DNA of 64,000 nt, taken from contig CALGZC010000004.1 of assembly GCA_937934745.1 (NCBI GenBank), forward strand, positions 1 to 64,000, in the 5' to 3' direction. Position 1 is the stretch's first letter; the number at the start of each line of letters is the position of its first letter. The position numbers and the translations under genes were made by a program. Of the stretch, positions 1 to 64,000 are shown in pieces. The notes beneath the pieces are model-generated. The model had not been told where the DNA came from, did not search any database, and saw nothing but the letters and a program-made list of their open reading frames with translations. The DNA comes from an uncultured Blastocatellia bacterium (GTDB taxonomy: Bacteria > Acidobacteriota > Blastocatellia > Chloracidobacteriales > Chloracidobacteriaceae).

Positions 1-2285
1 TGGCTGGCCACCAGATAGGCCACGAGGTCGAACTCTTCCGCCGTGCACTGCAACAGACGCCCAATCAGCGGGGTTGGCGGTGGCGGTTCGGGCAACGGCT
101 GCCCCATCTGCTTCAAGACCGTCGCCCAAAGGCCGAGCAAGGCGGCATGGCGCGGCGCATAGCGTTCAAGCAACGCAAACAGGCCCAGGGCGCTGGCCAG
201 CTCGTGGCGAAACCCGGGTCGGGTTTCGCCATTGTTAGGGTGATTGTCAGGGTAGCGGTACATGTCCGGCGGTCGTCGCCAGGCATCTTGAGGAGCTTTG
301 GCCAGGTCGCTCCGAGGCGGTCGGTTCGCGCCGCGGATGGCCCCCTGGAACGCCGGGTGAGACTTGCCCCAATCGTGCCAGAGGGCGGTCAGTTCAAGGA
401 GTTCCTGCAACCTATCGGGCAGGCCCAGTTCTCGGGCAATCTTCTTTACCTCATCGGCGACCTCCTGGCTGTGGCAGGCGATGGTCTTCCACGGGCTAAA
501 ACTCAACGGCTCGCCGTCTTGTTGATCGTCCGCCTCATCGAGTGCCCGGGTTGCCGAACCAACTGCTGGCTCATCCACGGGTGGAACCGAGTCGCCCGAT
601 GTGGCATCGAAGCCGCGATCCGTGCGATAACCGCCAGAATCGGCCGCGACGCAAACGACCCGTCCGGGCAACATCGCCTCGCGTGTCGCGGGCTTCCATT
701 CGCCGTCAAGCCAGTCCCAGACCCAAGCCCGCTTGGACGATTTCAACTTTGAGGAACCTTTGTCGCATAGCCAGTCGCGAGCCTTCAGGAAGGGGATCGC
801 ACAAAGTTCCCGCCGATGGGGACGACGCTTTGGCGCAGGAGACGCATCCTTGCCGAGGTCGATCCAGAACACTTGCAGGTCGCGTTCATCGCCGGAGCGA
901 ATGAACCGGCTGATGTCCAAGTCCGCGCCCGTCAGGTCGGGCGTAGTGTCGAACAGTTCGTCGAACTCCTTGCGGAGCAGCAGATGCGCCGGAGCATACG
1001 GGTAGAGCCGCTGGCGCGCGTCGTCGCCTAGCGATGCTTCATGATCTTCCAAAGACTTGATACCAACATCGCGGAGTTGCTGGATGGTTTCCCAGGCACT
1101 TTCGAGTTCTTCGGGTTGATAGGGGGCAGCATCTTTGGGTTCCTTCCGACGATTAACTACTACCACTTGGCCACTGCCTCCATACCGCGCACAACGGCCG
1201 AACCGCTGCACGAGACTCGGCCACGGCGCGAGTTCGGTGATGAGGCAGCCAGCGGAAATATCCACCCCGGCTTCCACCACCTGCGTTGCGACGATGATCC
1301 GGTCCGCGCCCCGGCCACACGCAGCCCGGTTGAGAAACTCCGCTTGCCATTTCTCGCGCTCGGCAGGGCGGAAGCGGCTATGAACCAGCCGCGTTTCTCC
1401 CTCGCGGCGCTTCACGATGGCGTCAAAGGTCTGGCAGGCTCGCTCGACCGTGTTGCACACCACCAAGGTAATCTTGCCGAATTCGCCGTCGCTCAGCTTG
1501 GCGTGCTCTTCGAGGATTCGTGCCGCGAAACTGTTAGGTTCGTCCGGTACGATCGTGGCGGTCGTCACCGACTTGGAGATGTCCCACAGACCGCCGTTGC
1601 GCTGTGCATCCGGAACCTCGCACGGGTCTTGGACCCACTGCGAATGTTGCTTGTCAGTATCCACAGTCCGCAACCAATCGGGTTGCAGCGTCGCGCTCAT
1701 CCACCAGGTGTAGCAGGGGCGAAGCTGCTTGGCGCGATCCTGGTCGCGAAAGGCTTGCAGTTGGGCCGAGGTCGCCAGCCCGACATCCATCAGTTGCACC
1801 TCGTCCATCACCCAGAGGGAGTCTTGACTGAGCAAGCCGAACTCCATTGGCCAGCGCGCCCGCGGGCTGGCATAGCCGCGATTCAAAGCGCGGGAGAGCA
1901 ACATGTCCTGCGTGCCGATGATGATGGCCGGTCGTTCGGGGTGAAGGAACCATTCGCCGCTATCTTCTCCGCCCATCGCCAAGTGGATGGTGGGTCGCCG
2001 CGCCTCGGCAATTCGTGCAGCGAGTTGCTGCGCCACCTGTTTGGTTTGTTCCACCAGCACTCGCATCGGCAGGCACCAAACCAGCCGACGGGGCCAGCTA
2101 GCGTCCCCGCGATGCAAGTGATGGTAGCTCCAAGCGGCCAACATGCCTTCCGTCTTTCCCAGGCCCGTTGGAATGCGAATCAATCGGCTAGCGCACGCCC
2201 GATGGGAGGCGAGCGCTATCTGCCAAGGATATGGGTCATATCCATTCAAAGACCTGAAATATTCAGGAAACTCAGCGCGACTCAC
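1..2285 (-). CDS. cas3: CRISPR-associated helicase/nuclease Cas3, type I-G-like, 3' end beyond window
   Basis: Reading the minus strand from a GTG at 2285 gives 761 codons without a stop, running off the left edge. A superfamily 2 helicase comes first: Walker A PTGLGKT at about residues 39-45, motif LVWCLPMRVLVEQT, a DEAD-type box MDEVQL near residue 160, ATQVVEAGVDIS near 331 and QRFGRCARYGG near 361. The HD nuclease domain is C-terminal: ACHSQEV, then LWHDWGKSHPAFQ near 636, FRHELASALG, and AYLVASH at the window edge. Helicase-then-HD order, and the PYPWQIALA start, are known for Cas3 of subtype I-G (formerly I-U); the protein would unwind and degrade target DNA recruited by Cascade. The GTG is preceded by GAGGAGG at good spacing, which decides the start. 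The other cas genes and the array are presumably to the left. The helicase assignment is certain; the subtype is inferred from domain order. Confidence -1.
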   Translation of the reverse strand, partial: MSRAEFPEYFRSLNGYDPYPWQIALASHRACASRLIRIPTGLGKTEGMLAAWSYHHLHRGDASWPRRLVWCLPMRVLVEQTKQVAQQLAARIAEARRPTIHLAMGGEDSGEWFLHPERPAIIIGTQDMLLSRALNRGYASPRARWPMEFGLLSQDSLWVMDEVQLMDVGLATSAQLQAFRDQDRAKQLRPCYTWWMSATLQPDWLRTVDTDKQHSQWVQDPCEVPDAQRNGGLWDISKSVTTATIVPDEPNSFAARILEEHAKLSDGEFGKITLVVCNTVERACQTFDAIVKRREGETRLVHSRFRPAEREKWQAEFLNRAACGRGADRIIVATQVVEAGVDISAGCLITELAPWPSLVQRFGRCARYGGSGQVVVVNRRKEPKDAAPYQPEELESAWETIQQLRDVGIKSLEDHEASLGDDARQRLYPYAPAHLLLRKEFDELFDTTPDLTGADLDISRFIRSGDERDLQVFWIDLGKDASPAPKRRPHRRELCAIPFLKARDWLCDKGSSKLKSSKRAWVWDWLDGEWKPATREAMLPGRVVCVAADSGGYRTDRGFDATSGDSVPPVDEPAVGSATRALDEADDQQDGEPLSFSPWKTIACHSQEVADEVKKIARELGLPDRLQELLELTALWHDWGKSHPAFQGAIRGANRPPRSDLAKAPQDAWRRPPDMYRYPDNHPNNGETRPGFRHELASALGLFALLERYAPRHAALLGLWATVLKQMGQPLPEPPPPTPLIGRLLQCTAEEFDLVAYLVAS

Positions 2286-2392
2286 TATTTTCCTCCTCGA
2301 CTGGAACAATCCGAACTGTCAGCCCGTTGAAGCGCGCGGTTTCGCGCTTTCAACTCGCGCGCAAAGCAGGCGCGCTTGAGCGCGTCAAACAT
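2285..2392 (-). CDS. possible 35-residue leader ORF overlapping cas3 start
   Basis: An ATG at 2392 opens a 35-codon frame rich in Arg, Ala and Ser whose TAG stop shares its G with the GTG start of cas3 (TAGTG). The frame contains a perfect 7-bp inverted repeat, AAGCGCG/CGCGCTT, at 2330-2336 and 2343-2349. No Shine-Dalgarno sequence precedes the ATG, and the composition is not clearly protein-like. It could be a coupled leader peptide or chance; I lean to chance. Confidence -1.
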   Translation of the reverse strand: MFDALKRACFARELKARNRALQRADSSDCSSRGGK

Positions 2393-3083
2393 AGCGCGTC
2401 AGACGCCGAACGATCTGGCTCGCAAGCTTGCGCATCGGCAGACGGATCGCGAGACGCGGCGGCTCCAGCCCCTCGGCGATAAGCGGTTGCCACGCAAGCG
2501 CGGCTTCCGTTTTGCGAGGTCCGGTGGATACCGCAAGAGCTTTGGGGCTGCCTGTCAACCGCAGCACGAATCCGCCGCTTGTATGAACTCAATCCCATAG
2601 CAGCTTAGAAGAGTGCTCGGAAGCACTTTGAAGAGTGCTCGGAAGCACTTTTCCAGAGAAAGATTCTTACCCGCCCTGGCTTGACCTGTTGTGCGTCTGC
2701 AATTTTGTTGCACTTAATAAATAAGACCTTGTGATGTAATACGCAATCATGTGAAAGCACAATGTAACTGTTGTGTGTCAACTAGGGTACCTCATCGAAA
2801 GCTTTGTGCCTCTGGAAAGGACCTGGGCTGTGAACTTAGCGTTCTAGACTGTGCTGAAACTGAACACTAAGGCTGGCTCCTCTATCGTTTGCCTGCTTTC
2901 TGCTTTTCACATCTTTGGCCGCGCTAAGGGCCAGCTGTATCGGTTTTGCGCCGATGCCGCTCAGCGCAGAGAGGCGCGCTGCCGCCCGGCAGCCTGTCGC
3001 CAACCGCCGACCGGACGAAGTATGCTGCGCCCGATGGCGCTTGGGCGCTTGGGAAGCGCGTACGCTGTGCAAAAAGACTGTTG
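2393..3083. other. cas3-recG divergent intergenic region
   Basis: Nearly 700 bases without a convincing gene. The part nearest cas3 is GC-rich and has short open frames on both strands that resemble no family I know. The part from about 2650 to 2850 is clearly AT-richer than its surroundings and probably holds the promoters of cas3 and recG, but no strong -35/-10 pair stands out. No CRISPR repeat is present here. Confidence -1.
2608..2651. repeat. two perfect 22-bp tandem copies, each a hairpin
   Basis: The unit GAAGAGTGCTCGGAAGCACTTT occurs at 2608-2629 and again, without a base between, at 2630-2651. Each unit contains the inverted repeat AGTGCT-CGGA-AGCACT, so two identical stem-loops with 6-bp stems and four-base loops follow each other; each is followed by TTT on the plus strand. 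This could be a double terminator-like structure or a protein-binding site between cas3 and recG. Confidence -1.
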
Positions 3084-5261
3084 ATGTCGGCTCGCCTGTC
3101 TCTGACGACACCGTTGATAGAACTTCCCGCCTACTTGCGGCGGATCGGGACGACTACAGCCGGAAATTTGGCTGCCGAACTGGCCCCCGTCGTCGGCAAA
3201 CCGGCAGCCGCAGATGTCACCGTTGAAGATCTCCTTCTCTACCTGCCGTTTCGGTACGAGGATCGTTCACACTTGCCACGTATTCGCGATCTGACCGACG
3301 GCATGGCCGCCTCCGTCGCCGTTGCAGTTTACGCACCGTCGAGCACGCCGATTCGGACGAAAAACGGTAAGCAACTTACCCTGTTTGAGTTTACCGGGCG
3401 CGATGAAACCGGACGCATCCGTGCCTACTGGTGGAATCAGCCGTATCTGCGGCAAACGTTTCCAGCCGAGCGACGGGTCATTCTGTACGGCGAATGGCAG
3501 TTCTCGAACCGTCACCAGTGCTACCAGGTTGAAAACCCGGACTATGAGTTGCTCGGCGATGACACCGAAGACGATGTGCCGGAAACAATTCACGTCGGAC
3601 GTTGTGTGCCCGTCTATCGCAAGCTCGGCGCATTTCGGGCGCGGGCGCTGCGAACACTCATCTTCCGCCTGCTGACGGCGCTGGGCGACGTGCCCGACCT
3701 AGACCTGCCGGACGAGTTGCGCAGCCGCAGCGGCCTCGCCGGGCAGCTTCCGACCAAGGCTGAGGCGCTGCGTGCTGTGCATTTTCCATCCGTCGGTGCA
3801 AACCTCGGTGAGCTGGAAGCCCGCCGCTCACCGGCCCATGCGCGCTTGGCATTAGAAGAGTTTTTCTTGTTGACGCTGGCGTTAGGCGACCGCCGCAGAC
3901 GGCGTGAGCAAGCGGGTGACAAGGCAAAAGTGGTGATTACCGACGCCATTCGCGCGCGCGTCCGGCAGGTTCTACCGTTTCCAATGACGCAGGCACAAAA
4001 GCGCGTCATCCGCGAGATTGTGACGGATATGACCGGAAGCCGTCCGATGTCGCGGCTATTGCAAGGCGATGTCGGTTCGGGGAAAACCATCCTTGCGTTG
4101 CAGGCCCTGATCATTGCCGTCGAGAACGGCTGGCAAGCGGCCCTGATGGCACCGACGGAAATTCTGGTCGAGCAACACCACCGGTCGCTGACGCGCTGGC
4201 TGGCCGGGATGCCTTACCGCCTGGCAGCACTGACCGGCCGCCTTAGGCCATCTGAGAAAAAGGCCATCCGCCAGGCACTGGCAGCGCATGAACTGGACAT
4301 CGTCATCGGTACACAGGCGCTGATTCAGGAGGAGACAACCTTTGCTCGTCTGGGACTGGTTGTGATTGACGAACAACATCGCTTTGGCGTCATGCAACGG
4401 GAAAAACTCGTGACGCGCGGCATTGCGCCAGATGTACTCGTCATGACGGCGACGCCCATCCCGCGCAGTTTGGCGATGGCCGTCTACGGTGATCTGGATG
4501 TTTCCATCCTCGACGAATTGCCGCCGGGCCGCAAGCCGGTCGTAACGGCCCTGCGCGGACCTGACCGGCGCGCGCGCGTTTATGATTTTATTCGGCAGGA
4601 GTGCACAGCGGGCCGCCAAGCCTATATTGTCTATCCGTTGGTTGCAGAATCGGAAAAACTCGATGTCGCGGCCGCGACGGCCGCTGCCGAAAAGCTACAG
4701 CGTGACGTGTTTCCGATGTTCACTGTCGGCCTGCTCCACGGGAAGCTGAGGGCTGACGAAAAAGACAGCGTGATGCAGCGATTTGCTGCGGGCGACATTC
4801 AGATTTTGGTCACGACGACCGTCGTAGAAGTCGGTATTGACGTACCGAATGCTTCCGTCATGGTTATCGAGCATCCCGAACGCTTTGGCCTGGCACAACT
4901 GCATCAACTGCGCGGCCGGGTTGGGCGCGGGACGGCCAAATCATACTGTGTGCTCATGACGCCGGATAGGATTTCACCAGAGGCCCTCGAACGGCTGAAG
5001 TTTTTCGCTGAGACACCGGACGGCTTCACCATCGCTGAGAAGGACCTTCTGTGGCGCGGACCTGGTGAAATGCTCGGCGTTCGACAGTCAGGCCTGCCGG
5101 TTTTTCGGGTTGGTGATATCGTTCGCGATACCGACTGGTTGACCGCAGCGCGACACACAGCCTGGCGCATTCTGCGCGATCGGCCGGATGACCCACAAAC
5201 GCGCCTGTGGCTTGCACAGGCGCAGTGCAGATTCCCGCTGACGACCGGCGGTGTTCACTAA
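3084..5261 (+). CDS. recG: ATP-dependent DNA helicase RecG
   Basis: Branched-DNA translocase that regresses stalled replication forks and processes Holliday junctions. The 725-residue product has an N-terminal wedge/OB region, the Walker A box LLQGDVGSGKT, the DEAH-type box DEQHRFGVMQRE, motif III MTATPIPRSLAM, and the C-terminal helicase signature HQLRGRVGRG, all in the usual RecG order and close to the usual length of about 690-700. The frame stays open upstream to 2946, but similarity to RecG begins around the ATG at 3084 (MSARLSLTTPLIELPAYL), so I place the start there; the ribosome site is weak, and a TTG directly before it is an alternative. The stop overlaps the longest possible frame of dapF, so the two genes are probably cotranscribed. 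Confidence -1.
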   Translation: MSARLSLTTPLIELPAYLRRIGTTTAGNLAAELAPVVGKPAAADVTVEDLLLYLPFRYEDRSHLPRIRDLTDGMAASVAVAVYAPSSTPIRTKNGKQLTLFEFTGRDETGRIRAYWWNQPYLRQTFPAERRVILYGEWQFSNRHQCYQVENPDYELLGDDTEDDVPETIHVGRCVPVYRKLGAFRARALRTLIFRLLTALGDVPDLDLPDELRSRSGLAGQLPTKAEALRAVHFPSVGANLGELEARRSPAHARLALEEFFLLTLALGDRRRRREQAGDKAKVVITDAIRARVRQVLPFPMTQAQKRVIREIVTDMTGSRPMSRLLQGDVGSGKTILALQALIIAVENGWQAALMAPTEILVEQHHRSLTRWLAGMPYRLAALTGRLRPSEKKAIRQALAAHELDIVIGTQALIQEETTFARLGLVVIDEQHRFGVMQREKLVTRGIAPDVLVMTATPIPRSLAMAVYGDLDVSILDELPPGRKPVVTALRGPDRRARVYDFIRQECTAGRQAYIVYPLVAESEKLDVAAATAAAEKLQRDVFPMFTVGLLHGKLRADEKDSVMQRFAAGDIQILVTTTVVEVGIDVPNASVMVIEHPERFGLAQLHQLRGRVGRGTAKSYCVLMTPDRISPEALERLKFFAETPDGFTIAEKDLLWRGPGEMLGVRQSGLPVFRVGDIVRDTDWLTAARHTAWRILRDRPDDPQTRLWLAQAQCRFPLTTGGVH

Positions 5262-5286
5262 TGTTTCACCAAGGAAGGCGTGGATT

Positions 5287-6159
5287 GTGCTCATCCTTCA
5301 TAAGTTACACGGGTTAGGCAACGACTTTCTCGTTTTTGACGCGCATCAGGAAGGCGCGTCAAGCTTTTTAGACAATGACATGCTTCAGGCACGGGCTGTC
5401 TGCGACCGCCACTGCGGCGTCGGAGCAGACGGAGTGATTGCCGTCCGCATCGCTGATACAGCCGCGGCCGATTACCGCATGACGGTGTGGAATGCAGATG
5501 GCTCGCGCGCCGAGATGTCAGGCAATGGACTGCGCTGTGTTGCGGGCTATATCCGCCGTGTCCTGGGATGGGAAAAAGCAACGTTGCGCGTTATGACAGA
5601 TGCCGGCGTGCGCGTTGTGACGTTCCTTGAATCGTCCGGTTTCGAGACGTGCTGCGTCGTTTCTATGGGGTCGCCTGTGTTACAGGCTGACGCCGTTCCA
5701 TTTCGGATGGAAGCTCCTCTTCCGTCGCCGCCGGTAGATGTCAGCCTACACGTCGGCGCAGAGACTGTGAAAGCGACGGTCCTTTCCCTGGGCAACCCCC
5801 ACTGTACGGTGTTTGTAGAAGATGTGCGCGCCGCACCGGTGGCGCGCCTCGGCGCCCAACTTGAACGGCATCCTGCCTTTCCCAATCGGACAAATGTAGA
5901 ATTTGCATCGGTCCGTAACCGGCAGAACCTGGAAGTCGCTTTCTGGGAGCGCGGCGTCGGACAGACGAGTGCCTCTGGCACGGGCGCGTGCGCGGCGGCC
6001 GTCGCGGCCATGCTCAAGGGACTGGTTGACCACACCGTGACGGTTCACACCGAGCGGGGTACGCTCAAGGTCAGGTGGGAAATGACGACAAATGAAGTGA
6101 CGCTGACCGGGAACACTTGCTACATTGCCCGCATTGAATGGGCCGGCATCGGCATCTAA
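5287..6159 (+). CDS. dapF: diaminopimelate epimerase, first catalytic Cys replaced by Ser
   Basis: Converts LL- to meso-diaminopimelate for lysine and peptidoglycan synthesis. The 290-residue product starts at a GTG preceded by AAGGAAGG at good spacing; an upstream GTG at 5251 would overlap recG and has no family support. KLHGLGNDFLVFD at the N-terminus, NADGSRAEM, GNPHC and SGTGACA near residue 235 are typical. The first active-site motif, normally CGNG.RC, reads SGNGLRC, so residue 78, the usual thiol base, is Ser, while the second catalytic Cys (about 235) is kept. Similar Ser-containing variants exist in annotated DapF proteins as far as I recall, so the activity is likely but mechanistically open. 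It follows recG by 25 bases. Confidence -1.
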   Translation: MLILHKLHGLGNDFLVFDAHQEGASSFLDNDMLQARAVCDRHCGVGADGVIAVRIADTAAADYRMTVWNADGSRAEMSGNGLRCVAGYIRRVLGWEKATLRVMTDAGVRVVTFLESSGFETCCVVSMGSPVLQADAVPFRMEAPLPSPPVDVSLHVGAETVKATVLSLGNPHCTVFVEDVRAAPVARLGAQLERHPAFPNRTNVEFASVRNRQNLEVAFWERGVGQTSASGTGACAAAVAAMLKGLVDHTVTVHTERGTLKVRWEMTTNEVTLTGNTCYIARIEWAGIGI

Positions 6160-6326
6160 TGTCTCGGCGGCTCTTCGGATGCCAAGGCAAGGTGCAAGCC
6201 TCAGCCTTCTAATGCAGGCAATAAGCCTCTTCGGGGGCTGCCTCCGCGACCACACGGCGCCGCGGACTACTTCTGCGCTGTTGCTCGTCAACGGCTTTGG
6301 TCAAAGCGTGGATACGTTGCAAGGAT

Positions 6327-7349
6327 ATGTTGGAAGCTGATGCACGCAAAGCTAACGCCGATTCAGACATTCACCCTAGGGCGGCAGCGTCTGCACTGTT
6401 GTGGCCGTTGACCATCGGCCGGGTACTAGCGGTGCTGTTGGGTATTGTCTGGCTTTCGGCCGGCGTCATCAAGGCGCTCGAGCCGTTTGATTTCGTGCGG
6501 CAAATTGCGAGTTTTCACCTCGTGCCGGGTGGTGCGCTGCAAACGGCCCTTGCCTGGAGTTTACTGGTGACCGAGTGTGCCCTGGGCGGGGCGCTGGTGG
6601 TCGGTTATCACCTGCGCTGGGCGCTGGTCGCTGCCAGCGCACTGACCGGGGTGTTCATGGGGGCCTTGGGCTGGGTGCTGATGGCCGGGATCCCGGTTGA
6701 AGACTGCGGTTGCTTTGGCTCGCAGTTCAAACGCAGTCCGAAAGAAGCCTTCCTGGAGGATGGGTTGATGTTGACGGTGACACTCATCGCAGTCCGGTTG
6801 GTTTGGCGGTCAGGCGGGACACCGACCGGCACGCGCGGCGGACAGGCTTGTGGGCCGGACCGCCGTGAGCCGGCGGCAAGCTGGCGCAGCGGCGTGGTGC
6901 TGTTCTGCGCCGCATTCGGTTTTCTGACACCGCTCATCTTTGGATTTCCACTTGGCGGGAGCGATTGGTCAACCATCCGACCGTCTGGGGTGAAGGTCAA
7001 CCTGGCCACCGGTGCCCACCTTGTGGCCCTGCTGGACACCGAATGCAGCCACTGTCAGGAAAGTGTCCCGCAGCTGAACGCTTACGTCGGCGCAAACGAT
7101 CTTCCACCCTTTGTGGCGCTGTGCGCCAATGAAGCCTGGCGCCGCCAATTCTTTATCCAACGCTTCGGGGCAAAGTTTGAACTGGGTGAAATCGGCAAAG
7201 CCGACTTCAAGCGACTCCTTGCCGACGGTGATACGCCACGTGTTGTCTTGCTGCGGAACGGTCACGTGGTCGCCGTGTGGGATGGGCATCCGCCGACGGT
7301 CGATGAAGTCCGCCGGGCGTACCGATCACCCGCGCGGATGAAGCGGTAG
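6327..7349 (+). CDS. MauE/DoxX-like membrane protein with thioredoxin-like C-terminus
   Basis: About 340 residues. The N-terminal half has four hydrophobic segments of the MauE/DoxX-like kind, with the family motif EDCGCFG in the loop near residue 125; MauE-type proteins are linked to disulfide or redox maturation of periplasmic enzymes. A fifth hydrophobic segment is followed by a region with ECSHCQ near residue 240, a CxxC-like redox site in a thioredoxin-type context, presumably outside the cytoplasm. The combination suggests an electron relay to extracytoplasmic thiols. The ATG at 6327 has AAGGA very close by; a TTG at 6297 is an in-frame alternative. It stands alone between dapF and tRNA-Thr. 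The family call is firm; the substrate is unknown. Confidence -1.
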   Translation: MLEADARKANADSDIHPRAAASALLWPLTIGRVLAVLLGIVWLSAGVIKALEPFDFVRQIASFHLVPGGALQTALAWSLLVTECALGGALVVGYHLRWALVAASALTGVFMGALGWVLMAGIPVEDCGCFGSQFKRSPKEAFLEDGLMLTVTLIAVRLVWRSGGTPTGTRGGQACGPDRREPAASWRSGVVLFCAAFGFLTPLIFGFPLGGSDWSTIRPSGVKVNLATGAHLVALLDTECSHCQESVPQLNAYVGANDLPPFVALCANEAWRRQFFIQRFGAKFELGEIGKADFKRLLADGDTPRVVLLRNGHVVAVWDGHPPTVDEVRRAYRSPARMKR

Positions 7350-7586
7350 CCGAACGCCACAGCGATGACGTTAGTCTGGCGACGCGGTGCTGTGTCCGGC
7401 TTGTGGTGGCTACCGGGGCGAGGCTTGCTGCCATTGGCAAGACCTGATGCCGGACACAGGTTGTCCTTGCCGATCCTGCCTGTCCCTTTCAGATGTACGC
7501 TGTTCGCGAACGTGTGTGCCGTCCCCACGTGAGGGGGCATCGTATTGACAGGCGTGCTATCATCCCTGCCTGCAAAGTTGAAACAG
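7350..7586. other. intergenic region upstream of tRNA-Thr
   Basis: No gene visible. A TTGACA box lies at 7545-7550, about 37 bases before the tRNA, but the matching -10 region is poor, so I do not call a promoter. Confidence -1.
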
Positions 7587-7662
<76 letters not shown>

Positions 7663-7716
7663 CCGCCTTCTTCGCAGCAAAAGCCTGTTCGGCTTCTATC
7701 GCTTCCACCGGCCGGG

Positions 7717-8424
7717 CTACTGCACCTGGTAAGTGATGGTAATCTGCGTGTCGTCCTGTTCGTCGCCGTCTTCAGGCGCGGCCATAATGACAAGTGCCTC
7801 ACCCGAATTCCGTTTGGCAGAAAGCGCTCGCAAATTGCCGACTACCGTAGGCGTCACAGAAAAGCCGTCGCCCTTGAGTCGCTCTTCATAGAATCGGAGG
7901 ACGGCATCTGCCCCGTCGTCGGTTTTGAGCATAAGCGTCCCCGAAGCTTTGTTACCTGTGCCGGATTTCAACTTAGCAATGACTTTAGCGCCGGGGTACA
8001 ACACGACCCAGTTTGGCAGACCATCCTGCCCGCCAACTTCGGGCGTGGCAGACTCAGACGACGGCTTGCTCTGGGCTGTGTTGTCGGGTGGCTTGCTCTC
8101 GGACGACTTTTTTTCCTGCTGCTTCTTAAGCTCTTCAAGCGAAATGGTTGTGACTTCCCCAGTTCGTTTATCGCGGAACGTGACGAGCTCTTTTTCTTCG
8201 TCCACGGAAAGCACTTCAATGTCGGGATTGATAAACTCAACCACCTTAGCCGCCGTTCGTACCGGATTGTCCGCTACATGCTCACCGATTGAGAACAGGA
8301 AATAGCCGACAACCAGCACGACGATGACGCCGATGACCGTCAGGCCGCCGCAACCAAGTAGAACCCACAACCATGTGTTACGTTTCTTGGCCGCCGGCTG
8401 AGGTGGTAAGGGTATTAGCTGCAC
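7717..8424 (-). CDS. membrane-anchored protein of unknown function, paralogue of the 59.1-kb lipoprotein
   Basis: A 235-residue protein. A short proline/lysine-rich cytoplasmic stretch is followed by one transmembrane segment at about residues 18-46, so the bulk lies outside the membrane. Then comes a small region ending in TFRDKRTGEVTTISLEEL, a low-complexity Lys/Ser/Pro linker, and a C-terminal domain of about 100 residues starting LPNWVVLYPGA and containing VLRFYEERLKGDGF. The same two blocks occur in the same order in the lipoprotein at 59102-59821, so they form one family with two anchoring modes. GTG start with AGGAAGG upstream. It lies 25 bases downstream of the aminotransferase gene and is probably cotranscribed. 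Function unknown. Confidence -1.
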   Translation of the reverse strand: MQLIPLPPQPAAKKRNTWLWVLLGCGGLTVIGVIVVLVVGYFLFSIGEHVADNPVRTAAKVVEFINPDIEVLSVDEEKELVTFRDKRTGEVTTISLEELKKQQEKKSSESKPPDNTAQSKPSSESATPEVGGQDGLPNWVVLYPGAKVIAKLKSGTGNKASGTLMLKTDDGADAVLRFYEERLKGDGFSVTPTVVGNLRALSAKRNSGEALVIMAAPEDGDEQDDTQITITYQVQ

Positions 8425-8449
8425 AGGTAACCTTCCTTTCTGGACGAGG

Positions 8450-9805
8450 TCAGCCTTTGATCGCTACGTCAATGGCTTCAGAGAAAATCTCCACGGCGCA
8501 GTCCACCTGTTCGGCGTCAATCACCAGCGGCGGCGAAAAGCGAATGGTCGAGTCGCCGGCACCCAAAACAATCAAGCCACGTCGGAAACATTCCTGCTCG
8601 ACACGATTCCGCAGCTCGGTATCAGGGGTCAGGGTTCGGCGGTCGGTCACAAATTCCACGCCCAGCATGAGACCCAACCCACGAACATCGGCAATTCGGT
8701 CGGCGTACTTGGCCTGCACCATTCGGAGACCGCCCAGCATGTACTCACCCATCTCGGCCGCGTTCTTGAGGAGTCCCTGGTGCAGCAAGTCAAAGGTTTT
8801 GAGCGAAGCGGCGATGGCGACCGGGTTGCCGCCGAACGTTGAAGCATGCGCTCCGACGTGCCAGTTCATCAGGTCGGCGCGGGCAACTGTCGCGCTGAGC
8901 GGCAACCCTGAGGCAATACCCTTGGCCGCGCAGAGCACGTCCGGGGTGACGCCGAAATGCTCGATGGCAAACATTTTGCCGGTACGCCCCATGCCCGACT
9001 GGACTTCATCCACGATCAGCACGATGTCGTGTTCATCACACAGACGACGTAACTCGTGGTGAAACTTCGCTGGTGGAACAATGTATCCACCTTCGCCTTG
9101 CACGGCCTCAACCACAATCGCCGCCACTTCTTCCTTCGGGCAAGTTGTTTTGAAAAGCCGTTCTTCAATGACTTTGACACACTCAACCTGGCAAGTTTCC
9201 GGTGTTTTGCCGTAAGCGCAGCGCAAGCAGTTGGCGTAGGGGATGTGTGTGACGTCTAATGCCGCCCGCCCAAAACCGAGCCGCTGCGCCGGGCGCGAGG
9301 ATGTCAATGAAAGCGCCCCCAACGTCCGTCCGTGAAAACTGTTGAAGAACGCAATGAACTTCGCACGCCGTGTGGCATACATGGCGACTTTGAGGGCGCA
9401 CTCCACGGCTTCTGCGCCGGAGTTCCCAAAGTGAACGCGCTTGGGGAAGTCGCCCGGTGTTTCCCGCTGCAAGCGTTCGGCGATTTCCGAAAGTTGTGGG
9501 TAGTAGTAATCTGCGCCGGCGATGTGAACAAACTCCGCGGCCTGTTTCGTAATCGCTGCAACCACTTCGGGGTGGGCATGCCCGGTGGCCAGGACGGCAA
9601 CGCCGGCGTTGAAATCTAAAAAGACATTGCCGTCCACGTCCTGGATCAACGCGCCCCATCCACGCTCAATGACCAGCGGATAGGGGCGCGTGTAGCTTGG
9701 TGAAACATAACGATGATCTTTTTCGACCACGGCTTTGGCACGCGGTCCGGGGAGTTCCGTGACAATACGGGGAAACTTGCTAAGCGTCGGGATTGCGGCT
9801 GACAT
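8450..9805 (-). CDS. class-III PLP-dependent aminotransferase (acetylornithine/4-aminobutyrate family)
   Basis: 451 residues with the class-III fold: FLDFNAGVAVLATGHAHPEV, NSGAEAVECALKVA, HGRTLGALSLT, the cofactor-binding DEVQSGMGRTG near 266-275 and the Schiff-base lysine in CAAKGIASGLPLSA (K295). Members transfer an amino group from an omega-amino acid (GABA, ornithine derivatives, lysine) to 2-oxoglutarate; a few relatives are racemases, so the substrate cannot be read from sequence. Unusual is a cysteine cluster at 193, 196, 205 and 209 (ANCLRC...TCQVEC), resembling a structural metal site. The start at 9805 has GGAGGT at good spacing; an ATG/TTG six codons upstream is less likely. The upstream side faces the sdh promoter region. 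Confidence -1.
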   Translation of the reverse strand: MSAAIPTLSKFPRIVTELPGPRAKAVVEKDHRYVSPSYTRPYPLVIERGWGALIQDVDGNVFLDFNAGVAVLATGHAHPEVVAAITKQAAEFVHIAGADYYYPQLSEIAERLQRETPGDFPKRVHFGNSGAEAVECALKVAMYATRRAKFIAFFNSFHGRTLGALSLTSSRPAQRLGFGRAALDVTHIPYANCLRCAYGKTPETCQVECVKVIEERLFKTTCPKEEVAAIVVEAVQGEGGYIVPPAKFHHELRRLCDEHDIVLIVDEVQSGMGRTGKMFAIEHFGVTPDVLCAAKGIASGLPLSATVARADLMNWHVGAHASTFGGNPVAIAASLKTFDLLHQGLLKNAAEMGEYMLGGLRMVQAKYADRIADVRGLGLMLGVEFVTDRRTLTPDTELRNRVEQECFRRGLIVLGAGDSTIRFSPPLVIDAEQVDCAVEIFSEAIDVAIKG

Positions 9806-10178
9806 CAGAACCTCCAAAAGCAACGTTTGGCGTGCAGTAAACGCAGGGAATCGGCGACTCAGGTGGGGTGGAGGCTAGTCAGCAAACAGCCCGGCGCGGC
9901 GCCGCAGTGGAAGGCAGGTCAGGGCAACGCGCAGGCGAAGTGCGGTGGTATGGTGCCGAAGTAAGGGCATGGCGCAGACGCAAAACGGCGCAAGGGGCTG
10001 AACTGGTGATTAAGGTGCGAAGAACCCGCGTCCGGGGCGGTATTATGCCGAATCGAAGCCCTTTGATGCAACTGACGCCCAGCAGTCCGGCGGCGCGGCC
10101 ACTGCCGGCCCGGGCCCGCTTCCGGCAGGAAGCCGGCAAAACCGACCGGTACAATGTGCGTTCACGCACGAAAGTGCA
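9806..10178. other. intergenic region between aminotransferase and sdh operon
   Basis: Very GC-rich DNA with only shadow-like open frames and no recognisable gene. The side near 10156-10169 has the palindrome GTGCG-TTCA-CGCAC, ten bases ahead of the sdh -35 box, which could be an operator. Confidence -1.
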
Positions 10179-10206
10179 TTGCATTCCGGCAGGCTTGTCT
10201 TATAAT
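10179..10206 (+). promoter_or_regulatory. sigma-70-type promoter of sdhCAB
   Basis: TTGCAT at 10179-10184, a 16-base spacer and a perfect TATAAT at 10201-10206 give the clearest promoter in the window. It predicts an untranslated leader of about 185 bases before sdhC. Confidence -1.
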
Positions 10207-10396
10207 CGCACCCGGTCTTCCTCCACCGGCGGAGGCGTCTTGGTTTCAACCGGGTTATCGGTCTGATGCGCCGCCGAGATTCGTCGTCGTTTTGACGCCC
10301 CAAGTCACTCCACACAGTGTTGATCGTCCGCCGAGGAAACTGTCTAAGGAAACCGTTTTCGGTCAATGCACGTCGCCCGGCCCGCCGAGGTTCCCC

Positions 10397-11044
10397 ATGA
10401 GCATCGCACTGAGTAACCACTTTCTCGCTCGTCGGCTGCACTCGCTCAGCGGTGTCATTCCGATTGGTGCCTTTCTTCTGGAGCACCTCTACACCAACTT
10501 TCATGCCGTCGCCGGCCCAGACGCTTTCAACGAGGCGGTCAAAGGCATCCAAGACATGCTGCCCGGCATCCTGCTGCCACTTGCTGAGCTTTTCCTCATT
10601 GGACTCCCCATCGCTTTTCATGCCATTTACGGCATGTACATTGCCTACACCGCAAGAAACAACGTGCTGAGCTACGGCTACGCGCGCAACTGGAACTATC
10701 TGTTGCAGCGGGTGACGGGGGTGATTTTGTTGATTTTTATCACGGCCCATGTCCTGACCATGCGTTTCGGCGTCGGTGGGTTGGGGCTGGCCGTTGCCCA
10801 TCATCCCGAACGCGCCTTTGAAATTGTGCAGTATTGGCTGGCTCAGCCGCTGATTATGAGCTTTTACGTGCTGGGGATTTTCTCGGCCGCCTTTCATCTC
10901 GCCAACGGTTTGTGGACGTTTGCGATTGTCTGGGGCATTACAGTCAGTACGCGGTCGCAAAAGGCGTTTTCTTACGCTTGCGCCGTCTTCTGCGTCTTGG
11001 TGTTTGCCGTCGGAGTTCGGGCTGCGTTTGCCTTTGTTCCGTAG
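10397..11044 (+). CDS. sdhC: succinate dehydrogenase cytochrome b558 subunit
   Basis: Membrane anchor of complex II, carrying heme b and the quinone site. The 215-residue product has five hydrophobic segments and the features of the single-anchor b558 type of Bacillus subtilis and relatives: RRLHSLSGVIPIGAFLLEHLYTN near the N-terminus and several membrane-embedded His residues. The frame is open far upstream, but homology begins at the ATG at 10397 (MSIALSNHFLARRLHS). First gene of sdhCAB, 47 bases before sdhA. No sdhD is present, as expected for this type. Confidence -1.
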   Translation: MSIALSNHFLARRLHSLSGVIPIGAFLLEHLYTNFHAVAGPDAFNEAVKGIQDMLPGILLPLAELFLIGLPIAFHAIYGMYIAYTARNNVLSYGYARNWNYLLQRVTGVILLIFITAHVLTMRFGVGGLGLAVAHHPERAFEIVQYWLAQPLIMSFYVLGIFSAAFHLANGLWTFAIVWGITVSTRSQKAFSYACAVFCVLVFAVGVRAAFAFVP

Positions 11045-11056
11045 ACCTTCCTCTCG

Positions 11057-11084
11057 GATTTCACGAATCAGATTTCACGAAGCA
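11057..11084. repeat. 14-bp tandem duplication before sdhA
   Basis: GATTTCACGAATCA at 11057-11070 is followed directly by GATTTCACGAAGCA at 11071-11084, one mismatch. The second copy ends seven bases before the sdhA start codon. Confidence -1.
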
Positions 11085-11091
11085 GAAGCCC

Positions 11092-12870
11092 ATGAGCAAC
11101 AAACCCAGCATTATTGTCGTCGGCGGTGGCCTGGCCGGTCTTATGACTACGATCAAGGTCTGCGAACTCGGCTACACGGTTGATCTGTTTTCACTGGTGC
11201 CCGTCAAGCGGTCACACTCTGTCTGCGCGCAGGGTGGCATCAACGGCGCCGTCAACACAAAAGGGGAAGGCGATTCGACGTACGAGCACTTTGACGACAC
11301 GGTGTATGGCGGCGATTTCCTGGCCGACCAGCCGCCGGTCAAAGCCATGTGCGACATGGCGCCGGACATTATCTACATGTTTGACCGGATGGGCGTCCCC
11401 TTTTCGCGCACCCCCGAGGGACTGATTGATTTCCGCCGCTTTGGCGGCACGAAGCACCACCGGACGGCATTTGCCGGCGCGACAACGGGACAGCAGCTCC
11501 TTTATGCGCTCGACGAACAGGTACGGCGCTATGAAGCCGAGGGCAAGGTTCGGAAGTATGAAGGATGGGAGTTCTTATCCGGCGTCATTGACAACGGCCG
11601 CTGCTACGGCATCACGGCGATGAACCTGCAATCGCTGGAGGTCAGGGCTTTTGCTGGCGCGGCCGTGGTCATGGCCACCGGTGGGATCGGGGCAATTTTC
11701 GGTAAGTCGACCAATTCTGTCATCTGCACCGGCAGTGCACAGGGAGCGTTGTACCGGCAGGGTGTCAAGTACGCCAACGGGGAGTTTATTCAAGTTCACC
11801 CGACGGCGATTCCCGGCGAGGACAAACTCCGGCTAATGTCGGAGAGTGCGCGTGGCGAAGGCGGCCGCATCTGGGTGCCGCGCATTCCAAAAGACCAACG
11901 CGCCCCGAAAGACATTCCCGTTTCTGAACGGTGGTACTTCCTCGAGGAAAAATATCCCGAGTACGGCAACCTCGTACCCCGCGACATCGCCACGCGCGAA
12001 ATCTTCCAAGTGTGCCTCGATGGTTACGGCGTCGGCGGTAAGTTCCAAGTGTACCTCGACCTGACCCACATCCCTCGGGAACAGCTTGACCGCAAGTTAG
12101 GCGGTATCCTTGAAATCTACGAGATGTTTGTCGGCGAAGACCCGCGCGAAACACCGATGCGTGTTTTCCCCGGCATGCACTACACGATGGGTGGGCTATG
12201 GGTAGACTATGAGCAGCAAACCAACGTCGCCGGACTGTATGCCGTCGGCGAGTGCGATTACTCCATTCACGGAGCCAACCGACTCGGTGCGAACAGCTTA
12301 CTGTCCTGTGTCTATGCTGGGATTGTTGCCGGGCCGGCTGCCGTCAACTTCGCCAAAAACAACTCGGTCAAAGAGGTACAGGACCCTCTTTTCGAACGTG
12401 AGCGGGCACGTCAGGCGGCGCTCAATGAAGCCCTGAAAAACAAGCGTGGGACCGAAAATCCACGCCTCCTGCACGCCGAGCTGGGACGTGTGATGACCGA
12501 AAACGTGACAGTGATTCGGTATAACGACCGACTGCGTCAAACGGATGAAAAAATCCAGGAACTGCTGGAACGCTACGAGCGCATCAACCTTAACGAGCAA
12601 AACTACTGGGCGACCCAGGCCATTCCCCACGCCCGTCAGTTGGAAAACATGCTGCATCTGGCACGGGTCATTACGCTCGGTGCACTGAATCGTGACGAAT
12701 CGCGTGGGGCGCACTACAAGCCGGAGTTCCCGGAGCGCAACGATGAGCGTTTCCTCAAAACCACCATTGCGACCTGGACGCCGGAAGGTCCGCAGTTAAC
12801 CTACGAAGATGTTGACGTTAGCCTCATCAAGCCGCGCAAACGGGATTATTCCAAGAAGAAAGCCGCTTGA
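11092..12870 (+). CDS. sdhA: succinate dehydrogenase flavoprotein subunit
   Basis: Catalytic FAD subunit oxidising succinate to fumarate. 592 residues, the size of the Bacillus-type SdhA. Visible are the dinucleotide-binding VVGGGLAGL at residues 8-16, the FAD-attachment region HSVCAQGGINGA, substrate-site HHRTAFAGATTGQ and HPTAIPG, the arginine-containing SARGEGGRIW, and NRLGANSLLSCVYAG near the C-terminal half. The ATG at 11092 is confirmed by homology; the longer frame upstream overlaps sdhC and is spurious. A short tandem duplication lies just before it. Confidence -1.
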   Translation: MSNKPSIIVVGGGLAGLMTTIKVCELGYTVDLFSLVPVKRSHSVCAQGGINGAVNTKGEGDSTYEHFDDTVYGGDFLADQPPVKAMCDMAPDIIYMFDRMGVPFSRTPEGLIDFRRFGGTKHHRTAFAGATTGQQLLYALDEQVRRYEAEGKVRKYEGWEFLSGVIDNGRCYGITAMNLQSLEVRAFAGAAVVMATGGIGAIFGKSTNSVICTGSAQGALYRQGVKYANGEFIQVHPTAIPGEDKLRLMSESARGEGGRIWVPRIPKDQRAPKDIPVSERWYFLEEKYPEYGNLVPRDIATREIFQVCLDGYGVGGKFQVYLDLTHIPREQLDRKLGGILEIYEMFVGEDPRETPMRVFPGMHYTMGGLWVDYEQQTNVAGLYAVGECDYSIHGANRLGANSLLSCVYAGIVAGPAAVNFAKNNSVKEVQDPLFERERARQAALNEALKNKRGTENPRLLHAELGRVMTENVTVIRYNDRLRQTDEKIQELLERYERINLNEQNYWATQAIPHARQLENMLHLARVITLGALNRDESRGAHYKPEFPERNDERFLKTTIATWTPEGPQLTYEDVDVSLIKPRKRDYSKKKAA

Positions 12871-13681
12871 GACCGGTGCCGACCTGCTCTTGCCACGTAT
12901 CCTCCCGAGCTGTCCTCTCGTCGCCGGGATGAGTCTTGGCTGTCTCCTGTCCTCAACGGCCGAGTCCGCCGCCGGCTTACCGGGCGGGCAGAAGCGCGGG
13001 CAGCCGATCGCCGTCACCGCCGTCGAACATGTTCCGCCGGGGATGCGGAGCCTGCTCAAAGTCAAATGCAAGCAGGGCTTCTGCTGGAGCGACCTCAGCG
13101 GCGACAACCGGCTGAGGCTGACGGAGACCTGCGAATTTGCGCCGCCCGCTCGGGGGGGACAGTCGGAAGGGACGGACGATCTGCGCCAGGCGGAGCTTGA
13201 CCCCTACCGCTTTGTCGTCGGCGCTCGTTCGCTAGCCTGGCAAGTGACCGACTTCGTGCGCGACTGCCGGGTGGACATCACGGCAGAGTTCATTCCCGCC
13301 GCCACCGGGGTGTCTGCTCTGGACGGCGACGGCTTTGCCGGTCCCTGGGCGATGTATCGGATTGCTTGTCGCGGCGATGTCGGTCTGGCGACCGCCAAAA
13401 TCATCGCGCACGAGAACAATCAAAAGTACGCGCTGCGTGGCAATACTCGCGTCAAGTTGCCAGACTCCACCGGGGGCAGCAACGATGAGCCGGCTGCCGC
13501 GCTGCGCACCAACCCAGTGTTTCTTCAGCCTGCCGAGGGCACGTGGAAGCGATTTTGCAAGGAAACATTCTCATATTTCCAGGGAGTCGAGCTGGCGCGG
13601 CGCCCCCCCGGTAAGGGCCCAAAGCGTCAGTATGTAAGTTTTGTAAGCTTGATGCCGCCCCCCCGAATGGAGATCGCCCCG
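12871..13681 (+). other. 811-base open frame in phase with sdhB, unknown protein-like sequence
   Basis: Between sdhA and sdhB the sdhB frame has no stop codon for 270 codons; at this GC content that is very unlikely by chance. The stretch from about 12929 to 13500 has strong third-position G/C bias and a natural amino-acid mix, with a possible signal-like start (MSLGCLLSSTAESAAG), and Cys pairs such as KCKQGFCW, ETCEF, RDCRVD and YRIACRG. The last 60 codons before sdhB look less protein-like. It resembles no family I recognise. It may be an exported protein gene whose stop was lost, an extension fused to SdhB, or a decayed gene. Confidence -1.
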
Positions 13682-14434
13682 ATGACCCGTGACAAGATCG
13701 TTCTCAAGATCAGACGCAAGGATGCACCTGACAAACTGGCTCACTGGGAGGAGTTTGCCCTCCCTTACCGGCCCAACATGAACATCATCAGCTGCCTGAT
13801 GGAGATTCAGAAAAATCCCGTTACGGCGTCCGGTCAAGCGACGACACCAGTCGTGTGGGATTGCTGCTGCCTTGAGCATGTCTGCGGTGCGTGCTCGATG
13901 GTCATCAACGGTAAAGCGCGGCAAGCCTGCAGCACGTTGGTGGACAAACTCGAGCCAGGCCCAATCACGCTTGAGCCGCTGACGAAGTTTCCGGTCGTTC
14001 GCGACCTACAGGTTGATCGTTCGCGGTTGTTCAACGACCTGAAGAAAGTCAAGGCTTGGATTCCGATTGACGGCACGTACGCCATGGGGCCTGGGCCTCG
14101 CCTGGATCAGAAAACAACGGCGATTCGTTACAAGCTCTCCACCTGTATGTCCTGCGCCGTCTGTATGGAAGTTTGCCCACAGTACAATGAACGGTCGGCG
14201 TTTATCGGCCCATCAGTACTCAATCAAGTTCGGCTAATGAACCTGCATCCGACCGGACAGCTCAACCGTGACGAGCGTTTGGAGGCGATTATGGGAGAAG
14301 GCGGGATTACGGACTGTGGTAATGCACAAAACTGTGTCAAGGCATGTCCCAAAAATATTCCGCTGACCGAATCCATTGCCGACCTCGGGCGGCAAACGAC
14401 GATTTACGGTCTGTTTGGCTGGCTCAACCCATAG
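13682..14434 (+). CDS. sdhB: succinate dehydrogenase iron-sulfur subunit
   Basis: Electron-transfer subunit of complex II with three iron-sulfur clusters. From the ATG at 13682 the product is 250 residues, matching Bacillus-type SdhB. The 2Fe-2S site reads CLEHVCGACSMVING, and the 4Fe-4S/3Fe-4S sites STCMSCAVCMEVCP and NAQNCVKACPKNIP. GGAG lies nine bases before this start; an ATG five codons upstream is possible. The frame is open for a further 290 codons upstream, described separately. A strong terminator follows 39 bases after the stop, closing the operon. Confidence -1.
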   Translation: MTRDKIVLKIRRKDAPDKLAHWEEFALPYRPNMNIISCLMEIQKNPVTASGQATTPVVWDCCCLEHVCGACSMVINGKARQACSTLVDKLEPGPITLEPLTKFPVVRDLQVDRSRLFNDLKKVKAWIPIDGTYAMGPGPRLDQKTTAIRYKLSTCMSCAVCMEVCPQYNERSAFIGPSVLNQVRLMNLHPTGQLNRDERLEAIMGEGGITDCGNAQNCVKACPKNIPLTESIADLGRQTTIYGLFGWLNP

Positions 14435-14472
14435 TTTGCCGTGAGGTCCGACCAGCTCCTATGCGGATGGGG

Positions 14473-14494
14473 GGCGGCAGGCTTGCCGCCTTTT
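14473..14494 (+). terminator. rho-independent terminator of sdhCAB
   Basis: Perfect 7-bp stem GGCGGCA/TGCCGCC with a four-base loop, followed by TTTT, 39 bases after the sdhB stop. Confidence -1.
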
Positions 14495-14795
14495 CAGCTT
14501 GCGATGCGGCGCCCAGCCCATAAAACAACTAAAACCTGTGGAGCGTGGTCATGGTTGCTGTGGAGAGCGTTTGAGTTTGTCTTATAAGAGTTTGTCTGAG
14601 TTTGCGCTGAGGTTTTTGGCACAAGGCGCTCTCTTATGCCCCCTAGACCCTGCCCTGGGAACGCGCGAGTTCGAAAAGATGCGCACCTACCCAGGACGCA
14701 CAGGATGAAGAAATAGCCGGTAACGGTAGTACGCCGGACACCCACTGCTACGAGAATGGATGGTTCATCCCTGTCGAAAACGGACTAACGGCGCA
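14495..14795. other. intergenic region with short direct repeats
   Basis: No gene visible. GAGTTTGTCT occurs at 14573-14582 and 14588-14597, followed by GAGTTTG at 14598-14604, one of several short local duplications in this window. Confidence -1.
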
Positions 14796-15122
14796 ATGGC
14801 TGAGATCACACACCTGACGGCTCCTGAGCTGGCCCGGCGCTTGGCTGCCGGCGAATCTGTCAACTTGCTCGACGTTCGCGAGCGTTGGGAGTACGCATTG
14901 AATCAGATTCCCGGCAGCCGGCTGACACCAATGAGTGAGCTACCGGAGTGGGCGCAGCAACTCGACCCCACACAGGAGTATATCCTTTACTGTCACCACG
15001 GGATTCGAAGCCTGCATGCCTGCGCCTACTTGCGCAGCAGGGGCTTTACCCGGCTCGTCAACCTGGCCGGCGGTATTGACGCCTGGTCGCGCGAGGTTGA
15101 CCCAACCGTGCCGCTGTATTGA
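14796..15122 (+). CDS. rhodanese-like sulfurtransferase, single domain
   Basis: 108 residues forming one rhodanese domain: LLDVRERWEYALNQIPG, then the active-site loop YCHHGIRS with the persulfide-carrying Cys66, then LVNLAGGIDAW. Single-domain rhodaneses pass sulfur as a persulfide to acceptors such as cyanide, thiols or cofactor-synthesis enzymes. The ATG at 14796 fits the family; an ATG 12 codons upstream gives a basic tail unlike it. It faces the SDR gene end to end, ten bases apart. Partner unknown. Confidence -1.
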   Translation: MAEITHLTAPELARRLAAGESVNLLDVRERWEYALNQIPGSRLTPMSELPEWAQQLDPTQEYILYCHHGIRSLHACAYLRSRGFTRLVNLAGGIDAWSREVDPTVPLY

Positions 15123-15131
15123 GCGGGATGG

Positions 15132-15998
15132 TTACACGTTCGGTGTCGTCGGTGTTGCCTGCGCGAGGGTGGCTTGAACACCTTCGGCAAGCGTCGTACG
15201 CAAGCGTTGGTACTCAGGCCACGACCGCCCGGCAATAAGGCCACCGTCCACTACCAAGGCATGGCCGGTAACGAAGCAGGCATCGTCGCTGGCCAACCAG
15301 AGAACGGCCTGGGCGACATCCACCGGCTGCCCGGCCTGGCGCAGTGGTTGGGCTTCCTTTTGCAGCGGCGCCATCAGCGGTGCAAGGGCGCGGGAAGCCT
15401 CAGGCGCTAACCCAAAGGCGTTGCCGAAGATGCCGGTCGCGATGAAACCCGGGCAGACACAATTGACGCGGATACTGTACTCGGCCAGTTCCATCGCCAC
15501 GGAACGGGTGAGATGGATGACGGCTGCCTTGCAGGCACTGTAGATATGCGGCGCGTGACCGGTACGCAGTCCGGCGATGCTGGCCGTACTGACGATGTTC
15601 CCTGTTTGGCGCGGCGACATCACCCGTGCGGCGTGCTTCATGCCTAGAAAGACGCTCCGCAGCAACAGCGCGACCGTCTGGTCAAAACCGTCAACGGATG
15701 TTTCGGCAATTGGGGCCGATACGCCTTGCGCCCCGGCGTTGTTGAACATGATGTCAAGTGCGCCGAAATGGGCGACGGCAAAATCTACAAGTGCGGCAAG
15801 GTCGTCTTCCCGCCTAACGTCGGCATGCCGGTAGGCAGCACGGTCGCCCAGTTCGGCCGCGATGCCGGCACCGCGTTCATCCTGGATGTCACTCAGGACA
15901 ACCCTGGCCCCTTCAGCATGGAACAAGCGCGCCGTTGCTTCACCGATGCCACTTGCCGCCCCCGTGACAACGGCGATTTTCCCATCGAGTTTGCCCAT
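15132..15998 (-). CDS. short-chain dehydrogenase/reductase
   Basis: 288 residues, classical SDR: cofactor motif [10 protein letters not shown] near residues 12-21, Asp in LSDIQD suggesting NAD(H) preference, NNAGAQ, catalytic Ser in VSTASIAG and YSACK as the Tyr-x-x-x-Lys pair, with PGFIATGIF after it. It oxidises or reduces an alcohol/ketone that the sequence does not reveal. The C-terminus is about 30 residues longer than the usual 250-residue core. It is the last gene of a minus-strand run with the proline-rich protein and permease. Confidence -1.
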
Positions 15999-16031
15999 AC
16001 GATACTCCTGTCGGGGCCTCGAACGAGGCCG

Positions 16032-16325
16032 TTATCTGCCGAAGAAACGCTTGATGCGGTCCCAGAGGGAAGGTTTGGGGATGTCGAAGAACGGTTGGTT
16101 GAACTCTGGAATGGCTGCCGGCTCCTGAAACGACTCTGGTGGGCGTGACTCCCGTAAACTGCGCAGGCGGCTGGCCATCGGAGTTTCCAGATCGGGTGGT
16201 GGCAGGGCATCCGCTTCCGGCAGCGCACTCGGTGGGGGCGAGAAGCGATTTGAGCGCGGTGTTTCCCCAGACGCCGGTCGCCGGGGGGTGCCGCTCCGCA
16301 AACGCGATGGGCTTTCATCTTCCAC
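16032..16325 (-). CDS. small proline/serine-rich hypothetical protein
   Basis: 97 residues, mostly disordered-looking (Pro, Ser, Arg, Glu), ending in an amphipathic basic-aromatic tail [12 protein letters not shown] that might touch a membrane. I recognise no family. It sits between the SDR and ABC permease genes on the same strand with gaps of 33 and 31 bases, which favours a real cotranscribed gene. Confidence -1.
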
Positions 16326-16356
16326 GGGGTAGGTCCTCCGTCAAACGGCTCAGCAG

Positions 16357-17460
16357 CTAACGCTCCAGCGTAATGCGCGGGTCAAGTAGCCGGTAGAGTA
16401 TATCCGTCAGGGTGTTAACAGTAACGTAGGTTAGGGCGATGGCTAACAAGTTGGCCTGTACCTGATTATACTCTCGTTCATGAATGGCACGCACCGTCAA
16501 GTCACCGACGCCCGGCATTGCAAAGATGGTTTCCGTCACAATAGCACCTGTGAGAACGATGCCAAACTGCAAGCCAATCACGGTGACAACCGGAATCAGG
16601 CTGTTTTTGAGGACATGCTTGAACAAGACAACGGACTCTGGCAGCCCCTTGGCGCGGGCGGTTCGCACGTAATCTTCATTCAGTTCTTCGAGCACACCCG
16701 AGCGGACAAGGCGCGTCAGAATGGCCGCCATGGCCAGTCCAAGCGTGACCGCCGGGAGGATATAGTGTGTCGGAGTTTCGCTGCCGGATACCGGCAACCA
16801 ATCGAGATAGACGGCGAAGATCAGAATTGCCAGTGGCCCGAGCACGAAATTCGGCAGCGCAATACCGCCTAGTGAGGCAATCGAAATGACGGTGTCCGGC
16901 CAGCGTCCGCGAAAGACAGCGGCAGTGATCCCCAGGGGGATGGCGACGACAACCGCCACCAGGATGGCGGCTCCGGCGAGCTTGAGTGTGGTCGGGTAAC
17001 GCTTCAGTAGCTCATGCATGACATTCTTGCCGCCAAACGTTTCACCGAGATCGCCCCGGAGCAGGCCGCGGTGTTTGTCGGCCCCATCCGGGGTGATAGC
17101 GCCAATCCACAGGCGGACATACTGCTGCCACAGCGGTAAATCCAGACCGTGCTTGTGGCGTAGAGCCTGGATGTCCTCCGGGCGCGCACTGTCGCCGAGG
17201 TACATCACCACCGGATCGCCCGGTACAAGATGAATGAGCAAGAAGACCAGCGTGACGACGGCCCACATCACAGGGATAACGACTGCCATCCGCTTAAGGA
17301 ACATCAGGGCCAGAGACACGAACATTGCCGACACTGGGAAACTCACGGCCACTGACCTGTCAGGCTCACGAGTGACCAGGACATACGCCAACTCCCTGGG
17401 GGCCAAAAAAGCAGGGCAACCACTGCCGGTCGTGGCCGGGCAGGTCATCTCTTCGCTCAA
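16357..17460 (-). CDS. DppB/OppB-type ABC transporter permease
   Basis: Inner-membrane permease of the peptide/nickel/opine importer family. About six transmembrane segments; the family signature near the N-terminus is FLLIHLVPGDPV, followed by LGLDLPLWQQYV-like helix (HGLDLPLWQQYVRLW), and the EAA loop is VRTARAKGLPESVVLFKHVLKNSLIP. GGAGG lies at good spacing before a TTG at 17460, which I use; this gives about 45 residues before the first usual membrane helix, so an internal ATG at 17325 or 17304 is a real alternative. The normal partners DppC, DppD/F and a binding protein are not next to it, so the rest of the transporter is elsewhere or lost. Confidence -1.
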   Translation of the reverse strand: MSEEMTCPATTGSGCPAFLAPRELAYVLVTREPDRSVAVSFPVSAMFVSLALMFLKRMAVVIPVMWAVVTLVFLLIHLVPGDPVVMYLGDSARPEDIQALRHKHGLDLPLWQQYVRLWIGAITPDGADKHRGLLRGDLGETFGGKNVMHELLKRYPTTLKLAGAAILVAVVVAIPLGITAAVFRGRWPDTVISIASLGGIALPNFVLGPLAILIFAVYLDWLPVSGSETPTHYILPAVTLGLAMAAILTRLVRSGVLEELNEDYVRTARAKGLPESVVLFKHVLKNSLIPVVTVIGLQFGIVLTGAIVTETIFAMPGVGDLTVRAIHEREYNQVQANLLAIALTYVTVNTLTDILYRLLDPRITLER

Positions 17461-17877
17461 AACTCACACCGCCTCCGGCAGCAGCAAGTCTGCTTGCACC
17501 TTCACACCGTTCACCCGTGAGGAAAACCGGTGTCGCCCCGTTGAAGCAAGCAAGGCGCTCACATAGCAGTTCATGTTGCGCGGCCGGATGGGCTATCGGT
17601 GGTCCTTTCCGCCGGGGAAACGGCTCGCCGACCCCACGGCGTGAGCGGTCGTCCGAGCCGACATGGCGCCGGCACATTGCACAACACACTTCACCATACA
17701 CTTGGCCGAAAGCCTGCGCCCCGAGCGCGGCCGCCTGCGTACCAACCTGGCGTACCCACCAGGCTGAAGTCTATACCCAGGCCATAACTACCAGGCAGAT
17801 GCGTGGCGTGGCGCGCTGCGTTTCCGACAGAGAGGCCGGGGACGGAGCGTGGGCCGTGAGCTTTACGAGAGCAGTCC
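17461..17877. other. intergenic region, nothing recognised
   Basis: About 417 bases between the permease and TPR genes. Open frames on both strands have no protein character and no RNA gene is visible. The GGAGG used by the permease start lies at its left end. Confidence -1.
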
Positions 17878-18399
17878 CTAGTTGAGCCGACATTGAAGCC
17901 GGCGAATTGCCTTTTTGGCAGCGGCGTACTCTGGGTAGTACGCCAAAGCCGTTGTGTACGCTTGCATGGCATCCAGCCAGCGTCCCTGAAACTCTAGCAC
18001 CCGTCCGTAGTTGCAGTACGGATAGAAATAACACTCATACCGCTTAGCCTGCATGGCGCGCTTAAGCCAGGGCGTTGCCGAAAGGGGATCGCCTCGCTCA
18101 ATCAAGTACGCGCCAATGTCGTTGTAGGGATTGCCAAAATCCGGATCAAGCTCAATTGCATGCAGACATTCCGCGATGGCGCGATCCAAATCTCCGAGGA
18201 GACTGTACGTCCACCCCAGAAAGGTGTGGGCCTCGGCCGTCGGATAGAGCGCAATCGAGCGTTCGTAAAGCTGGATCGCCTCTTCGAGTTTACCTTCCAT
18301 TTGCCGCCGGTATGCGGCCTGAAAGTAACGAGCTGCTTCCCGTTCGGCGACTTCATCGGTTGCCTCAAGATGCTCAAAATCGTCGCGCGTATCGCTCAT
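17878..18399 (-). CDS. TPR-repeat protein
   Basis: 173 residues with at least four tetratricopeptide repeats (AYRRQMEGKLEEAIQLYERS, TFLGWTYSLLGDLDRAIAEC, AYLIERGDPLSATPWLKRAM, GRVLEFQGRWLDAMQAYTTA), preceded by an acidic N-terminus. Such proteins bind partner proteins; none is indicated. The ATG at 18399 has GAGG nine bases upstream; seven codons more are open before it. It lies 22 bases after the exonuclease gene on the same strand. No signal peptide, so it is cytoplasmic. Confidence -1.
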   Translation of the reverse strand: MSDTRDDFEHLEATDEVAEREAARYFQAAYRRQMEGKLEEAIQLYERSIALYPTAEAHTFLGWTYSLLGDLDRAIAECLHAIELDPDFGNPYNDIGAYLIERGDPLSATPWLKRAMQAKRYECYFYPYCNYGRVLEFQGRWLDAMQAYTTALAYYPEYAAAKKAIRRLQCRLN

Positions 18400-18421
18400 C
18401 GTGTTGATCCTCGTTGGCAAC

Positions 18422-19261
18422 TCACCGTGCGTTGCCGGTGTCCTCAGGCCGATGTGCTCGCCGTCCTTTTGTCATAAAAGCCGCAACTGCTTCAACCGAA
18501 GTCTGTCCTTGGTCGGTTAGCTGATTCAACAATCGCAGGAAAAGCTCGGCAGTCGCAAGTGCATCTCCCGGTGCGCGGTGGCACGCCGTATGGGGAATCT
18601 GTAAATGCGCTGCGATGGCGCCCAGACGGTAGCTGGTCAGTCCGGGTATGAGGCGGCGCGTCAGTTGGACTGTACACAAGGTCGGTGCCGTCCAGACAAA
18701 AGTCGCATCTACCCGCGTCAACTCGGCGGTGAGAAAGCGACGGTCAAAGGCCGCATTGTGGGCAACCACAACAGCGCTCGCGAGCCGCCGCTGGACTTCC
18801 TGGGCAATGGCGGCAAAGGGTGGAGCGTTAGCAACCATCGCATTTGTAATACCGGTTAGGTCAGTAATCGCCAGTGGGATCGGCTCGCCAGGGTTGACCA
18901 GACTCGCAAAGTTCTCGGTGATGCGACCCCGCTCGATGGTGACACAGGCAATCTCGGTCACACGCCCCTGGGGCGCTTTACAGCCTGTCGTTTCAACATC
19001 CACCACGACAAAGCGCGCTTCGGTCAGCGGTGTGGACGCGATAGGTAGTGCTTCCGTCAGTGGCTGCCAGCGAAGACGGCAATCTGCGCCCAGGACGGCT
19101 TCGGGGATTTGCGCCAGCAGAGGCTGGAGAATCCGGCGCACTTGCTCAGGCGATGCCCGAGGTGCTTTGAGGAGATCGCGGCCAAGCGTGGTCAGATCAA
19201 CCGGGCCGCGCGCTGCGGTCAAACGTGTCCGAAGTTCGTGCAGGAGAGGCTGGGAACTCAT
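18422..19261 (-). CDS. DnaQ-family 3'-5' exonuclease
   Basis: 279 residues. The DEDDh exonuclease core is complete: Exo I VVVDVETTG, Exo II VAHNAAFDRRFL, Exo III CHRAPGDALATAEL, with the catalytic His in HRAPGD. An extra 85-residue N-terminal helical region precedes it, as in the epsilon-like proteins of several phyla. It trims 3' ends in DNA repair, or proofreads as a stand-alone epsilon-like subunit; sequence alone cannot tell. Start at the second of two close ATGs (19261). Divergent from the methionine gene. Confidence -1.
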   Translation of the reverse strand: MSSQPLLHELRTRLTAARGPVDLTTLGRDLLKAPRASPEQVRRILQPLLAQIPEAVLGADCRLRWQPLTEALPIASTPLTEARFVVVDVETTGCKAPQGRVTEIACVTIERGRITENFASLVNPGEPIPLAITDLTGITNAMVANAPPFAAIAQEVQRRLASAVVVAHNAAFDRRFLTAELTRVDATFVWTAPTLCTVQLTRRLIPGLTSYRLGAIAAHLQIPHTACHRAPGDALATAELFLRLLNQLTDQGQTSVEAVAAFMTKGRRAHRPEDTGNAR

Positions 19262-19409
19262 CGGCACGGCAAGCCTTCGCTGTCCGCCTGGAGGTGATCC
19301 CGACCCATCGCTGTTTCGCTACCGAGTTGCATCGTTGCCAACCTTCCATAAGAATCGGTCTCTTCAGCCCCGAACCTGGCCCTGTAATCCCAGCAAAGCG
19401 CTGCCAACC

Positions 19410-21257
19410 ATGAAAGCTCTGAAGCCATTTCGTGAACTCCTCGCCGCCGGCGGTATCCACCTCTTTGATGGTGCAATGGGAACGATGCTCTATGCCAAAG
19501 GGGTGTACGTCAACCGGTGCTACGATGAGATTTCACTCTCCAATCCGGCGCTAGTGCAGGAGGTCCACCGCGAGTATGCCAAAGCCGGTGCGGAGATTGT
19601 CCAGACCAACACCTTCGGCGCAAATCGCCCAAAGCTCGAAGCCCACGGATTTCAGGATCGTGTGCAAGAGATTAACTACAAGGCAGCCAAGCTTGCCCGC
19701 GAGGCAGTCGGTCCGCAGGTGTACGTCGCCGGCTCAATCGGGCCGCTCGGTATCCGGATCGAACCCTGGGGACCGACCTCATTTGAGGAGGCGAAAGCCT
19801 TCTTTCGCGAACAGGCCGAAGCCCTGCTGGACGGGGGCGTGGACTTGATCGTGCTCGAAACCTTCACCGACCTGACCGAAATTCGGCAAGCACTGGCGGC
19901 CGTGCGCGAGCTGTCGCCTGATTTGCCGGTGGTTGCCCAAATGACCGTCGGCGAAGACGGGACGACCGGTTATGGGACGGCACCGGAAACTTTTACCAAG
20001 CGTCTTGACGAATGGGGTGCGGATGTCATCGGCCTCAACTGTAGCGTCGGTCCGAAGCCGATGCTGGAAGCCATTGAACGCATGGCGGCCGTGACCGAAA
20101 AGCCCCTGTCTGCCCAGCCGAATGCCGGTCTGCCCCAGGACCTCCATGGGCGCAAAATTTACCTTTGTTCGCCGGAGTATATGGCGAAGTATGCCCGGCG
20201 ATTTATTCAGGCCGGCGTCCGGTTTATCGGTGGCTGCTGTGGCACAACACCGGAACACATCAAAACCCTCAAGGCGGCTGTGCGGGCGCTGTCGCCGGCG
20301 AAGCGCCTTGAGCCTGTAATTCAAATTGCTGAAGCAAAGCTCCCTGACGTGCGGATCACGCCGACCGAGGAAAAGTCCCGCTTCGCACGGAAGATCGTCC
20401 ACGGAGAGTTTGTCACCAGTGTCGAGATTGTCCCCCCACGCGGCTGCGATCCCACCAAAATGCTCGAAGGCGTACGCCTGCTCAAGGAGGCAGGGGTGGA
20501 CGCCGTCAATGTTCCCGACGGCCCGCGCGCGCAGTCCCGTATGAGTGCCATTGCCACGTCGCTCATTATCGAACAGCAGGTCGGCATCGAAACCGTGACG
20601 CACTATTGCTGCCGCGACCGCAATCTGCTGGGGATGACCTCAGACCTGCTCGGCGCGGCGGGACTCGGTCTGCGCAACATTCTGATCATCACCGGCGATC
20701 CGCCGAAGATGGGGCCTTACCCGGACGCCACGGCCGTCTTCGACATTGACTCCATCGGACTGACCAACATGGTCAAACGCCTCAATCTGGGACTTGACCT
20801 AGGCGGGAACGCCATCGGGCAGCCGACCTCGTACTTTATCGGCGTCGGCGTCAACCCCTGCGCGGTTGACTTGGACTATGAGATTCGCCGGTTTGAGTAC
20901 AAAGTCGAAGCCGGGGCCGAGTTTGCCGTCACGCAGCCGATCTTCGATGTGGCCATGTTTCGGGCTTTTCTCAAGCGGATTGCGCACTGCCGGATTCCCA
21001 TCATTGCCGGCATCTGGCCGCTAACGAGCTACCGGAACGCAGAATTTTTGAGCAATGAAGTGCCGGGCGTGGTGGTGTCGCCGGAGATTCTCGAACGGAT
21101 GCGACGGGCCAATGCCTCGCCGGAGGACGGACAGCGGGAAGGGTTGGCGATTGCCCGCGAAATGCTGGCTGAAGTCCGCGACCTGGTGCAGGGGGTTCAG
21201 GTGAGCGCACCGTTTGGACGTGTGGCCTACGCGCTGGAGGTTTTCAGTGTCCTATGA
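19410..21257 (+). CDS. bifunctional homocysteine S-methyltransferase / methylenetetrahydrofolate reductase
   Basis: 615 residues with two fused enzymes, as in Bacillus YitJ. Residues 1-300: homocysteine S-methyltransferase barrel, start FDGAMGTMLYAKG, zinc-binding Cys in GLNCSVGPK and the pair in GGCCGTTPEH. Residues 330-615: MTHFR barrel, with EIVPPRGCDPTKM, NVPDGPRAQSRMS, HYCCRDRN, ITGDPPKMG and TQPIFD. It links the folate one-carbon pool to methionine. The ATG at 19410 is set by homology; the frame is open for 250 codons upstream as a shadow of the exonuclease gene. No riboswitch is recognisable in the 148-base leader. Confidence -1.
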   Translation: MKALKPFRELLAAGGIHLFDGAMGTMLYAKGVYVNRCYDEISLSNPALVQEVHREYAKAGAEIVQTNTFGANRPKLEAHGFQDRVQEINYKAAKLAREAVGPQVYVAGSIGPLGIRIEPWGPTSFEEAKAFFREQAEALLDGGVDLIVLETFTDLTEIRQALAAVRELSPDLPVVAQMTVGEDGTTGYGTAPETFTKRLDEWGADVIGLNCSVGPKPMLEAIERMAAVTEKPLSAQPNAGLPQDLHGRKIYLCSPEYMAKYARRFIQAGVRFIGGCCGTTPEHIKTLKAAVRALSPAKRLEPVIQIAEAKLPDVRITPTEEKSRFARKIVHGEFVTSVEIVPPRGCDPTKMLEGVRLLKEAGVDAVNVPDGPRAQSRMSAIATSLIIEQQVGIETVTHYCCRDRNLLGMTSDLLGAAGLGLRNILIITGDPPKMGPYPDATAVFDIDSIGLTNMVKRLNLGLDLGGNAIGQPTSYFIGVGVNPCAVDLDYEIRRFEYKVEAGAEFAVTQPIFDVAMFRAFLKRIAHCRIPIIAGIWPLTSYRNAEFLSNEVPGVVVSPEILERMRRANASPEDGQREGLAIAREMLAEVRDLVQGVQVSAPFGRVAYALEVFSVL

Positions 21258-21291
21258 CGCGGCGGCACACGGAAAGCAGCCCAGCCCTGGC

Positions 21292-22746
21292 TTACCAATA
21301 CGCCACCAGCCGCAGCCACAGCACGCCAACCGTCAGCCATACCGCAAGGTTCACCAGCGACGCCACCCATCCCAGCCGCCACCAGGTGCGCTGACTGACA
21401 TAACCGGCGGCAAAATAGATCGGTGCGGGTGTCGTGCCGTAGTGCGTCAACCCCGCGCATAGGTTAGAGGCATAGGCCAGAACAAAGGCGGCTAACAGCG
21501 GCGGCGTTCCGGCGGCCAGCAACACAACCAGGAACGGTACGTACATTGCCGTTGCGTGGGCCGTGATGCTGGCAAAAGCGTAATGGGCGTAGAAGTAAGC
21601 CACGACCAAAACCAGTCCGGCGACAGGCCAGGCCCACCCCGCCGCCTGGCCGGCTACAGCACGTGCAAACCGCTCCGTCAGCCCCGTCTCGCCCAAAGCT
21701 TCCGCAAGGCGAACCAGTCCGCCGTACCAGAGAAAGACATCCCAGGCGAAGCGCTCGCCGGTCACATCGGCCCACGTCAGAACTCCGGTCAGCAACAGCG
21801 CACCTACGCCGATCAGCGCTACAACGGCATAGTTGAGAAGGCCTTCCAAAGCCATACTGCGCCACAGGGCCGCTGCCCCGGGGAGCGTCGGCAGCAGCCA
21901 GAGGACAACGATGCCGACGAGTACACCGGCGAGAACACACTCATCCCGACTGACCGGCCCAAGCCGATTGAGTTCTGCCTGGGCCAGGCGGGAAGCCTCA
22001 GGCGTGTGCTTGATCTCTGGGGGAAACAGGCGGTACAGCAGCGGCGGCACAAGGGCCAGGGAAATGAGCGCCGGCAGGCAACCACCGATAAACCAGCTGC
22101 TGTAGGTTAGTTTCACCCCGGCAGTGGTCTTGGCCAGCTTGGCAATGAGGATGTTTGAGGCCTGTCCGGTGAGAAACAGAGCGCAGGCAATGACCTCGCA
22201 CTGATACACCATCACGACCAGAAATGCGCCCAGTCGCCGCGCCGTTGCTCCGGGGCGAGAGTCATAAGCTTCGGCGATGCTCTGCACAATCGGAAATAGC
22301 ACGCCGCCGGCACGCGCGCCGTTGGACGGAATGGCAGCCGCCAAAACCACATCGGCCGCGACCAGCGCGTAGCCTAAGCCGAGCGTTCGTCGTCCCAGTA
22401 CGCGGATAAACCAGAAGGCAAGGCGGCGTCCGAAGCCGGTGCGCGTCATAGCGCGTGCCATCAAGCACGCTGCCAGGACAAGCCAGACCGTCGGATCGCC
22501 GTAACCGGCCAGGGCCGATTTCGGTGGCAGAGCGCCGGTAGCGGCGGCCGCTACCACGCCGAGCAGCACCACGAGACCGCCAGGTGCTGATTGGAACACG
22601 AGACCGCCGATGACGGCAGCGAAAATTCCTGCCAGCAGACGCGCCTCGGCAGCAAGATCGGCCGGGCAGAGTATCCAGGCCGCACTGCCAACGGCAAGCG
22701 GCGCCAGCCGGTGCCAGAGCGTGGGGACAATGGTCAGTTGCGTCAT
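21292..22746 (-). CDS. DASS-family (SLC13) dicarboxylate/sulfate-type anion transporter
   Basis: 484 residues, hydrophobic throughout, with about 12 membrane segments. The two conserved Ser-Asn type motifs of the divalent-anion/sodium symporter family appear as IPSNGARAGGVLFPI in the first half and LTHYGTTPAPIYF in the second. Chloroplast-type 2-oxoglutarate/malate translocators and bacterial CitT/TtdT belong here, so a C4-C5 dicarboxylate is the likely substrate. The ATG at 22746 has GGAG upstream; the longer frame upstream is charged and unlikely. It meets the methionine gene end to end. Confidence -1.
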   Translation of the reverse strand: MTQLTIVPTLWHRLAPLAVGSAAWILCPADLAAEARLLAGIFAAVIGGLVFQSAPGGLVVLLGVVAAAATGALPPKSALAGYGDPTVWLVLAACLMARAMTRTGFGRRLAFWFIRVLGRRTLGLGYALVAADVVLAAAIPSNGARAGGVLFPIVQSIAEAYDSRPGATARRLGAFLVVMVYQCEVIACALFLTGQASNILIAKLAKTTAGVKLTYSSWFIGGCLPALISLALVPPLLYRLFPPEIKHTPEASRLAQAELNRLGPVSRDECVLAGVLVGIVVLWLLPTLPGAAALWRSMALEGLLNYAVVALIGVGALLLTGVLTWADVTGERFAWDVFLWYGGLVRLAEALGETGLTERFARAVAGQAAGWAWPVAGLVLVVAYFYAHYAFASITAHATAMYVPFLVVLLAAGTPPLLAAFVLAYASNLCAGLTHYGTTPAPIYFAAGYVSQRTWWRLGWVASLVNLAVWLTVGVLWLRLVAYW

Positions 22747-22797
22747 GCGGAGCTTGCTCCGAGGGCATTCTAGGGTTGGCGATAACAATAGCCGTAG

Positions 22798-22813
22798 CTT
22801 ATTCTTAAATAAG
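22798..22813. promoter_or_regulatory. AT-rich palindrome between divergent genes
   Basis: CTTATT-CTTA-AATAAG lies in the short AT-rich stretch between the anion transporter and acyl-CoA dehydrogenase genes, a plausible operator or part of overlapping divergent promoters. Direct evidence is only the symmetry. Confidence -1.
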
Positions 22814-22904
22814 GTTATTTTATAGCGCCGAACTTGTGTGAGGCAGTTCGGCCGGGTGTCCAAATTGTTTCCGCCGGTTTTTGCGGCAGTCAGGAGTAGC
22901 ATGT

Positions 22905-24059
22905 ATGGGCCTTATGCAGATTGACCTCACTGAAGAGCAGTCCCGCATCAAGTTTTCCGTCCGCGAGTTTGCCGAAGCTGAGATTGCGCCCCACGTGATG
23001 ACGTGGGATGAACCACAGCAGTTCCCCTTGGAACTCCAGCCTAAACTGGCCGCAATGGGGTTGATGGGCATCCTCATTCCCGAAGCCTACGGCGGGTCGG
23101 GGTTGGGGTATGCCGAGTATGTGACCATTATCGAGGAATTGGCGCGGGTGGACCCGTCCGTGGCGCTTGGGGTTGCCGCCCACAATTCGCTCGGCACCAA
23201 TCATATCTTCCTGGCCGGGACAGAAGCCCAGCGCCAAGCCTTCGTCCCGCCGCTAGCACGTGGTGAGCAGTTGAGCGCCTGGGCGCTAACCGAACCCGGT
23301 TCTGGGAGTGACGCCGCCGGTTTGGCAACGACGGCCGTGCGGCAGAACGGCTATTTTGTGCTCAACGGCAACAAAAACTTCATCACCCATGCCAGCTACG
23401 CCGACACCTGTGTTGTTCTGGCCAACACCGATCACTCCAAAGGTACGCACGGCATTTCGGCGTTTATCGTACCGACCGATACCCCGGGTTTCGTGCGTGG
23501 CAAAAAAGAAAACAAGCTGGGCATGCGTGCTTCTGACACAGCAAGTCTGGCCTTTGTGGACCTTAAGGTGCCGGCCGAGAACCTACTCGGCCGGGAAAAC
23601 GAAGGCTTTGTGGATGCGCTGAAGATTCTTGACGGCGGGCGGATTTCAATTGCTGCGCTTTCTGTCGGTATCGCCCAGGGAGCGTATGAGGCGGCGCTGC
23701 GTTATGCCAAGGAGCGGCATGCCTTCGGACGCCCAATTGCCGAGTTTCAGGCGACGCAGTGGAAACTGGCCGACATGGCGACGCAGATCGAAGCTGCGCG
23801 CTTGCTGACGTGGCGTGCCGCACTGTTGAAAGACGCCGGTAAACGGACAACCTGCGAATCGGCAATGGCCAAGCTCTACGCTTCAGAAGTTGCTGTCAGA
23901 GTTGCCGAGGAAGCCATCCAGATTCACGGCGGCTACGGTTACACCAAGGAGTATCCGGTGGAGAAGTTCTGGCGGGATGCCAAGCTCTGCACGATTGGCG
24001 AAGGGACATCCGAAATCCAGCGGCTGGTCATTGCACGCGAGATTTTGCAGCATCGCTGA
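22905..24059 (+). CDS. acyl-CoA dehydrogenase
   Basis: 384 residues. FAD enzyme that introduces the alpha-beta double bond in acyl-CoA. Visible: [12 protein letters not shown], the flavin-binding [15 protein letters not shown], the [11 protein letters not shown] segment, [11 protein letters not shown], and the C-terminal [21 protein letters not shown] that contains the catalytic Glu of the short/medium-chain type, ending [17 protein letters not shown]. Chain length is not readable. Start at the ATG 22905 after AGGAG; a second ATG three codons on is possible. No electron-transfer flavoprotein genes are adjacent. Confidence -1.
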
Positions 24060-24387
24060 CGGCGGCAACCCATACGTCCTGAGCGCTGCACCGGGTCACA
24101 GGCGGAGCAGACGGGATTCCGACTACAGGCGGCGCTGCCTATGTCAAAGCAACGCGTCTCGAAAGAGTAGCCGGTGTGGCGGCAGCCTCAGGTCGCGGCC
24201 GCCCGTCCAAAGCGGGTGGCCGCGTATTCCTCAGCCCGCACCGATCTGGTCGTCTGCGCGCCGGCGGTGCGGCCATCAGGGTTTCCGGTGCAGAACGCAA
24301 GCAGGGGATGCCAAACGGTATCCGGTGAACGTCGTTCTAAGGACCGTCGAAAAGAGGGCAAGCCGTTGCCCGCCTACGGTGCGCACA
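24060..24387. other. intergenic region between convergent genes, nothing recognised
   Basis: 328 bases between the ends of the acyl-CoA dehydrogenase and ilvE genes. No gene-like frame, RNA or clear terminator hairpin seen. Confidence -1.
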
Positions 24388-25359
24388 TTAACGGCTGCAG
24401 GCTGCCAGATAAGGTGCCGCTTCTTCCCGCGCCGGCGCCGACATACGACAGGGCAGCACCCAGTGCCCATAACCGGCCAGGCGTCCCCGTACGACATCGC
24501 CGTAGAGCGTCTGGAGGCGGCGTGTCAGCGGACCGGGTTGCCCATCGCCAATCGTCCGCCGATCCACCGAGCCAATGGCGGCAATCTGCGCTCCCGTCCC
24601 ACAGAAGAACACCTCGTCGGCAATGTACAGCTCTGACCGGTCAATCGGACGGAACTCCGTCTCGATACCGAGTTCTCGCTGCGCTAACTCGACTACAGTA
24701 TGGCGTGTGATGCCTTCCAAGATGTCGGCGTAAATCGGTGTTGTCACAAGTTTGCCGTCTCGGACGATAAACAGGTTCATCGCCGCCCCCTCGGCGACTT
24801 TGCCGGCGGAATTCAGGACAATAGCTTCGTCATAACCATTGTCGCGGGCTTCTGTCGCAGCCAGCGCGGAGTTGACGTACGCCCCGCAAATTTTCCCCCG
24901 CGCCGGAATGGCATTGTCTTCGATGCGCCGCCAGGACGAAACACCGACCGCCAGCGGCCGGCTCGTATCCACATAGTCGTGCATTGGAACAACAAACATC
25001 GTGAAATCGTCCCCAGGCGAGAGTTTGGTACCGATTTGACGCGCCGTTTTGTAAGCTAACGGGCGTACATAGACATTTTCACAGTACCCATTTCGCCGGA
25101 CGAGTTCAGCCGTCAACTCACACAGCATCTCCGCGTCATAGGGAAGCTGCATCTTGAGCAGGGCGGCATTGCGGAGGAGACGGACGAAGTGCTCACGTGG
25201 ACGAAACAGGTACACTTCTCCGTCATCCGCGTTCCAGTAACCGCGAATACCCTCGAAGACGGCCGTGCCGTAGTTAAACGCATGCGTCATGATGTTGATG
25301 TTAGCTTCGGCCAGAGGCACAAAGCGTCCCTCAAAAAAGGCAATTTCACAATGGCGCAT
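24388..25359 (-). CDS. ilvE: branched-chain amino acid aminotransferase
   Basis: Fold-type IV PLP enzyme that makes leucine, isoleucine and valine from their keto acids. 323 residues: ANINIMTHAFNYGTAVFEGIRG at the N-terminus, the Schiff-base lysine in ARGKICGAYVNS (K156), EGAAMNLFIVRDG, DILEGITRHTV, and FFCGTGAQIAAIGSVD. The C-terminus is some 15 residues longer than usual. Start ATG 25359 with GGGAG upstream. Stands alone. Confidence -1.
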   Translation of the reverse strand: MRHCEIAFFEGRFVPLAEANINIMTHAFNYGTAVFEGIRGYWNADDGEVYLFRPREHFVRLLRNAALLKMQLPYDAEMLCELTAELVRRNGYCENVYVRPLAYKTARQIGTKLSPGDDFTMFVVPMHDYVDTSRPLAVGVSSWRRIEDNAIPARGKICGAYVNSALAATEARDNGYDEAIVLNSAGKVAEGAAMNLFIVRDGKLVTTPIYADILEGITRHTVVELAQRELGIETEFRPIDRSELYIADEVFFCGTGAQIAAIGSVDRRTIGDGQPGPLTRRLQTLYGDVVRGRLAGYGHWVLPCRMSAPAREEAAPYLAACSR

Positions 25360-25465
25360 GGGCTAATTCTCCCTTGAGAATCAAACTGACTTCGACCGGC
25401 ATACACGCTCAACTAAGCCAATCGTTTAAAAATCTCAATCTGCGCGTTATGCTGACTGACGCGCG

Positions 25466-27004
25466 TTACACAAGCGGTACCGTGCAACTGTGAAAGCGAT
25501 CGGCCGTTCGGGTTACTGCGCGGCTGAGCATGGCCTTGGCGGTTGCACCGATAATCCGCAGGCCGCGCTCGATGTCTTCCAACGTGACGTGGCCGTAGCT
25601 GAGGCGCAGGGTATTTCGCTGTGGATTGTCACAGTAAAACAACCGCCCCCGACTGAAAACAACGCCTTGTTGGCGGACTTGGTACAACAACTCCGTAGCA
25701 TCGAGTGCGTTGGGCAGCGTGACCCACAAAAACAGTCCGCCTGCCGGCTTTGTCCATGTTGTTCCGGCCGGAAAGTCGGCGGCCAGTCGCGCCAGCATGG
25801 CGTCGCGCCGGGCGCGATAAATGGGACGAATTCGCTCCAGATGCGCTTCATAGCGTTTGCGCCGGCAGAAGTCCCACAGCGCCGATTGCAGTAGTGGAGA
25901 CGTTGTGATGTCGCTGTTTTGCTTAAACGCCGTCAGGCGCACGATGACCGGGCGGGCTGCCGCACACCATCCGATACGCAGGCCGGGTAACAGACTCTTT
26001 GAGAAATTGCTGACGTAGATGACGTGTTCGGTATCATCCAGGGCTTTCAGATGGGGCAACGAATCGCCGTCAAAGCGCAGGTGTGAGCCGTAGTCGTCCT
26101 CGATAATGGGCAGGTTGTACTCCTGTGCCAGCCCCAGCAGGCGGAGGCGACGCTCCCAGCTCAGGCAGGCCCCGGTTGGGTTTTGAAAGCTCGGCACAAC
26201 GTACACCAGCTTCGGGCGCTGCACCTTCAGGACGTTTTCCAGCACGTCCACGCACAAGCCCTGTTCATCGACCGGAATCGGTAGGAGGCGCGCCCCGGCC
26301 AGCGCAAAGGCCGTCATTGCCCCAGGATAGGTCGGATTCTCAATGGCCACAGCATCGCCGGGTGAAACCAACGCACGCGCAATCAAGTCCAGCGCCTGCT
26401 GGGAACCACTTGTCACGATAATGTTTTCGGTGGAGACCTGCGCGCCGCTTTCACACATGCGCCGCGCCAGATACTCGCGCAGCCGTTCATACCCGGCGAC
26501 CGGCCCATAGCGATAGACCTCATCCCCCAGCGTCCGTTCAGCAAAGTGCAGCGAATTGCGAAACTCGCGGGTTGGGAACGAAGTGGCGTCTGGAAACGAG
26601 CCGGAAAAGGAAATCACGTCGCGCAGCGTACTGACCTGATACAAATCAAGTAGTGACTCGACAACCGGACTCTGGGCGCGCTCGGAAAAGATGCCTTCCC
26701 AGACCATCTTGTGGGAGGGCGTGCGTTGGGGCACACGCCCTCCCGGTCGCGCAACCTCGGCAAGGGTCTGCCGGGCGACAAACGTTCCACGGCCGACAAA
26801 CGATTCCACCACCCCATCGGCCAGCAGTTCGTCGTAAGCCATTGCGACCGTACTCCGATTGACGCCGAGTTGCTGCGCCAGCTCACGCGTCGCCGGCAGG
26901 CGCGCACCGGGGGCCAGTTTGCCGTCCCGGATGGCCGCAAGGACGGCAGCCTTGATCTGCAAGTACACCGGCGTCTTGGCGTTGTGGTCGAGCGTAACGT
27001 GCAT
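25466..27004 (-). CDS. MocR-family transcriptional regulator (GntR HTH plus aminotransferase-like domain)
   Basis: 512 residues. Residues 1-75 form a GntR winged helix-turn-helix (TPVYLQIKAAVLAAIRDGKL, LPATRELAQQLGVNRSTVAMAYDEL, GRGTFVA). Residues 115-490 are a fold-type I aminotransferase-like domain with RYGPVAGYERLREYLA, NPTYPG, EDDYGSHLRFDG and the PLP lysine in SNFSKSLLPGLRIGW (K336). MocR proteins use PLP-bound amino compounds as effectors and often control the divergent neighbour, here the deacetylase-like gene; a perfect 9-bp inverted repeat lies between them. Known regulons include GABA, PLP and taurine genes; the effector here is unknown. Confidence -1.
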   Translation of the reverse strand: MHVTLDHNAKTPVYLQIKAAVLAAIRDGKLAPGARLPATRELAQQLGVNRSTVAMAYDELLADGVVESFVGRGTFVARQTLAEVARPGGRVPQRTPSHKMVWEGIFSERAQSPVVESLLDLYQVSTLRDVISFSGSFPDATSFPTREFRNSLHFAERTLGDEVYRYGPVAGYERLREYLARRMCESGAQVSTENIIVTSGSQQALDLIARALVSPGDAVAIENPTYPGAMTAFALAGARLLPIPVDEQGLCVDVLENVLKVQRPKLVYVVPSFQNPTGACLSWERRLRLLGLAQEYNLPIIEDDYGSHLRFDGDSLPHLKALDDTEHVIYVSNFSKSLLPGLRIGWCAAARPVIVRLTAFKQNSDITTSPLLQSALWDFCRRKRYEAHLERIRPIYRARRDAMLARLAADFPAGTTWTKPAGGLFLWVTLPNALDATELLYQVRQQGVVFSRGRLFYCDNPQRNTLRLSYGHVTLEDIERGLRIIGATAKAMLSRAVTRTADRFHSCTVPLV

Positions 27005-27082
27005 TCTGTGACAACAGTCCGGCAGGAAAGGCCGGATTGATTTTTACTGCTTGGCACAGCATCTTATGGCAAAGTAACGCGA

Positions 27083-27105
27083 AGAAAACAGCCAATCTGT
27101 TTTCT
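27083..27105. promoter_or_regulatory. perfect inverted repeat, candidate MocR operator
   Basis: AGAAAACAG (27083-27091), five bases CCAAT, then CTGTTTTCT (27097-27105). It lies 79 bases before the mocR start and 29 before the deacetylase start, the position expected for a shared operator. Confidence -1.
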
Positions 27106-27133
27106 CATCCCAGCCATTTCCCCCGCCCTCCCC

Positions 27134-28114
27134 ATGTCGGATTCTGTGGCAGACGTTTGCCTTGTTGTTCCTGAACACCAGGCGCAGCACGATACCGGGA
27201 CGCACCCGGAGACGGCGGCGCGAGTTCACGGTGTCGTGTGCGCGCTCAGGCACGACGCGCAGTTGCGGGCAGCCTGTCGCTGGGAGAGGGGGCGCTCCGC
27301 GACGCTTGACGAAGTGTCCCGCGTGCATACGCCGGGACATATCGCGTTGGTCGCCGAGTCTGTTGCAAAGGCCCGGGAAACCGGGCGACGGGTGGCGCTT
27401 GATCCCGACACGGTGGTGTCGGCCGGTTCATATACGGCAGCACTCTCGGCCGTCGGTGCGACGTTGGCAGCGGTTGAAGCGGTCGGACGCGGTGACGCGC
27501 GGCGCGCGTTCGTCGCCGTTCGCCCTCCGGGTCACCACGCAACGGCCGGCCGCGCGATGGGCTTCTGCCTGTTCAACAACGTCGCCCTAGCCGCCCGTCA
27601 GGCCCAGCACCTCGGCTTCCAGCGTGTGCTCATCGTGGATTGGGATGTTCACCACGGCAACGGGACGCAGGAGATCTTTTACGCCGACCCATCGGTGTTT
27701 TTCTTTTCAGTGCATCAGTTCCCACACTACCCGGGCACGGGCAGCCGCTGGGAGTGCGGGACGGGCGACGGCACAGGTTACACCCTGAACGTTCCCTTAC
27801 CGGCGGGAACTTCTGCCGCCGAGTACCGTGCGGCGTTTGAAGCGGCGCTGGCAACAATTACCCGGCAGTTTCGGCCAGATTTCGTGCTGATCTCGGCCGG
27901 CTTCGATGCGCACATCAGCGATCCGCTCGGCGACCTCAACCTGACCGACGCCGACTTTGTGCATCTGACCCGCCTCATCGTTGACGTTGCGGAAACTTGC
28001 TGTGGTGGACGGGTCGTCTCGGTGCTTGAAGGTGGCTACAACCTGACAACGCTGCCCCAAACGGTGTGTGCGCATGTGGCTGCGCTCACCGCAGACCGCA
28101 GCCCGCCCCCCTGA
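27134..28114 (+). CDS. histone deacetylase-superfamily amidohydrolase
   Basis: 326 residues, arginase/deacetylase fold. Catalytic His pair in RPPGHHATAGRAMGFC (H134, H135); zinc ligands D171 and H173 in VDWDVHHGNGTQ and D258 in SAGFDAH; HQFPHYPGTG and the terminal LEGGYN are class II-like. Bacterial members deacetylate acetylpolyamines, acetoin-related compounds or protein lysines. With a divergent MocR regulator, a small acetylated amine is a reasonable but unproven substrate. The gene ends in a threefold 13-bp repeat. Confidence -1.
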   Translation: MSDSVADVCLVVPEHQAQHDTGTHPETAARVHGVVCALRHDAQLRAACRWERGRSATLDEVSRVHTPGHIALVAESVAKARETGRRVALDPDTVVSAGSYTAALSAVGATLAAVEAVGRGDARRAFVAVRPPGHHATAGRAMGFCLFNNVALAARQAQHLGFQRVLIVDWDVHHGNGTQEIFYADPSVFFFSVHQFPHYPGTGSRWECGTGDGTGYTLNVPLPAGTSAAEYRAAFEAALATITRQFRPDFVLISAGFDAHISDPLGDLNLTDADFVHLTRLIVDVAETCCGGRVVSVLEGGYNLTTLPQTVCAHVAALTADRSPPP

Positions 28115-28149
28115 AAACCCAACCTGAAAGCCTGCACTGAAAGCCCTGC
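28111..28149. repeat. three 13-bp imperfect tandem units across a stop codon
   Basis: CTGAAAACCCAAC, CTGAAAGCCTGCA and CTGAAAGCCCTGC follow each other at 28111, 28124 and 28137. The first contains the stop codon of the deacetylase gene, so the duplication begins inside the gene end. Confidence -1.
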
Positions 28150-28171
28150 GTGCCGGGGAAAGTCCGGCGGT

Positions 28172-28234
28172 GTTTTCGCCTGTTTTCGCCCCGTGTGTTC
28201 ACTGGCGGAGAGAGCCTTTAGGAGAGAGCCTTTA
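28172..28234. repeat. two more perfect tandem duplications before the YkgJ-like gene
   Basis: TGTTTTCGCC is repeated at 28172-28181 and 28182-28191; GGAGAGAGCCTTTA is repeated at 28207-28220 and 28221-28234. The second pair ends one base before the ATG at 28236 and doubles a Shine-Dalgarno-like GGAGAG, only the first or a shifted one being at usable distance. Confidence -1.
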
Positions 28235-28235
28235 A

Positions 28236-28862
28236 ATGACACATGCAGTAGCCCGATCACGCCTCCGACGACAACGTGTGACAGGAGGGCGGCGTGCGCC
28301 GATGGGGCAATCCGCCAGGGGCAAAGGGCGCGCACTGGCGCGACTGCGCCGCCTGAAGCAGTGGTTTGCACGTTACATTGGCAAAAACTACGGTCATCTT
28401 GCTGCCGATTGCGCCATCTGTCCGACACCGTGCTGCTCCGACGCCCAGTTTGTCAATGTTCACATTGTCCGGCTTGAGGCCGAGGCAATGGTCGAGACCT
28501 TGCGCCGGAGTCCACAACACGGGCCTGACAAGGTGCGCGCCGTTCAAGCACGGGCGCGCGCGGCGATTGCCCGGTACGGCCTGACGGAAACCGGCGATAC
28601 GTTTGCGCAGACATATGCTTGCCCTCTGTTTGAGCCGGGTGTTGGGTGCCTCGTTCACTGGAAGGCCAAACCAGCAGCTTGCATTCAACACGGCTGCTAT
28701 GAACGATGGGAGGACTTGCCCGAAACCGGCACCCAGCGCGCAGTCGAGCAACGGGTTGCAGCTTTGGACGAAGCCGTGTATGCCGCACCCGCCGTATGGT
28801 TGCCGATTCCACTCTGGATCGCCAAATTAGAGGAAGCGGAAGGCCATCAATCGTCATCGTGA
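28236..28862 (+). CDS. YkgJ-type cysteine-cluster protein
   Basis: 208 residues. A very basic N-terminus is followed by a cysteine cluster of the YkgJ/UPF0153 kind thought to bind zinc or iron: CAICPTPCC, then YACPLFEPGVGCLVHWKAKPAACIQHGC. Function in this family is not established. Another ATG at 28302 is possible. The gene is 76 bases before the zinc-ribbon gene on the same strand and may be cotranscribed. Confidence -1.
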   Translation: MTHAVARSRLRRQRVTGGRRAPMGQSARGKGRALARLRRLKQWFARYIGKNYGHLAADCAICPTPCCSDAQFVNVHIVRLEAEAMVETLRRSPQHGPDKVRAVQARARAAIARYGLTETGDTFAQTYACPLFEPGVGCLVHWKAKPAACIQHGCYERWEDLPETGTQRAVEQRVAALDEAVYAAPAVWLPIPLWIAKLEEAEGHQSSS

Positions 28863-28938
28863 GCCGTCGCTGTGCCGATGGCGTTTGCCACCTGAAAAAC
28901 CGAACAGGGTTTGAGTAACGTGGAGAGGGCTTGGGACT

Positions 28939-30549
28939 ATGCCGCCGACTGTCTGGTGCGCCCATCATGCCGTGCGCTTTCCCTTGAATTCGGCGTCAGT
29001 TGAGCAACTCTGTCCTGCCGGCCACAGTGTACGGCTGGAAGGGGTGACGGCCCATTGCCCGGTTTGTGATCTGTATTGGGATGCCCGGCAGGTGGAGCAA
29101 CCCGATGTGTGCCCATACTGTCAGACGCCGAATGTCACCCGCCGGCTCTGTCACACGTGCGAACAAATCACCTACCTTCCGCCAGACGTGTCCGGTCGGC
29201 CGCAATGTTCCCGCTGCGGTACTGTGTTCGACAAGGATGAAGCGCTATCCCATACGTGCCGTTTCCTGCGGACAACCGTCGTCACACAGCATCGCCAGTG
29301 TCCGGTCTGCCAGTCACCGGTAGAGGCTCCGGCGGCTGTTTCACAATCCGGCGCCGCCACCCAGGCGATCATCGTCCGTCCGGGGCTGCCCCCGGCAACT
29401 ACGGAAACCGAGGCTACGTCGGCGGCGGTTGCTCTGGAGGAGGGCATCACCATCACAGCGCCGGTACGGGCACGCGAACTGCACCAACGCTATTTGCCAA
29501 AGCTCATTCGCGTCCACTTTGACTACAACCTGCGCCGTTTCCTCCGCAACGAGAAAGGGCTGTTCTACGCCTGTGGCGTCGGCACGCCGCCGAACAGCTA
29601 CCACATCATTCCAAGCTGGTCGCGCTTCGGTGTCGCAGGTGATTTTGTCCATTGGTTTTCCGAAATTTTTGAGTGTGACCGGCCGCGCGGGGGGGAAATC
29701 TGGGTTTCTGCGCCGGCCATTGCCGACGCGGAAGGGGTTCTGCAGGTCAAGGGACGGCTGGAAGTCAATCGCCCGCCAGATGTACCGCCGCCATCCGATG
29801 TGCTGCTGCCATCTGAGGCTGTCGCGTCGCCGGTCAGGGTGGCTGAAGCCGCCTCAAAAACCATAGCTATTGACGCTGCACTGCCGCTCGACCCTGTGGT
29901 GCATCCTGCGCCGGCTACCTCGGAGGAGGGCAAACAACGGGGAACCCAGCCCAGGCCGTTGCCGGCCCGGCGCGCGCGGCGGCGGTGGTTATGGCCGACG
30001 GTTGTGGTGGTTGGGATTGCAGGTTTGACTGTGTGGAAAACGTACTTGGTGCCGCCGGCAGCCATCAACCAAACCAAAACTGCACCTCAGCCTTCTGGAT
30101 CGCAGCCCAACCAACCGCAAGCTGCGAACCAAACCGGCCAGGAGGCAATTCTCACAGCGCTGGACGGCCTGGCGCAGGCGTTCAGTGCCCAACAACGTGA
30201 GCACTACCGCAGCTACTTCAATACGACGCTCCGGCCATACTACAACCGGCGCGAGGAAATGTCCGAGCGCGCCGTCAACGACATGGCGAAGCTAGGGGAG
30301 ATGTACACAGAGCTTTCCATGGCCCATGCCATGTCCCAGGTGCAACTTGACGCCGGTGGAGAAAGCGCAACAGTGCTGACCGACCGGACGTTGCGCGGCC
30401 GCCATCGGCAGACAGGAGAGACCCTAAACGACACCAGGCACCTTCGCTACCGCTTTGTCAAGCGTGGCCGGTACTGGCTGGTGGCCGGCGTCACAGAGGT
30501 CAAACCGACGTCGGAGACGCCACTCAAGTCGAAGGCGAGAGCGAAGTAG
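28939..30549 (+). CDS. zinc-ribbon membrane protein with C-terminal NTF2-like region
   Basis: 536 residues, not a named family. Residues 20-130 carry five CxxC pairs (CPVC, CPYC, CHTC, CSRC, CPVC), a string of zinc ribbons. Residues 170-260 form a globular region (HQRYLPKLIRVHFDYNLRRFLRNEKGLFYACGVG). A basic stretch and one transmembrane helix at about 352-372 follow, then a Gln/Asn/Pro linker, and residues 400-525 look like an NTF2/SnoaL-type domain (GLAQAFSAQQREHYRSYF...FVKRGRYWLVAGV), presumably outside. This layout suggests a sensor or scaffold passing the membrane once. GGAGAGG precedes the ATG. Confidence -1.
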   Translation: MPPTVWCAHHAVRFPLNSASVEQLCPAGHSVRLEGVTAHCPVCDLYWDARQVEQPDVCPYCQTPNVTRRLCHTCEQITYLPPDVSGRPQCSRCGTVFDKDEALSHTCRFLRTTVVTQHRQCPVCQSPVEAPAAVSQSGAATQAIIVRPGLPPATTETEATSAAVALEEGITITAPVRARELHQRYLPKLIRVHFDYNLRRFLRNEKGLFYACGVGTPPNSYHIIPSWSRFGVAGDFVHWFSEIFECDRPRGGEIWVSAPAIADAEGVLQVKGRLEVNRPPDVPPPSDVLLPSEAVASPVRVAEAASKTIAIDAALPLDPVVHPAPATSEEGKQRGTQPRPLPARRARRRWLWPTVVVVGIAGLTVWKTYLVPPAAINQTKTAPQPSGSQPNQPQAANQTGQEAILTALDGLAQAFSAQQREHYRSYFNTTLRPYYNRREEMSERAVNDMAKLGEMYTELSMAHAMSQVQLDAGGESATVLTDRTLRGRHRQTGETLNDTRHLRYRFVKRGRYWLVAGVTEVKPTSETPLKSKARAK

Positions 30550-30697
30550 TCGTCATCGGGGTCAAGGTGTCCGGCCACAGTGCGCCGACGGTCGAAAGCA
30601 GCACAACGCAGCACTCGGATTGCGCGCACCGTGTGCCAAGCCATAGGCAGCACACGCCTTGTCACGTCCTGATGGGTCGTTTTACCGTCGCAGCGCG

Positions 30698-30725
30698 CAG
30701 AATGCTTTTTTCAGAATGCTTGTTC
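30698..30725. repeat. 14-bp imperfect tandem duplication upstream of folD
   Basis: CAGAATGCTTTTTT at 30698-30711 and CAGAATGCTTGTTC at 30712-30725, sharing the first ten bases and followed by a partial third start. It lies within the 203-base gap before folD. Confidence -1.
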
Positions 30726-30752
30726 AGGATTCTTTCGCTGGAGGGAGCTGCT

Positions 30753-31673
30753 GTGAGCGCGCAAATCCTCGATGGCGTGACGGTTGCCGCAAAGCTCAAT
30801 GAGGAAACCGCAGAACGCTGTCGCCATCTGACGGCACGGGGTGTCCGGCCAGGCCTGGCCGCCGTTCTCGTCGGCGACAATCCGGCTTCGCGAACGTATG
30901 TTGCCGCCAAAGCCAAAACCTGTACCCGGCTGGGTCTCTATTCGGAAGTCATTCCGCTCCCCACCGAGACCACAACCGATGAACTCCTCACACGGATTGC
31001 CACGCTCAACCAGCGCGCCGACATTCACGGTATCCTTGTCCAAATGCCCTTGCCGCCGCAGATTGACACGCCGACGGTCATTCGGGCGATTGATCCGGAC
31101 AAGGATGTGGATGGTTTCCACCCGGTCAATGTCGGACGTCTCGCCCTCAAACAAGAGGGCTTTATTCCCTGTACCCCCGCAGGGGTGCTGGCGCTGCTGG
31201 AGCACTACGACATTCGACTGCGGGGACGGCGCGCCGTGGTTCTTGGCCGGAGCACAATTGTCGGCCTGCCGCTGGCGTTGCTTTTGCTCCATCGCGACGC
31301 AACGGTGACGGTGTGCCATTCGCGAACATCCGACTTGGCCGCCGTCGCGCACACCGCCGACATCCTCGTGGCTGCCATCGGACGGACAGCCCTCGTGACG
31401 GGGGAGTTCATCCGTCCCGGCGCCGTGGTTGTTGATGTCGGCATTAACCGCCTCACAACGCCGGATGAAGTCCGCAGGTACTTCGGCGACAATCCGTCGC
31501 GGCTCGCCGAGTTAGACAAGAAAGGGTACACCCTGATCGGCGACGTCCACCCCCGTCAGGCAGCCGACTGCGCCGGCTACCTGACGCCCGTGCCCGGAGG
31601 CGTCGGGCCACTGACAATCGCCATGCTGATGCGCAACACCCTGCTTGCCGCCGAGCGCGCTTGCCGCCCATGA
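30753..31673 (+). CDS. folD: bifunctional methylenetetrahydrofolate dehydrogenase/cyclohydrolase
   Basis: 306 residues. Interconverts 5,10-methylene-, methenyl- and 10-formyl-THF with NADP. Motifs: AAVLVGDNPASRTYVAAKAK with the catalytic Lys, GILVQMPLPPQID, DKDVDGFHPVNVG, VVLGRSTIVGLPLALLLL for the cofactor, and the C-terminal TPVPGGVGPLTIAMLM. GTG start with GAGGGAG upstream; the frame extends 62 codons further without support. It shares the folate pool with the MTHFR fusion at 19.4 kb. Confidence -1.
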   Translation: MSAQILDGVTVAAKLNEETAERCRHLTARGVRPGLAAVLVGDNPASRTYVAAKAKTCTRLGLYSEVIPLPTETTTDELLTRIATLNQRADIHGILVQMPLPPQIDTPTVIRAIDPDKDVDGFHPVNVGRLALKQEGFIPCTPAGVLALLEHYDIRLRGRRAVVLGRSTIVGLPLALLLLHRDATVTVCHSRTSDLAAVAHTADILVAAIGRTALVTGEFIRPGAVVVDVGINRLTTPDEVRRYFGDNPSRLAELDKKGYTLIGDVHPRQAADCAGYLTPVPGGVGPLTIAMLMRNTLLAAERACRP

Positions 31674-31766
31674 AGAATGTTTCATAATCGCCAGTGCTGC
31701 CTCCTAAGAAACAACGGTCTGGTGGTGACCCGAACGGTGAGCCGCTCGGCATTCGGCGCAGTGGAT

Positions 31767-32261
31767 ATGAATGATCTGTCCGACGCAAGCTTTTACATCG
31801 CGCCAATGCTGGAAAGCGATCTACCGGCCGTCGTTGAGTTGGAGCGCCTGGCGCGGTTGAGCCGTTGGGGTTATGAGAGCTATCGCACGGAGCTGCGCCA
31901 CAATCCGCTGGCCGTGATGCTTGTCGTGCGCGGCCGAGTTCCGTTTGTGACACGTCTGATCTACGGTTTTCTTGTTGGGCGCGTCCAGCCTGCTGCCCGT
32001 CACGACGGACGCGAACTACACATTGCCAACCTTGCCGTCTATCCTGAAGTGCGACGGCAGGGGCTAGGACGGCGGTTGTTGAAAGAAGCCATGTACACCG
32101 GGCGTCTCTACGGGGCAGCAACGGCCTGTCTCGAAGTCCGCCTGTCGAATGCGGCTGCCCAAGCTCTTTACCTCTCACTGGGCTTTACCGCAATCGCCCG
32201 GCGGCGCGGCTTTTACACCGATCCTCCCGAAGACGGCCTGCTCATGGAAGTCAAGCTTTAG
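31767..32261 (+). CDS. GNAT-family N-acetyltransferase, RimI-like
   Basis: 164 residues with the acetyl-CoA-binding motif A VYPEVRRQGLGRRLLKEAM and the RimI-like LEVRLSNAAAQALYLSLGFTAIARRRGFYTDPPEDGLLM. RimI-type enzymes acetylate protein N-termini such as that of ribosomal S18; the exact target here is open. Start at ATG 31767, where the GNAT fold begins; the frame is open 30 codons upstream. It follows folD by 93 bases. Confidence -1.
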   Translation: MNDLSDASFYIAPMLESDLPAVVELERLARLSRWGYESYRTELRHNPLAVMLVVRGRVPFVTRLIYGFLVGRVQPAARHDGRELHIANLAVYPEVRRQGLGRRLLKEAMYTGRLYGAATACLEVRLSNAAAQALYLSLGFTAIARRRGFYTDPPEDGLLMEVKL

Positions 32262-32386
32262 CCGGCATTCCGTCGCCTCGGCGTGCCTGTCTGCGCTTGC
32301 CCACGCAGGGGGCAACTGCCTGGTTGGCGGGCAAGTCGCATCGGTTGTACTCCCTGTCATCTCTGCTCCCCAGGCGCATCAACGGA

Positions 32387-33403
32387 CTAACGCGCGTGGC
32401 CATTGTCATACCCGACGGGGACTTGCTCAGGGGAAAGGTCCTTATGTGCCTGACCGCGGAACGGCGGTTTATCCCAGTTTGCCAACACCCCATTCCACGG
32501 CGGAATGACAAGCGAAACCCGTCCGGCGCAGATGGATTTACAGCCAAGGCGAATGATCGGATGTGATGTTCCGTCATAGGGATAGCCAATTTTCGCCAGG
32601 CGCGTCACTTCAAACGGCGTAATAGCGTTGAGGTTTTCCTCTCCGCTCAGGATGCCGATCCAGCATGTTCCACACGAGCCGGTTTGACATTCAACCGGGA
32701 TCGGCCCTGCCACGCAACGGGGGTCTTTTTCCCTAAAGGCAGCCGCGTTGGGCATCTGCCCTGCCGCCATTGTCAGTGTTTGGCCGCAGATTGCCTTGAA
32801 CGCGGCCGCCGGATCGGTTTCATCAAAGCGGATCGTGTAGGTTTGATTGATTTCGCTCCGCAGCAGTCGGTCCCACAGTGAGTGCGGCTCGGGCCGGCGG
32901 CGTTCGGCCACCACATACGCCGGCTCGAGTGGTTGCGCCGCAATGGGCGGCGGCGGTGTCTTGAACGCTTCCAGACCAACCTGCTGTAGCGTCGCATATG
33001 CGACGGCCGTGATCCCCAGCGCCAAGTCGGGAGCGACGCCGGTGCGCCGCGCTGCCTGACGGATGTGACTTTCAAGGGAAGTTCGCGGCGGCGTCTTGAG
33101 GTCGGTCAAGACTGCTTGTTGTACCTTGGGCCAGTAGCGATGGCCGTAGAAAAACCGGTGTGACGTGTGCACCTGATCGCGTAGGTGGTAGCGCCCCCTG
33201 AGCAAACAATCCCGCTGCGCACGCGCCTCATCTTCGGTGAGCATCCGAAACAGCTTGACCGGGTGGAAGGCAAACCATACCCGCAGCGCGTGGCGGTCAA
33301 CCTCATGGACATCGGGCAGTAGGCTGGCGACAATGTCACCCCAGGCCTGGTCGTCATGGCGACGTAAAAACTCAATGAACTGATGGGCAGCATCCGGTAT
33401 CAC
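32387..33403 (-). CDS. 2Fe-2S ferredoxin-domain protein with long helical N-terminal region
   Basis: 338 residues from a GTG at 33403 that has GGGGGA upstream. Residues 1-180 are predicted helical and belong to no family I know. Residues 185-320 form a plant-type 2Fe-2S ferredoxin domain: Cys239, Cys244, Cys247 in VECQTGSCGTCWIG and Cys288 in RLGCKS. It would accept or donate electrons at about ferredoxin potential. The frame is open upstream past the true start, but that part is Ser/Thr-rich shadow. Divergent from the MDR dehydrogenase gene; the 112-base gap contains the palindrome AAGGTACCTT at 33428-33437. Confidence -1.
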   Translation of the reverse strand: MIPDAAHQFIEFLRRHDDQAWGDIVASLLPDVHEVDRHALRVWFAFHPVKLFRMLTEDEARAQRDCLLRGRYHLRDQVHTSHRFFYGHRYWPKVQQAVLTDLKTPPRTSLESHIRQAARRTGVAPDLALGITAVAYATLQQVGLEAFKTPPPPIAAQPLEPAYVVAERRRPEPHSLWDRLLRSEINQTYTIRFDETDPAAAFKAICGQTLTMAAGQMPNAAAFREKDPRCVAGPIPVECQTGSCGTCWIGILSGEENLNAITPFEVTRLAKIGYPYDGTSHPIIRLGCKSICAGRVSLVIPPWNGVLANWDKPPFRGQAHKDLSPEQVPVGYDNGHAR

Positions 33404-33515
33404 AGCGGTCGTCCCCCAACATTTATAAAGGTACCTTCTTGAAGGCCGGTTCGGTGCGAAATCCTGTATCGTATCCAGACTGTTACCGGGATGTCTACTC
33501 AGTGCGGAGATGGTG

Positions 33516-34499
33516 ATGCAGGCGCTGCGGTTGGTCGGCAAGCAGCTTGAGGTGGTTGATGTTCCGCGTCCATCTGGAACGGATATGGCGCTTGTGCGCG
33601 TTGAGTACGCCGGCATTTGCGCGACAGACATGGCCATCGTCGAGGGTGGTTATACCGATCACGCGGGGACACTCGGTCACGAGTTTGTCGGCATTGTCGA
33701 GTCCGCGCCTGAGCCGGACTGGATTGGGCGGCGGGTTGTCGCCGACATTAACATCGGATGCGGCCGCTGCACTGCTTGTAAGGCCGGTCATCGGCGCCAC
33801 TGCGTAGAACGTGCCGTCGTGGGGATTCGCGGGTGGGATGGCGCGTTCGCCGAATGTGTCGCCGTCCCGCCGTCCAACTTGTATGCCGTCCCGGACACCG
33901 TTTCTGCACTGGATGCCGTATTTGCCGAGCCGCTGGCCGCTGCCGCGCGCCTGTTGGAGCAGGTCAACCTCTCACCGGCGGCGACAATCGGTGTGCTTGG
34001 CGATGGCAAACTCGGTCAGTTGATTGCCCAGGTGCTTCAGGCGCATCAGCGGTCGGTGACACTGATCGGCCGTCATGCCCGTAAGCTGGACATCGCCGCG
34101 CAGTTCGGGATAGCCGTCGGCTTTGCCGATGAACTAAAGTCGGCTACGCGGTTGTTTGATGTGGTAGTGGAAGCGACAGGTCGGGCAGATGGTTTGGCTG
34201 CCGCGTTGCGCTTGGTGCGGCCCTGTGGGACGGTTGTCTTGAAGTCCACGTTTCACGGTACGTGGCCGCTGCCCCCGGCTGCAGTCGTCGTGCCGGAAGT
34301 GACGATTGTCGGTTCACGCTGTGGTGATATGGCCAGGGCGCTGGCGTTGCTGGCGGCCGGGGTCGTCCGGCCGGCCAGACTCATTGAGGCAGTGTACGAC
34401 CTGCGGGACGGCCCCCTGGCGTTTCAGCATGCCAGGACACCAGGTACGCTCAAGGTCTTACTGCGCATGGCCGGGACATCCGGCAACCGTGTTGGGTGA
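33516..34499 (+). CDS. zinc-type medium-chain alcohol dehydrogenase
   Basis: 327 residues of the MDR superfamily. Catalytic zinc region: CATDMAIVEGGY and GHEFVG; structural zinc CGRCTACKAGHRRHC; nucleotide-binding VLGDGKLGQLIAQ. The arrangement resembles polyol/threonine-dehydrogenase-like relatives; the substrate is not readable. ATG 33516 has GGAG at good distance; ATG 33510 is too close. Its divergent neighbour is the 2Fe-2S protein, perhaps a redox partner, which is only inference. Confidence -1.
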   Translation: MQALRLVGKQLEVVDVPRPSGTDMALVRVEYAGICATDMAIVEGGYTDHAGTLGHEFVGIVESAPEPDWIGRRVVADINIGCGRCTACKAGHRRHCVERAVVGIRGWDGAFAECVAVPPSNLYAVPDTVSALDAVFAEPLAAAARLLEQVNLSPAATIGVLGDGKLGQLIAQVLQAHQRSVTLIGRHARKLDIAAQFGIAVGFADELKSATRLFDVVVEATGRADGLAAALRLVRPCGTVVLKSTFHGTWPLPPAAVVVPEVTIVGSRCGDMARALALLAAGVVRPARLIEAVYDLRDGPLAFQHARTPGTLKVLLRMAGTSGNRVG

Positions 34500-34674
34500 A
34501 GCGTCCAAACGACACGCTCGCACCGGCTTCGCACAAAGCAAGCGGTTGACGCAGTAGGCTGATTTCTGGTAACTCGTAGCCAAGCTTTACATTGAAAGCC
34601 AGTTTTCCAGGGCGAGTTTTATCGGTTCGTCTCGCATCCGTCGTCGAGCCGATTTTTTCCAATAAGGTGACACC

Positions 34675-35625
34675 ATGCCATTGACTTCTTTGCGACCGAT
34701 GCTGGTTCGTTCATTGACGGGATTGACGCTGACAGCTCTGGTCGCCGGCGGTGGGTTTGTCCACGGGCAAAATCCGGCGGAAACAACGGTGCCGCGCTTG
34801 GTGATGTCCGAGGCGATGCGTGTGTGTGCCGGTTATATTGGCCCGGCAGCCCCCGATGACCTCCAAATCGTCGGCAGCGACAAGGAAGCCTACGTACGTG
34901 AGTTTTCACAAGGTGACTTGGTCTATATCAACCGTGGGCGCGATGCGAACTTACAAGCCGGTGCGGAGTACCAGATTGTCCGCAATGTTGGCCCGGTCAG
35001 CGATTTAGCCAGGAAAGGGCGCGTGTTAGGCACGCTCGTGCAGGAGCTTGGCTTGTTGCGGATCACGGAAGTCCGTGATACATCGTCCACGGCGGAAATC
35101 ACATTGGTCTGCGTTGGGACGGTCAATTTGGGCGACGCTTTGGTGCCGTACGAGCGGCGTCCGATTCCGGCTGTGCGTCCCTACCGTCCGCTTTCGATTG
35201 TCGGCGCGCCAACTGGACGGGCGACAGGGCAGATTCTGGCCTCCCAGATGTCGCGAGAGCAACTTGTTCGGAACGACATTGTGTATATCAACCTTGGCGC
35301 CGACGATGGCATCAAGGTGGGGGACTACCTGACGGTCTATCGCCCGCTGGCCACCGATTCGATCTCTCGCTTCCGTGATGACCGGATCGGACAACGTCGC
35401 AATGACGGTTTTTCCAGCGACCGTTTTCGAACTCGAGACAATGCTTCCCTCACTTCCTCGCCGAAAGGCTATCCACAAGTGGCCGAACGAATACCTCGGA
35501 ATGAGTTGCCGCGCACGCTGGTCGGTGAAGTGGTCATCATTCGCACGGAGGCAAATACGGCGGTTGGAGTGCTCACTCGGACGACGCGCGAAGCCGTGAT
35601 CGGTGACCGCGTTGAATTGCAGTGA
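34675..35625 (+). CDS. exported protein with two internal repeats, unknown function
   Basis: 316 residues with a signal peptide (about 1-31, cleavage near VHGQ). An internal duplication is visible: GDLVYINRGRDANLQAGAEYQIVR (80-103) matches NDIVYINLGADDGIKVGDYLTVYR (200-223), and each is followed by a strand pattern ending in a Gly-Asp turn (LVQELGLLRITEV...LGDALV at 121-157; LVGEVVIIRTEA...IGDRVELQ at 282-316). This looks like the C-terminal beta-domain of FlgT-like envelope proteins used twice. Function unknown. Its end overlaps the start of alr by 23 bases. Confidence -1.
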   Translation: MPLTSLRPMLVRSLTGLTLTALVAGGGFVHGQNPAETTVPRLVMSEAMRVCAGYIGPAAPDDLQIVGSDKEAYVREFSQGDLVYINRGRDANLQAGAEYQIVRNVGPVSDLARKGRVLGTLVQELGLLRITEVRDTSSTAEITLVCVGTVNLGDALVPYERRPIPAVRPYRPLSIVGAPTGRATGQILASQMSREQLVRNDIVYINLGADDGIKVGDYLTVYRPLATDSISRFRDDRIGQRRNDGFSSDRFRTRDNASLTSSPKGYPQVAERIPRNELPRTLVGEVVIIRTEANTAVGVLTRTTREAVIGDRVELQ

Positions 35626-36802
35626 TGCGTTGGGCGGCAAAGATGCGTCATCTCAGCCGGCAGCTTTAGAAGCAACGGCGCATCTTGCCGCCTGGGCCGA
35701 CATCAATCTCCTCCATCTCAAGCACAACTACGAGTGGCTACGGCGACAGGCCGGCGTCCCTGTCATGGCTATGGTCAAAGCCAATGCCTACGGTCACGGC
35801 CTCATTCCCGTAGCTACCTATTTGCAGGATGTTGTCCGGGTAGATTGGTTTGGGGTGGCAACGCCGGACGAGGGAGCCAGGTTACGCCAAGCCGGGATCA
35901 AGCGCCCGATTTTGGTTTTGGGCGGTTTTTGGTTCGGACAGGAGGAAAGCATTGTTCACTACGGCTTGGCGACGACACTCCCTGATCCGGCTTACATCTC
36001 GGCCCTAGAGCAGGCAGCCGGCAGGCGCGGCCGCATCACTGCCGTTCATCTCGAAGTGGACACCGGCATCGGCCGGCTAGGCCTGTCACCAACCCAGCTC
36101 GATGCCGTTTTGCAGGCCCTCGGACGTTGCCGCCACATCCGATTAGAAGGCTTGATGACGCACTTTGCGTCCGCCGATGTGCCGGAGCACGCTGAATTCA
36201 CACGGGAGCAGATCAAGCGTCATTGGTCGGTGGTGGAGCGCGTCCGGGCTGCCGGTTGGTCGCCCGACTACATCCATTTGGCCAACAGCGCCGGACTGCA
36301 TGCCTTTCTACCGGCTGCCGCCGGCAATCTGGTTCGGGTTGGTGGTTTGCTGTACGGTATTGCCGGCGATGCACTTTCCCCCGTCTGCCCACCGCCGCCG
36401 ACCCGTCCGGTGCTATCGCTCCATGCGCGGATTCTGGGCTTGAAAACCGTCCCCCCTGGGACACCACTGGGCTACGGCTGCACGTTTGTCGCCCACCGGA
36501 CGACCCGTGTCGCCACCGTGCCTCTCGGTTATGGCGACGGCCTCCACCGGGTGCAGTCTAACCGCGGCCGGGCACTGGTGCGTGGACGTTTAGCCCCGAT
36601 TGTCGGGCGGGTCAGTATGGATGTCACCATGCTGGATGTCACCGACATCCCCGATGTCGCGCTCGGCGATGTCGCCACCTTCATCGGGGCCCAGGGAGGA
36701 GCGACCATCTCGGCGGAAGCGTACGCTGCCGCCATGGGGACGATTGCCCTGGAGGCCACCACTGCCCTGACTGCCCGCGTAACACGGCACTACGTAACCT
36801 GA
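35603..36802 (+). CDS. alr: alanine racemase
   Basis: 399 residues. PLP enzyme making D-alanine for peptidoglycan. The PLP lysine is in MVKANAYGHG, followed by FGVATPDEGARLRQAG, HLEVDTGIGRLGL, HLANSAGLHAF, VRVGGLLYG, and the second catalytic Tyr in VPLGYGDGLHR, then VGRVSMDVTMLDV. The first 30 residues are not conserved; the GTG at 35603 overlaps the preceding gene, and a later TTG could be the real start. Translational coupling to the exported-protein gene is likely. Confidence -1.
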   Translation: MTALNCSDALGGKDASSQPAALEATAHLAAWADINLLHLKHNYEWLRRQAGVPVMAMVKANAYGHGLIPVATYLQDVVRVDWFGVATPDEGARLRQAGIKRPILVLGGFWFGQEESIVHYGLATTLPDPAYISALEQAAGRRGRITAVHLEVDTGIGRLGLSPTQLDAVLQALGRCRHIRLEGLMTHFASADVPEHAEFTREQIKRHWSVVERVRAAGWSPDYIHLANSAGLHAFLPAAAGNLVRVGGLLYGIAGDALSPVCPPPPTRPVLSLHARILGLKTVPPGTPLGYGCTFVAHRTTRVATVPLGYGDGLHRVQSNRGRALVRGRLAPIVGRVSMDVTMLDVTDIPDVALGDVATFIGAQGGATISAEAYAAAMGTIALEATTALTARVTRHYVT

Positions 36803-36862
36803 GTTCCGACGCAGTATCCGTTGCTGCCAGTCGTGGTAGGCAAGAAGACCCGCTCCCCTGCG

Positions 36863-37492
36863 CTACACACCGGCCGGCAGCGGGGCCAGTGGCGGGTTGA
36901 GCAGTGTGAACGACTCGAAAAACCGCTGTACATCGTCCCGGTCAAGCTCAATCGGGAAGGTTGTCACGACGACCAACTGATAGAGGCGGGGCGAAGCAAA
37001 GATGAAGTCCACGCGCCCAAAAACAGCCTTGTCGCCATGCGTCCCGCTGAAAAAGACAGCGCGGGCCGGACAGTTCTGGACGATGTAGCGGTCTTCCTGC
37101 TCAATAGCACCTCTGTAAGGACGTAGCAGGGCATCTCGCGCAGCATCCATGACTTGATCGGACGTGGCCTGACCTAGCTCTTGGCGTGTAAACGTCCGTA
37201 CCGCGACCTGACAGACCGTTTCATTCGCGGCCGTACTCGTGAACACCAGGACCGCCCCGGTGAGACTGTCCTCACGTTTGGGCTGCTCAAACCCACGCGG
37301 CAGCCGGACGCGAAACCCTCCCTCTTCGGAAACTAACTCAAAACCTGTCCGGCGTTTTTCTTCATCCGGGCGCTCCCGCTGCCGTCCACTCTGCGCCGGT
37401 GCCGTCAGCCAGAGGAACGAGCCTATCCAGACCAGGCAACCAAGTCTGCACGCCCAGACGAACCACCGCTGCCGTTGTCGGACATTTACCAT
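36863..37492 (-). CDS. exported protein of unknown function, PsbP/DUF1795-like
   Basis: 209 residues with a hydrophobic signal sequence ending near TAPAQS. The mature part has a beta-rich pattern (GFRVRLPRGFEQP, LVFTSTAANETVCQVAVRTF, RAVFFSGTHG, RLYQLVVVTTFPI, VQRFFESFTLL) that resembles the PsbP-like/DUF1795 fold, often found on extracytoplasmic proteins. No catalytic motif is visible. Its ATG lies within the end of comEC, overlapping by 7 bases, so translation is probably coupled. Confidence -1.
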   Translation of the reverse strand: MVNVRQRQRWFVWACRLGCLVWIGSFLWLTAPAQSGRQRERPDEEKRRTGFELVSEEGGFRVRLPRGFEQPKREDSLTGAVLVFTSTAANETVCQVAVRTFTRQELGQATSDQVMDAARDALLRPYRGAIEQEDRYIVQNCPARAVFFSGTHGDKAVFGRVDFIFASPRLYQLVVVTTFPIELDRDDVQRFFESFTLLNPPLAPLPAGV

Positions 37493-40239
37493 GCTGTTCT
37501 CTGCGCGGCGTAGCCGGACACGGATAGTGTCTCGCCGTCGGTCTCAAAGGTGATAGCGCCGTCCCGCCCGGTATGCCACTGCCCGGCGCGGGGAAGCAAG
37601 CTCGTATAACGATTCACCACATCAGGATGGGGATGCCCGAACGGCGACCAACGCGGCGCGCTGAAGACGACATGGGCAGCCTGGGTCGCCGTGATAAATG
37701 CCTCGGAACTGGAACTGCGGCTGCCGTGGTGGGGTGCTTTGACGACATCACACGCCAGGGGCGCACCGGCTGCCACCAACGCCTGCTCGGCTCTGATCTC
37801 AATGTCGCCTGTGAGCAAAAACGACCGCCGCCCGTAGTCAATGCGCAGCACCAACGAGTCGTCGTTGGTGCCGGTCGGTGTCGCCTTGGGTGGCGGCCAC
37901 AGGAACGTCAGCCTGACAGCCCCGACTTGTGTATGCATGCCGGCGTGGACCATCTGCCGTGGAATACCGTAGCGGTCGAGTGCCTGAACAAACTGCCGGA
38001 AGGTCGGATTGTCGGGTCGCACTGCGCCATGCCAGGCGTGGCCGATGTGGAGGTTGGCGGCCAGCGCCGTTAGACCGCCAACGTGATCCGTGTCTGGATG
38101 AGTGGCGACGACAGTGTTCAGGTGACGAATGCCCCGTGCCCACAAATACCGTGCGACGACACGTGTCCCAATGTGTCCGAGGTCTTCCTGGAAACCGTCA
38201 ACTACCGGTCGGATGTCGGTGGGCTGTCCGCCTGCATCCACCAGCAGGGTCTCGCCGGTCGGACATTCCACAACCACACAGTCGCCCTGCCCGACATCGA
38301 GAAAGGTCACACGCAGGACGTGTGGGGTCCGCCAAGAACGCGGCGGCGCTACGGTCAACCAACCGCAAACGCCGCACAGTGTGAAACCCAATCCCACCGC
38401 CATCGTCTGTAACGGACGGGGCTGAGGCAGCGCAAGTGGTTGCCACCGATGGAGTGCCAACCCCAACAGGCCGACGCCGAAAGCAAAACCGCCGTAGACG
38501 GCAAGGCTCCCCCAGTCCTCCCAGTGGGGAACGCGCCAGCTGCCCCACCCTCCACCGGCGTCGGCCATCGCCGCCAGTCCCCAGACCCCGCCCACGACAA
38601 AGGCTTTGAGCAGTTCTGCCAGCGGCGGGACCAAGGTGAGGGTCAAGAAATAGCCCAGTGTGCCCAGGAGGACGACTGCTAAAACAAGCTCGGCAACCAG
38701 CGTTATCATGCCGCCCCACAGAGTGATGCGGTTGAAGTAGGCGACCTGGAGGGGCAGTAAAACAACCTGTACACACACCCCGGCTACCAACGCGCCAAAC
38801 ACCGACCGCAGCAGCGTTTGCCCATTCCAGTCGCCGTAGCCGATCCGCTCAAGCTTTCCGGCCCAGCAGGATTTCTCCAGCCGATACGTAACCGGTTCGC
38901 AGCGCATCTGTTCACGAAACCGTGACTCCCGCCAGAACAGTATGTCTGCAAAGCGCCGAACCGGCAGCGGGGCCAGGGGTGGGTAGGGCGTTGCGCGGGT
39001 TGGACGCCAAGCCCCAACAGCACGGAGGCGGGTGTACAGCGGCAGGGCCACGCCGACTAGTGCAAGAACAGCGCCGAACGTGAGCTGAAAACTCGGCGCA
39101 AACAAGTTTGACGGCTGTGTTATGAGGAGCGTGCAGGCACAGGCGCCCAGAACGTTGAGCGGGTGCGGTTTACGGTCAACCAGACGCGTTGCCTGCCAGG
39201 TCGAAACCGCAACGGCAGCCCGCCATACCGGCGGCTCAAGCCCGACAAGGAGGGCGTAACCCCACACGGCGACCAGGGCAACACCGGTTGTTAGCCAGCG
39301 GTTGCGCGTTACCAACCTCAGCAGCCAGGTGATGCTCGCCGCTAAGAGAGCAAAATGCGAACCGGAAATAACAAGGAGGTGGAACGTTCCGCTGCGGCGG
39401 AACTGCTCGGCCCATGTAGCGTCCAGAAAGCGGTCGCTACCGAAGACGACGCCGGACAGCAAGCCGGCCGTCCGGGCATCAAAGTTGTCTTGTAGGTGAT
39501 AGATTGCCCACAGACGGAGCTTGCGCAACCGGAGCAGGTTGGATGCCGGCGCTGCCTGCCTGCGGGTCAACGTGACAACCTGCCCTTGGGCATCATAACC
39601 GCGCCAGTCCAGGTAGGCGCCAACGTCGTAGTCGCCGGGGTTGGTGTAGCGACCACGCCGGGTCAGCCACACATCAGCCGTCACGAGATCGCCGGGCTGC
39701 AGTGCCAGTTGATGCCATTCAGGTAAGTGTTCCGGGCGCGTTAGCGGCAACGTCAGGCGTACCCGCCCGCGGACGGGTTGCGCACAGGGCTGATGGGGAA
39801 GTTTCAATGTTGCTACATCCAGGTCAAAGACAACACGCCCAACTGCCGGCTCGGGCCAGTCGGCCACCCGCCCGGTTACTTGCAGTGGTACATCGAACAC
39901 GGTGCTGCGGAGATGCACCCGCACGCGGTCGGCCGTTTCCCAGACCTGTTGCTCGATGGATGCCGCCCAAGCTCCGCCGACAATTGTACAGATTGCTGCC
40001 AGGTGAAGTCCTGTCCGTGGGTGAAAGTGTGGCCGGCGTCGCCAAACCGCCCACAACGTCCATAGCCCGGCAAAGCTCAACCCCCACAGACAAGGTGGTG
40101 TGGACGACAGCAACCGTTCTCCTGCAATCCCCAGCGCCAGGCACAGGGCGGCCAGGAAAAGCGGGATATGGGTCAGTTGGGGCTGCCGAACGATGACGCC
40201 GTTGCTTGACACGGTTGCAACTGTTCCCTTAGTTTCCAT
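37486..40239 (-). CDS. comEC: DNA internalization-related competence protein ComEC/Rec2
   Basis: 917 residues. Forms the inner-membrane channel that takes up single-stranded DNA during transformation. An N-terminal OB-like region with DUF4131 character is followed by the competence membrane domain (LLSGVVFGSDRF, FRRSGTFHLLVISGSHFALL) with many helices, and a C-terminal metallo-beta-lactamase-like domain: TFLDVGQGDCVVVECPTGETLLVDAGG, THPDTDHVGG, LLTGDIE and KAPHHGSRSS. The ATG at 40239 is chosen because the 24 codons before it are not conserved. Its divergent neighbours are pilus genes, fitting a DNA-uptake locus. Confidence -1.
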   Translation of the reverse strand: METKGTVATVSSNGVIVRQPQLTHIPLFLAALCLALGIAGERLLSSTPPCLWGLSFAGLWTLWAVWRRRPHFHPRTGLHLAAICTIVGGAWAASIEQQVWETADRVRVHLRSTVFDVPLQVTGRVADWPEPAVGRVVFDLDVATLKLPHQPCAQPVRGRVRLTLPLTRPEHLPEWHQLALQPGDLVTADVWLTRRGRYTNPGDYDVGAYLDWRGYDAQGQVVTLTRRQAAPASNLLRLRKLRLWAIYHLQDNFDARTAGLLSGVVFGSDRFLDATWAEQFRRSGTFHLLVISGSHFALLAASITWLLRLVTRNRWLTTGVALVAVWGYALLVGLEPPVWRAAVAVSTWQATRLVDRKPHPLNVLGACACTLLITQPSNLFAPSFQLTFGAVLALVGVALPLYTRLRAVGAWRPTRATPYPPLAPLPVRRFADILFWRESRFREQMRCEPVTYRLEKSCWAGKLERIGYGDWNGQTLLRSVFGALVAGVCVQVVLLPLQVAYFNRITLWGGMITLVAELVLAVVLLGTLGYFLTLTLVPPLAELLKAFVVGGVWGLAAMADAGGGWGSWRVPHWEDWGSLAVYGGFAFGVGLLGLALHRWQPLALPQPRPLQTMAVGLGFTLCGVCGWLTVAPPRSWRTPHVLRVTFLDVGQGDCVVVECPTGETLLVDAGGQPTDIRPVVDGFQEDLGHIGTRVVARYLWARGIRHLNTVVATHPDTDHVGGLTALAANLHIGHAWHGAVRPDNPTFRQFVQALDRYGIPRQMVHAGMHTQVGAVRLTFLWPPPKATPTGTNDDSLVLRIDYGRRSFLLTGDIEIRAEQALVAAGAPLACDVVKAPHHGSRSSSSEAFITATQAAHVVFSAPRWSPFGHPHPDVVNRYTSLLPRAGQWHTGRDGAITFETDGETLSVSGYAAQRTAW

Positions 40240-40340
40240 GCCAAAACAGCTTGGAAAACTATTCCTACGACTCACGCGACGGTTTGCGGCACTTATATTA
40301 GCCTCGGCCACCTTGGCCGTTTACCGCAGGGTATTCGCAC

Positions 40341-42188
40341 ATGTCAGCAAAGCTTGGTGAAATCCTTCTCAAAGAGGGTTTGATCACACCTCAGCAGTTG
40401 AAGGACGCGCTCGACTACCAGCGGGCGAATGGCGGCCGACTTGGTTCGATTCTTGTCACCCTTGGTATGGTGCAGGATGAAGCCATTACCTCGGTGCTTA
40501 GTCGTCAGTATGGCGTTCCCGCTGTCAATCTTGACCTGTTTGATGTCGATCCAAATGCCGTTCGACTCCTGCCAGAGGAAACGGCCCGGAAATACATGGT
40601 CTTGCCGCTGGCGCGCAACGGCTCGACGATGACATTGGCAATGGTGGACCCGGCCAATGTCTTTGCCGTGGACGACATCAAGTTCATGACGGGACTGAAC
40701 ATTGAGCAGGTCGTAGTTTCTGAAGTGTCGCTGGAGCGCGCGCTGGCGCGTTACTATGCACCGGAAAAAGGCCTCGTGCTGGCCGAAAAGATGAGTGAGT
40801 TTTCGGCCGGCTTCAATGACCAGTTCAGTCTCGGTCAGTTGAGCGGTCTGACTGCCGCTCCGCCTGCTGCCCCGATCAACCTTGATGAAGCGATGAGCGA
40901 AATCAGCGAGGCGCTGGGCGAGGGCGATCTGGAGGTTTCGGAAGTCCCGACAGAAGAGGTTCTTGACCTCAGCGCCCAGTCTGCTGACGAAGCCCCGGTC
41001 GTCAGGCTGGTTAACATGATTTTGGTCAGTTCACTGGAGTATGGGGCGAGCGACATTCACATTGAGCCTTACGAAAAGGAATTTCGCGTCCGTTTCCGGG
41101 TGGATGGTTTGTTGCGGGAGGTGATGCGTCCACCGCTGAAGATGCGGGCCGGGTTGACTTCCCGCATCAAGATTATGGCCAAGCTCGACATTGCCGAAAC
41201 CCGACTTCCCCAGGACGGCCGTATCAAGATCAAGCTTAAACGCGAAACCGGCGTCCGTGATCTTGACTTCCGGGTGTCAACCCTACCGACGCTCTGGGGT
41301 GAAAAGATCGTTCTCCGGCTGCTCGACAAAGAAAAGCTGATGCTTGACATGACGAAGTTGGGCTTTGAGCCGGAAAGTCTGGAGAAGTTTAAGCGCCAGA
41401 TTGCCAAGCCGTACGGGATGGTGCTCGTCACAGGACCCACCGGCTCGGGCAAGACCAATACGCTGTATTCGGCGCTGGCCAGTCTCAATACGCCCGACAC
41501 CAACATTATGACGGCTGAAGACCCCGTGGAGTTCAACCTGACCGGCATCAACCAGGTGCAAATGAAGGAACAAATCGGGCTGAACTTCGCCGCTGCGCTC
41601 CGCTCATTCTTGCGCCAGGACCCAAATATCATCCTGGTCGGCGAAATCCGCGACTTTGAAACGGCTGAAATTGCGGTCAAGGCGTCACTGACGGGACACC
41701 TTGTCCTATCTACCCTGCATACGAATGATGCTCCCTCGACTGTGAGCCGTTTGATGAATATGGGGATTGAGCCGTTTCTGGTGGCTACGTCGGTCAATCT
41801 CATTCAGGCGCAACGGCTGATCCGTCGCATCTGCACGGAGTGCAAAGCCCCTGCCAAAATTCAGCCGCCGGCGCAGACGCTGATCGAACTCGGCTTTACG
41901 CCTGAAGAGGCAGCCAAGGTTACGATTTACGAAGGCACGGGGAAGACCAAAGATGGCCGTGAGTGTCCTAAGTGTAAGGGCTCCGGTTACAAGGGGCGTG
42001 TTGGTCTTTACGAAGTGATGGAAATGAACGATGAGCTGCGTGAACTGATTCTCATCGGCGCGTCAGCCCTAGAACTGCGTAAGAAAGCCATTGAGCACGG
42101 CATGATCACGCTGCGGCGCAGCGGACTGCGAAAGATTATGGACGGCATCACGACCATCGAAGAAGTCGTTCGTGAAACCGTTCTTTAG
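40341..42188 (+). CDS. pilB: type IV pilus assembly ATPase PilB
   Basis: 615 residues. Hexameric ATPase that powers pilus extension. An N-terminal MshEN domain (GEILLKEGLITPQQLKDAL, residues 5-150), an acidic linker (about 180-230), the GspE core with ASDIHIEPYE, Walker A GPTGSGKT at about 364-372, the Asp box EDPVE, Walker B IILVGEIRD, His box, and an intact zinc tetracysteine (CTEC, CPKC). First of pilB-pilT-pilC; ATG start by homology. Confidence -1.
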   Translation: MSAKLGEILLKEGLITPQQLKDALDYQRANGGRLGSILVTLGMVQDEAITSVLSRQYGVPAVNLDLFDVDPNAVRLLPEETARKYMVLPLARNGSTMTLAMVDPANVFAVDDIKFMTGLNIEQVVVSEVSLERALARYYAPEKGLVLAEKMSEFSAGFNDQFSLGQLSGLTAAPPAAPINLDEAMSEISEALGEGDLEVSEVPTEEVLDLSAQSADEAPVVRLVNMILVSSLEYGASDIHIEPYEKEFRVRFRVDGLLREVMRPPLKMRAGLTSRIKIMAKLDIAETRLPQDGRIKIKLKRETGVRDLDFRVSTLPTLWGEKIVLRLLDKEKLMLDMTKLGFEPESLEKFKRQIAKPYGMVLVTGPTGSGKTNTLYSALASLNTPDTNIMTAEDPVEFNLTGINQVQMKEQIGLNFAAALRSFLRQDPNIILVGEIRDFETAEIAVKASLTGHLVLSTLHTNDAPSTVSRLMNMGIEPFLVATSVNLIQAQRLIRRICTECKAPAKIQPPAQTLIELGFTPEEAAKVTIYEGTGKTKDGRECPKCKGSGYKGRVGLYEVMEMNDELRELILIGASALELRKKAIEHGMITLRRSGLRKIMDGITTIEEVVRETVL

Positions 42189-42281
42189 TACCTGCTTTTC
42201 CGGTTACCCGGATCCACGCACGGACTGCTATCAACGCCCTACCGGGAATCCCGGCTGCGAGCTGCCCAGGGAGGTTACTGT

Positions 42282-43457
42282 ATGTCGTCAAACTTTGTAC
42301 TGAGCGACCTGCTTCGAAAGATGATCGAATTGGGTGGCTCAGACTTGCACATTACGACCAATTCCCCGCCGCAAGTGCGCGTCCACGGCCATCTCCGCCC
42401 GCTCGATTATCCAGAGTTGACGCCGGCAGATACAAAACAACTGGCCTACTCGGTGCTGACCGACGCTCAAAAGCACCGTTTCGAGGAAACGCTTGAACTC
42501 GATTTCTCGTTCGGTATCAAGGGGATGTCACGTTTCCGCGCCAACCTCTTCAACCAACGTGGCGCGGTCGGAGCCGTCTTTCGGGCCATTCCCTATGAAA
42601 TTCGTACCTTTGAGGAATTGGGCTTGCCACCGGTTGTCAAAAAGCTCTGTGAGAAACCACGTGGCTTGATTCTGGTGACAGGTCCGACCGGTTCTGGGAA
42701 GTCTACAACGCTCGCGGCGATGATCAACAAGATCAACGAGGATCGTCACGAGCACATCATCACCATCGAGGACCCGATTGAGTTTCTGCACCCACACAAA
42801 AACTGCCTGGTCAACCAGCGCGAAGTTCACGCCGACACCCATAGCTTTTCCAATGCGCTCCGCGCTGCTTTGCGTCAGGACCCAGATGTGGTACTCATCG
42901 GTGAAATGCGAGACCTCGAAACGGTTGAGACGGCTCTGCGTATTGCGGAAACCGGTCACCTAACCTTTGGTACGTTACACACGAACTCGGCCTACTCAAC
43001 TATTAACCGAATTATTGACATCTTCCCGGCACACCAGCAGTCGCAGATTCGGACGCAACTGAGCTTGGTTTTAGAGGGTGTCCTGTGTCAGTCGCTGCTA
43101 CCGAAAGCCAATGGCCAGGGACGGTGTATGGCGCTTGAGATTCTTGTTCCAAACTCTGCTATCCGCAACCTGATTCGGGAAGACAAAATCCACCAGATCT
43201 ACGGGATGATGCAGACCGGTCAAGACAAGTTCGGCATGCAGACCTTCAATCAGTCGCTCCTGGGGCTGTACTTGAGCCGCCAGATTACGTTGGAGGTGGC
43301 TATGGCGCGTTCGCATAATCCCGATGAGCTGCAGGATTTGATCAACCGCGCTACCAGTGGCGTTGGTGGTCCCGGCGGGCCCATGCCGCCAGGCGGGCGT
43401 CCGATGCCGCCGGGAAGTACTATGCGTCCGGGTGTGCCGCCGCCGGTACGCCGCTGA
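42282..43457 (+). CDS. pilT: twitching motility/pilus retraction ATPase PilT
   Basis: 391 residues. ATPase that disassembles the pilus. Typical start LSDLLRKMIELGGSDLHITTNSPP; Walker A GPTGSGKSTT near 133-141; EDPIEFLH; Walker B DVVLIGEMRDLETVETAL; the retraction motif appears as AETGHLTFGTLHTNSA. The C-terminal 35 residues are an unusual Gly/Pro/Met-rich tail (GVGGPGGPMPPGGRPMPPG), probably disordered. GGGAGG precedes the ATG. A 283-base gap with an inverted repeat separates it from pilC. Confidence -1.
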   Translation: MSSNFVLSDLLRKMIELGGSDLHITTNSPPQVRVHGHLRPLDYPELTPADTKQLAYSVLTDAQKHRFEETLELDFSFGIKGMSRFRANLFNQRGAVGAVFRAIPYEIRTFEELGLPPVVKKLCEKPRGLILVTGPTGSGKSTTLAAMINKINEDRHEHIITIEDPIEFLHPHKNCLVNQREVHADTHSFSNALRAALRQDPDVVLIGEMRDLETVETALRIAETGHLTFGTLHTNSAYSTINRIIDIFPAHQQSQIRTQLSLVLEGVLCQSLLPKANGQGRCMALEILVPNSAIRNLIREDKIHQIYGMMQTGQDKFGMQTFNQSLLGLYLSRQITLEVAMARSHNPDELQDLINRATSGVGGPGGPMPPGGRPMPPGSTMRPGVPPPVRR

Positions 43458-43486
43458 CTGCTGTCTAGAGAGGTTGGACAAACACC

Positions 43487-43520
43487 GGCAAGTCACGGAG
43501 TTTTCACGCTGTGACTTGCC
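43487..43520. promoter_or_regulatory. 10-bp perfect inverted repeat between pilT and pilC
   Basis: GGCAAGTCAC (43487-43496) and GTGACTTGCC (43511-43520) flank a 14-base loop. There is no T-run after it, so it is not a standard terminator; it may be an attenuating stem, RNA-processing site or operator within the operon. Confidence -1.
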
Positions 43521-43740
43521 AACTACGTTTGAGTTAGCCAACAATACAGGCAAGCTTTGCAGTCATGAATGGAATCGGCAGACGTGTAAGAACTCTGCCG
43601 GTCATTGCGGGTTTGGTGCGGGTGGTTCTCGGTTGTCCACGGCACACGCGAGCTTCGGATACGTAGCAGCCCTCGCGCACCACCTGGCCACCGTCAACAA
43701 AGCGTCACAGAGACATCTGTGCAAGGAGAGGAACTCGGTC

Positions 43741-44967
43741 ATGCCGACATATGTTGTCGTAGGACGCAACCAGCGCACCAACCAGCCGGTGCGTACCCAG
43801 CGCACTGCTGCCAATCGCGAAGAACTTGAGGCGATGCTCCGCCGTGAGCAAATCACAGTTGAGAGCGTGCAGGAAAAAGGGCGTGACATCGCACTTCCAA
43901 AGCTGGCCGCCGGGAGCGTCAAGGCGAAGGAGTTAGCCGTTTTCACACGTCAGTTCTCGGTTATGATCGACGCCGGCTTGCCGTTAGTACAGTGCCTTGA
44001 AATCCTTGCTGGGCAGCAGGATAAGAATAAGTACTTCAAGCAGGTTCTGACGCAGGTGCGGACGGATGTCGAAAGTGGTTCGACCCTCTCTGATGCCATG
44101 GCCAAGCACCCCAAGGTGTTTGATAATCTCTACACAAACATGGTAGCAGCGGGTGAAACCGGTGGTATCCTTGACACTATTTTGCAGCGGTTGGCGACGT
44201 TTATTGAGAAAATCGTCAAGCTTCGCTCGGATGTGATTTCAGCACTCATTTATCCGTCGGCAGTGATTGTGCTGGCAGTGGTCGTCATCGCCGTCATCAT
44301 GATTGTGGTGATCCCGGCATTCCGAACCATCTTTGAAGGTTTGCTTGGCCCTGGTGAACGCTTGCCGCTGCCGACAGAAATCGTCATTTCTATTAGTAAC
44401 TTCATGGCCAGTTACTGGTGGGCTTTGGGTGGTGCAATTATACTAATTGTTCTAGTCATTCGGTCTTATTACAAGACTGACGGCGGCCGCTACCAGATTG
44501 ACCGTTTGCTGCTTAAGATTCCGGTTATTGGCGACATTTTACTCAAGATTGCCGTCGCACGGTTTTCCCGCACGTTATCGACATTGTTATCAAGTGGCGT
44601 GCCGATACTCGAATCACTCGACATTACGGCTCGTACGGCCGGCAATGTGATTGTCGGTAATGCCATCAACCGCGTTCGGGACTCGATTGAGCAGGGGCAA
44701 ACCATTGTCGAGCCGCTCAAGGCTAGCGGTGTGTTTCCCTCAATGGTGTGCCAAATGATCGGCGTTGGTGAGCAAACAGGCGCACTGGATGCGATGTTAA
44801 ACAAAATTGCTGATTTCTACGAACTTGAAGTGGACGCGGCAATTGCTAACCTCCTCACGCTCATTGAACCCATTATGATTGCTTTTCTCGGGGTGACCAT
44901 TGGGAGCATTGTGATTGCGATGTACTTGCCGCTCTTCGTCCTAGTCGGTAAGCTTGCCGGGCGTTAG
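43741..44967 (+). CDS. pilC: type IV pilus inner-membrane platform protein PilC
   Basis: 408 residues, type II secretion F-domain family: two repeats of the F domain (VFTRQFSVMIDAGLPLVQCLEILA and ARFSRTLSTLLSSGVPILESLDI), each followed by membrane helices (about 205-235, 255-275 and 380-402). It couples PilB/PilT motion to pilin assembly. AAGGAGAGG lies upstream of the ATG at 43741; the longer open frame upstream has no family support. No pilin genes follow, so the rest of the pilus genes are elsewhere. Confidence -1.
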   Translation: MPTYVVVGRNQRTNQPVRTQRTAANREELEAMLRREQITVESVQEKGRDIALPKLAAGSVKAKELAVFTRQFSVMIDAGLPLVQCLEILAGQQDKNKYFKQVLTQVRTDVESGSTLSDAMAKHPKVFDNLYTNMVAAGETGGILDTILQRLATFIEKIVKLRSDVISALIYPSAVIVLAVVVIAVIMIVVIPAFRTIFEGLLGPGERLPLPTEIVISISNFMASYWWALGGAIILIVLVIRSYYKTDGGRYQIDRLLLKIPVIGDILLKIAVARFSRTLSTLLSSGVPILESLDITARTAGNVIVGNAINRVRDSIEQGQTIVEPLKASGVFPSMVCQMIGVGEQTGALDAMLNKIADFYELEVDAAIANLLTLIEPIMIAFLGVTIGSIVIAMYLPLFVLVGKLAGR

Positions 44968-44981
44968 TAGTGTCGCTCGAT

Positions 44982-45014
44982 AGCCTAAGCGCAAAGGGTA
45001 GCAAGTCTTAGGCT
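44982..45014. terminator. inverted repeat between convergent genes
   Basis: AGCCTAAG (44982-44989) and CTTAGGCT (45007-45014) with a 17-base loop, 15 bases after pilC and 8 before the stop of the convergent gene. Possibly a shared bidirectional terminator, although T-runs are lacking. Confidence -1.
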
Positions 45015-45021
45015 TAGCCGC

Positions 45022-45909
45022 TCAGTCGCGCAAGACACGTTGACCGCTGACCCAGGATGGCAGGTTGAGCACCGGGCGGTAATTGCCTTCTTCAAAGCTG
45101 AATTTGAAATAGCCGTCAAAACGCGACACATCGGAAATGCCTTCCCCGCGCGCCAGGGTTGGCATCCGAAAGCGGTCGTTGAACTGTGAGTAATCCACTG
45201 TCACCGAAATCGAGCGGATGTTTTTGAGGTTTTTATCTAAAACCTCCAAGTTGTACATCCCATCAATGGTCAATGTCAGGACTTCACCCTGTTCACTGAG
45301 ATAAACTACGCCGGAGGCTAACGGTACGGTACGTGATCTTGTGCGCGGACGAAATCGAAAGCCCAACTCTCCCTCCCTAGGCGAGGTTGTTGGCTCAAAC
45401 TCGTAGTAGGCAACGCGCTCTGGCGTGAGTGGAAAGAAAATCAGGTCGAAAAAGCCCTGTGCCGAAAGAATTGTCAGCGCTTTGGGGTCAATGCGCCTCT
45501 TGGGCCGGCCGTTATCATCGGTATCGCTCACGATGCGCGTCAGCACCGGATACTGGCCGGTCTCGTCCGGCCGCGTTGCAGGTTCAACAATGACTTCGGT
45601 TTCGCGGCTTTGGCGTTGGCGTCCCGGTGTGTCGCCAATTCGACGCGGTTTTTCGTAGCGTTCGACTACCAATCGCTGCCGATAGGCACAACGATCGCGC
45701 ACGACGGCCGACTGAAACTGATTGCATACAGCCCGGCACACGACCGGTGGAAGATCACGACAGTCATAACTGGGGCTGCCTGGGCACTCGGGACTGAGAA
45801 GCGACGCCCTGCTTGCACTCAGGGCCGGCCGACTTGACGGCGGACTGCTGAGACCCCACAGGACAATAGCCGTAACGACGGTGAACCGGAAACCAACTCC
45901 ATACTTCAT
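45022..45909 (-). CDS. exported protein of unknown function
   Basis: 295 residues. A signal sequence (about 1-30) precedes a Cys-containing segment (CPGSPSYDCRDLPPVVCRAVCNQF, given here only as spaced Cys residues in the first 70 positions), a basic Arg-rich stretch and a C-terminal beta-rich half with GVVYLSEQGEVLTLTIDGMYNLEV. No family recognised. A start four codons earlier (GTG at 45921) is possible; an 8-bp duplication GAGATCAT lies just upstream at 45940-45955. Confidence -1.
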   Translation of the reverse strand: MKYGVGFRFTVVTAIVLWGLSSPPSSRPALSASRASLLSPECPGSPSYDCRDLPPVVCRAVCNQFQSAVVRDRCAYRQRLVVERYEKPRRIGDTPGRQRQSRETEVIVEPATRPDETGQYPVLTRIVSDTDDNGRPKRRIDPKALTILSAQGFFDLIFFPLTPERVAYYEFEPTTSPREGELGFRFRPRTRSRTVPLASGVVYLSEQGEVLTLTIDGMYNLEVLDKNLKNIRSISVTVDYSQFNDRFRMPTLARGEGISDVSRFDGYFKFSFEEGNYRPVLNLPSWVSGQRVLRD

Positions 45910-45963
45910 GGCGTTTTCCACCTCAACAGGCAGGGCTTTGAGATCATGAGATCATGGCGATGC

Positions 45964-45994
45964 TTGACAAGTGCGACCGGCGTTGGCGCATAAA
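45964..45994 (+). promoter_or_regulatory. weak candidate promoter of the zinc-ribbon gene
   Basis: TTGACA at 45964-45969 and CATAAA at 45989-45994 with a 19-base spacer, about 40 bases before the ATG at 46036. The long spacer makes this uncertain. Confidence -1.
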
Positions 45995-46035
45995 GTACGC
46001 CGAAGGCACATCATAGCCAAGTTTGGAGTCGTGTC

Positions 46036-46677
46036 ATGCAGGATCGCACCTACCGCCTCACCTCGGGATTCAACCTCGCTGCCCTGGCCAATGACATTCG
46101 ACATTTTTTCCTGATGCGCGACCACCGCGTGCAGGTTGTGCCGGTCGGCGCGGCCACCGTTGTCCAGGCCGTGCGCGATTCAACGCTGACGACTTTGCTG
46201 GGGCAGTCATCGGCTCTGACGGTACGGTTACAGCCCTTGGGAGACCACCTGGTGGTTGAGGTTGGGACAAGTAAATGGTTGGAAAAAGCTGCCCTGGGTG
46301 TTGTTAGCTACGTCTTGTTGGGTCCGCTGGTGGTGCTGCCGATTGTTGGCGCATTCAATCAGCTCAAACTGGTCGAAGACCTGTGGACGCACCTTGATGC
46401 TTATTTCGCCCAATACCCTGCTGCCGATTGGCAAGCACCGCCTACCCCTTCCTACCGCAGCCAGACCCCATCGCCTCCACCGTCGGACATGCAGGTTTGT
46501 CTTGCCTGTCAAGCACCGATGCCACCGAATGCCGTTTTTTGCTCTCGCTGTGGAGCGCGGGCGTCCGTCGTCCCATACACTCCTGACGGAGGTGCGGCTT
46601 CGACCTGCCCCCAGTGCGGGCTTATCAATCAGATGGGGGCCCGGTTTTGTTCGGGTTGTGGCTACCGATTTCCGTAG
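46036..46677 (+). CDS. membrane-associated protein with double zinc ribbon
   Basis: 213 residues. Residues 1-80 form an alpha/beta region (TSGFNLAALANDIRHFFLMR...VVEVGTSKWLEKAALG), a hydrophobic hairpin at about 85-110 follows, then a Pro-rich linker and two zinc ribbons at the C-terminus (CLACQ...CSRCG and CPQCG...CSGCG). The plan recurs in neighbouring genes that combine zinc ribbons, Pro-rich linkers and membrane segments. Function unknown. Confidence -1.
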   Translation: MQDRTYRLTSGFNLAALANDIRHFFLMRDHRVQVVPVGAATVVQAVRDSTLTTLLGQSSALTVRLQPLGDHLVVEVGTSKWLEKAALGVVSYVLLGPLVVLPIVGAFNQLKLVEDLWTHLDAYFAQYPAADWQAPPTPSYRSQTPSPPPSDMQVCLACQAPMPPNAVFCSRCGARASVVPYTPDGGAASTCPQCGLINQMGARFCSGCGYRFP

Positions 46678-46745
46678 GTTGCCGCAGCGGCTCCTCGAAG
46701 AGGCTTCCTAAGGCAGACCGCCTATCCTGTTCTCTTGTCAGCGCG

Positions 46746-47093
46746 TTACCGAGATGCAAAGTAAAGCCACAGAAAACGAACCAAGCTGACCAGGAAAGAG
46801 ACCGTGCCTACGCCGCCCAGCGCCAGCGCCCACCGTGCACGATGTTGAAGGACGGCCAGGCGGTGCTGCAGATCGGCCGATAACTCGGCGGTTTCCTGAA
46901 GTCTAAGGGTTCCGGCCTGCGCCTGAATCGCCAGGAAAACCGCGATGATGCCCAGAGGAATGGTGCAGAGCCACCCGCTAAGCGCCGAGATGAAGCCCAG
47001 CGTCAGCCCCAGGAAGGCGCGTCCCTCAAGCCAGCCCAGCTCGTGTTGTGCTGTTCCTGGAGGCGAAGTGCCTGTCCAATCTGGTTCTGCCAC
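46746..47093 (-). CDS. small membrane protein, DUF4190-like
   Basis: 115 residues with a hydrophobic segment of about 30 residues (LGLTLGFISALSGWLCTIPLGIIAVFLAIQAQ) and a second near the C-terminus (ALALGGVGTVSFLVSLVRFLWLYF), as in DUF4190-type proteins. It follows the TM2 gene by six bases and is probably translated from the same message. Confidence -1.
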   Translation of the reverse strand: MAEPDWTGTSPPGTAQHELGWLEGRAFLGLTLGFISALSGWLCTIPLGIIAVFLAIQAQAGTLRLQETAELSADLQHRLAVLQHRARWALALGGVGTVSFLVSLVRFLWLYFASR

Positions 47094-47099
47094 GTCGCC

Positions 47100-47477
47100 T
47101 CAAAACCAGCCTCGCCGGCCCTGGACGTACGTGGCCACAAACTCCTGATCCGGCTTGGTCAGGTACATCACGCCCTCCACAAGGCCGATGATCCCGGTGA
47201 TCAGTCCACCGATCCCACAGGTCAGGACGGTGACGCCCAGCATGATCAAGCCCTCAACCGTGTAACCGAGGATAAACTTATGGACGCCGAAACTACCGAG
47301 CAGAATAGCGCAAATGGCAGCCGGAATTTTTTTGTCTGCACCGGGGAGAGAGCCACCGGGAGACGGTGGATACGGTGCCGGTTGGTAAGGAGATGTGGAT
47401 TGTGAGCCATAGGGGCTGGAGAAGATGTTCAGGTTCAGTGCGGCATCAGCGGCGGCCGCCGGACGTATCCGTTGCAT
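47100..47477 (-). CDS. TM2-domain protein
   Basis: 125 residues. A Pro/Ser/Tyr-rich N-terminal half, then a TM2 domain: ADKKIPAAICAILLGSFGVHKFILG, two membrane helices, and the terminal QEFVATYVQG. The ATG at 47477 has AAGGA at seven bases. A decayed second copy lies directly upstream. TM2 proteins are of unknown function in bacteria. Confidence -1.
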   Translation of the reverse strand: MQRIRPAAAADAALNLNIFSSPYGSQSTSPYQPAPYPPSPGGSLPGADKKIPAAICAILLGSFGVHKFILGYTVEGLIMLGVTVLTCGIGGLITGIIGLVEGVMYLTKPDQEFVATYVQGRRGWF

Positions 47478-47564
47478 AAACAATCCTTATCGGTAGAAAA
47501 AAGCTGACGAAGTCAGTCTGTCATACGGCGGGCACCGGTTTCTGAAACCACTGTCGTCCACCGG

Positions 47565-47989
47565 TCAGGTTGCGATGTGATATCGGCGTGGGTTGCCCTC
47601 CGAACCAGGGACGACGCCTTCGATGTAGGTTGCCACAAACTCGGCGTCGCCTTTTGTTTTGTTGTGGCACACCTTCGACCAACCCAATGATCGAGGCGGC
47701 CCTGGGGATGAACAGGATAACAAACCCCAGGTCGCTCAGGTCAGCAGGTCGCTGACAACCCCGAACATAGTACCGCCAACTGTGGCGGCAGCCAGGATGA
47801 TACCTTTCTGCTAGTGGCCAAGGATACCCCTGTGGTCTCCAAAAGTGCTGAGAAAAATGAAGTGCCGAGAACAATGACCGGCAATGCAGCCGGCATTTTT
47901 TGTCCGCTTCTGAACCCTGTCCACCTAGCATCGGTAGTACCGGGAGCGGGTATGATAGTTGTTGGTAGGTGATTGAGATCGTACTCCAT
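47565..47989 (-). pseudogene. decayed copy of the TM2-domain gene
   Basis: Three reading frames together rebuild a TM2 protein: GQKMPAALPVIVLGTS, then in another frame FGDHRGILGH, a TAG stop, QKGIILAAATVGGTMFGVVSDLLT, then IIGLVEGV in a third frame and finally DAEFVATYIEGVVPG. Compared with the intact neighbour this needs at least one in-frame stop and two or more frameshifts. It is a clear relic of a tandem gene duplication. Confidence -1.
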
Positions 47990-48054
47990 AGGGATCTGTA
48001 CGGCGTTGTCAAGCTGTTGCCAAGTCCAACGATTGTCAAGCCTAGCAATCGTCG

Positions 48055-48597
48055 TCACGATAAGCTATTCATAAGCCAGAGAAACAACCAGACCACCGTC
48101 GCCAGCGCTCCCAAAATCAGGCCGGCCAGCGCCATGGATTGCCCTTCGTCAATGCCAAGTCGCCGCAGATCATTTCTTGTTTGTATGCCGATCGCAAGAG
48201 CAATCGGACCTAGCAAACCACAGCAGAGCACACCGAGCAGTCCTAGAATCAGGGCCATCCGTGCCTGTGACTGTAAGCGTGCGGCCACCGCAGGGGGCGT
48301 TGGTTCAGGATGCCAAGCCGTCCCATAGGCTGGAGGCGTATAAGGCGCTGTCGGTGGTGTGAGAGGGCTAAAAGGATCCTGGGGAGGATTCTGGGGGAAG
48401 GCGCCGGTGCCATAGGTCACCGGAGGTGGGTACGACGGCATTTGGTAGGATGGCTGCGGTTGCGTCGGCGCTTCATAGGGGCTGGTGGCGGGGGGAGGGG
48501 CTGCTGCCGTCAAATTTGGATTGGGCGTGCCGCAGTTGAAGCAGGCAGGAACGGCATCATCGTTTAACGCACCGCAGTTGGGGCAGTAGTATGCCAT
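48055..48597 (-). CDS. zinc-ribbon plus DUF4190-like membrane protein
   Basis: 180 residues. An N-terminal zinc ribbon (YYCPNCGALNDDAVPACFNCG), a long Pro/Tyr/Gln-rich linker, then two membrane helices (ALILGLLGVLCCGLLGPIALAIG and LAGLILGALATVVWLFLWLM) typical of DUF4190. It begins five bases after the ABC ATPase gene on the same strand, so the two are likely coupled. Function unknown. Confidence -1.
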   Translation of the reverse strand: MAYYCPNCGALNDDAVPACFNCGTPNPNLTAAAPPPATSPYEAPTQPQPSYQMPSYPPPVTYGTGAFPQNPPQDPFSPLTPPTAPYTPPAYGTAWHPEPTPPAVAARLQSQARMALILGLLGVLCCGLLGPIALAIGIQTRNDLRRLGIDEGQSMALAGLILGALATVVWLFLWLMNSLS

Positions 48598-48602
48598 ATG
48601 CG

Positions 48603-50138
48603 CTAGGCCCCAAAGGTTGAGACGGTCGGCTTGGCACCGGTCATCAGTAACCCTAGCTCGGCGTGTGTTGCCTGGGTCGGATCAACCTCGCCGACAATGC
48701 GTCCTGCGTACATAACCAGTAGCCGGTCACTCAGCGATAACACTTCTTCCAGTTCGGCCGAGACCAGGAGGATGCCGACCCCGGTATCGCGTAATGCCAG
48801 TAACTTGCGGTGAATAAACTCAATGGCCCCGATATCCACGCCACGGGTTGGCTGGGCGACAAGCAAAAGTTTCGGCGGAAGCTCAAATTCACGTCCAACC
48901 ACCAGTTTTTGCTGATTCCCACCCGATAGCGACCGTGATAGCGCCAGTGGGTTCGGCGGGCGCACGTCAAAGTCCCGAAGAATGGTCTGCGTGCGCCGGT
49001 CAATGTACGCACGATCGAAAAAGCCAAACCGCGTTGCCGGCGGTCGGTAATGGTCGCCGAGGATAACATTATCTGCCAGATTGAAGTCGAGCAGAAGCGC
49101 CCGTTTATGCCGGTCTTCAGGAATGTGGGCGACGCCTGCGGCCCGGATGGCGCGCGGCGACAAGCCAAGGATGGAGCGGCCGAGCAGCCGGATGTCACCT
49201 GCGGTCGGTTTGAAGAGACCGGCCACACACTCGATGAGTTCCGATTGGCCGTTGCCTTCGACACCGGCGATACCCACGACTTCGCCCATGCGCACCTGGA
49301 AGGAGACCCCCTGAAGCGCCCGGGTGCCGTTCGGCTTGATCAGCGTCAGATGGTCAACTTCGAGCAGGAGATCTTTGGGGTGGGCCGGCGTCTTCTCAAC
49401 CCGTAAGAGCACTTCACGTCCCACCATCAGGCGTGCGAGTTCTTCGGCGGACGTCCGGCATGTTTCAACCTCACCGACAACTTTGCCGTCGCGCATGATG
49501 GTCACCCGGTCTGACAACGCCAGCACTTCGTTCAGTTTGTGGGTGATGATGATGATGGTTTTACCTTGCGTGCGGAGTGCGCGCAGCACGGCAAACAGTT
49601 CTTCTACCTCCGGAGGCGTGAGAACGGCCGTCGGCTCATCGAGAATCAGAATGTCTGCGCCACGGTACAGCGTTTTGAGAATCTCAACGCGCTGCTGCTC
49701 CCCAACAGAAAGATCGCTGATACGTGCATCAGGATCGGCCCGGAGCCGATATTGCTCGCACAAACCGAGTAGTTTTTGTCGTGCACCGGCGTAGTTCACC
49801 GTCAAACCCACGCGCGGTTCTGCCCCGAGGACGATGTTTTCCAACACCGTCAGCGTTGGGACAAGCATGAAGTGCTGGTGAACCATGCCGAGTCCGGCCA
49901 CAATGGCATCGCGTGGGGAGGCAAAACGGATTGGCTGCCCGTGAAGCAAAATTTCACCTGCGTCCGGTGTATAAAGACCGTACAGGATGTTCATCGCCGT
50001 GGACTTACCGGCGCCGTTCTCGCCGATGACGGCGTGGATACTATGCGGAGCAATCGTCAGGGTGATGGCGTCATTGGCGACTATCGGGCCAAAGCGCTTA
50101 GTGACGCCACGCATTTCAACGGCCGGCGGATGATCCAT
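48603..50138 (-). CDS. ABC transporter ATP-binding protein, simple sugar/nucleoside (YufO/RbsA-like) type
   Basis: 511 residues with two ATPase domains. First: Walker [13 protein letters not shown], signature [12 protein letters not shown], Walker [14 protein letters not shown]. Second: degenerate Walker [15 protein letters not shown], signature [14 protein letters not shown], and [10 protein letters not shown]. This double-domain form energises importers of nucleosides or sugars that use BmpA/RbsB-like binding proteins. The two permeases and the binding protein expected next to it are absent; instead a zinc-ribbon membrane gene follows. The ATG at 50138 is set by homology; the longer upstream frame is a shadow of the tRNA. 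Confidence -1.
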
Positions 50139-50184
50139 AACAACGCGAGAGGGCGTATAAGAATGGGCCCGTGCCACATACAAG

Positions 50185-50261
<77 letters not shown>

Positions 50262-50357
50262 AACCGAGGAGAGAGGCACGAAGGTAGCTTGGTTTCCCGG
50301 AAAAAGCAAGCCGTATGGTTTTCAGCCCGTAGTTTTCAGGTTTCCAACCGGCAGTTT

Positions 50358-50858
50358 TCAGGCCGTGGTGAGTTCCTCTACCCGTGCCGATTGAATGACC
50401 ACCGGTTTCAGTGGCCGATCCTGGGCGTTGGTCGGCGTTTCGGCAATTGCATCCACGACGTCCTGCCCAGAGACAACGCGCCCGAAAATGGTGTAGTTGG
50501 GGGGGAGGGCGCATTGCTTGTGCATGATGAAAAACTGACTGCCATTCGTATTCGGTCCACGATTCGCCATGGCAACGACGCCCGGCACGTAGCCTCTCCG
50601 GTACAGGGGGGAGTTCGGGTTGATTTCGTCGGCGAACTCCCGCCCAAACGCAGATTCACCCCCCGCACCCGTCCCGGTCGGATCGCCGCCCTGGATCATA
50701 AAGCCACGAATCACACGGTGAAACGTAACATTGGTGTAGTAGCCAGAATTGGCCAGCAGGGTGAAATTTTCGACGGTTTTGGGAGCGTCTTCGGGGAGCA
50801 GTTCAAATCGAATCTCACCGTAGTTTGTAGTCAGCGTGGCGATGAGCTTGGCGGCCAT
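50358..50858 (-). CDS. peptidyl-prolyl cis-trans isomerase, cyclophilin type, cytoplasmic
   Basis: 166 residues, one cyclophilin domain: VENFTLLANSGYYTNVTFHRVIRGFMIQGGDPTGTG with the catalytic Arg, SQFFIMHKQC, and YTIFGRVVSGQDVVDAI. No signal sequence. It accelerates proline isomerisation during folding. The next gene on the same strand is a lipoprotein version, 57 bases away, presumably from duplication. Three copies of GTTTTCAG lie around its stop codon. Confidence -1.
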   Translation of the reverse strand: MAAKLIATLTTNYGEIRFELLPEDAPKTVENFTLLANSGYYTNVTFHRVIRGFMIQGGDPTGTGAGGESAFGREFADEINPNSPLYRRGYVPGVVAMANRGPNTNGSQFFIMHKQCALPPNYTIFGRVVSGQDVVDAIAETPTNAQDRPLKPVVIQSARVEELTTA

Positions 50859-50915
50859 GCCGGGTGTCCTTTCCTGAGTAAAGATACCGAAGCATACCCC
50901 AAGCCCATCGTCCTG

Positions 50916-51587
50916 TCACAACTCGGTGACGGTAGCCGAGATGATCCGCACCGGCGTGATGGGTTTATCGTTAGGGCCGGTCGGCGTTTCGGCAATCGCA
51001 TCCACAACGTCCTGTCCTTCAAGGACCCGCCCGAAGATGGTGTAGGACGGTGGCAGTTGATAATCGCGGTGCATGATGAAGAACTGACTGGTGTTTGTGT
51101 TCGGCCCGCGATTGGCCATCGCCACAATCCCGGCCTTGTAGCCGGCCAGATACAAAGGTGATTTGGGGTCAATTTCATCGGCGAATTCACCGCCAAAGGC
51201 CGACTCCCCGCCGGTGCCGTCGCCTCGTGGATCGCCGGTCTGGATCATGAAACCTTTGATAACGCGGTGGAACGTCAATCCGTTGTAGTATTTGCGTTCT
51301 GCGAGTAGGCGAAAGTTTTCGCACGTTTTGGGCGCGTTCTCAGGCAAGAGTTCAAAGCGAATCCGCCCCTTGGAAGTTTCTAACGTTGCCACCAACCGTT
51401 TTGCCGGATTGTTGGGGGGCGTATTGTCGGCAGGTGGAGTCGGGGCTGTTGCCCCTGGTGCGGGCGGTGCCGGTGGTGGCGGCGTGGTACACGCGCCGGT
51501 TAGGACTGCCAGGATCAATCCAATGGCGTATAGCAACCGGTGTGGCGCGCAGGTACGCCTCTGTGTGGGAGGAAACCAAGCCATCAT
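50916..51587 (-). CDS. cyclophilin-type peptidyl-prolyl isomerase, lipoprotein
   Basis: 223 residues. A basic N-terminus and hydrophobic segment end in the lipobox LTGAC (Cys33), followed by a Pro/Ala/Thr-rich linker and a cyclophilin domain (HRVIKGFMIQTGDPRGDG, SQFFIMHRDY, FGRVLEGQDVVDAI) close to that of the downstream neighbour. It should act as an envelope folding catalyst anchored by lipid. Divergent from the CHAT gene. Confidence -1.
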   Translation of the reverse strand: MMAWFPPTQRRTCAPHRLLYAIGLILAVLTGACTTPPPPAPPAPGATAPTPPADNTPPNNPAKRLVATLETSKGRIRFELLPENAPKTCENFRLLAERKYYNGLTFHRVIKGFMIQTGDPRGDGTGGESAFGGEFADEIDPKSPLYLAGYKAGIVAMANRGPNTNTSQFFIMHRDYQLPPSYTIFGRVLEGQDVVDAIAETPTGPNDKPITPVRIISATVTEL

Positions 51588-51604
51588 AGGTCAAACAGTC
51601 GTTT

Positions 51605-51630
51605 TTCGTCGCTGACATTCGTCGCTGACA
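51605..51630. repeat. 13-bp perfect tandem duplication between divergent genes
   Basis: TTCGTCGCTGACA at 51605-51617 and again at 51618-51630, between the lipoprotein cyclophilin and CHAT genes. As a direct repeat of about one helical turn and a bit, it could be an operator or simply a slippage product. Confidence -1.
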
Positions 51631-51726
51631 GTAGTATTCAATTGATGTTATCCCTCGCGGTGAGCACGCATGTATTGGCACGTACTGCGATTGATATGCA
51701 ACGCCGGGCAGTGGGTTTCCAGAAAC

Positions 51727-54700
51727 ATGGACGGCTTCCGGCTGTTGTTGGCGCCGATGTTGCTACTGACGCTTGCTGCCTGCCCAGGGTCGCCGTCCGA
51801 CTCTGCTGACGTGTGGCCCTGCCAACAGCAGTGGCCGGTCGCGTCACCTCATGGATTTCGTCTGTCGGGCGTGCCGACGCCGCCAGACACCGGCGCGAAC
51901 AGCCTAGATGCCGCCAAGGCAGCGGCCGTCACCGCCGCCATTGCCGCAGCAACTGGGTTGACGCCGGCACAACGTGACCATGCCCAACTGTGGCGGGATA
52001 TTGCCGTTGGTGACATCCCGGCTGCCCGCCGCCGGCTTGCCACTACCGTGTCCCAGGATGATCGGGCCTGGCTGAATGACCGTGCAGTCGCCCAGGCCGA
52101 ATGGGCTTTGTATTCGGGGCGGCCGGAAGATTTTGAAGCTGCCCTTCAGGCGTGGAACGCAGCGCTTCATGACCCAATCTGGGCGGAGACGGCGCATTTT
52201 AACCGGGCACTTTTGTTCCGGCATCTAGGACTTGCCTCCCGCGCCGAAACCGAGTGGGTGCATTATCTTGTGCGCTATCCTTCAGGCGGCTGGGCGGTGC
52301 CTGCCCGCCGCCACCTAGCCGACCTGACGCAGCAACCACCGGACATTACTGAGTTGTGGGCAACGTTTGGAACCCTTGCTACCCGGCCGGACGCACCGGC
52401 TCTGGCGACGTTTCTCGCCGACCATCTCGGCCGTCTCATCGGTGAGGGTGCGGCCTCACTTGCCGAGGGTATGTTGCTCTCCGGCAACGAACAAGACCTC
52501 GCACGGTTGCGACAGATGGCGGAAATTGCACGTCGGCAGGCCGGGGAACGGTGGGTCGGTGATCTCGTTGAAGCACTCGACGGTATTCGCGGAAGTCACC
52601 GCACGACAGCCTGGTTAGCTGCCCGCCGAGTTTTACTCAGCGCCCGTCAGCTCTATCCTGTAGAAGGAAAGCCAACCGCGGCCGAACCACTGTACACTCA
52701 GGCGTGCGAACAGTTTTTGGCACTCGGCGACCGAGCAAGTGCGGTAGAAGCCAAATTAGGGCTGGTCTATTGCGCCGTTCAAAAGCCCGATGTCGCGCTG
52801 CTTGATCGCCTTAGTGCTGCGTTGTTAGCGACGGCACAGACGCAGTGCTACGTGCGGCTGGAGGGGCAGGCGCGTCGCATACGGGCACAACTTGCCTTGC
52901 GTCAAGCCAATGCGCCCCTGGCTGCCGCCCAGTGTCGTGCTGCTCTAACGTGCTTCCAAAAACTTGCCGATTGGGAAGAATACCAACGCACACTCCTCAT
53001 CCTCGGCGACGCTTATGAGCGCCAGGGGCGAACGGCAGCCGCCATAGCGGCGCTGCGGGAACTCCTGCAGGTCGGATTACGATGGGGAACAAATCCGCGC
53101 CGCCGGTCACAAGCCTGCGCTTTTGCAGCTCGCACGTGTGCTGCCGCCGGGGCATTTGAAACTGGTTTGGCATTTGCCGAAGAAGCGCGAATAACGGCAG
53201 AAGGGCAAACGTTTCCCGCCTTTCAGCTCGATGCTGAGACTTTGCTGGCGGTGCTCAATGTGCGGTTGGGACGGCAGAGCGACGCGGCATCGGCACTGGA
53301 GCGCGCCGAACGTATCTTTGCCGGTGTCACCGACCCGCGCATGCAGGCTGTGCTGGCGCTGGATTTTCTGCCGACAGCTGCTTGGTGCCGCCTGGAATTG
53401 GGAGAGCCAATGGCAGCCTTGAGCCTGTGTGCCAAAGCGACCCAAGCGCTGCGCGCCGGGCAGCACGACGCCTATTGGCCGGTCGTGGAAGGCGTGCGCG
53501 GTGCAGCCTATGCCGCGCTCGGCGACGACCTGGCTGCCGAAGTGGCGCTTGCCCGGGGAATTCGTCGGTTGGAAGGGTTACGCCGCCGGTTGACCCGGAC
53601 ACCGGATCGGCAGCGTTTTTTTCACCGCTATGCCGAGTTGTACGAACAGATGGCGCGTCTTAACCTGCGCCGCGGGCGTCCGGCCGAGTCGTTGGTGTGG
53701 TTTGAGCGGGCACGCATCCAAACCCTCCTCGACCGCCGAGGTCGCCATTCGGACAGCGGTCGGGTATCCATCCGTGCCGTGCAGCGAGCCTTACCGGCCG
53801 GCCTCGTCGTTGTCGCCTATGCCGTCGGAGCAAACCAAACTGAAGGTTTTGTCTTTGACCGGCAGGCGTTCCGCCACCGGACACTACCCGTAACCCGCGA
53901 ACAACTCACGCGGCTGACAGACGCGCTATTGCGGGGGCTTGCCGGGTCGGCCGACAGTATCGAACCGCTGCGCCAAGCGGGACAAGCGTTAGAAGTTGAA
54001 CTCTTGTCGCCACTGGGTGTGACCGACAACCGTCTGACTTGTCTGGTCATCGTGCCCGATGGCCCACTGTGCAGCTTGCCCTGGGGCGCACTGTGTGACG
54101 CGCGGGGGCAGTGGCTGGTGGAGCGAACGCCGATCTCGATCTGTCCGAGTCTTCTGGCGTTAGTGCAGGCACTCAAGGCACAGACAGCGGAATCCGAACG
54201 ACTGCCACCTACCCTGCTGGTTGCCGACCCGGACATCATCCCCGACCCTGAAACAGAGGTTTTGCCGCCGCTGACCGGCGCACGGGATGAAGTCACCTGT
54301 CTCCGAGCCCTTTTGGGGGCGACGCCGTTGACATTGGTCGGCAGGCAGGCAACCAAGGCAACATTGTTAGCCGCGCTGCGTACCGTCAGGCAGGCGCATC
54401 TGGCCGTTCACGGAACGGCCGACGGCGCAGAGCCACTGCGGGCGACGCTGCATTTAGCGCCCGACGGCGACAATGACGGACGGCTGACGGCCGCCGAGGT
54501 GTATGAACAAGATTTTCCCCAACTCCGCCTGGTGACCTTGTCGGCCTGTGAGTCGGGCCTGGGTGTGCCGCTGCGCGGAGAAGGGGCGACCGGGCTGGGA
54601 CAGGCGTTCCTGGCAGCAGGTGCCGCGAGTGTGGTCGCTACCCTTGGACGGGTGGAGGACCGTTTCATGCGTGAGCTGATGTGTACGTTTTATGCCGCGT

Positions 54701-54807
54701 TACAGGCAGGGGCGAGTCCGGCGGCTGCCCTGCGAAGCGCGCAGTTGGCGCATATCGGATACGGGCCGGGCGCGTGGGCATTGGTGATCGCGCTGGGAGC
54801 ACCGTAG
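51727..54807 (+). CDS. TPR-CHAT protease-like lipoprotein
   Basis: 1026 residues. The signal peptide ends in the lipobox LTLAAC (Cys19), so the protein is probably lipid-anchored in the envelope. Residues 80-650 are helical repeats of TPR type (for example QRTLLILGDAYERQGRTAAA, AALSLCAKATQAL). Residues 700-1026 form a CHAT (caspase-like) domain: VIVPDGPLCSLPWGAL, catalytic His895 in LAVHGTADG and Cys941 in LSACESGLGVPLRGEGATG, ending AAGAASVVATLG. The catalytic dyad is intact. CHAT proteases cut specific partners, some in defence systems; TPR-CHAT proteins are also common in multicellular or surface-living bacteria with unknown roles. An in-frame ATG at 51670 lies upstream, but the signal peptide decides for 51727. 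Confidence -1.
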   Translation: MDGFRLLLAPMLLLTLAACPGSPSDSADVWPCQQQWPVASPHGFRLSGVPTPPDTGANSLDAAKAAAVTAAIAAATGLTPAQRDHAQLWRDIAVGDIPAARRRLATTVSQDDRAWLNDRAVAQAEWALYSGRPEDFEAALQAWNAALHDPIWAETAHFNRALLFRHLGLASRAETEWVHYLVRYPSGGWAVPARRHLADLTQQPPDITELWATFGTLATRPDAPALATFLADHLGRLIGEGAASLAEGMLLSGNEQDLARLRQMAEIARRQAGERWVGDLVEALDGIRGSHRTTAWLAARRVLLSARQLYPVEGKPTAAEPLYTQACEQFLALGDRASAVEAKLGLVYCAVQKPDVALLDRLSAALLATAQTQCYVRLEGQARRIRAQLALRQANAPLAAAQCRAALTCFQKLADWEEYQRTLLILGDAYERQGRTAAAIAALRELLQVGLRWGTNPRRRSQACAFAARTCAAAGAFETGLAFAEEARITAEGQTFPAFQLDAETLLAVLNVRLGRQSDAASALERAERIFAGVTDPRMQAVLALDFLPTAAWCRLELGEPMAALSLCAKATQALRAGQHDAYWPVVEGVRGAAYAALGDDLAAEVALARGIRRLEGLRRRLTRTPDRQRFFHRYAELYEQMARLNLRRGRPAESLVWFERARIQTLLDRRGRHSDSGRVSIRAVQRALPAGLVVVAYAVGANQTEGFVFDRQAFRHRTLPVTREQLTRLTDALLRGLAGSADSIEPLRQAGQALEVELLSPLGVTDNRLTCLVIVPDGPLCSLPWGALCDARGQWLVERTPISICPSLLALVQALKAQTAESERLPPTLLVADPDIIPDPETEVLPPLTGARDEVTCLRALLGATPLTLVGRQATKATLLAALRTVRQAHLAVHGTADGAEPLRATLHLAPDGDNDGRLTAAEVYEQDFPQLRLVTLSACESGLGVPLRGEGATGLGQAFLAAGAASVVATLGRVEDRFMRELMCTFYAALQAGASPAAALRSAQLAHIGYGPGAWALVIALGAP

Positions 54808-54939
54808 CGGCTATGTCAGATCAGTGTTTCAGACTTACCGGAAAGCGTGGCCGCGATGTACGTTACGAAGTAGGGTTCTACAGATGAACGGCGTCCCTGC
54901 CACCTTCTATGCACTCCAGGCACTGGAGGCACAGCGCGT

Positions 54940-55308
54940 ATGTCTTTCCCCATCAATATTCAAGTTGAAAACCCCATCAACGATCCGCTGCGGATTGAAA
55001 GCTGTACGGCCGAGGTGGCCGAAAACGGCGACATCAATATCAGCGGCGAGGTCGTGCACACTGGCACCGACGGTGTTCGGCGCTACAACCCGTCTCTACT
55101 ATTTACAGTGGTAGATAAATACAACGTGCCCATTGGTAGCGGCCGCACGATGGCCGGGGGGGAGTTTTTGGTGCCGGGTCAGCGGGCATACTTCACCGGC
55201 ACAATTCCCCGGATCGGACAATCGGCACGGTTCGGCAAAGTCATTGTGAGCGCCATTCCGAACAGCGGCTTCCGGGAAAATAAGAAGCGTGGTCGCTCTG
55301 CCGGTTGA
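54940..55308 (+). CDS. small beta-sandwich protein, FxLYD-like
   Basis: 122 residues with alternating strands: VENPINDPLRIESCTAEVAENGDINISGEVVHTG, LLFTVVDKYNVPIGSGRT, LVPGQRAYFTGTIP. This resembles FxLYD/DUF3426-type extracytoplasmic domains, though no signal peptide is seen and the charged tail KKRGRSAG is unusual. It follows the CHAT gene by 132 bases on the same strand, so it could be its partner or substrate; that is inference from position. Confidence -1.
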   Translation: MSFPINIQVENPINDPLRIESCTAEVAENGDINISGEVVHTGTDGVRRYNPSLLFTVVDKYNVPIGSGRTMAGGEFLVPGQRAYFTGTIPRIGQSARFGKVIVSAIPNSGFRENKKRGRSAG

Positions 55309-55372
55309 GGTCTGGGTTCGCAGATATCCCACCCACCCAGAGGTATCCTGCCCCGGCCTTGCAGAGGCTCTG

Positions 55373-56203
55373 TTAGGCTTTCAAGTCCGCGACCAAACGC
55401 GCCAGCCAAGGCTGCCGATGATGCTCACGTACGGCTACCCCGACGCGCTTCATCCAGGCAATTTCGTCGGCGGACATCGGGCCGCGATCAAGGGCCGCGA
55501 AGGCGGCGGCAAGTTCTTCGGCATCCTGTGGGCCGGCCAAGCAGACATCAACGTTTGGATTGGTGAGCACAAAGCGGTAGCAGTCAGCTGCGCTGGGTGT
55601 CTGTTCACCGGCAGGCGTGAGGCGTGGGTTCAGCAGCGATCCCCATCGGGTTGCCGTGTAGGCGACAACGCCGACGCGCCGTTGGCGGAGATGAGGAAAT
55701 ACTTCTGTCTGAGCACCCGGGTGTGCGGCGTTGTAGCGCACCATGATGGCGTCAAAGGCCAGCTCGCCGATAAATGCCCCGAACTTCTTGCGTTCGTGAC
55801 CTGAGATCATGATGCAACGGGCGCGCCCATCCTGCTTGAGGCGCAACGCCGCATCCACAATCCGGCGCGGTGGCAGGTCATTCCACCACCCAAGTAGGAG
55901 AATATCGGTGTAGTCCGTATCAAGTTCACGCAGAGCAGACTCCAACGCCGGCTTCATAAGGAAACCGACGCGGGTGTACGTCTGAATGACGATCACCAAA
56001 CCTTCTCGGTCGCGCGCCGCAAGACGTCGAATCGCTTTGCCAAAATCCGGGCGTTGAATTGATCCCCAGTACAGATAGTTGATGCCCCGCTCGTAGGCAG
56101 CTTCAACTTCCCGTGCCCCAATGCCATAGCTTGAGCCAAGGCCAATGCGGCTAACCCGTAAGCCGGTGTTGCCGAGCGATGTTTTGTCCCATAGCGATGT
56201 CAT
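55373..56203 (-). CDS. aldo/keto reductase-fold protein lacking the catalytic tetrad
   Basis: 276 residues with the AKR barrel start TSLGNTGLRVSRIGLGSSYGI and the typical LRELDTDYTDILLL and SALRELD elements. The four catalytic positions differ: the Asp and Tyr of the usual NFFDTA..YG stretch are replaced in INYLYWGSIQR (about Y45 and Q50), the Lys of the next strand is Q74/T75 in VIQTYT, and the His after the DLLL strand is G105 in LLLGWWND. The protein therefore probably does not reduce carbonyls by the AKR mechanism; it may bind a ligand or do other chemistry. Confidence -1.
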   Translation of the reverse strand: MTSLWDKTSLGNTGLRVSRIGLGSSYGIGAREVEAAYERGINYLYWGSIQRPDFGKAIRRLAARDREGLVIVIQTYTRVGFLMKPALESALRELDTDYTDILLLGWWNDLPPRRIVDAALRLKQDGRARCIMISGHERKKFGAFIGELAFDAIMVRYNAAHPGAQTEVFPHLRQRRVGVVAYTATRWGSLLNPRLTPAGEQTPSAADCYRFVLTNPNVDVCLAGPQDAEELAAAFAALDRGPMSADEIAWMKRVGVAVREHHRQPWLARLVADLKA

Positions 56204-56274
56204 ACGATGCCATCAGAAGCGGCGCGGTAAGCCCGGTCGGGCTGAGATGGATACCAGGGCTGTGACGCGAGGAG

Positions 56275-56347
<73 letters not shown>

Positions 56348-56390
56348 ACAGGAATCTCTTGCATCGTAGCCTTCTGCATTGGTCAGCAGC

Positions 56391-56414
56391 AAGTCATTCA
56401 CCAAGTCATTCACT
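56391..56414. repeat. 12-bp tandem duplication across a stop codon
   Basis: AAGTCATTCACC at 56391-56402 and AAGTCATTCACT at 56403-56414. The second copy includes the stop codon of the Yip1-type gene. Confidence -1.
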
Positions 56415-57213
56415 TCGCAGTTGTCACAAGCGCGAAGATGACCGACCCCAGAACACCGAGGAGCCACAGACTGATCGGAATGATGATCACTTGCTGCGGC
56501 GTCTTCTTGTAGGCAACCGCTGCCAGACCGATCCCCATGAGCGCAATGAACCAGATGGAGAAGACGTCAACCCAGCCTGCGGCAGCCAGCAGCCAAGCGG
56601 GCCAGGACTCGGGCAGCAGCGCAGCCAGGTTACTGACCACAAAACTACCCCGCGCTCTGAGGATTTGTTCGATGTCCGGTGGGCGAAGGAGTACGACAAG
56701 CGTGTTTAGAACGTACTTCGTGCCCTCCGTGGCATACAGAGCATAAGCCGTCACCGACAAAACATGCGTAAAATCGGTTTGCCCATTGAGCAAAAGCAGG
56801 CCAAGGTAACACGCGCCGGCCAGCGCTACCGTGAAGAGGACGGTGAAAACAACCCCCACCACCGGCGCAAAACGCTGAAAGCCTGCGGTCAATTCAATGC
56901 CTTGCTCAAACTGGCGTTGTTCGGCATCAGACAGATCGCTCCACCGTTTACCCTGTCGTTCAAGCTGGTATTCAATGCCGCGTCGGGCCAGTTCTTGAGG
57001 GTTGACCTTAACCCACAGGCTGAAAAAGAGTGAGAAGCCGGCTGTGATTGCCGCCATCGCCAACATCGGCGCGAGGACCTCTGGTTTGTGGCGCAACGAT
57101 GCAAACACTGCGCCCGGCGAGAAAAACACTCCCATCAGCTGTTGCCAGACCGTCATGGTCGCCGAAGGGTCTCCGGCGTAGGGAGTTTCAGGGGGATTGA
57201 GAACATCGGACAT
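56410..57213 (-). CDS. Yip1-family integral membrane protein
   Basis: 267 residues. A soluble N-terminus with WQQLMGVFFSPGAVFASLRHKPEVLAPML, the typical entry of bacterial Yip1-domain proteins, and five hydrophobic segments. A charged loop at about 75-105 (RRGIEYQLERQGKRWSDLSD) lies between the first and second. Function in bacteria is unknown. ATG 57213 is chosen because the nine codons upstream are basic and not conserved. Confidence -1.
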   Translation of the reverse strand: MSDVLNPPETPYAGDPSATMTVWQQLMGVFFSPGAVFASLRHKPEVLAPMLAMAAITAGFSLFFSLWVKVNPQELARRGIEYQLERQGKRWSDLSDAEQRQFEQGIELTAGFQRFAPVVGVVFTVLFTVALAGACYLGLLLLNGQTDFTHVLSVTAYALYATEGTKYVLNTLVVLLRPPDIEQILRARGSFVVSNLAALLPESWPAWLLAAAGWVDVFSIWFIALMGIGLAAVAYKKTPQQVIIIPISLWLLGVLGSVIFALVTTAK

Positions 57214-57328
57214 GTCATAGCCCTTTTTTCGTATCCTCAAGGGGTCGGCCTGCCGTTTGACAAATTACAGCACAGGTTGGCGACTTACGCCAAAGTAATG
57301 TCTCCCTCCAGCCGGCGCTGATAACGAT

Positions 57329-58744
57329 ATGACAAAACGTATCATTCACTGGTTTCGGCGTGACCTGCGTCTTGACGACAACACGGCCCTGTTGGCTGCC
57401 TACGCGGCCACCGATGAGGTCATCCCCGTTTTCATCTTTGATGACGCGATTTTGCGTCGTCCCGACACGGGAGCAAACCGTGTTGCCTTCCTGCTGGACA
57501 GTCTGCGCGCACTGGACGCCGCTTGGCGTACCCGGGGCGGACGGCTCATTCTGCGGCGTGGGCGACCGGAGGAAGAACTGGCGCGACTTGTGACTGAAAC
57601 CGGCGCCACTGCTGTTTATTTCAATCTCGATGTCGAACCGTTTGCGCTGGCGCGGGATGCGCGGGTCAGGACGCGCTTAGCCGGGCAGTGTGCGGTAGTC
57701 GGATTTGAAGACGGTGGGCTGACTGCACCCAGCGCGGTCAAAACCAAGTCCGGGACGCCCTACACAGTGTTTACGCCGTACAAGAATGCCGTGTTAAACC
57801 AAACTATTCCGCGTCCGCGTTCCGCGCCATCCGTTGTCAAGCCACCTCCCCAAGCCACGAGCTTACCGCTTCCGACACTCGCCGAACTTGGCTTTGCAAC
57901 CACGGCCTGCCTCCCGCCGGGTGGTGAAGCGGCAGCGCAAGCGCGGTTGAACGATTTCATCCAGCACAACGCGAGCCGTTACGCCACAGCGCGCGATGCG
58001 TTAGCGGTAGATGGCACATCGCGGTTGTCCCCCTACCTACGGTTTGGCTGTCTTTCTCCACGCCGCGCCTACTGGAACGCCCGCGACGCCTTGCCTGCAG
58101 GAGCCGCAGGGCTAGAGGCTTGGGTGACCGAACTCATCTGGCGCGATTTTTACCGGCAGATTCTTTTCCACTTTCCGTATGTTGAGACCGGAGCATTCAA
58201 GCGGGCCTATGACGAGCTGGCGTGGGAAAACAACGAAGCCTGGTTTGAGCGCTGGTGTGCGGGCCAGACAGGGTTCCCGATTGTAGATGCCGCCATGCGA
58301 CAACTGTTGGAGACCGGCTGGATGCACAACCGCGCCCGGATGATTGTGGCGTCATTTTTGACGAAAGACCTGTTGATTGACTGGCGATGGGGTGAGCGTC
58401 ATTTCATGACACATCTGGTGGACGGCGACTTGGCTGCCAACAACGGCGGCTGGCAGTGGGCTGCTTCAACGGGAACGGATGCACAACCCTATTTCCGCAT
58501 CTTCAACCCAACAACCCAGGGAAAAAAGTTTGATCCGACCGGGGCATACATTCGCCGTTATGTCCCCGAACTGCGCGCCGTCCCGGATCGCTGGCTGCAT
58601 GAGCCGGCCTGTATGCCGCCGGACGCCCAGCGGGCCTTCCGCTGTGTGCTCGGCAACGACTACCCGGCACCGCTTGTCGATCACGCGCGTCAACGCGCCA
58701 AAGCGCTGGCACTGTTTGGGCGAGTGTGTGGCAGCCGCGCATAG
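57329..58744 (+). CDS. phr: deoxyribodipyrimidine photolyase, class I
   Basis: 471 residues. Light-driven repair of pyrimidine dimers, with FAD and an antenna chromophore. N-terminal alpha/beta domain begins HWFRRDLRLDDNTALL; the FAD-binding half contains TSRLSPYLRFGCLSPR, WRDFYRQILFHFP, GFPIVDAAMRQLLETGWMHNRARMIVASFLTK, DLAANNGGWQWAASTGTDAQPYFRIFNP. The Trp and other residues of the electron-transfer chain and dimer pocket fit CPD photolyases. Presence suggests life in light. It stands alone. Confidence -1.
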   Translation: MTKRIIHWFRRDLRLDDNTALLAAYAATDEVIPVFIFDDAILRRPDTGANRVAFLLDSLRALDAAWRTRGGRLILRRGRPEEELARLVTETGATAVYFNLDVEPFALARDARVRTRLAGQCAVVGFEDGGLTAPSAVKTKSGTPYTVFTPYKNAVLNQTIPRPRSAPSVVKPPPQATSLPLPTLAELGFATTACLPPGGEAAAQARLNDFIQHNASRYATARDALAVDGTSRLSPYLRFGCLSPRRAYWNARDALPAGAAGLEAWVTELIWRDFYRQILFHFPYVETGAFKRAYDELAWENNEAWFERWCAGQTGFPIVDAAMRQLLETGWMHNRARMIVASFLTKDLLIDWRWGERHFMTHLVDGDLAANNGGWQWAASTGTDAQPYFRIFNPTTQGKKFDPTGAYIRRYVPELRAVPDRWLHEPACMPPDAQRAFRCVLGNDYPAPLVDHARQRAKALALFGRVCGSRA

Positions 58745-59101
58745 TGTGCTGCCGATTACGGCCGATCAGGGCGTGGCATATTTAGGTTTGTCCGGGCAAG
58801 TGATGTGCTTTCACCGGCGCGTATGGCAGGTGATGACTTGATGGCTTAGCCCCGCTGACTTACTGACGCGCAGAAGGCTCTACCTTAGCCAGGAAAGCCA
58901 GTTTCACCCTACGCGACACAGATTTGCGTCTGTTTGAGTTTTCCTCTGTTTTGAGCTTCCCAAGGAAGACCTTCCGGCAGGGCCCCGCTTTGCCCCATCG
59001 TGTTCTGGAACCGCTTCCAAAGTCGGCCAAGAGTTGGTAAAAAATGCGGCTTGGTTTTCGCTTTGCTTGACATTTGGTTTTTTCAGGAGACCATCCCAAC
59101 T
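58745..59101. other. intergenic region, nothing recognised
   Basis: 357 bases between photolyase and the lipoprotein gene. Only shadow frames; CAGGAGA at 59083 is the ribosome site of the next gene. Confidence -1.
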
Positions 59102-59821
59102 ATGGTATCTGCGCCTGCTTCGCACAGCTCTGTGCTCAAGCTTGCTGTATGGCGTGGTGTGCTTGTTGCCGGCCATGGCACGCTGCTGCTTTGGCTTGGG
59201 CTGTTGCTTGCCGGCTGTGACACGAAAGAAGCCTCCAAGCCGGAAGACCCACCGCCTGCACCGAGTACGGCCGCCACGCCGACCGAAAACACTGCGCCGA
59301 CCGACACCTCTAAAGCAGATGACAATTCGGACTTTGAAATCCTGTCCACCGACAAAAAGAAGAAAACCATTACGTTCCGCGACAAAAAAACTGGCAAGAC
59401 AGAAACGCTTTCCACGGAAGCGTTCTATAAGCTTCAGGCCGAGCGCGAAAAAGCGCGCGCCAAGGAGGTCGGCAACTCAGCTCCCAAGTATCAGCCCGGA
59501 GTCAAAGAGGCCACGCCGGAGGACTTACCAGCGTGGGTGGCACTCTATGCCGGTGCAGAGGTTTCAATGAATCTCAAGGCTGAACGGGACGGAAGAGCTG
59601 CCGGGCGGATCTCGATGACCACAACCGATCCCCCCGACACCGTTAGACAGTTTTACGAAAAGCAGCTCAAGGACAACGGCTTTACGACCACAGCCCTCAA
59701 TAGTGGCGATGGGCGTGCGATTACCGCCCGCCGTGAGTCTGGTGAGACAGTGATGATTGGCATCAACATCAACAGCACGACCAAGAAAACGACCATCATG
59801 CTGACCTACGCCACGAAGTAG
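59102..59821 (+). CDS. lipoprotein of unknown function, paralogue of the 7.7-kb membrane protein
   Basis: 239 residues. Hydrophobic segment ending in the lipobox LLAGC (Cys39), a Pro/Thr-rich linker, then TFRDKKTGKTETLSTEAF, a Lys/Ala/Glu helix, and a C-terminal domain beginning LPAWVALYAGAEV with VRQFYEKQLKDNGFTTTAL and ending in IMLTYATK. The blocks match the gene at 7717-8424 in order and spacing, so the domain pair defines a family of at least two members. Function unknown. AGGAGA lies upstream of the ATG; the frame extends to 59000 without merit. Confidence -1.
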   Translation: MVSAPASHSSVLKLAVWRGVLVAGHGTLLLWLGLLLAGCDTKEASKPEDPPPAPSTAATPTENTAPTDTSKADDNSDFEILSTDKKKKTITFRDKKTGKTETLSTEAFYKLQAEREKARAKEVGNSAPKYQPGVKEATPEDLPAWVALYAGAEVSMNLKAERDGRAAGRISMTTTDPPDTVRQFYEKQLKDNGFTTTALNSGDGRAITARRESGETVMIGININSTTKKTTIMLTYATK

Positions 59822-59831
59822 GTGGTGGCTA

Positions 59832-59865
59832 CCTCGTTTAGGTGTATGCCTCGTTCAGGTGTACA
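59832..59865. repeat. 17-bp imperfect tandem duplication between convergent genes
   Basis: CCTCGTTTAGGTGTATG at 59832-59848 and CCTCGTTCAGGTGTACA at 59849-59865, three mismatches, between the ends of the lipoprotein and pyrophosphatase genes. Confidence -1.
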
Positions 59866-60576
59866 TTAGGCATGCATGCTCTGTGCGCTCGGTTCCATCC
59901 CGAGCGCCCGATTGAGCAGGGTTTCAAACTCCCCATACGCTGCTAAGTAATCCTCACGGCTCAATTGGATGACACGGTGGGCTTCCACAGCATCATAGAC
60001 GTGCGTGATTTCCGTGTGGCGGTCGGTTGCGCCGGGGATTTCCTTGTAGGTCAGAAAGTAATGCCGCAGGCGCTCGATCAGGTTTTTCGGGCATTCACTA
60101 ATATCACGCCACTCGCCGTACACCTCGTCCCCGCGCAAAACGGCGATGATTTTGTCGTCGGCCTCATTGCTGTCAACCATCCGTAAACCGCCAATCGGAA
60201 TCGCCTGCACGAGAATGTCGCTGTGGTGAATCGGCTTTTCGGTGAGCACGCAAATATCCAGCGGGTCGCCGTCGCCGGCCATGGCCGTCCGTCCGGTTCG
60301 CTCAGCACAGAAGGCACCTACGCGCGAGCCACAGTAGGTTTGCGGGATGAGTCCATACAGCGTTGGGCAGTGGTTGGAATACTTCTGCGGTCGGTCAACT
60401 TTCAAGTGGCCCGTCGTCTTATCAAGCTCATACTTGACGGCATCGGTCGGCACAATTTCGATGTAGGCCGTGACCTGCATCGGGGATTGAGCGCCGATTG
60501 AAACACCGTGCCACGGATGCGCCTTGAACAAGGTGCGCATCATCTTCCACAGGGCAGCTTCGAGGGTTTGATCCAT
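59866..60576 (-). CDS. ppa: inorganic pyrophosphatase, family I
   Basis: 236 residues. Hydrolyses pyrophosphate to drive biosynthesis. The metal-binding signature is GDGDPLDICVLTE; also IEIVPTDAVKYELDKTTGHL with the usual catalytic Lys/Glu, YGLIPQTYCG, and DDKIIAVLRGDEVYGEW. It is about 50 residues longer than the E. coli enzyme at both ends and resembles the longer bacterial versions seen in chlamydiae and others. Single gene. Confidence -1.
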   Translation of the reverse strand: MDQTLEAALWKMMRTLFKAHPWHGVSIGAQSPMQVTAYIEIVPTDAVKYELDKTTGHLKVDRPQKYSNHCPTLYGLIPQTYCGSRVGAFCAERTGRTAMAGDGDPLDICVLTEKPIHHSDILVQAIPIGGLRMVDSNEADDKIIAVLRGDEVYGEWRDISECPKNLIERLRHYFLTYKEIPGATDRHTEITHVYDAVEAHRVIQLSREDYLAAYGEFETLLNRALGMEPSAQSMHA

Positions 60577-60689
60577 AGTATCCCCACTCCAGGCAAACTA
60601 ACCTCAACCATAGCGAACCACCCCACGGTGCAGGTCGCGTAGAGACGCCTGTACCGCTCTAGCCGGTGGCGCAAGGCGTAGGGTTACGC

Positions 60690-61961
60690 TCATTCTGCAT
60701 TTTGACTTTGTTGCTTTTCGTACGCTTTCAGAACTTCGGCATAAATGACCTGCAACGGCTTCCCCGTTGCTTCTGCCAGTGCGCAGCAGTCATCGTATTC
60801 AGGCATGACTTTTTCCAGTCCGTTGGGTAGCGTGGCGGACTTGAGGCGCACCACACCGGCGGCAGTCGTCAGGTGGACTTCACGCCGTGGGAGTGTGTAA
60901 CGGTCGGACATACGTCGCCGCAGACCGAGCGTTGTTGTCTCCTGAAAGATCGCCGCCACCAAGCGCGCTTCGTCTGCGGGGCGGCAGAGAACGGTGAGCG
61001 CGACGGCCGGACGATTCTTTTTCATCTGAATTGGCGTAAAAAAGACATCGAGTGCGCCCTCCGCCAGCAACCGCGCCATAACGTAGCCCAACTGCTGTGG
61101 GGATTGATCATCAAGATTGGCTTCCAAAACGGCAATGGTTTCACACGTGGGCACCGCGCCGGCGACTGCGGGATGCTGTTGGGTGGTGACGTTCGGAGCA
61201 GGGCCAAGAAACACCCGGAGCGCATTAGGAAAGCCGGGGATGTCGCGGTCTCCGGCCCCATACCCGGTGTGCGTCACCGTGAAGTCCGGTGTTCGCGTGT
61301 AGGCCGCACAGAGGGTCGTGAGAATGGCTGCACCGGTAGGCGTTGTGAATTCACCCTCCAGGTCGCCGGCGTAAAATGGTACGCCGCGGAGTAACTCGGC
61401 CGTACCGGGGGCAGGAATCGGATAGCGTCCGTGGGCGCAGGCGATCAGGCCAAAACCGACCCGCAGAGGCGACGCAGTCAGGCGCGCAACACCCAGTTGT
61501 TCAAGGCACAGGCACGCACCGACAATGTCCACGATGGCATCCACGGCCCCAACCTCATGAAAATGCACAGCTTCAGGGGGAAGCCCATGGACATGGCCTT
61601 CGACTTCCGCCAGTCGCCGGAAGATGGCGATGGACTGCGTTGTGACACGCTCGCTCAGTCCGGCCGCCGTAATGATGGCCGTAATCTCGGCTAGCCCACG
61701 CCCGTGCGCAGTCTTGGGTTCGTGCGAGTGGTGATGGTGGGACGCAGGGGCTTTGAGCACGACATCAAACTTGGCACAGTCAATCGCCGCCCGCTTGACG
61801 CGCCGCAGTTGCAGCTCATACCCGTCAAGCCGGAGTTTGGCTAGGTCGGTACAGAGCCTGTCAAAAGATCCGCCGGCGTCCAGGAGCGCGCCGATGATCA
61901 TGTCCCCACTCACACCTGCAAAGGCATCAAAATGCAGGTGAAACACGCGTCCGGTTTGCAT
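60690..61961 (-). CDS. larC: nickel-pincer cofactor cyclometallase LarC
   Basis: 423 residues. LarC inserts nickel into the pyridinium dithiocarboxylate cofactor used by lactate racemase and related enzymes. FDAFAGVSGDMIIGALLDAG at the N-terminus, a His-rich stretch SHHHHSHEP typical of this metal-handling family, HFHEVGAVDAIVDIVG, EGEFTTPTGAAI, and LEANLDDQSPQQLGYVMARLL in the C-terminal half. It is one continuous gene, not the ribosomal-frameshift larC1/larC2 form. larB, larE and larA are not in this window. ATG 61961 has AGGA upstream; 88 more open codons precede it. Confidence -1.
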   Translation of the reverse strand: MQTGRVFHLHFDAFAGVSGDMIIGALLDAGGSFDRLCTDLAKLRLDGYELQLRRVKRAAIDCAKFDVVLKAPASHHHHSHEPKTAHGRGLAEITAIITAAGLSERVTTQSIAIFRRLAEVEGHVHGLPPEAVHFHEVGAVDAIVDIVGACLCLEQLGVARLTASPLRVGFGLIACAHGRYPIPAPGTAELLRGVPFYAGDLEGEFTTPTGAAILTTLCAAYTRTPDFTVTHTGYGAGDRDIPGFPNALRVFLGPAPNVTTQQHPAVAGAVPTCETIAVLEANLDDQSPQQLGYVMARLLAEGALDVFFTPIQMKKNRPAVALTVLCRPADEARLVAAIFQETTTLGLRRRMSDRYTLPRREVHLTTAAGVVRLKSATLPNGLEKVMPEYDDCCALAEATGKPLQVIYAEVLKAYEKQQSQNAE

Positions 61962-62303
61962 AACAGATGTTTCCTGGTTGCCTGCCGCGACTAAGCGCCA
62001 TACCTTGCGCTGCGCAGCGGAGGGGGGCCTGGCCGCCCTTCTGGGGCGGTAATTTGAAGGCGTTGTGGTGGGTACTTTGGTTGCAAAGTGCCTGTTGCCT
62101 ACGTGTGAATTGGCGGTGACGCAGCCGAGCGTTTGACAGGCAGGTGATAGGCATCGTCCGACAACCGGAGATGAGTAGGCGTTGATGATTGCACCCTTGC
62201 TTTGCCTGGCTGCGGAGGAACTCACCCGGCAGGGCAGGGAAAAGACAAAGCGGGGAACTCACCGCCCCGCTGTGAAGGTTGGTTAGAAAGTGGTAGAAAG
62301 GTA
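61962..62303. other. intergenic region upstream of larC, nothing recognised
   Basis: About 340 bases between larC and the tRNA-Arg. Only shadow frames; no clear promoter or RNA structure. Confidence -1.
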
Positions 62304-62380
62304 TGGTGCACCCGACAGGATTCGAACCTATGACCTTCTGATTCGTAGTCAGACGCTCTATCCAACTGAGCTACGGGTGC
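62304..62380 (-). tRNA. tRNA-Arg (anticodon ACG)
   Basis: Acceptor GCACCCG/CGGGTGC, anticodon stem TCTGA/TCAGA with loop CTACGAA, T-arm ATAGGTTCGAATCCTGT with one weak pair, CCA encoded at 62306-62304. It follows tRNA-Leu by five bases, so the two are cotranscribed. Confidence -1.
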
Positions 62381-62385
62381 TTGGG

Positions 62386-62472
62386 TGGTGCGGATGAAAG
62401 GACTTGAACCTTCAAGGGCCGAAGCCCACATGGTCCTGAGCCATGCGCGTCTGCCAATTCCGCCACATCCGC
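62386..62472 (-). tRNA. tRNA-Leu (anticodon CAG)
   Basis: 87-base class II tRNA: acceptor GCGGATG with its 3' partner CATCCGC, anticodon stem CATGG/CCATG with loop CTCAGGA, long variable arm GGGCTTCGGCCC, T-arm AGGTTCAAGTCCT, CCA encoded. Confidence -1.
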
Positions 62473-62575
62473 ATGTACCCTGGCGGCACGATAGCTGCCA
62501 AGGCAGCGATCAGTTGTAGTCGGTGTCGCCTCGCCTGTCAAGTCTGCCGTGGCACGCTCACGCTACCCGGGAAGG

Positions 62576-63238
62576 CTAAAAGTCTAAGCGTGGCAACCGT
62601 CCTGTCGTAGATTTGAGGGTTTCCTGCCGTCCGCGTTCAACTTCGAGCATGAAGGTTTGCAACTTAATGCGGTCTTTGCGGCCCGGAGCCGACTCGACGC
62701 CTTCGCGTACGTTGACGGCGTAGGGTTTCACCGTCCGAATTGCCGTTGCCACGTTTTCACTCGTCAGTCCCCCGGACAGGATAATCCGCGCATACTGTCT
62801 TGCGGCTGCCGCCAATCGCCAGTCAAAAAGTCGTCCTGCTTGTCCATCGGGTGACTCACCTTCCAGAACCACCGCCGCCACAGGATAAGTTTTGACCCGC
62901 ATCACATCGAAGTCGTCGCCGACGCGCAACTTCTTGACCAAGCGCCAAGCGCCAAGTTGACGGCAGTAGTCGGCGCTTTCATTGCCATCGAGCTGAATGA
63001 CGGACACCTTCGCCGCTTCGACCATCGAACGTAGCGCTTCAAAGTTATACTCGTTGTGGAAAACGCCGATAACCGGGACAAACGGTGGCAGGCGGTCGGC
63101 AATCTCACGCACAGTCGCGGGTGCAACGTGGTATTCGCTCCGTGGGTTGAGGTCAAACGCCAGTGCATCGGCTCCGGCATCCAGAGCAAGCGCTGCGTCA
63201 TGGTAGTTCATAATCCCGCTGACTTGGGTTTTGACCAT
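62576..63238 (-). CDS. trpF: phosphoribosylanthranilate isomerase homologue with altered catalytic residues
   Basis: 220 residues, a TIM barrel aligning end to end with TrpF: ALDAGADALAFDLNPRSEYHVAP, PPFVPVIGVFHNE, VIQLDGNESADYCRQL, ARIILSGGLTSENV and PYAVNVREGVESAPGRKD. TrpF isomerises PRA in tryptophan synthesis using Cys7 as base and Asp126 as acid (Thermotoga numbering). Here the N-terminal KICGI motif reads KTQVSGI with Ser7, the LLD motif reads VLEG with Glu126, and the QLHG and GG(S/T)G elements read QLDG and GQAG. The barrel is intact, so it may be a TrpF with changed chemistry or another isomerase. No other trp gene is adjacent. Confidence -1.
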   Translation of the reverse strand: MVKTQVSGIMNYHDAALALDAGADALAFDLNPRSEYHVAPATVREIADRLPPFVPVIGVFHNEYNFEALRSMVEAAKVSVIQLDGNESADYCRQLGAWRLVKKLRVGDDFDVMRVKTYPVAAVVLEGESPDGQAGRLFDWRLAAAARQYARIILSGGLTSENVATAIRTVKPYAVNVREGVESAPGRKDRIKLQTFMLEVERGRQETLKSTTGRLPRLDF

Positions 63239-63500
63239 CGCTGCCTCCCGGGTAAAGCGGCCTCAACGCGCCGTCCAAAAACCGTTTTCGGGAAAACGTT
63301 TTTTTCGGAGTATGAACGCCACTGATTATCACCGAGACCATATCTGGCGACAAGCTGTGGCGCAGAACTCACCGTCGCCTCAGCCTATCAGGTCAGTTGC
63401 GCCCTGCTGTCAACTTGCGCCACCATCGGTGGCGGCGCTTCGCTGTGTGGCGCACCTGCACAACCTACTCTGAACCGAAAAAACACCTGTCAAAACACCT
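63239..63500. other. divergent intergenic region trpF-murA
   Basis: 262 bases with no gene. It ends in a 12-bp imperfect duplication (AAAACACCTGTC at 63480-63491 and AAAACACCTATG at 63492-63503) whose second copy includes the murA start codon. Confidence -1.
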
Positions 63501-64000
63501 ATGCCAACTCGGTATGACATTGTAGGCGGACGTCCCTTACACGGTAGGCTGCGGGTCTCCGGGGCAAAAAATGCCGCCCTTAAGATGATCGTAGCGGCGC
63601 TCATCGCCGATGGTGTGACCACACTGTACAACGTCCCACGCATTACCGATGTCGAAATTACGCTCAAGCTGTGTGCGGAACTGGGTGCCGACTATGTCTG
63701 GCGGGATGAGACAACGGTTGCCATTGATGCCCGTAGGGTGAGTAATCCGGTCATTCCGCTCAAGTACAGTGGCTCGACCCGAACGCCGATTCTGTTTGTG
63801 TCGCCGTTGCTCCACCGGTTAGGGAGGGCAGAGTTGACAACAATTGGCGGTTGCTCAATCGGCCCCCGGCCGATCAACTACCACATTGCCGGACTCCAGC
63901 AGTTGGGTGTCACGGTAGAAGCACTCTCGCGGACGGCCTATCGGTTTCACGCCGATCACCTCCAGGGCAACGTCATTACGCTGGAATATCCCAGTGTTGG
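63501..64000 (+). CDS. murA: UDP-N-acetylglucosamine 1-carboxyvinyltransferase, 5' part
   Basis: First 166 codons; the gene runs off the right edge. MurA adds enolpyruvate to UDP-GlcNAc, the first step of peptidoglycan synthesis. GGRPLHGRLRVSGAKNAALKM carries the Lys-Asn pair that contacts the sugar; GGCSIGPRPINYHIAGLQQLGV matches the usual GGC.IG.RPVDLH.. element. The segment usually reading MRAS has STRTPILFV, and the motif KMIVAALIADG is less common, so it is a divergent member; the loop Cys lies around residue 115 in E. coli and would correspond to the GGC motif here. The ATG at 63501 is well placed by homology. Confidence -1.
   Translation, partial: MPTRYDIVGGRPLHGRLRVSGAKNAALKMIVAALIADGVTTLYNVPRITDVEITLKLCAELGADYVWRDETTVAIDARRVSNPVIPLKYSGSTRTPILFVSPLLHRLGRAELTTIGGCSIGPRPINYHIAGLQQLGVTVEALSRTAYRFHADHLQGNVITLEYPSV

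Follow-up and report, generated by a model that had tools for sequence, protein, structure and literature searches.

A TrpF-fold protein of a Chloracidobacteriaceae bacterium with both catalytic residues substituted

A 64,000-nucleotide stretch of DNA from an uncultured Blastocatellia bacterium (assembly GCA_937934745.1, contig CALGZC010000004.1), here called the window, encodes a protein that resembles phosphoribosylanthranilate (PRA) isomerase, TrpF, and departs from it at both the catalytic base and the catalytic acid. Is it an unusual TrpF, a gene in decay, or a barrel that has acquired another role? An earlier note, made from the sequence alone, had aligned the protein with this enzyme over its whole length. 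The profile searches agree: PF00697 matches the entire protein at 97.2 bits (cut-off 22.7), and its best solved relative is Thermotoga maritima TrpF (TmTrpF; 1lbm, E=1.3e-36, residues 1-197). It scores below every NCBIfam TrpF equivalog cut-off, at best 154.1 against 215 bits. The protein's own genome belongs to Chloracidobacterium, and orthologues at 88% occur in records NKPT01000030.1 and CALCKX010000012.1. A structure model, built from an input alignment of 3 near-identical sequences, has a pLDDT of 52 and is unusable.

The earlier note had also seen no other trp gene nearby, and this holds: the closest genes are those of two tRNAs, which are the only Rfam matches, a LarC-like protein, an inorganic pyrophosphatase and MurA (Table 1). 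The murA gene adjoins the orthologue in all seven Chloracidobacterium genomes and in no other genus. Among the genomes whose flanks were examined, the LarC and pyrophosphatase genes lie near it in its own genome and in genome G006 only, and not in G001. A conserved operon partner was sought in the flanks and none was found outside the genus, the flanks having nothing in common with those in genomes G007, G008 and G009 of the same family; gene context thus names no substrate.

Table 1. Positions in the window of the TrpF-like gene, its neighbours and its altered active-site codons.
Feature	Position	Strand	Remarks
TrpF-derived paralogue ORF	62576-63238	minus	220 aa + stop, ATG start; PF00697 (beta-alpha)8 barrel
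Shine-Dalgarno-like GGGAGG	63244-63249	minus	5 nt 5' of ATG; read from sequence
murA, start of gene	63501-63998	plus	divergent neighbour of the TrpF-like gene
tRNA genes Arg-ACG and Leu-CAG	62304-62472	minus	directly 3' of the TrpF-like gene, same strand
LarC-like nickel insertion protein	60690-61937		adjoins inorganic pyrophosphatase
inorganic pyrophosphatase	59866-60576		adjoins LarC-like gene
codon 5 = Gln	63224-63226	minus	Lys5 in TmTrpF; Lys in 36/36 class TrpFs
codon 7 = Ser, AGC	63218-63220	minus	catalytic base Cys7 in TmTrpF
codon 36 = Tyr	63131-63133	minus	substrate-carboxylate Arg36 in TmTrpF (role: PMC2667513)
codon 84 = Asp	62987-62989	minus	His83 of TmTrpF, QLHG motif
codon 103 = new Lys	62930-62932	minus	Ala103 of TmTrpF, inside barrel per PMC2667513
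codon 126 = Glu, GAA	62861-62863	minus	catalytic acid Asp126 in TmTrpF
codon 176 = Asn	62711-62713	minus	invariant Asp178 of TmTrpF; then V-R-E-G, not V-S-S-G

Residues are numbered as in TmTrpF unless a codon number is given. The catalytic residues of TrpF are Cys7 and Asp126 (PMC2667513), the latter being the protonated acid (PMC9088769). Arg36 pairs with the carboxylate of the substrate's anthranilate, His83 is a ligand-site residue and residue 103 is counted among those in the barrel's interior (PMC2667513); in a simulation, Arg36 acts chiefly as an electrostatic shield and not by direct contact (PMC9088769). Relative to TmTrpF, the window protein carries K5Q, C7S, R36Y, H83D, A103K, D126E, D178N and SS180-181RE, and has lost the GGSG loop. 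Lys5 and Asp178, which we take to be ligand-site residues of TrpF, are invariant in 36 TrpFs of the class.

The substitutions of Cys7 and Asp126 and the alteration of the neighbouring elements (QLHG to QLDG, GGSG/GGTG to (D)GQAG), all reported in the earlier note, are confirmed. Its statement that phosphate binding is kept stands for one half of the site: GG158-159 and the SGGL motif are retained, as are K102 and E184, but SSG of loop 8 has become REG (RES in G008). The same note called the changes paired and conservative-looking, which understates them, as nearly every class-invariant ligand-contacting residue is replaced, with R36Y, H83D and A103K among the non-conservative exchanges; it had missed K5Q, R36Y, A103K, D178N and SS180-181RE. 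Counting as invariant a position conserved in at least 93% of the 36 class TrpFs, there are 51 such positions, and the derived copy is altered at 19 of them, including all six of 5, 7, 36, 83, 126 and 178. The chance that 19 random changes among 51 hit all six is about 0.0015, for a set that was picked knowing the roles of its members.

Two technical explanations were rejected. Misalignment at positions 7 and 126 is ruled out: the first 60 or so residues of TmTrpF and the window protein align without gaps, and an alignment with a canonical-to-derived series (L010-L015) is gapless near position 7, its sole gap being a two-residue loop deletion some residues past 126, so that sequence alignment places both positions correctly. 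Chance or assembly error is ruled out by identical residues in eight genomes, namely each of the seven Chloracidobacterium genomes searched, of which three are assembled in two contigs, and one of a related genus (G008). Ser7 and Glu126 are present in all eight derived sequences. The other replacement residues are common to all eight too, with N178 in seven; in G008, positions 178 and 182 are both Ser.

The earlier note had proposed a search for a second, canonical trpF, and the same genome indeed holds one (C73:160-768), with K5, C7, R36, H83, D126 and D178 all in place; TrpC and TrpA are encoded elsewhere in it. Both TrpF copies occur in seven of seven Chloracidobacterium genomes searched, and also in G007 and G009. 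The match of Chloracidobacterium TrpC (G000:C24:38842-39513 and G001:C1:1070661-1071320) to the IGPS profile does not begin until position 27-29, whereas that of the TrpC of G007 and G009 begins at position 1; the N-terminus of the Chloracidobacterium protein looks divergent or shortened. C. thermophilum reportedly requires branched-chain amino acids, lysine and B12, a list in which tryptophan does not figure (PMC4376005). In G010, a relative from the same order, matches to TrpF, TrpC and TrpA are all missing from a 97% complete assembly, which makes it probably a tryptophan auxotroph.

It could be argued that the window protein is a variant PRA isomerase that uses Ser7 and Glu126, perhaps under altered regulation and redundant with the second copy. 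The overall fold matches, Glu is a conservative replacement for Asp and could serve as the acid, and Ser might be a weak base, so that some residual PRA isomerase activity may persist. We regard this as quite improbable: the class-invariant R36, H83, K5 and D178 are replaced too, and every Chloracidobacterium genome searched has a complete canonical TrpF. In G008 the window-type copy is the sole TrpF seen, trpA being present and neither a canonical TrpF nor trpC found; this argument is weak and the missing second trpF no evidence, since the assembly is 90% complete, lies in 1,090 contigs and lacks trpC as well. From the sequence we infer that the derived copy no longer isomerises PRA: other residues stand in place of the base, the acid, the carboxylate-binding Arg, His83 and Asp178, and the genome has a true TrpF besides.

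Where did it come from? In the tree, the window copy belongs to a ten-row clade of its family (support 100/99), placed inside the vertically inherited TrpFs of the class together with those of a sister family of the same order. A long branch leads to the family's second TrpF, which makes up a clade apart (100/99); we call the line of the window copy the A-lineage and the second line the B-lineage. Homologues with Ser7 and Glu126 make up one monophyletic clade that shares the changes. By tree and gene order, the window copy is a descendant of the class's own vertical TrpF. Besides this descent and the retained residues given above, it has in common with TrpF (PF00697; TmTrpF 1lbm/1nsj) the whole-length homology, the barrel core and the PGxKD end motif; it differs in that its gene is solitary, its catalytic set is replaced and a canonical TrpF stands elsewhere in the genome. 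A C-terminal extension was considered as a novelty and rejected, as canonical TrpFs of the sister family have it too.

In the sister family, the A-lineage gene sits in a trpC-F-B-A operon, between trpC and trpB-trpA (L117-L119). In G007 and G009, a trpE-G-D-C-F-B-A operon holds the B-lineage gene, and the A copy is located elsewhere. Taken together, the two arrangements indicate that the A copy lost its place in the operon. The A copies of G007 and G009 (L011 and L012), from two genera, are sister sequences of the derived form at 62% identity and are likewise solitary. They already show D126E, R36S and A103T, and their loop is shorter and has no GGTG; K5, C7, H83 and D178 are still in place. 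The full set of changes is found in Chloracidobacterium and one further genus, that of G008. Searches across the class (162 genomes) and the phylum (396 genomes) returned no close relatives beyond this known set; the next-best matches were canonical TrpFs of the sister family, at no more than 57% identity.

A third TrpF-like family of Blastocatellia (L064-L075) also matches PF00697, and in some genomes its members stand beside one or two further TrpFs, as do L073 in G007 and L072 in G009. Its motifs are K-I-C-C-I-S-S, LLDSGN and KELGGTG. In contrast to the window copy, it has Cys7, Asp126 and the GGTG loop, with no QLHG, and a very long branch (3.4) separates the two.

We think it rather probable that the window copy is what has become of the lineage's ancestral trp-operon TrpF, displaced, made redundant and then changed in function. 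The second TrpF lineage would have taken its place in the operon; the ancestral gene, redundant from then on, would have changed in function. Its catalytic and substrate-binding residues were replaced step by step. As a normal second TrpF covers the standard job, the old copy is most likely now in a new role.

Selection on the derived copy is strong. Within the genus, its dN is 0.03-0.07 and its dN/dS about 0.02-0.07 (two near-identical genomes left out), synonymous sites being near saturation, so that dN/dS is rough and dN the safer figure; in these genomes, dN of the true TrpF is 0.13-0.33 (near-identical pair left out). Between the window's genome and G006, the derived copy is 92% identical, against 92% for MurA, 90% for the pyrophosphatase, 74% for LarC and 65% for the true TrpF, and by these figures the derived gene is under the same degree of constraint as an enzyme essential for the cell wall. 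It is under strong purifying selection and not decaying. A partial second derived TrpF (L046; G003:C383:86350-86640), covering residues 121-218 at 68% identity, is present in one metagenome-assembled genome and is either a decaying duplicate or contamination.

A relic in decay after its replacement by the second TrpF would also have left the trp operon and lost its catalytic residues, and the fragment in G003 could be counted in its favour. This reading is hardly credible and was rejected, given the low dN/dS and the MurA-level identity; the reading frame is intact in eight genomes, behind a good ribosome-binding site. The low dN and dN/dS, the second canonical trpF and the monophyletic clade lend strong support to the view of the earlier note that the protein is altered and has not decayed. 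The altered substrate or mechanism that the note suggested is plausible, and a loss of catalysis, leaving a pseudoenzyme, is a version of this idea to be taken just as seriously.

What, then, might the altered barrel do? Half of the phosphate site (GG158-159) is accompanied by a new polar pocket that is fixed (Q5, S7, Y36, D83, K103, E126, N178, R180 and E181), and judged from these residues its ligand would most likely be another phosphorylated or anionic metabolite. We give about even chances to an enzyme whose specificity is new and whose candidate acid and base are E126 and the newly gained K103. A plausible but less favoured option is a pseudoenzyme that has lost catalysis, its barrel serving as a ligand-binding or scaffold subunit which could, for example, modulate the true TrpF or TrpC or sense a phosphorylated metabolite. 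Every known catalytic residue of TrpF is replaced and purifying selection persists nonetheless; outside the pocket, 100 of 165 positions are invariant in the derived copy against 59 of 164 in the true TrpF, as expected of a protein-interaction surface; and lid loop 6, which bears the acid in TrpF, is variable. On the other hand, the new pocket residues, such as Lys103, Glu126 and Asp83, are polar or charged and fixed, not drifting, and the gene has no linked partner. Pocket positions are invariant in 25 of 31 cases, against the 100 of 165 elsewhere (p=0.04), a slight excess for a pocket set of our own choosing. That the pocket is just slightly more conserved than the rest, and loop 6 variable, weakens the case for an enzyme, towards which we still lean slightly.

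A takeover of another phosphoribosyl isomerase step, for instance that of HisA, is very unlikely and was set aside. PriA and HisA are of the same superfamily, and TrpF/HisA functional shifts have followed gene loss or gain (PMC13055916, PMC5404923). It speaks for such a step that the barrels of HisA and TrpF can be interconverted in function (PMC7591586, PMC9088769). Against it, ProFAR is too large for the pocket of TrpF (PMC9088769), and the derived copy has no loop insertion. PriA and HisA have an Asp/Asp catalytic pair and longer loops, whereas the window copy is TrpF-derived, and its genome has two genes with strong His_biosynth (PF00977) matches, the number to be expected if they encode HisA and HisF.

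The FMO protein is a marker of chlorosome-based phototrophy. Among the genomes of the bacterial family, its protein family, PF02327, occurs in the eight with the derived state and in no others; G007 and G009 both lack it. The co-occurrence of the rebuilt TrpF with FMO involves a single branch and is for this reason a lead, not a test. It was on the branch towards the family's FMO-bearing chlorophototrophs that the protein took its final form, and a role tied to this lifestyle is our guess. Only tentatively do we propose the whole course of events, in which a displaced trp-operon TrpF, through an E126/C7 half-way stage seen in two FMO-less genera, would have become a (beta-alpha)8 enzyme under strong constraint, with K103, E126 and D83 in its pocket and a function specific to chlorophototrophic acidobacteria.

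TrpF and HisA barrels are the textbook system for changes of enzyme function, and most of their known shifts remain within PRA/ProFAR isomerisation. Here, a TrpF has seemingly been taken out of that chemistry. In the literature searched, no paper that mentions Chloracidobacterium also mentions trpF, and we found no description of this paralogue. The ancestral state in the sister family, the half-way state in two genera and the end state in eight genomes are all extant and can be expressed. As the end product is conserved to the same degree as MurA, it probably has an important role in this unusual group of phototrophs.
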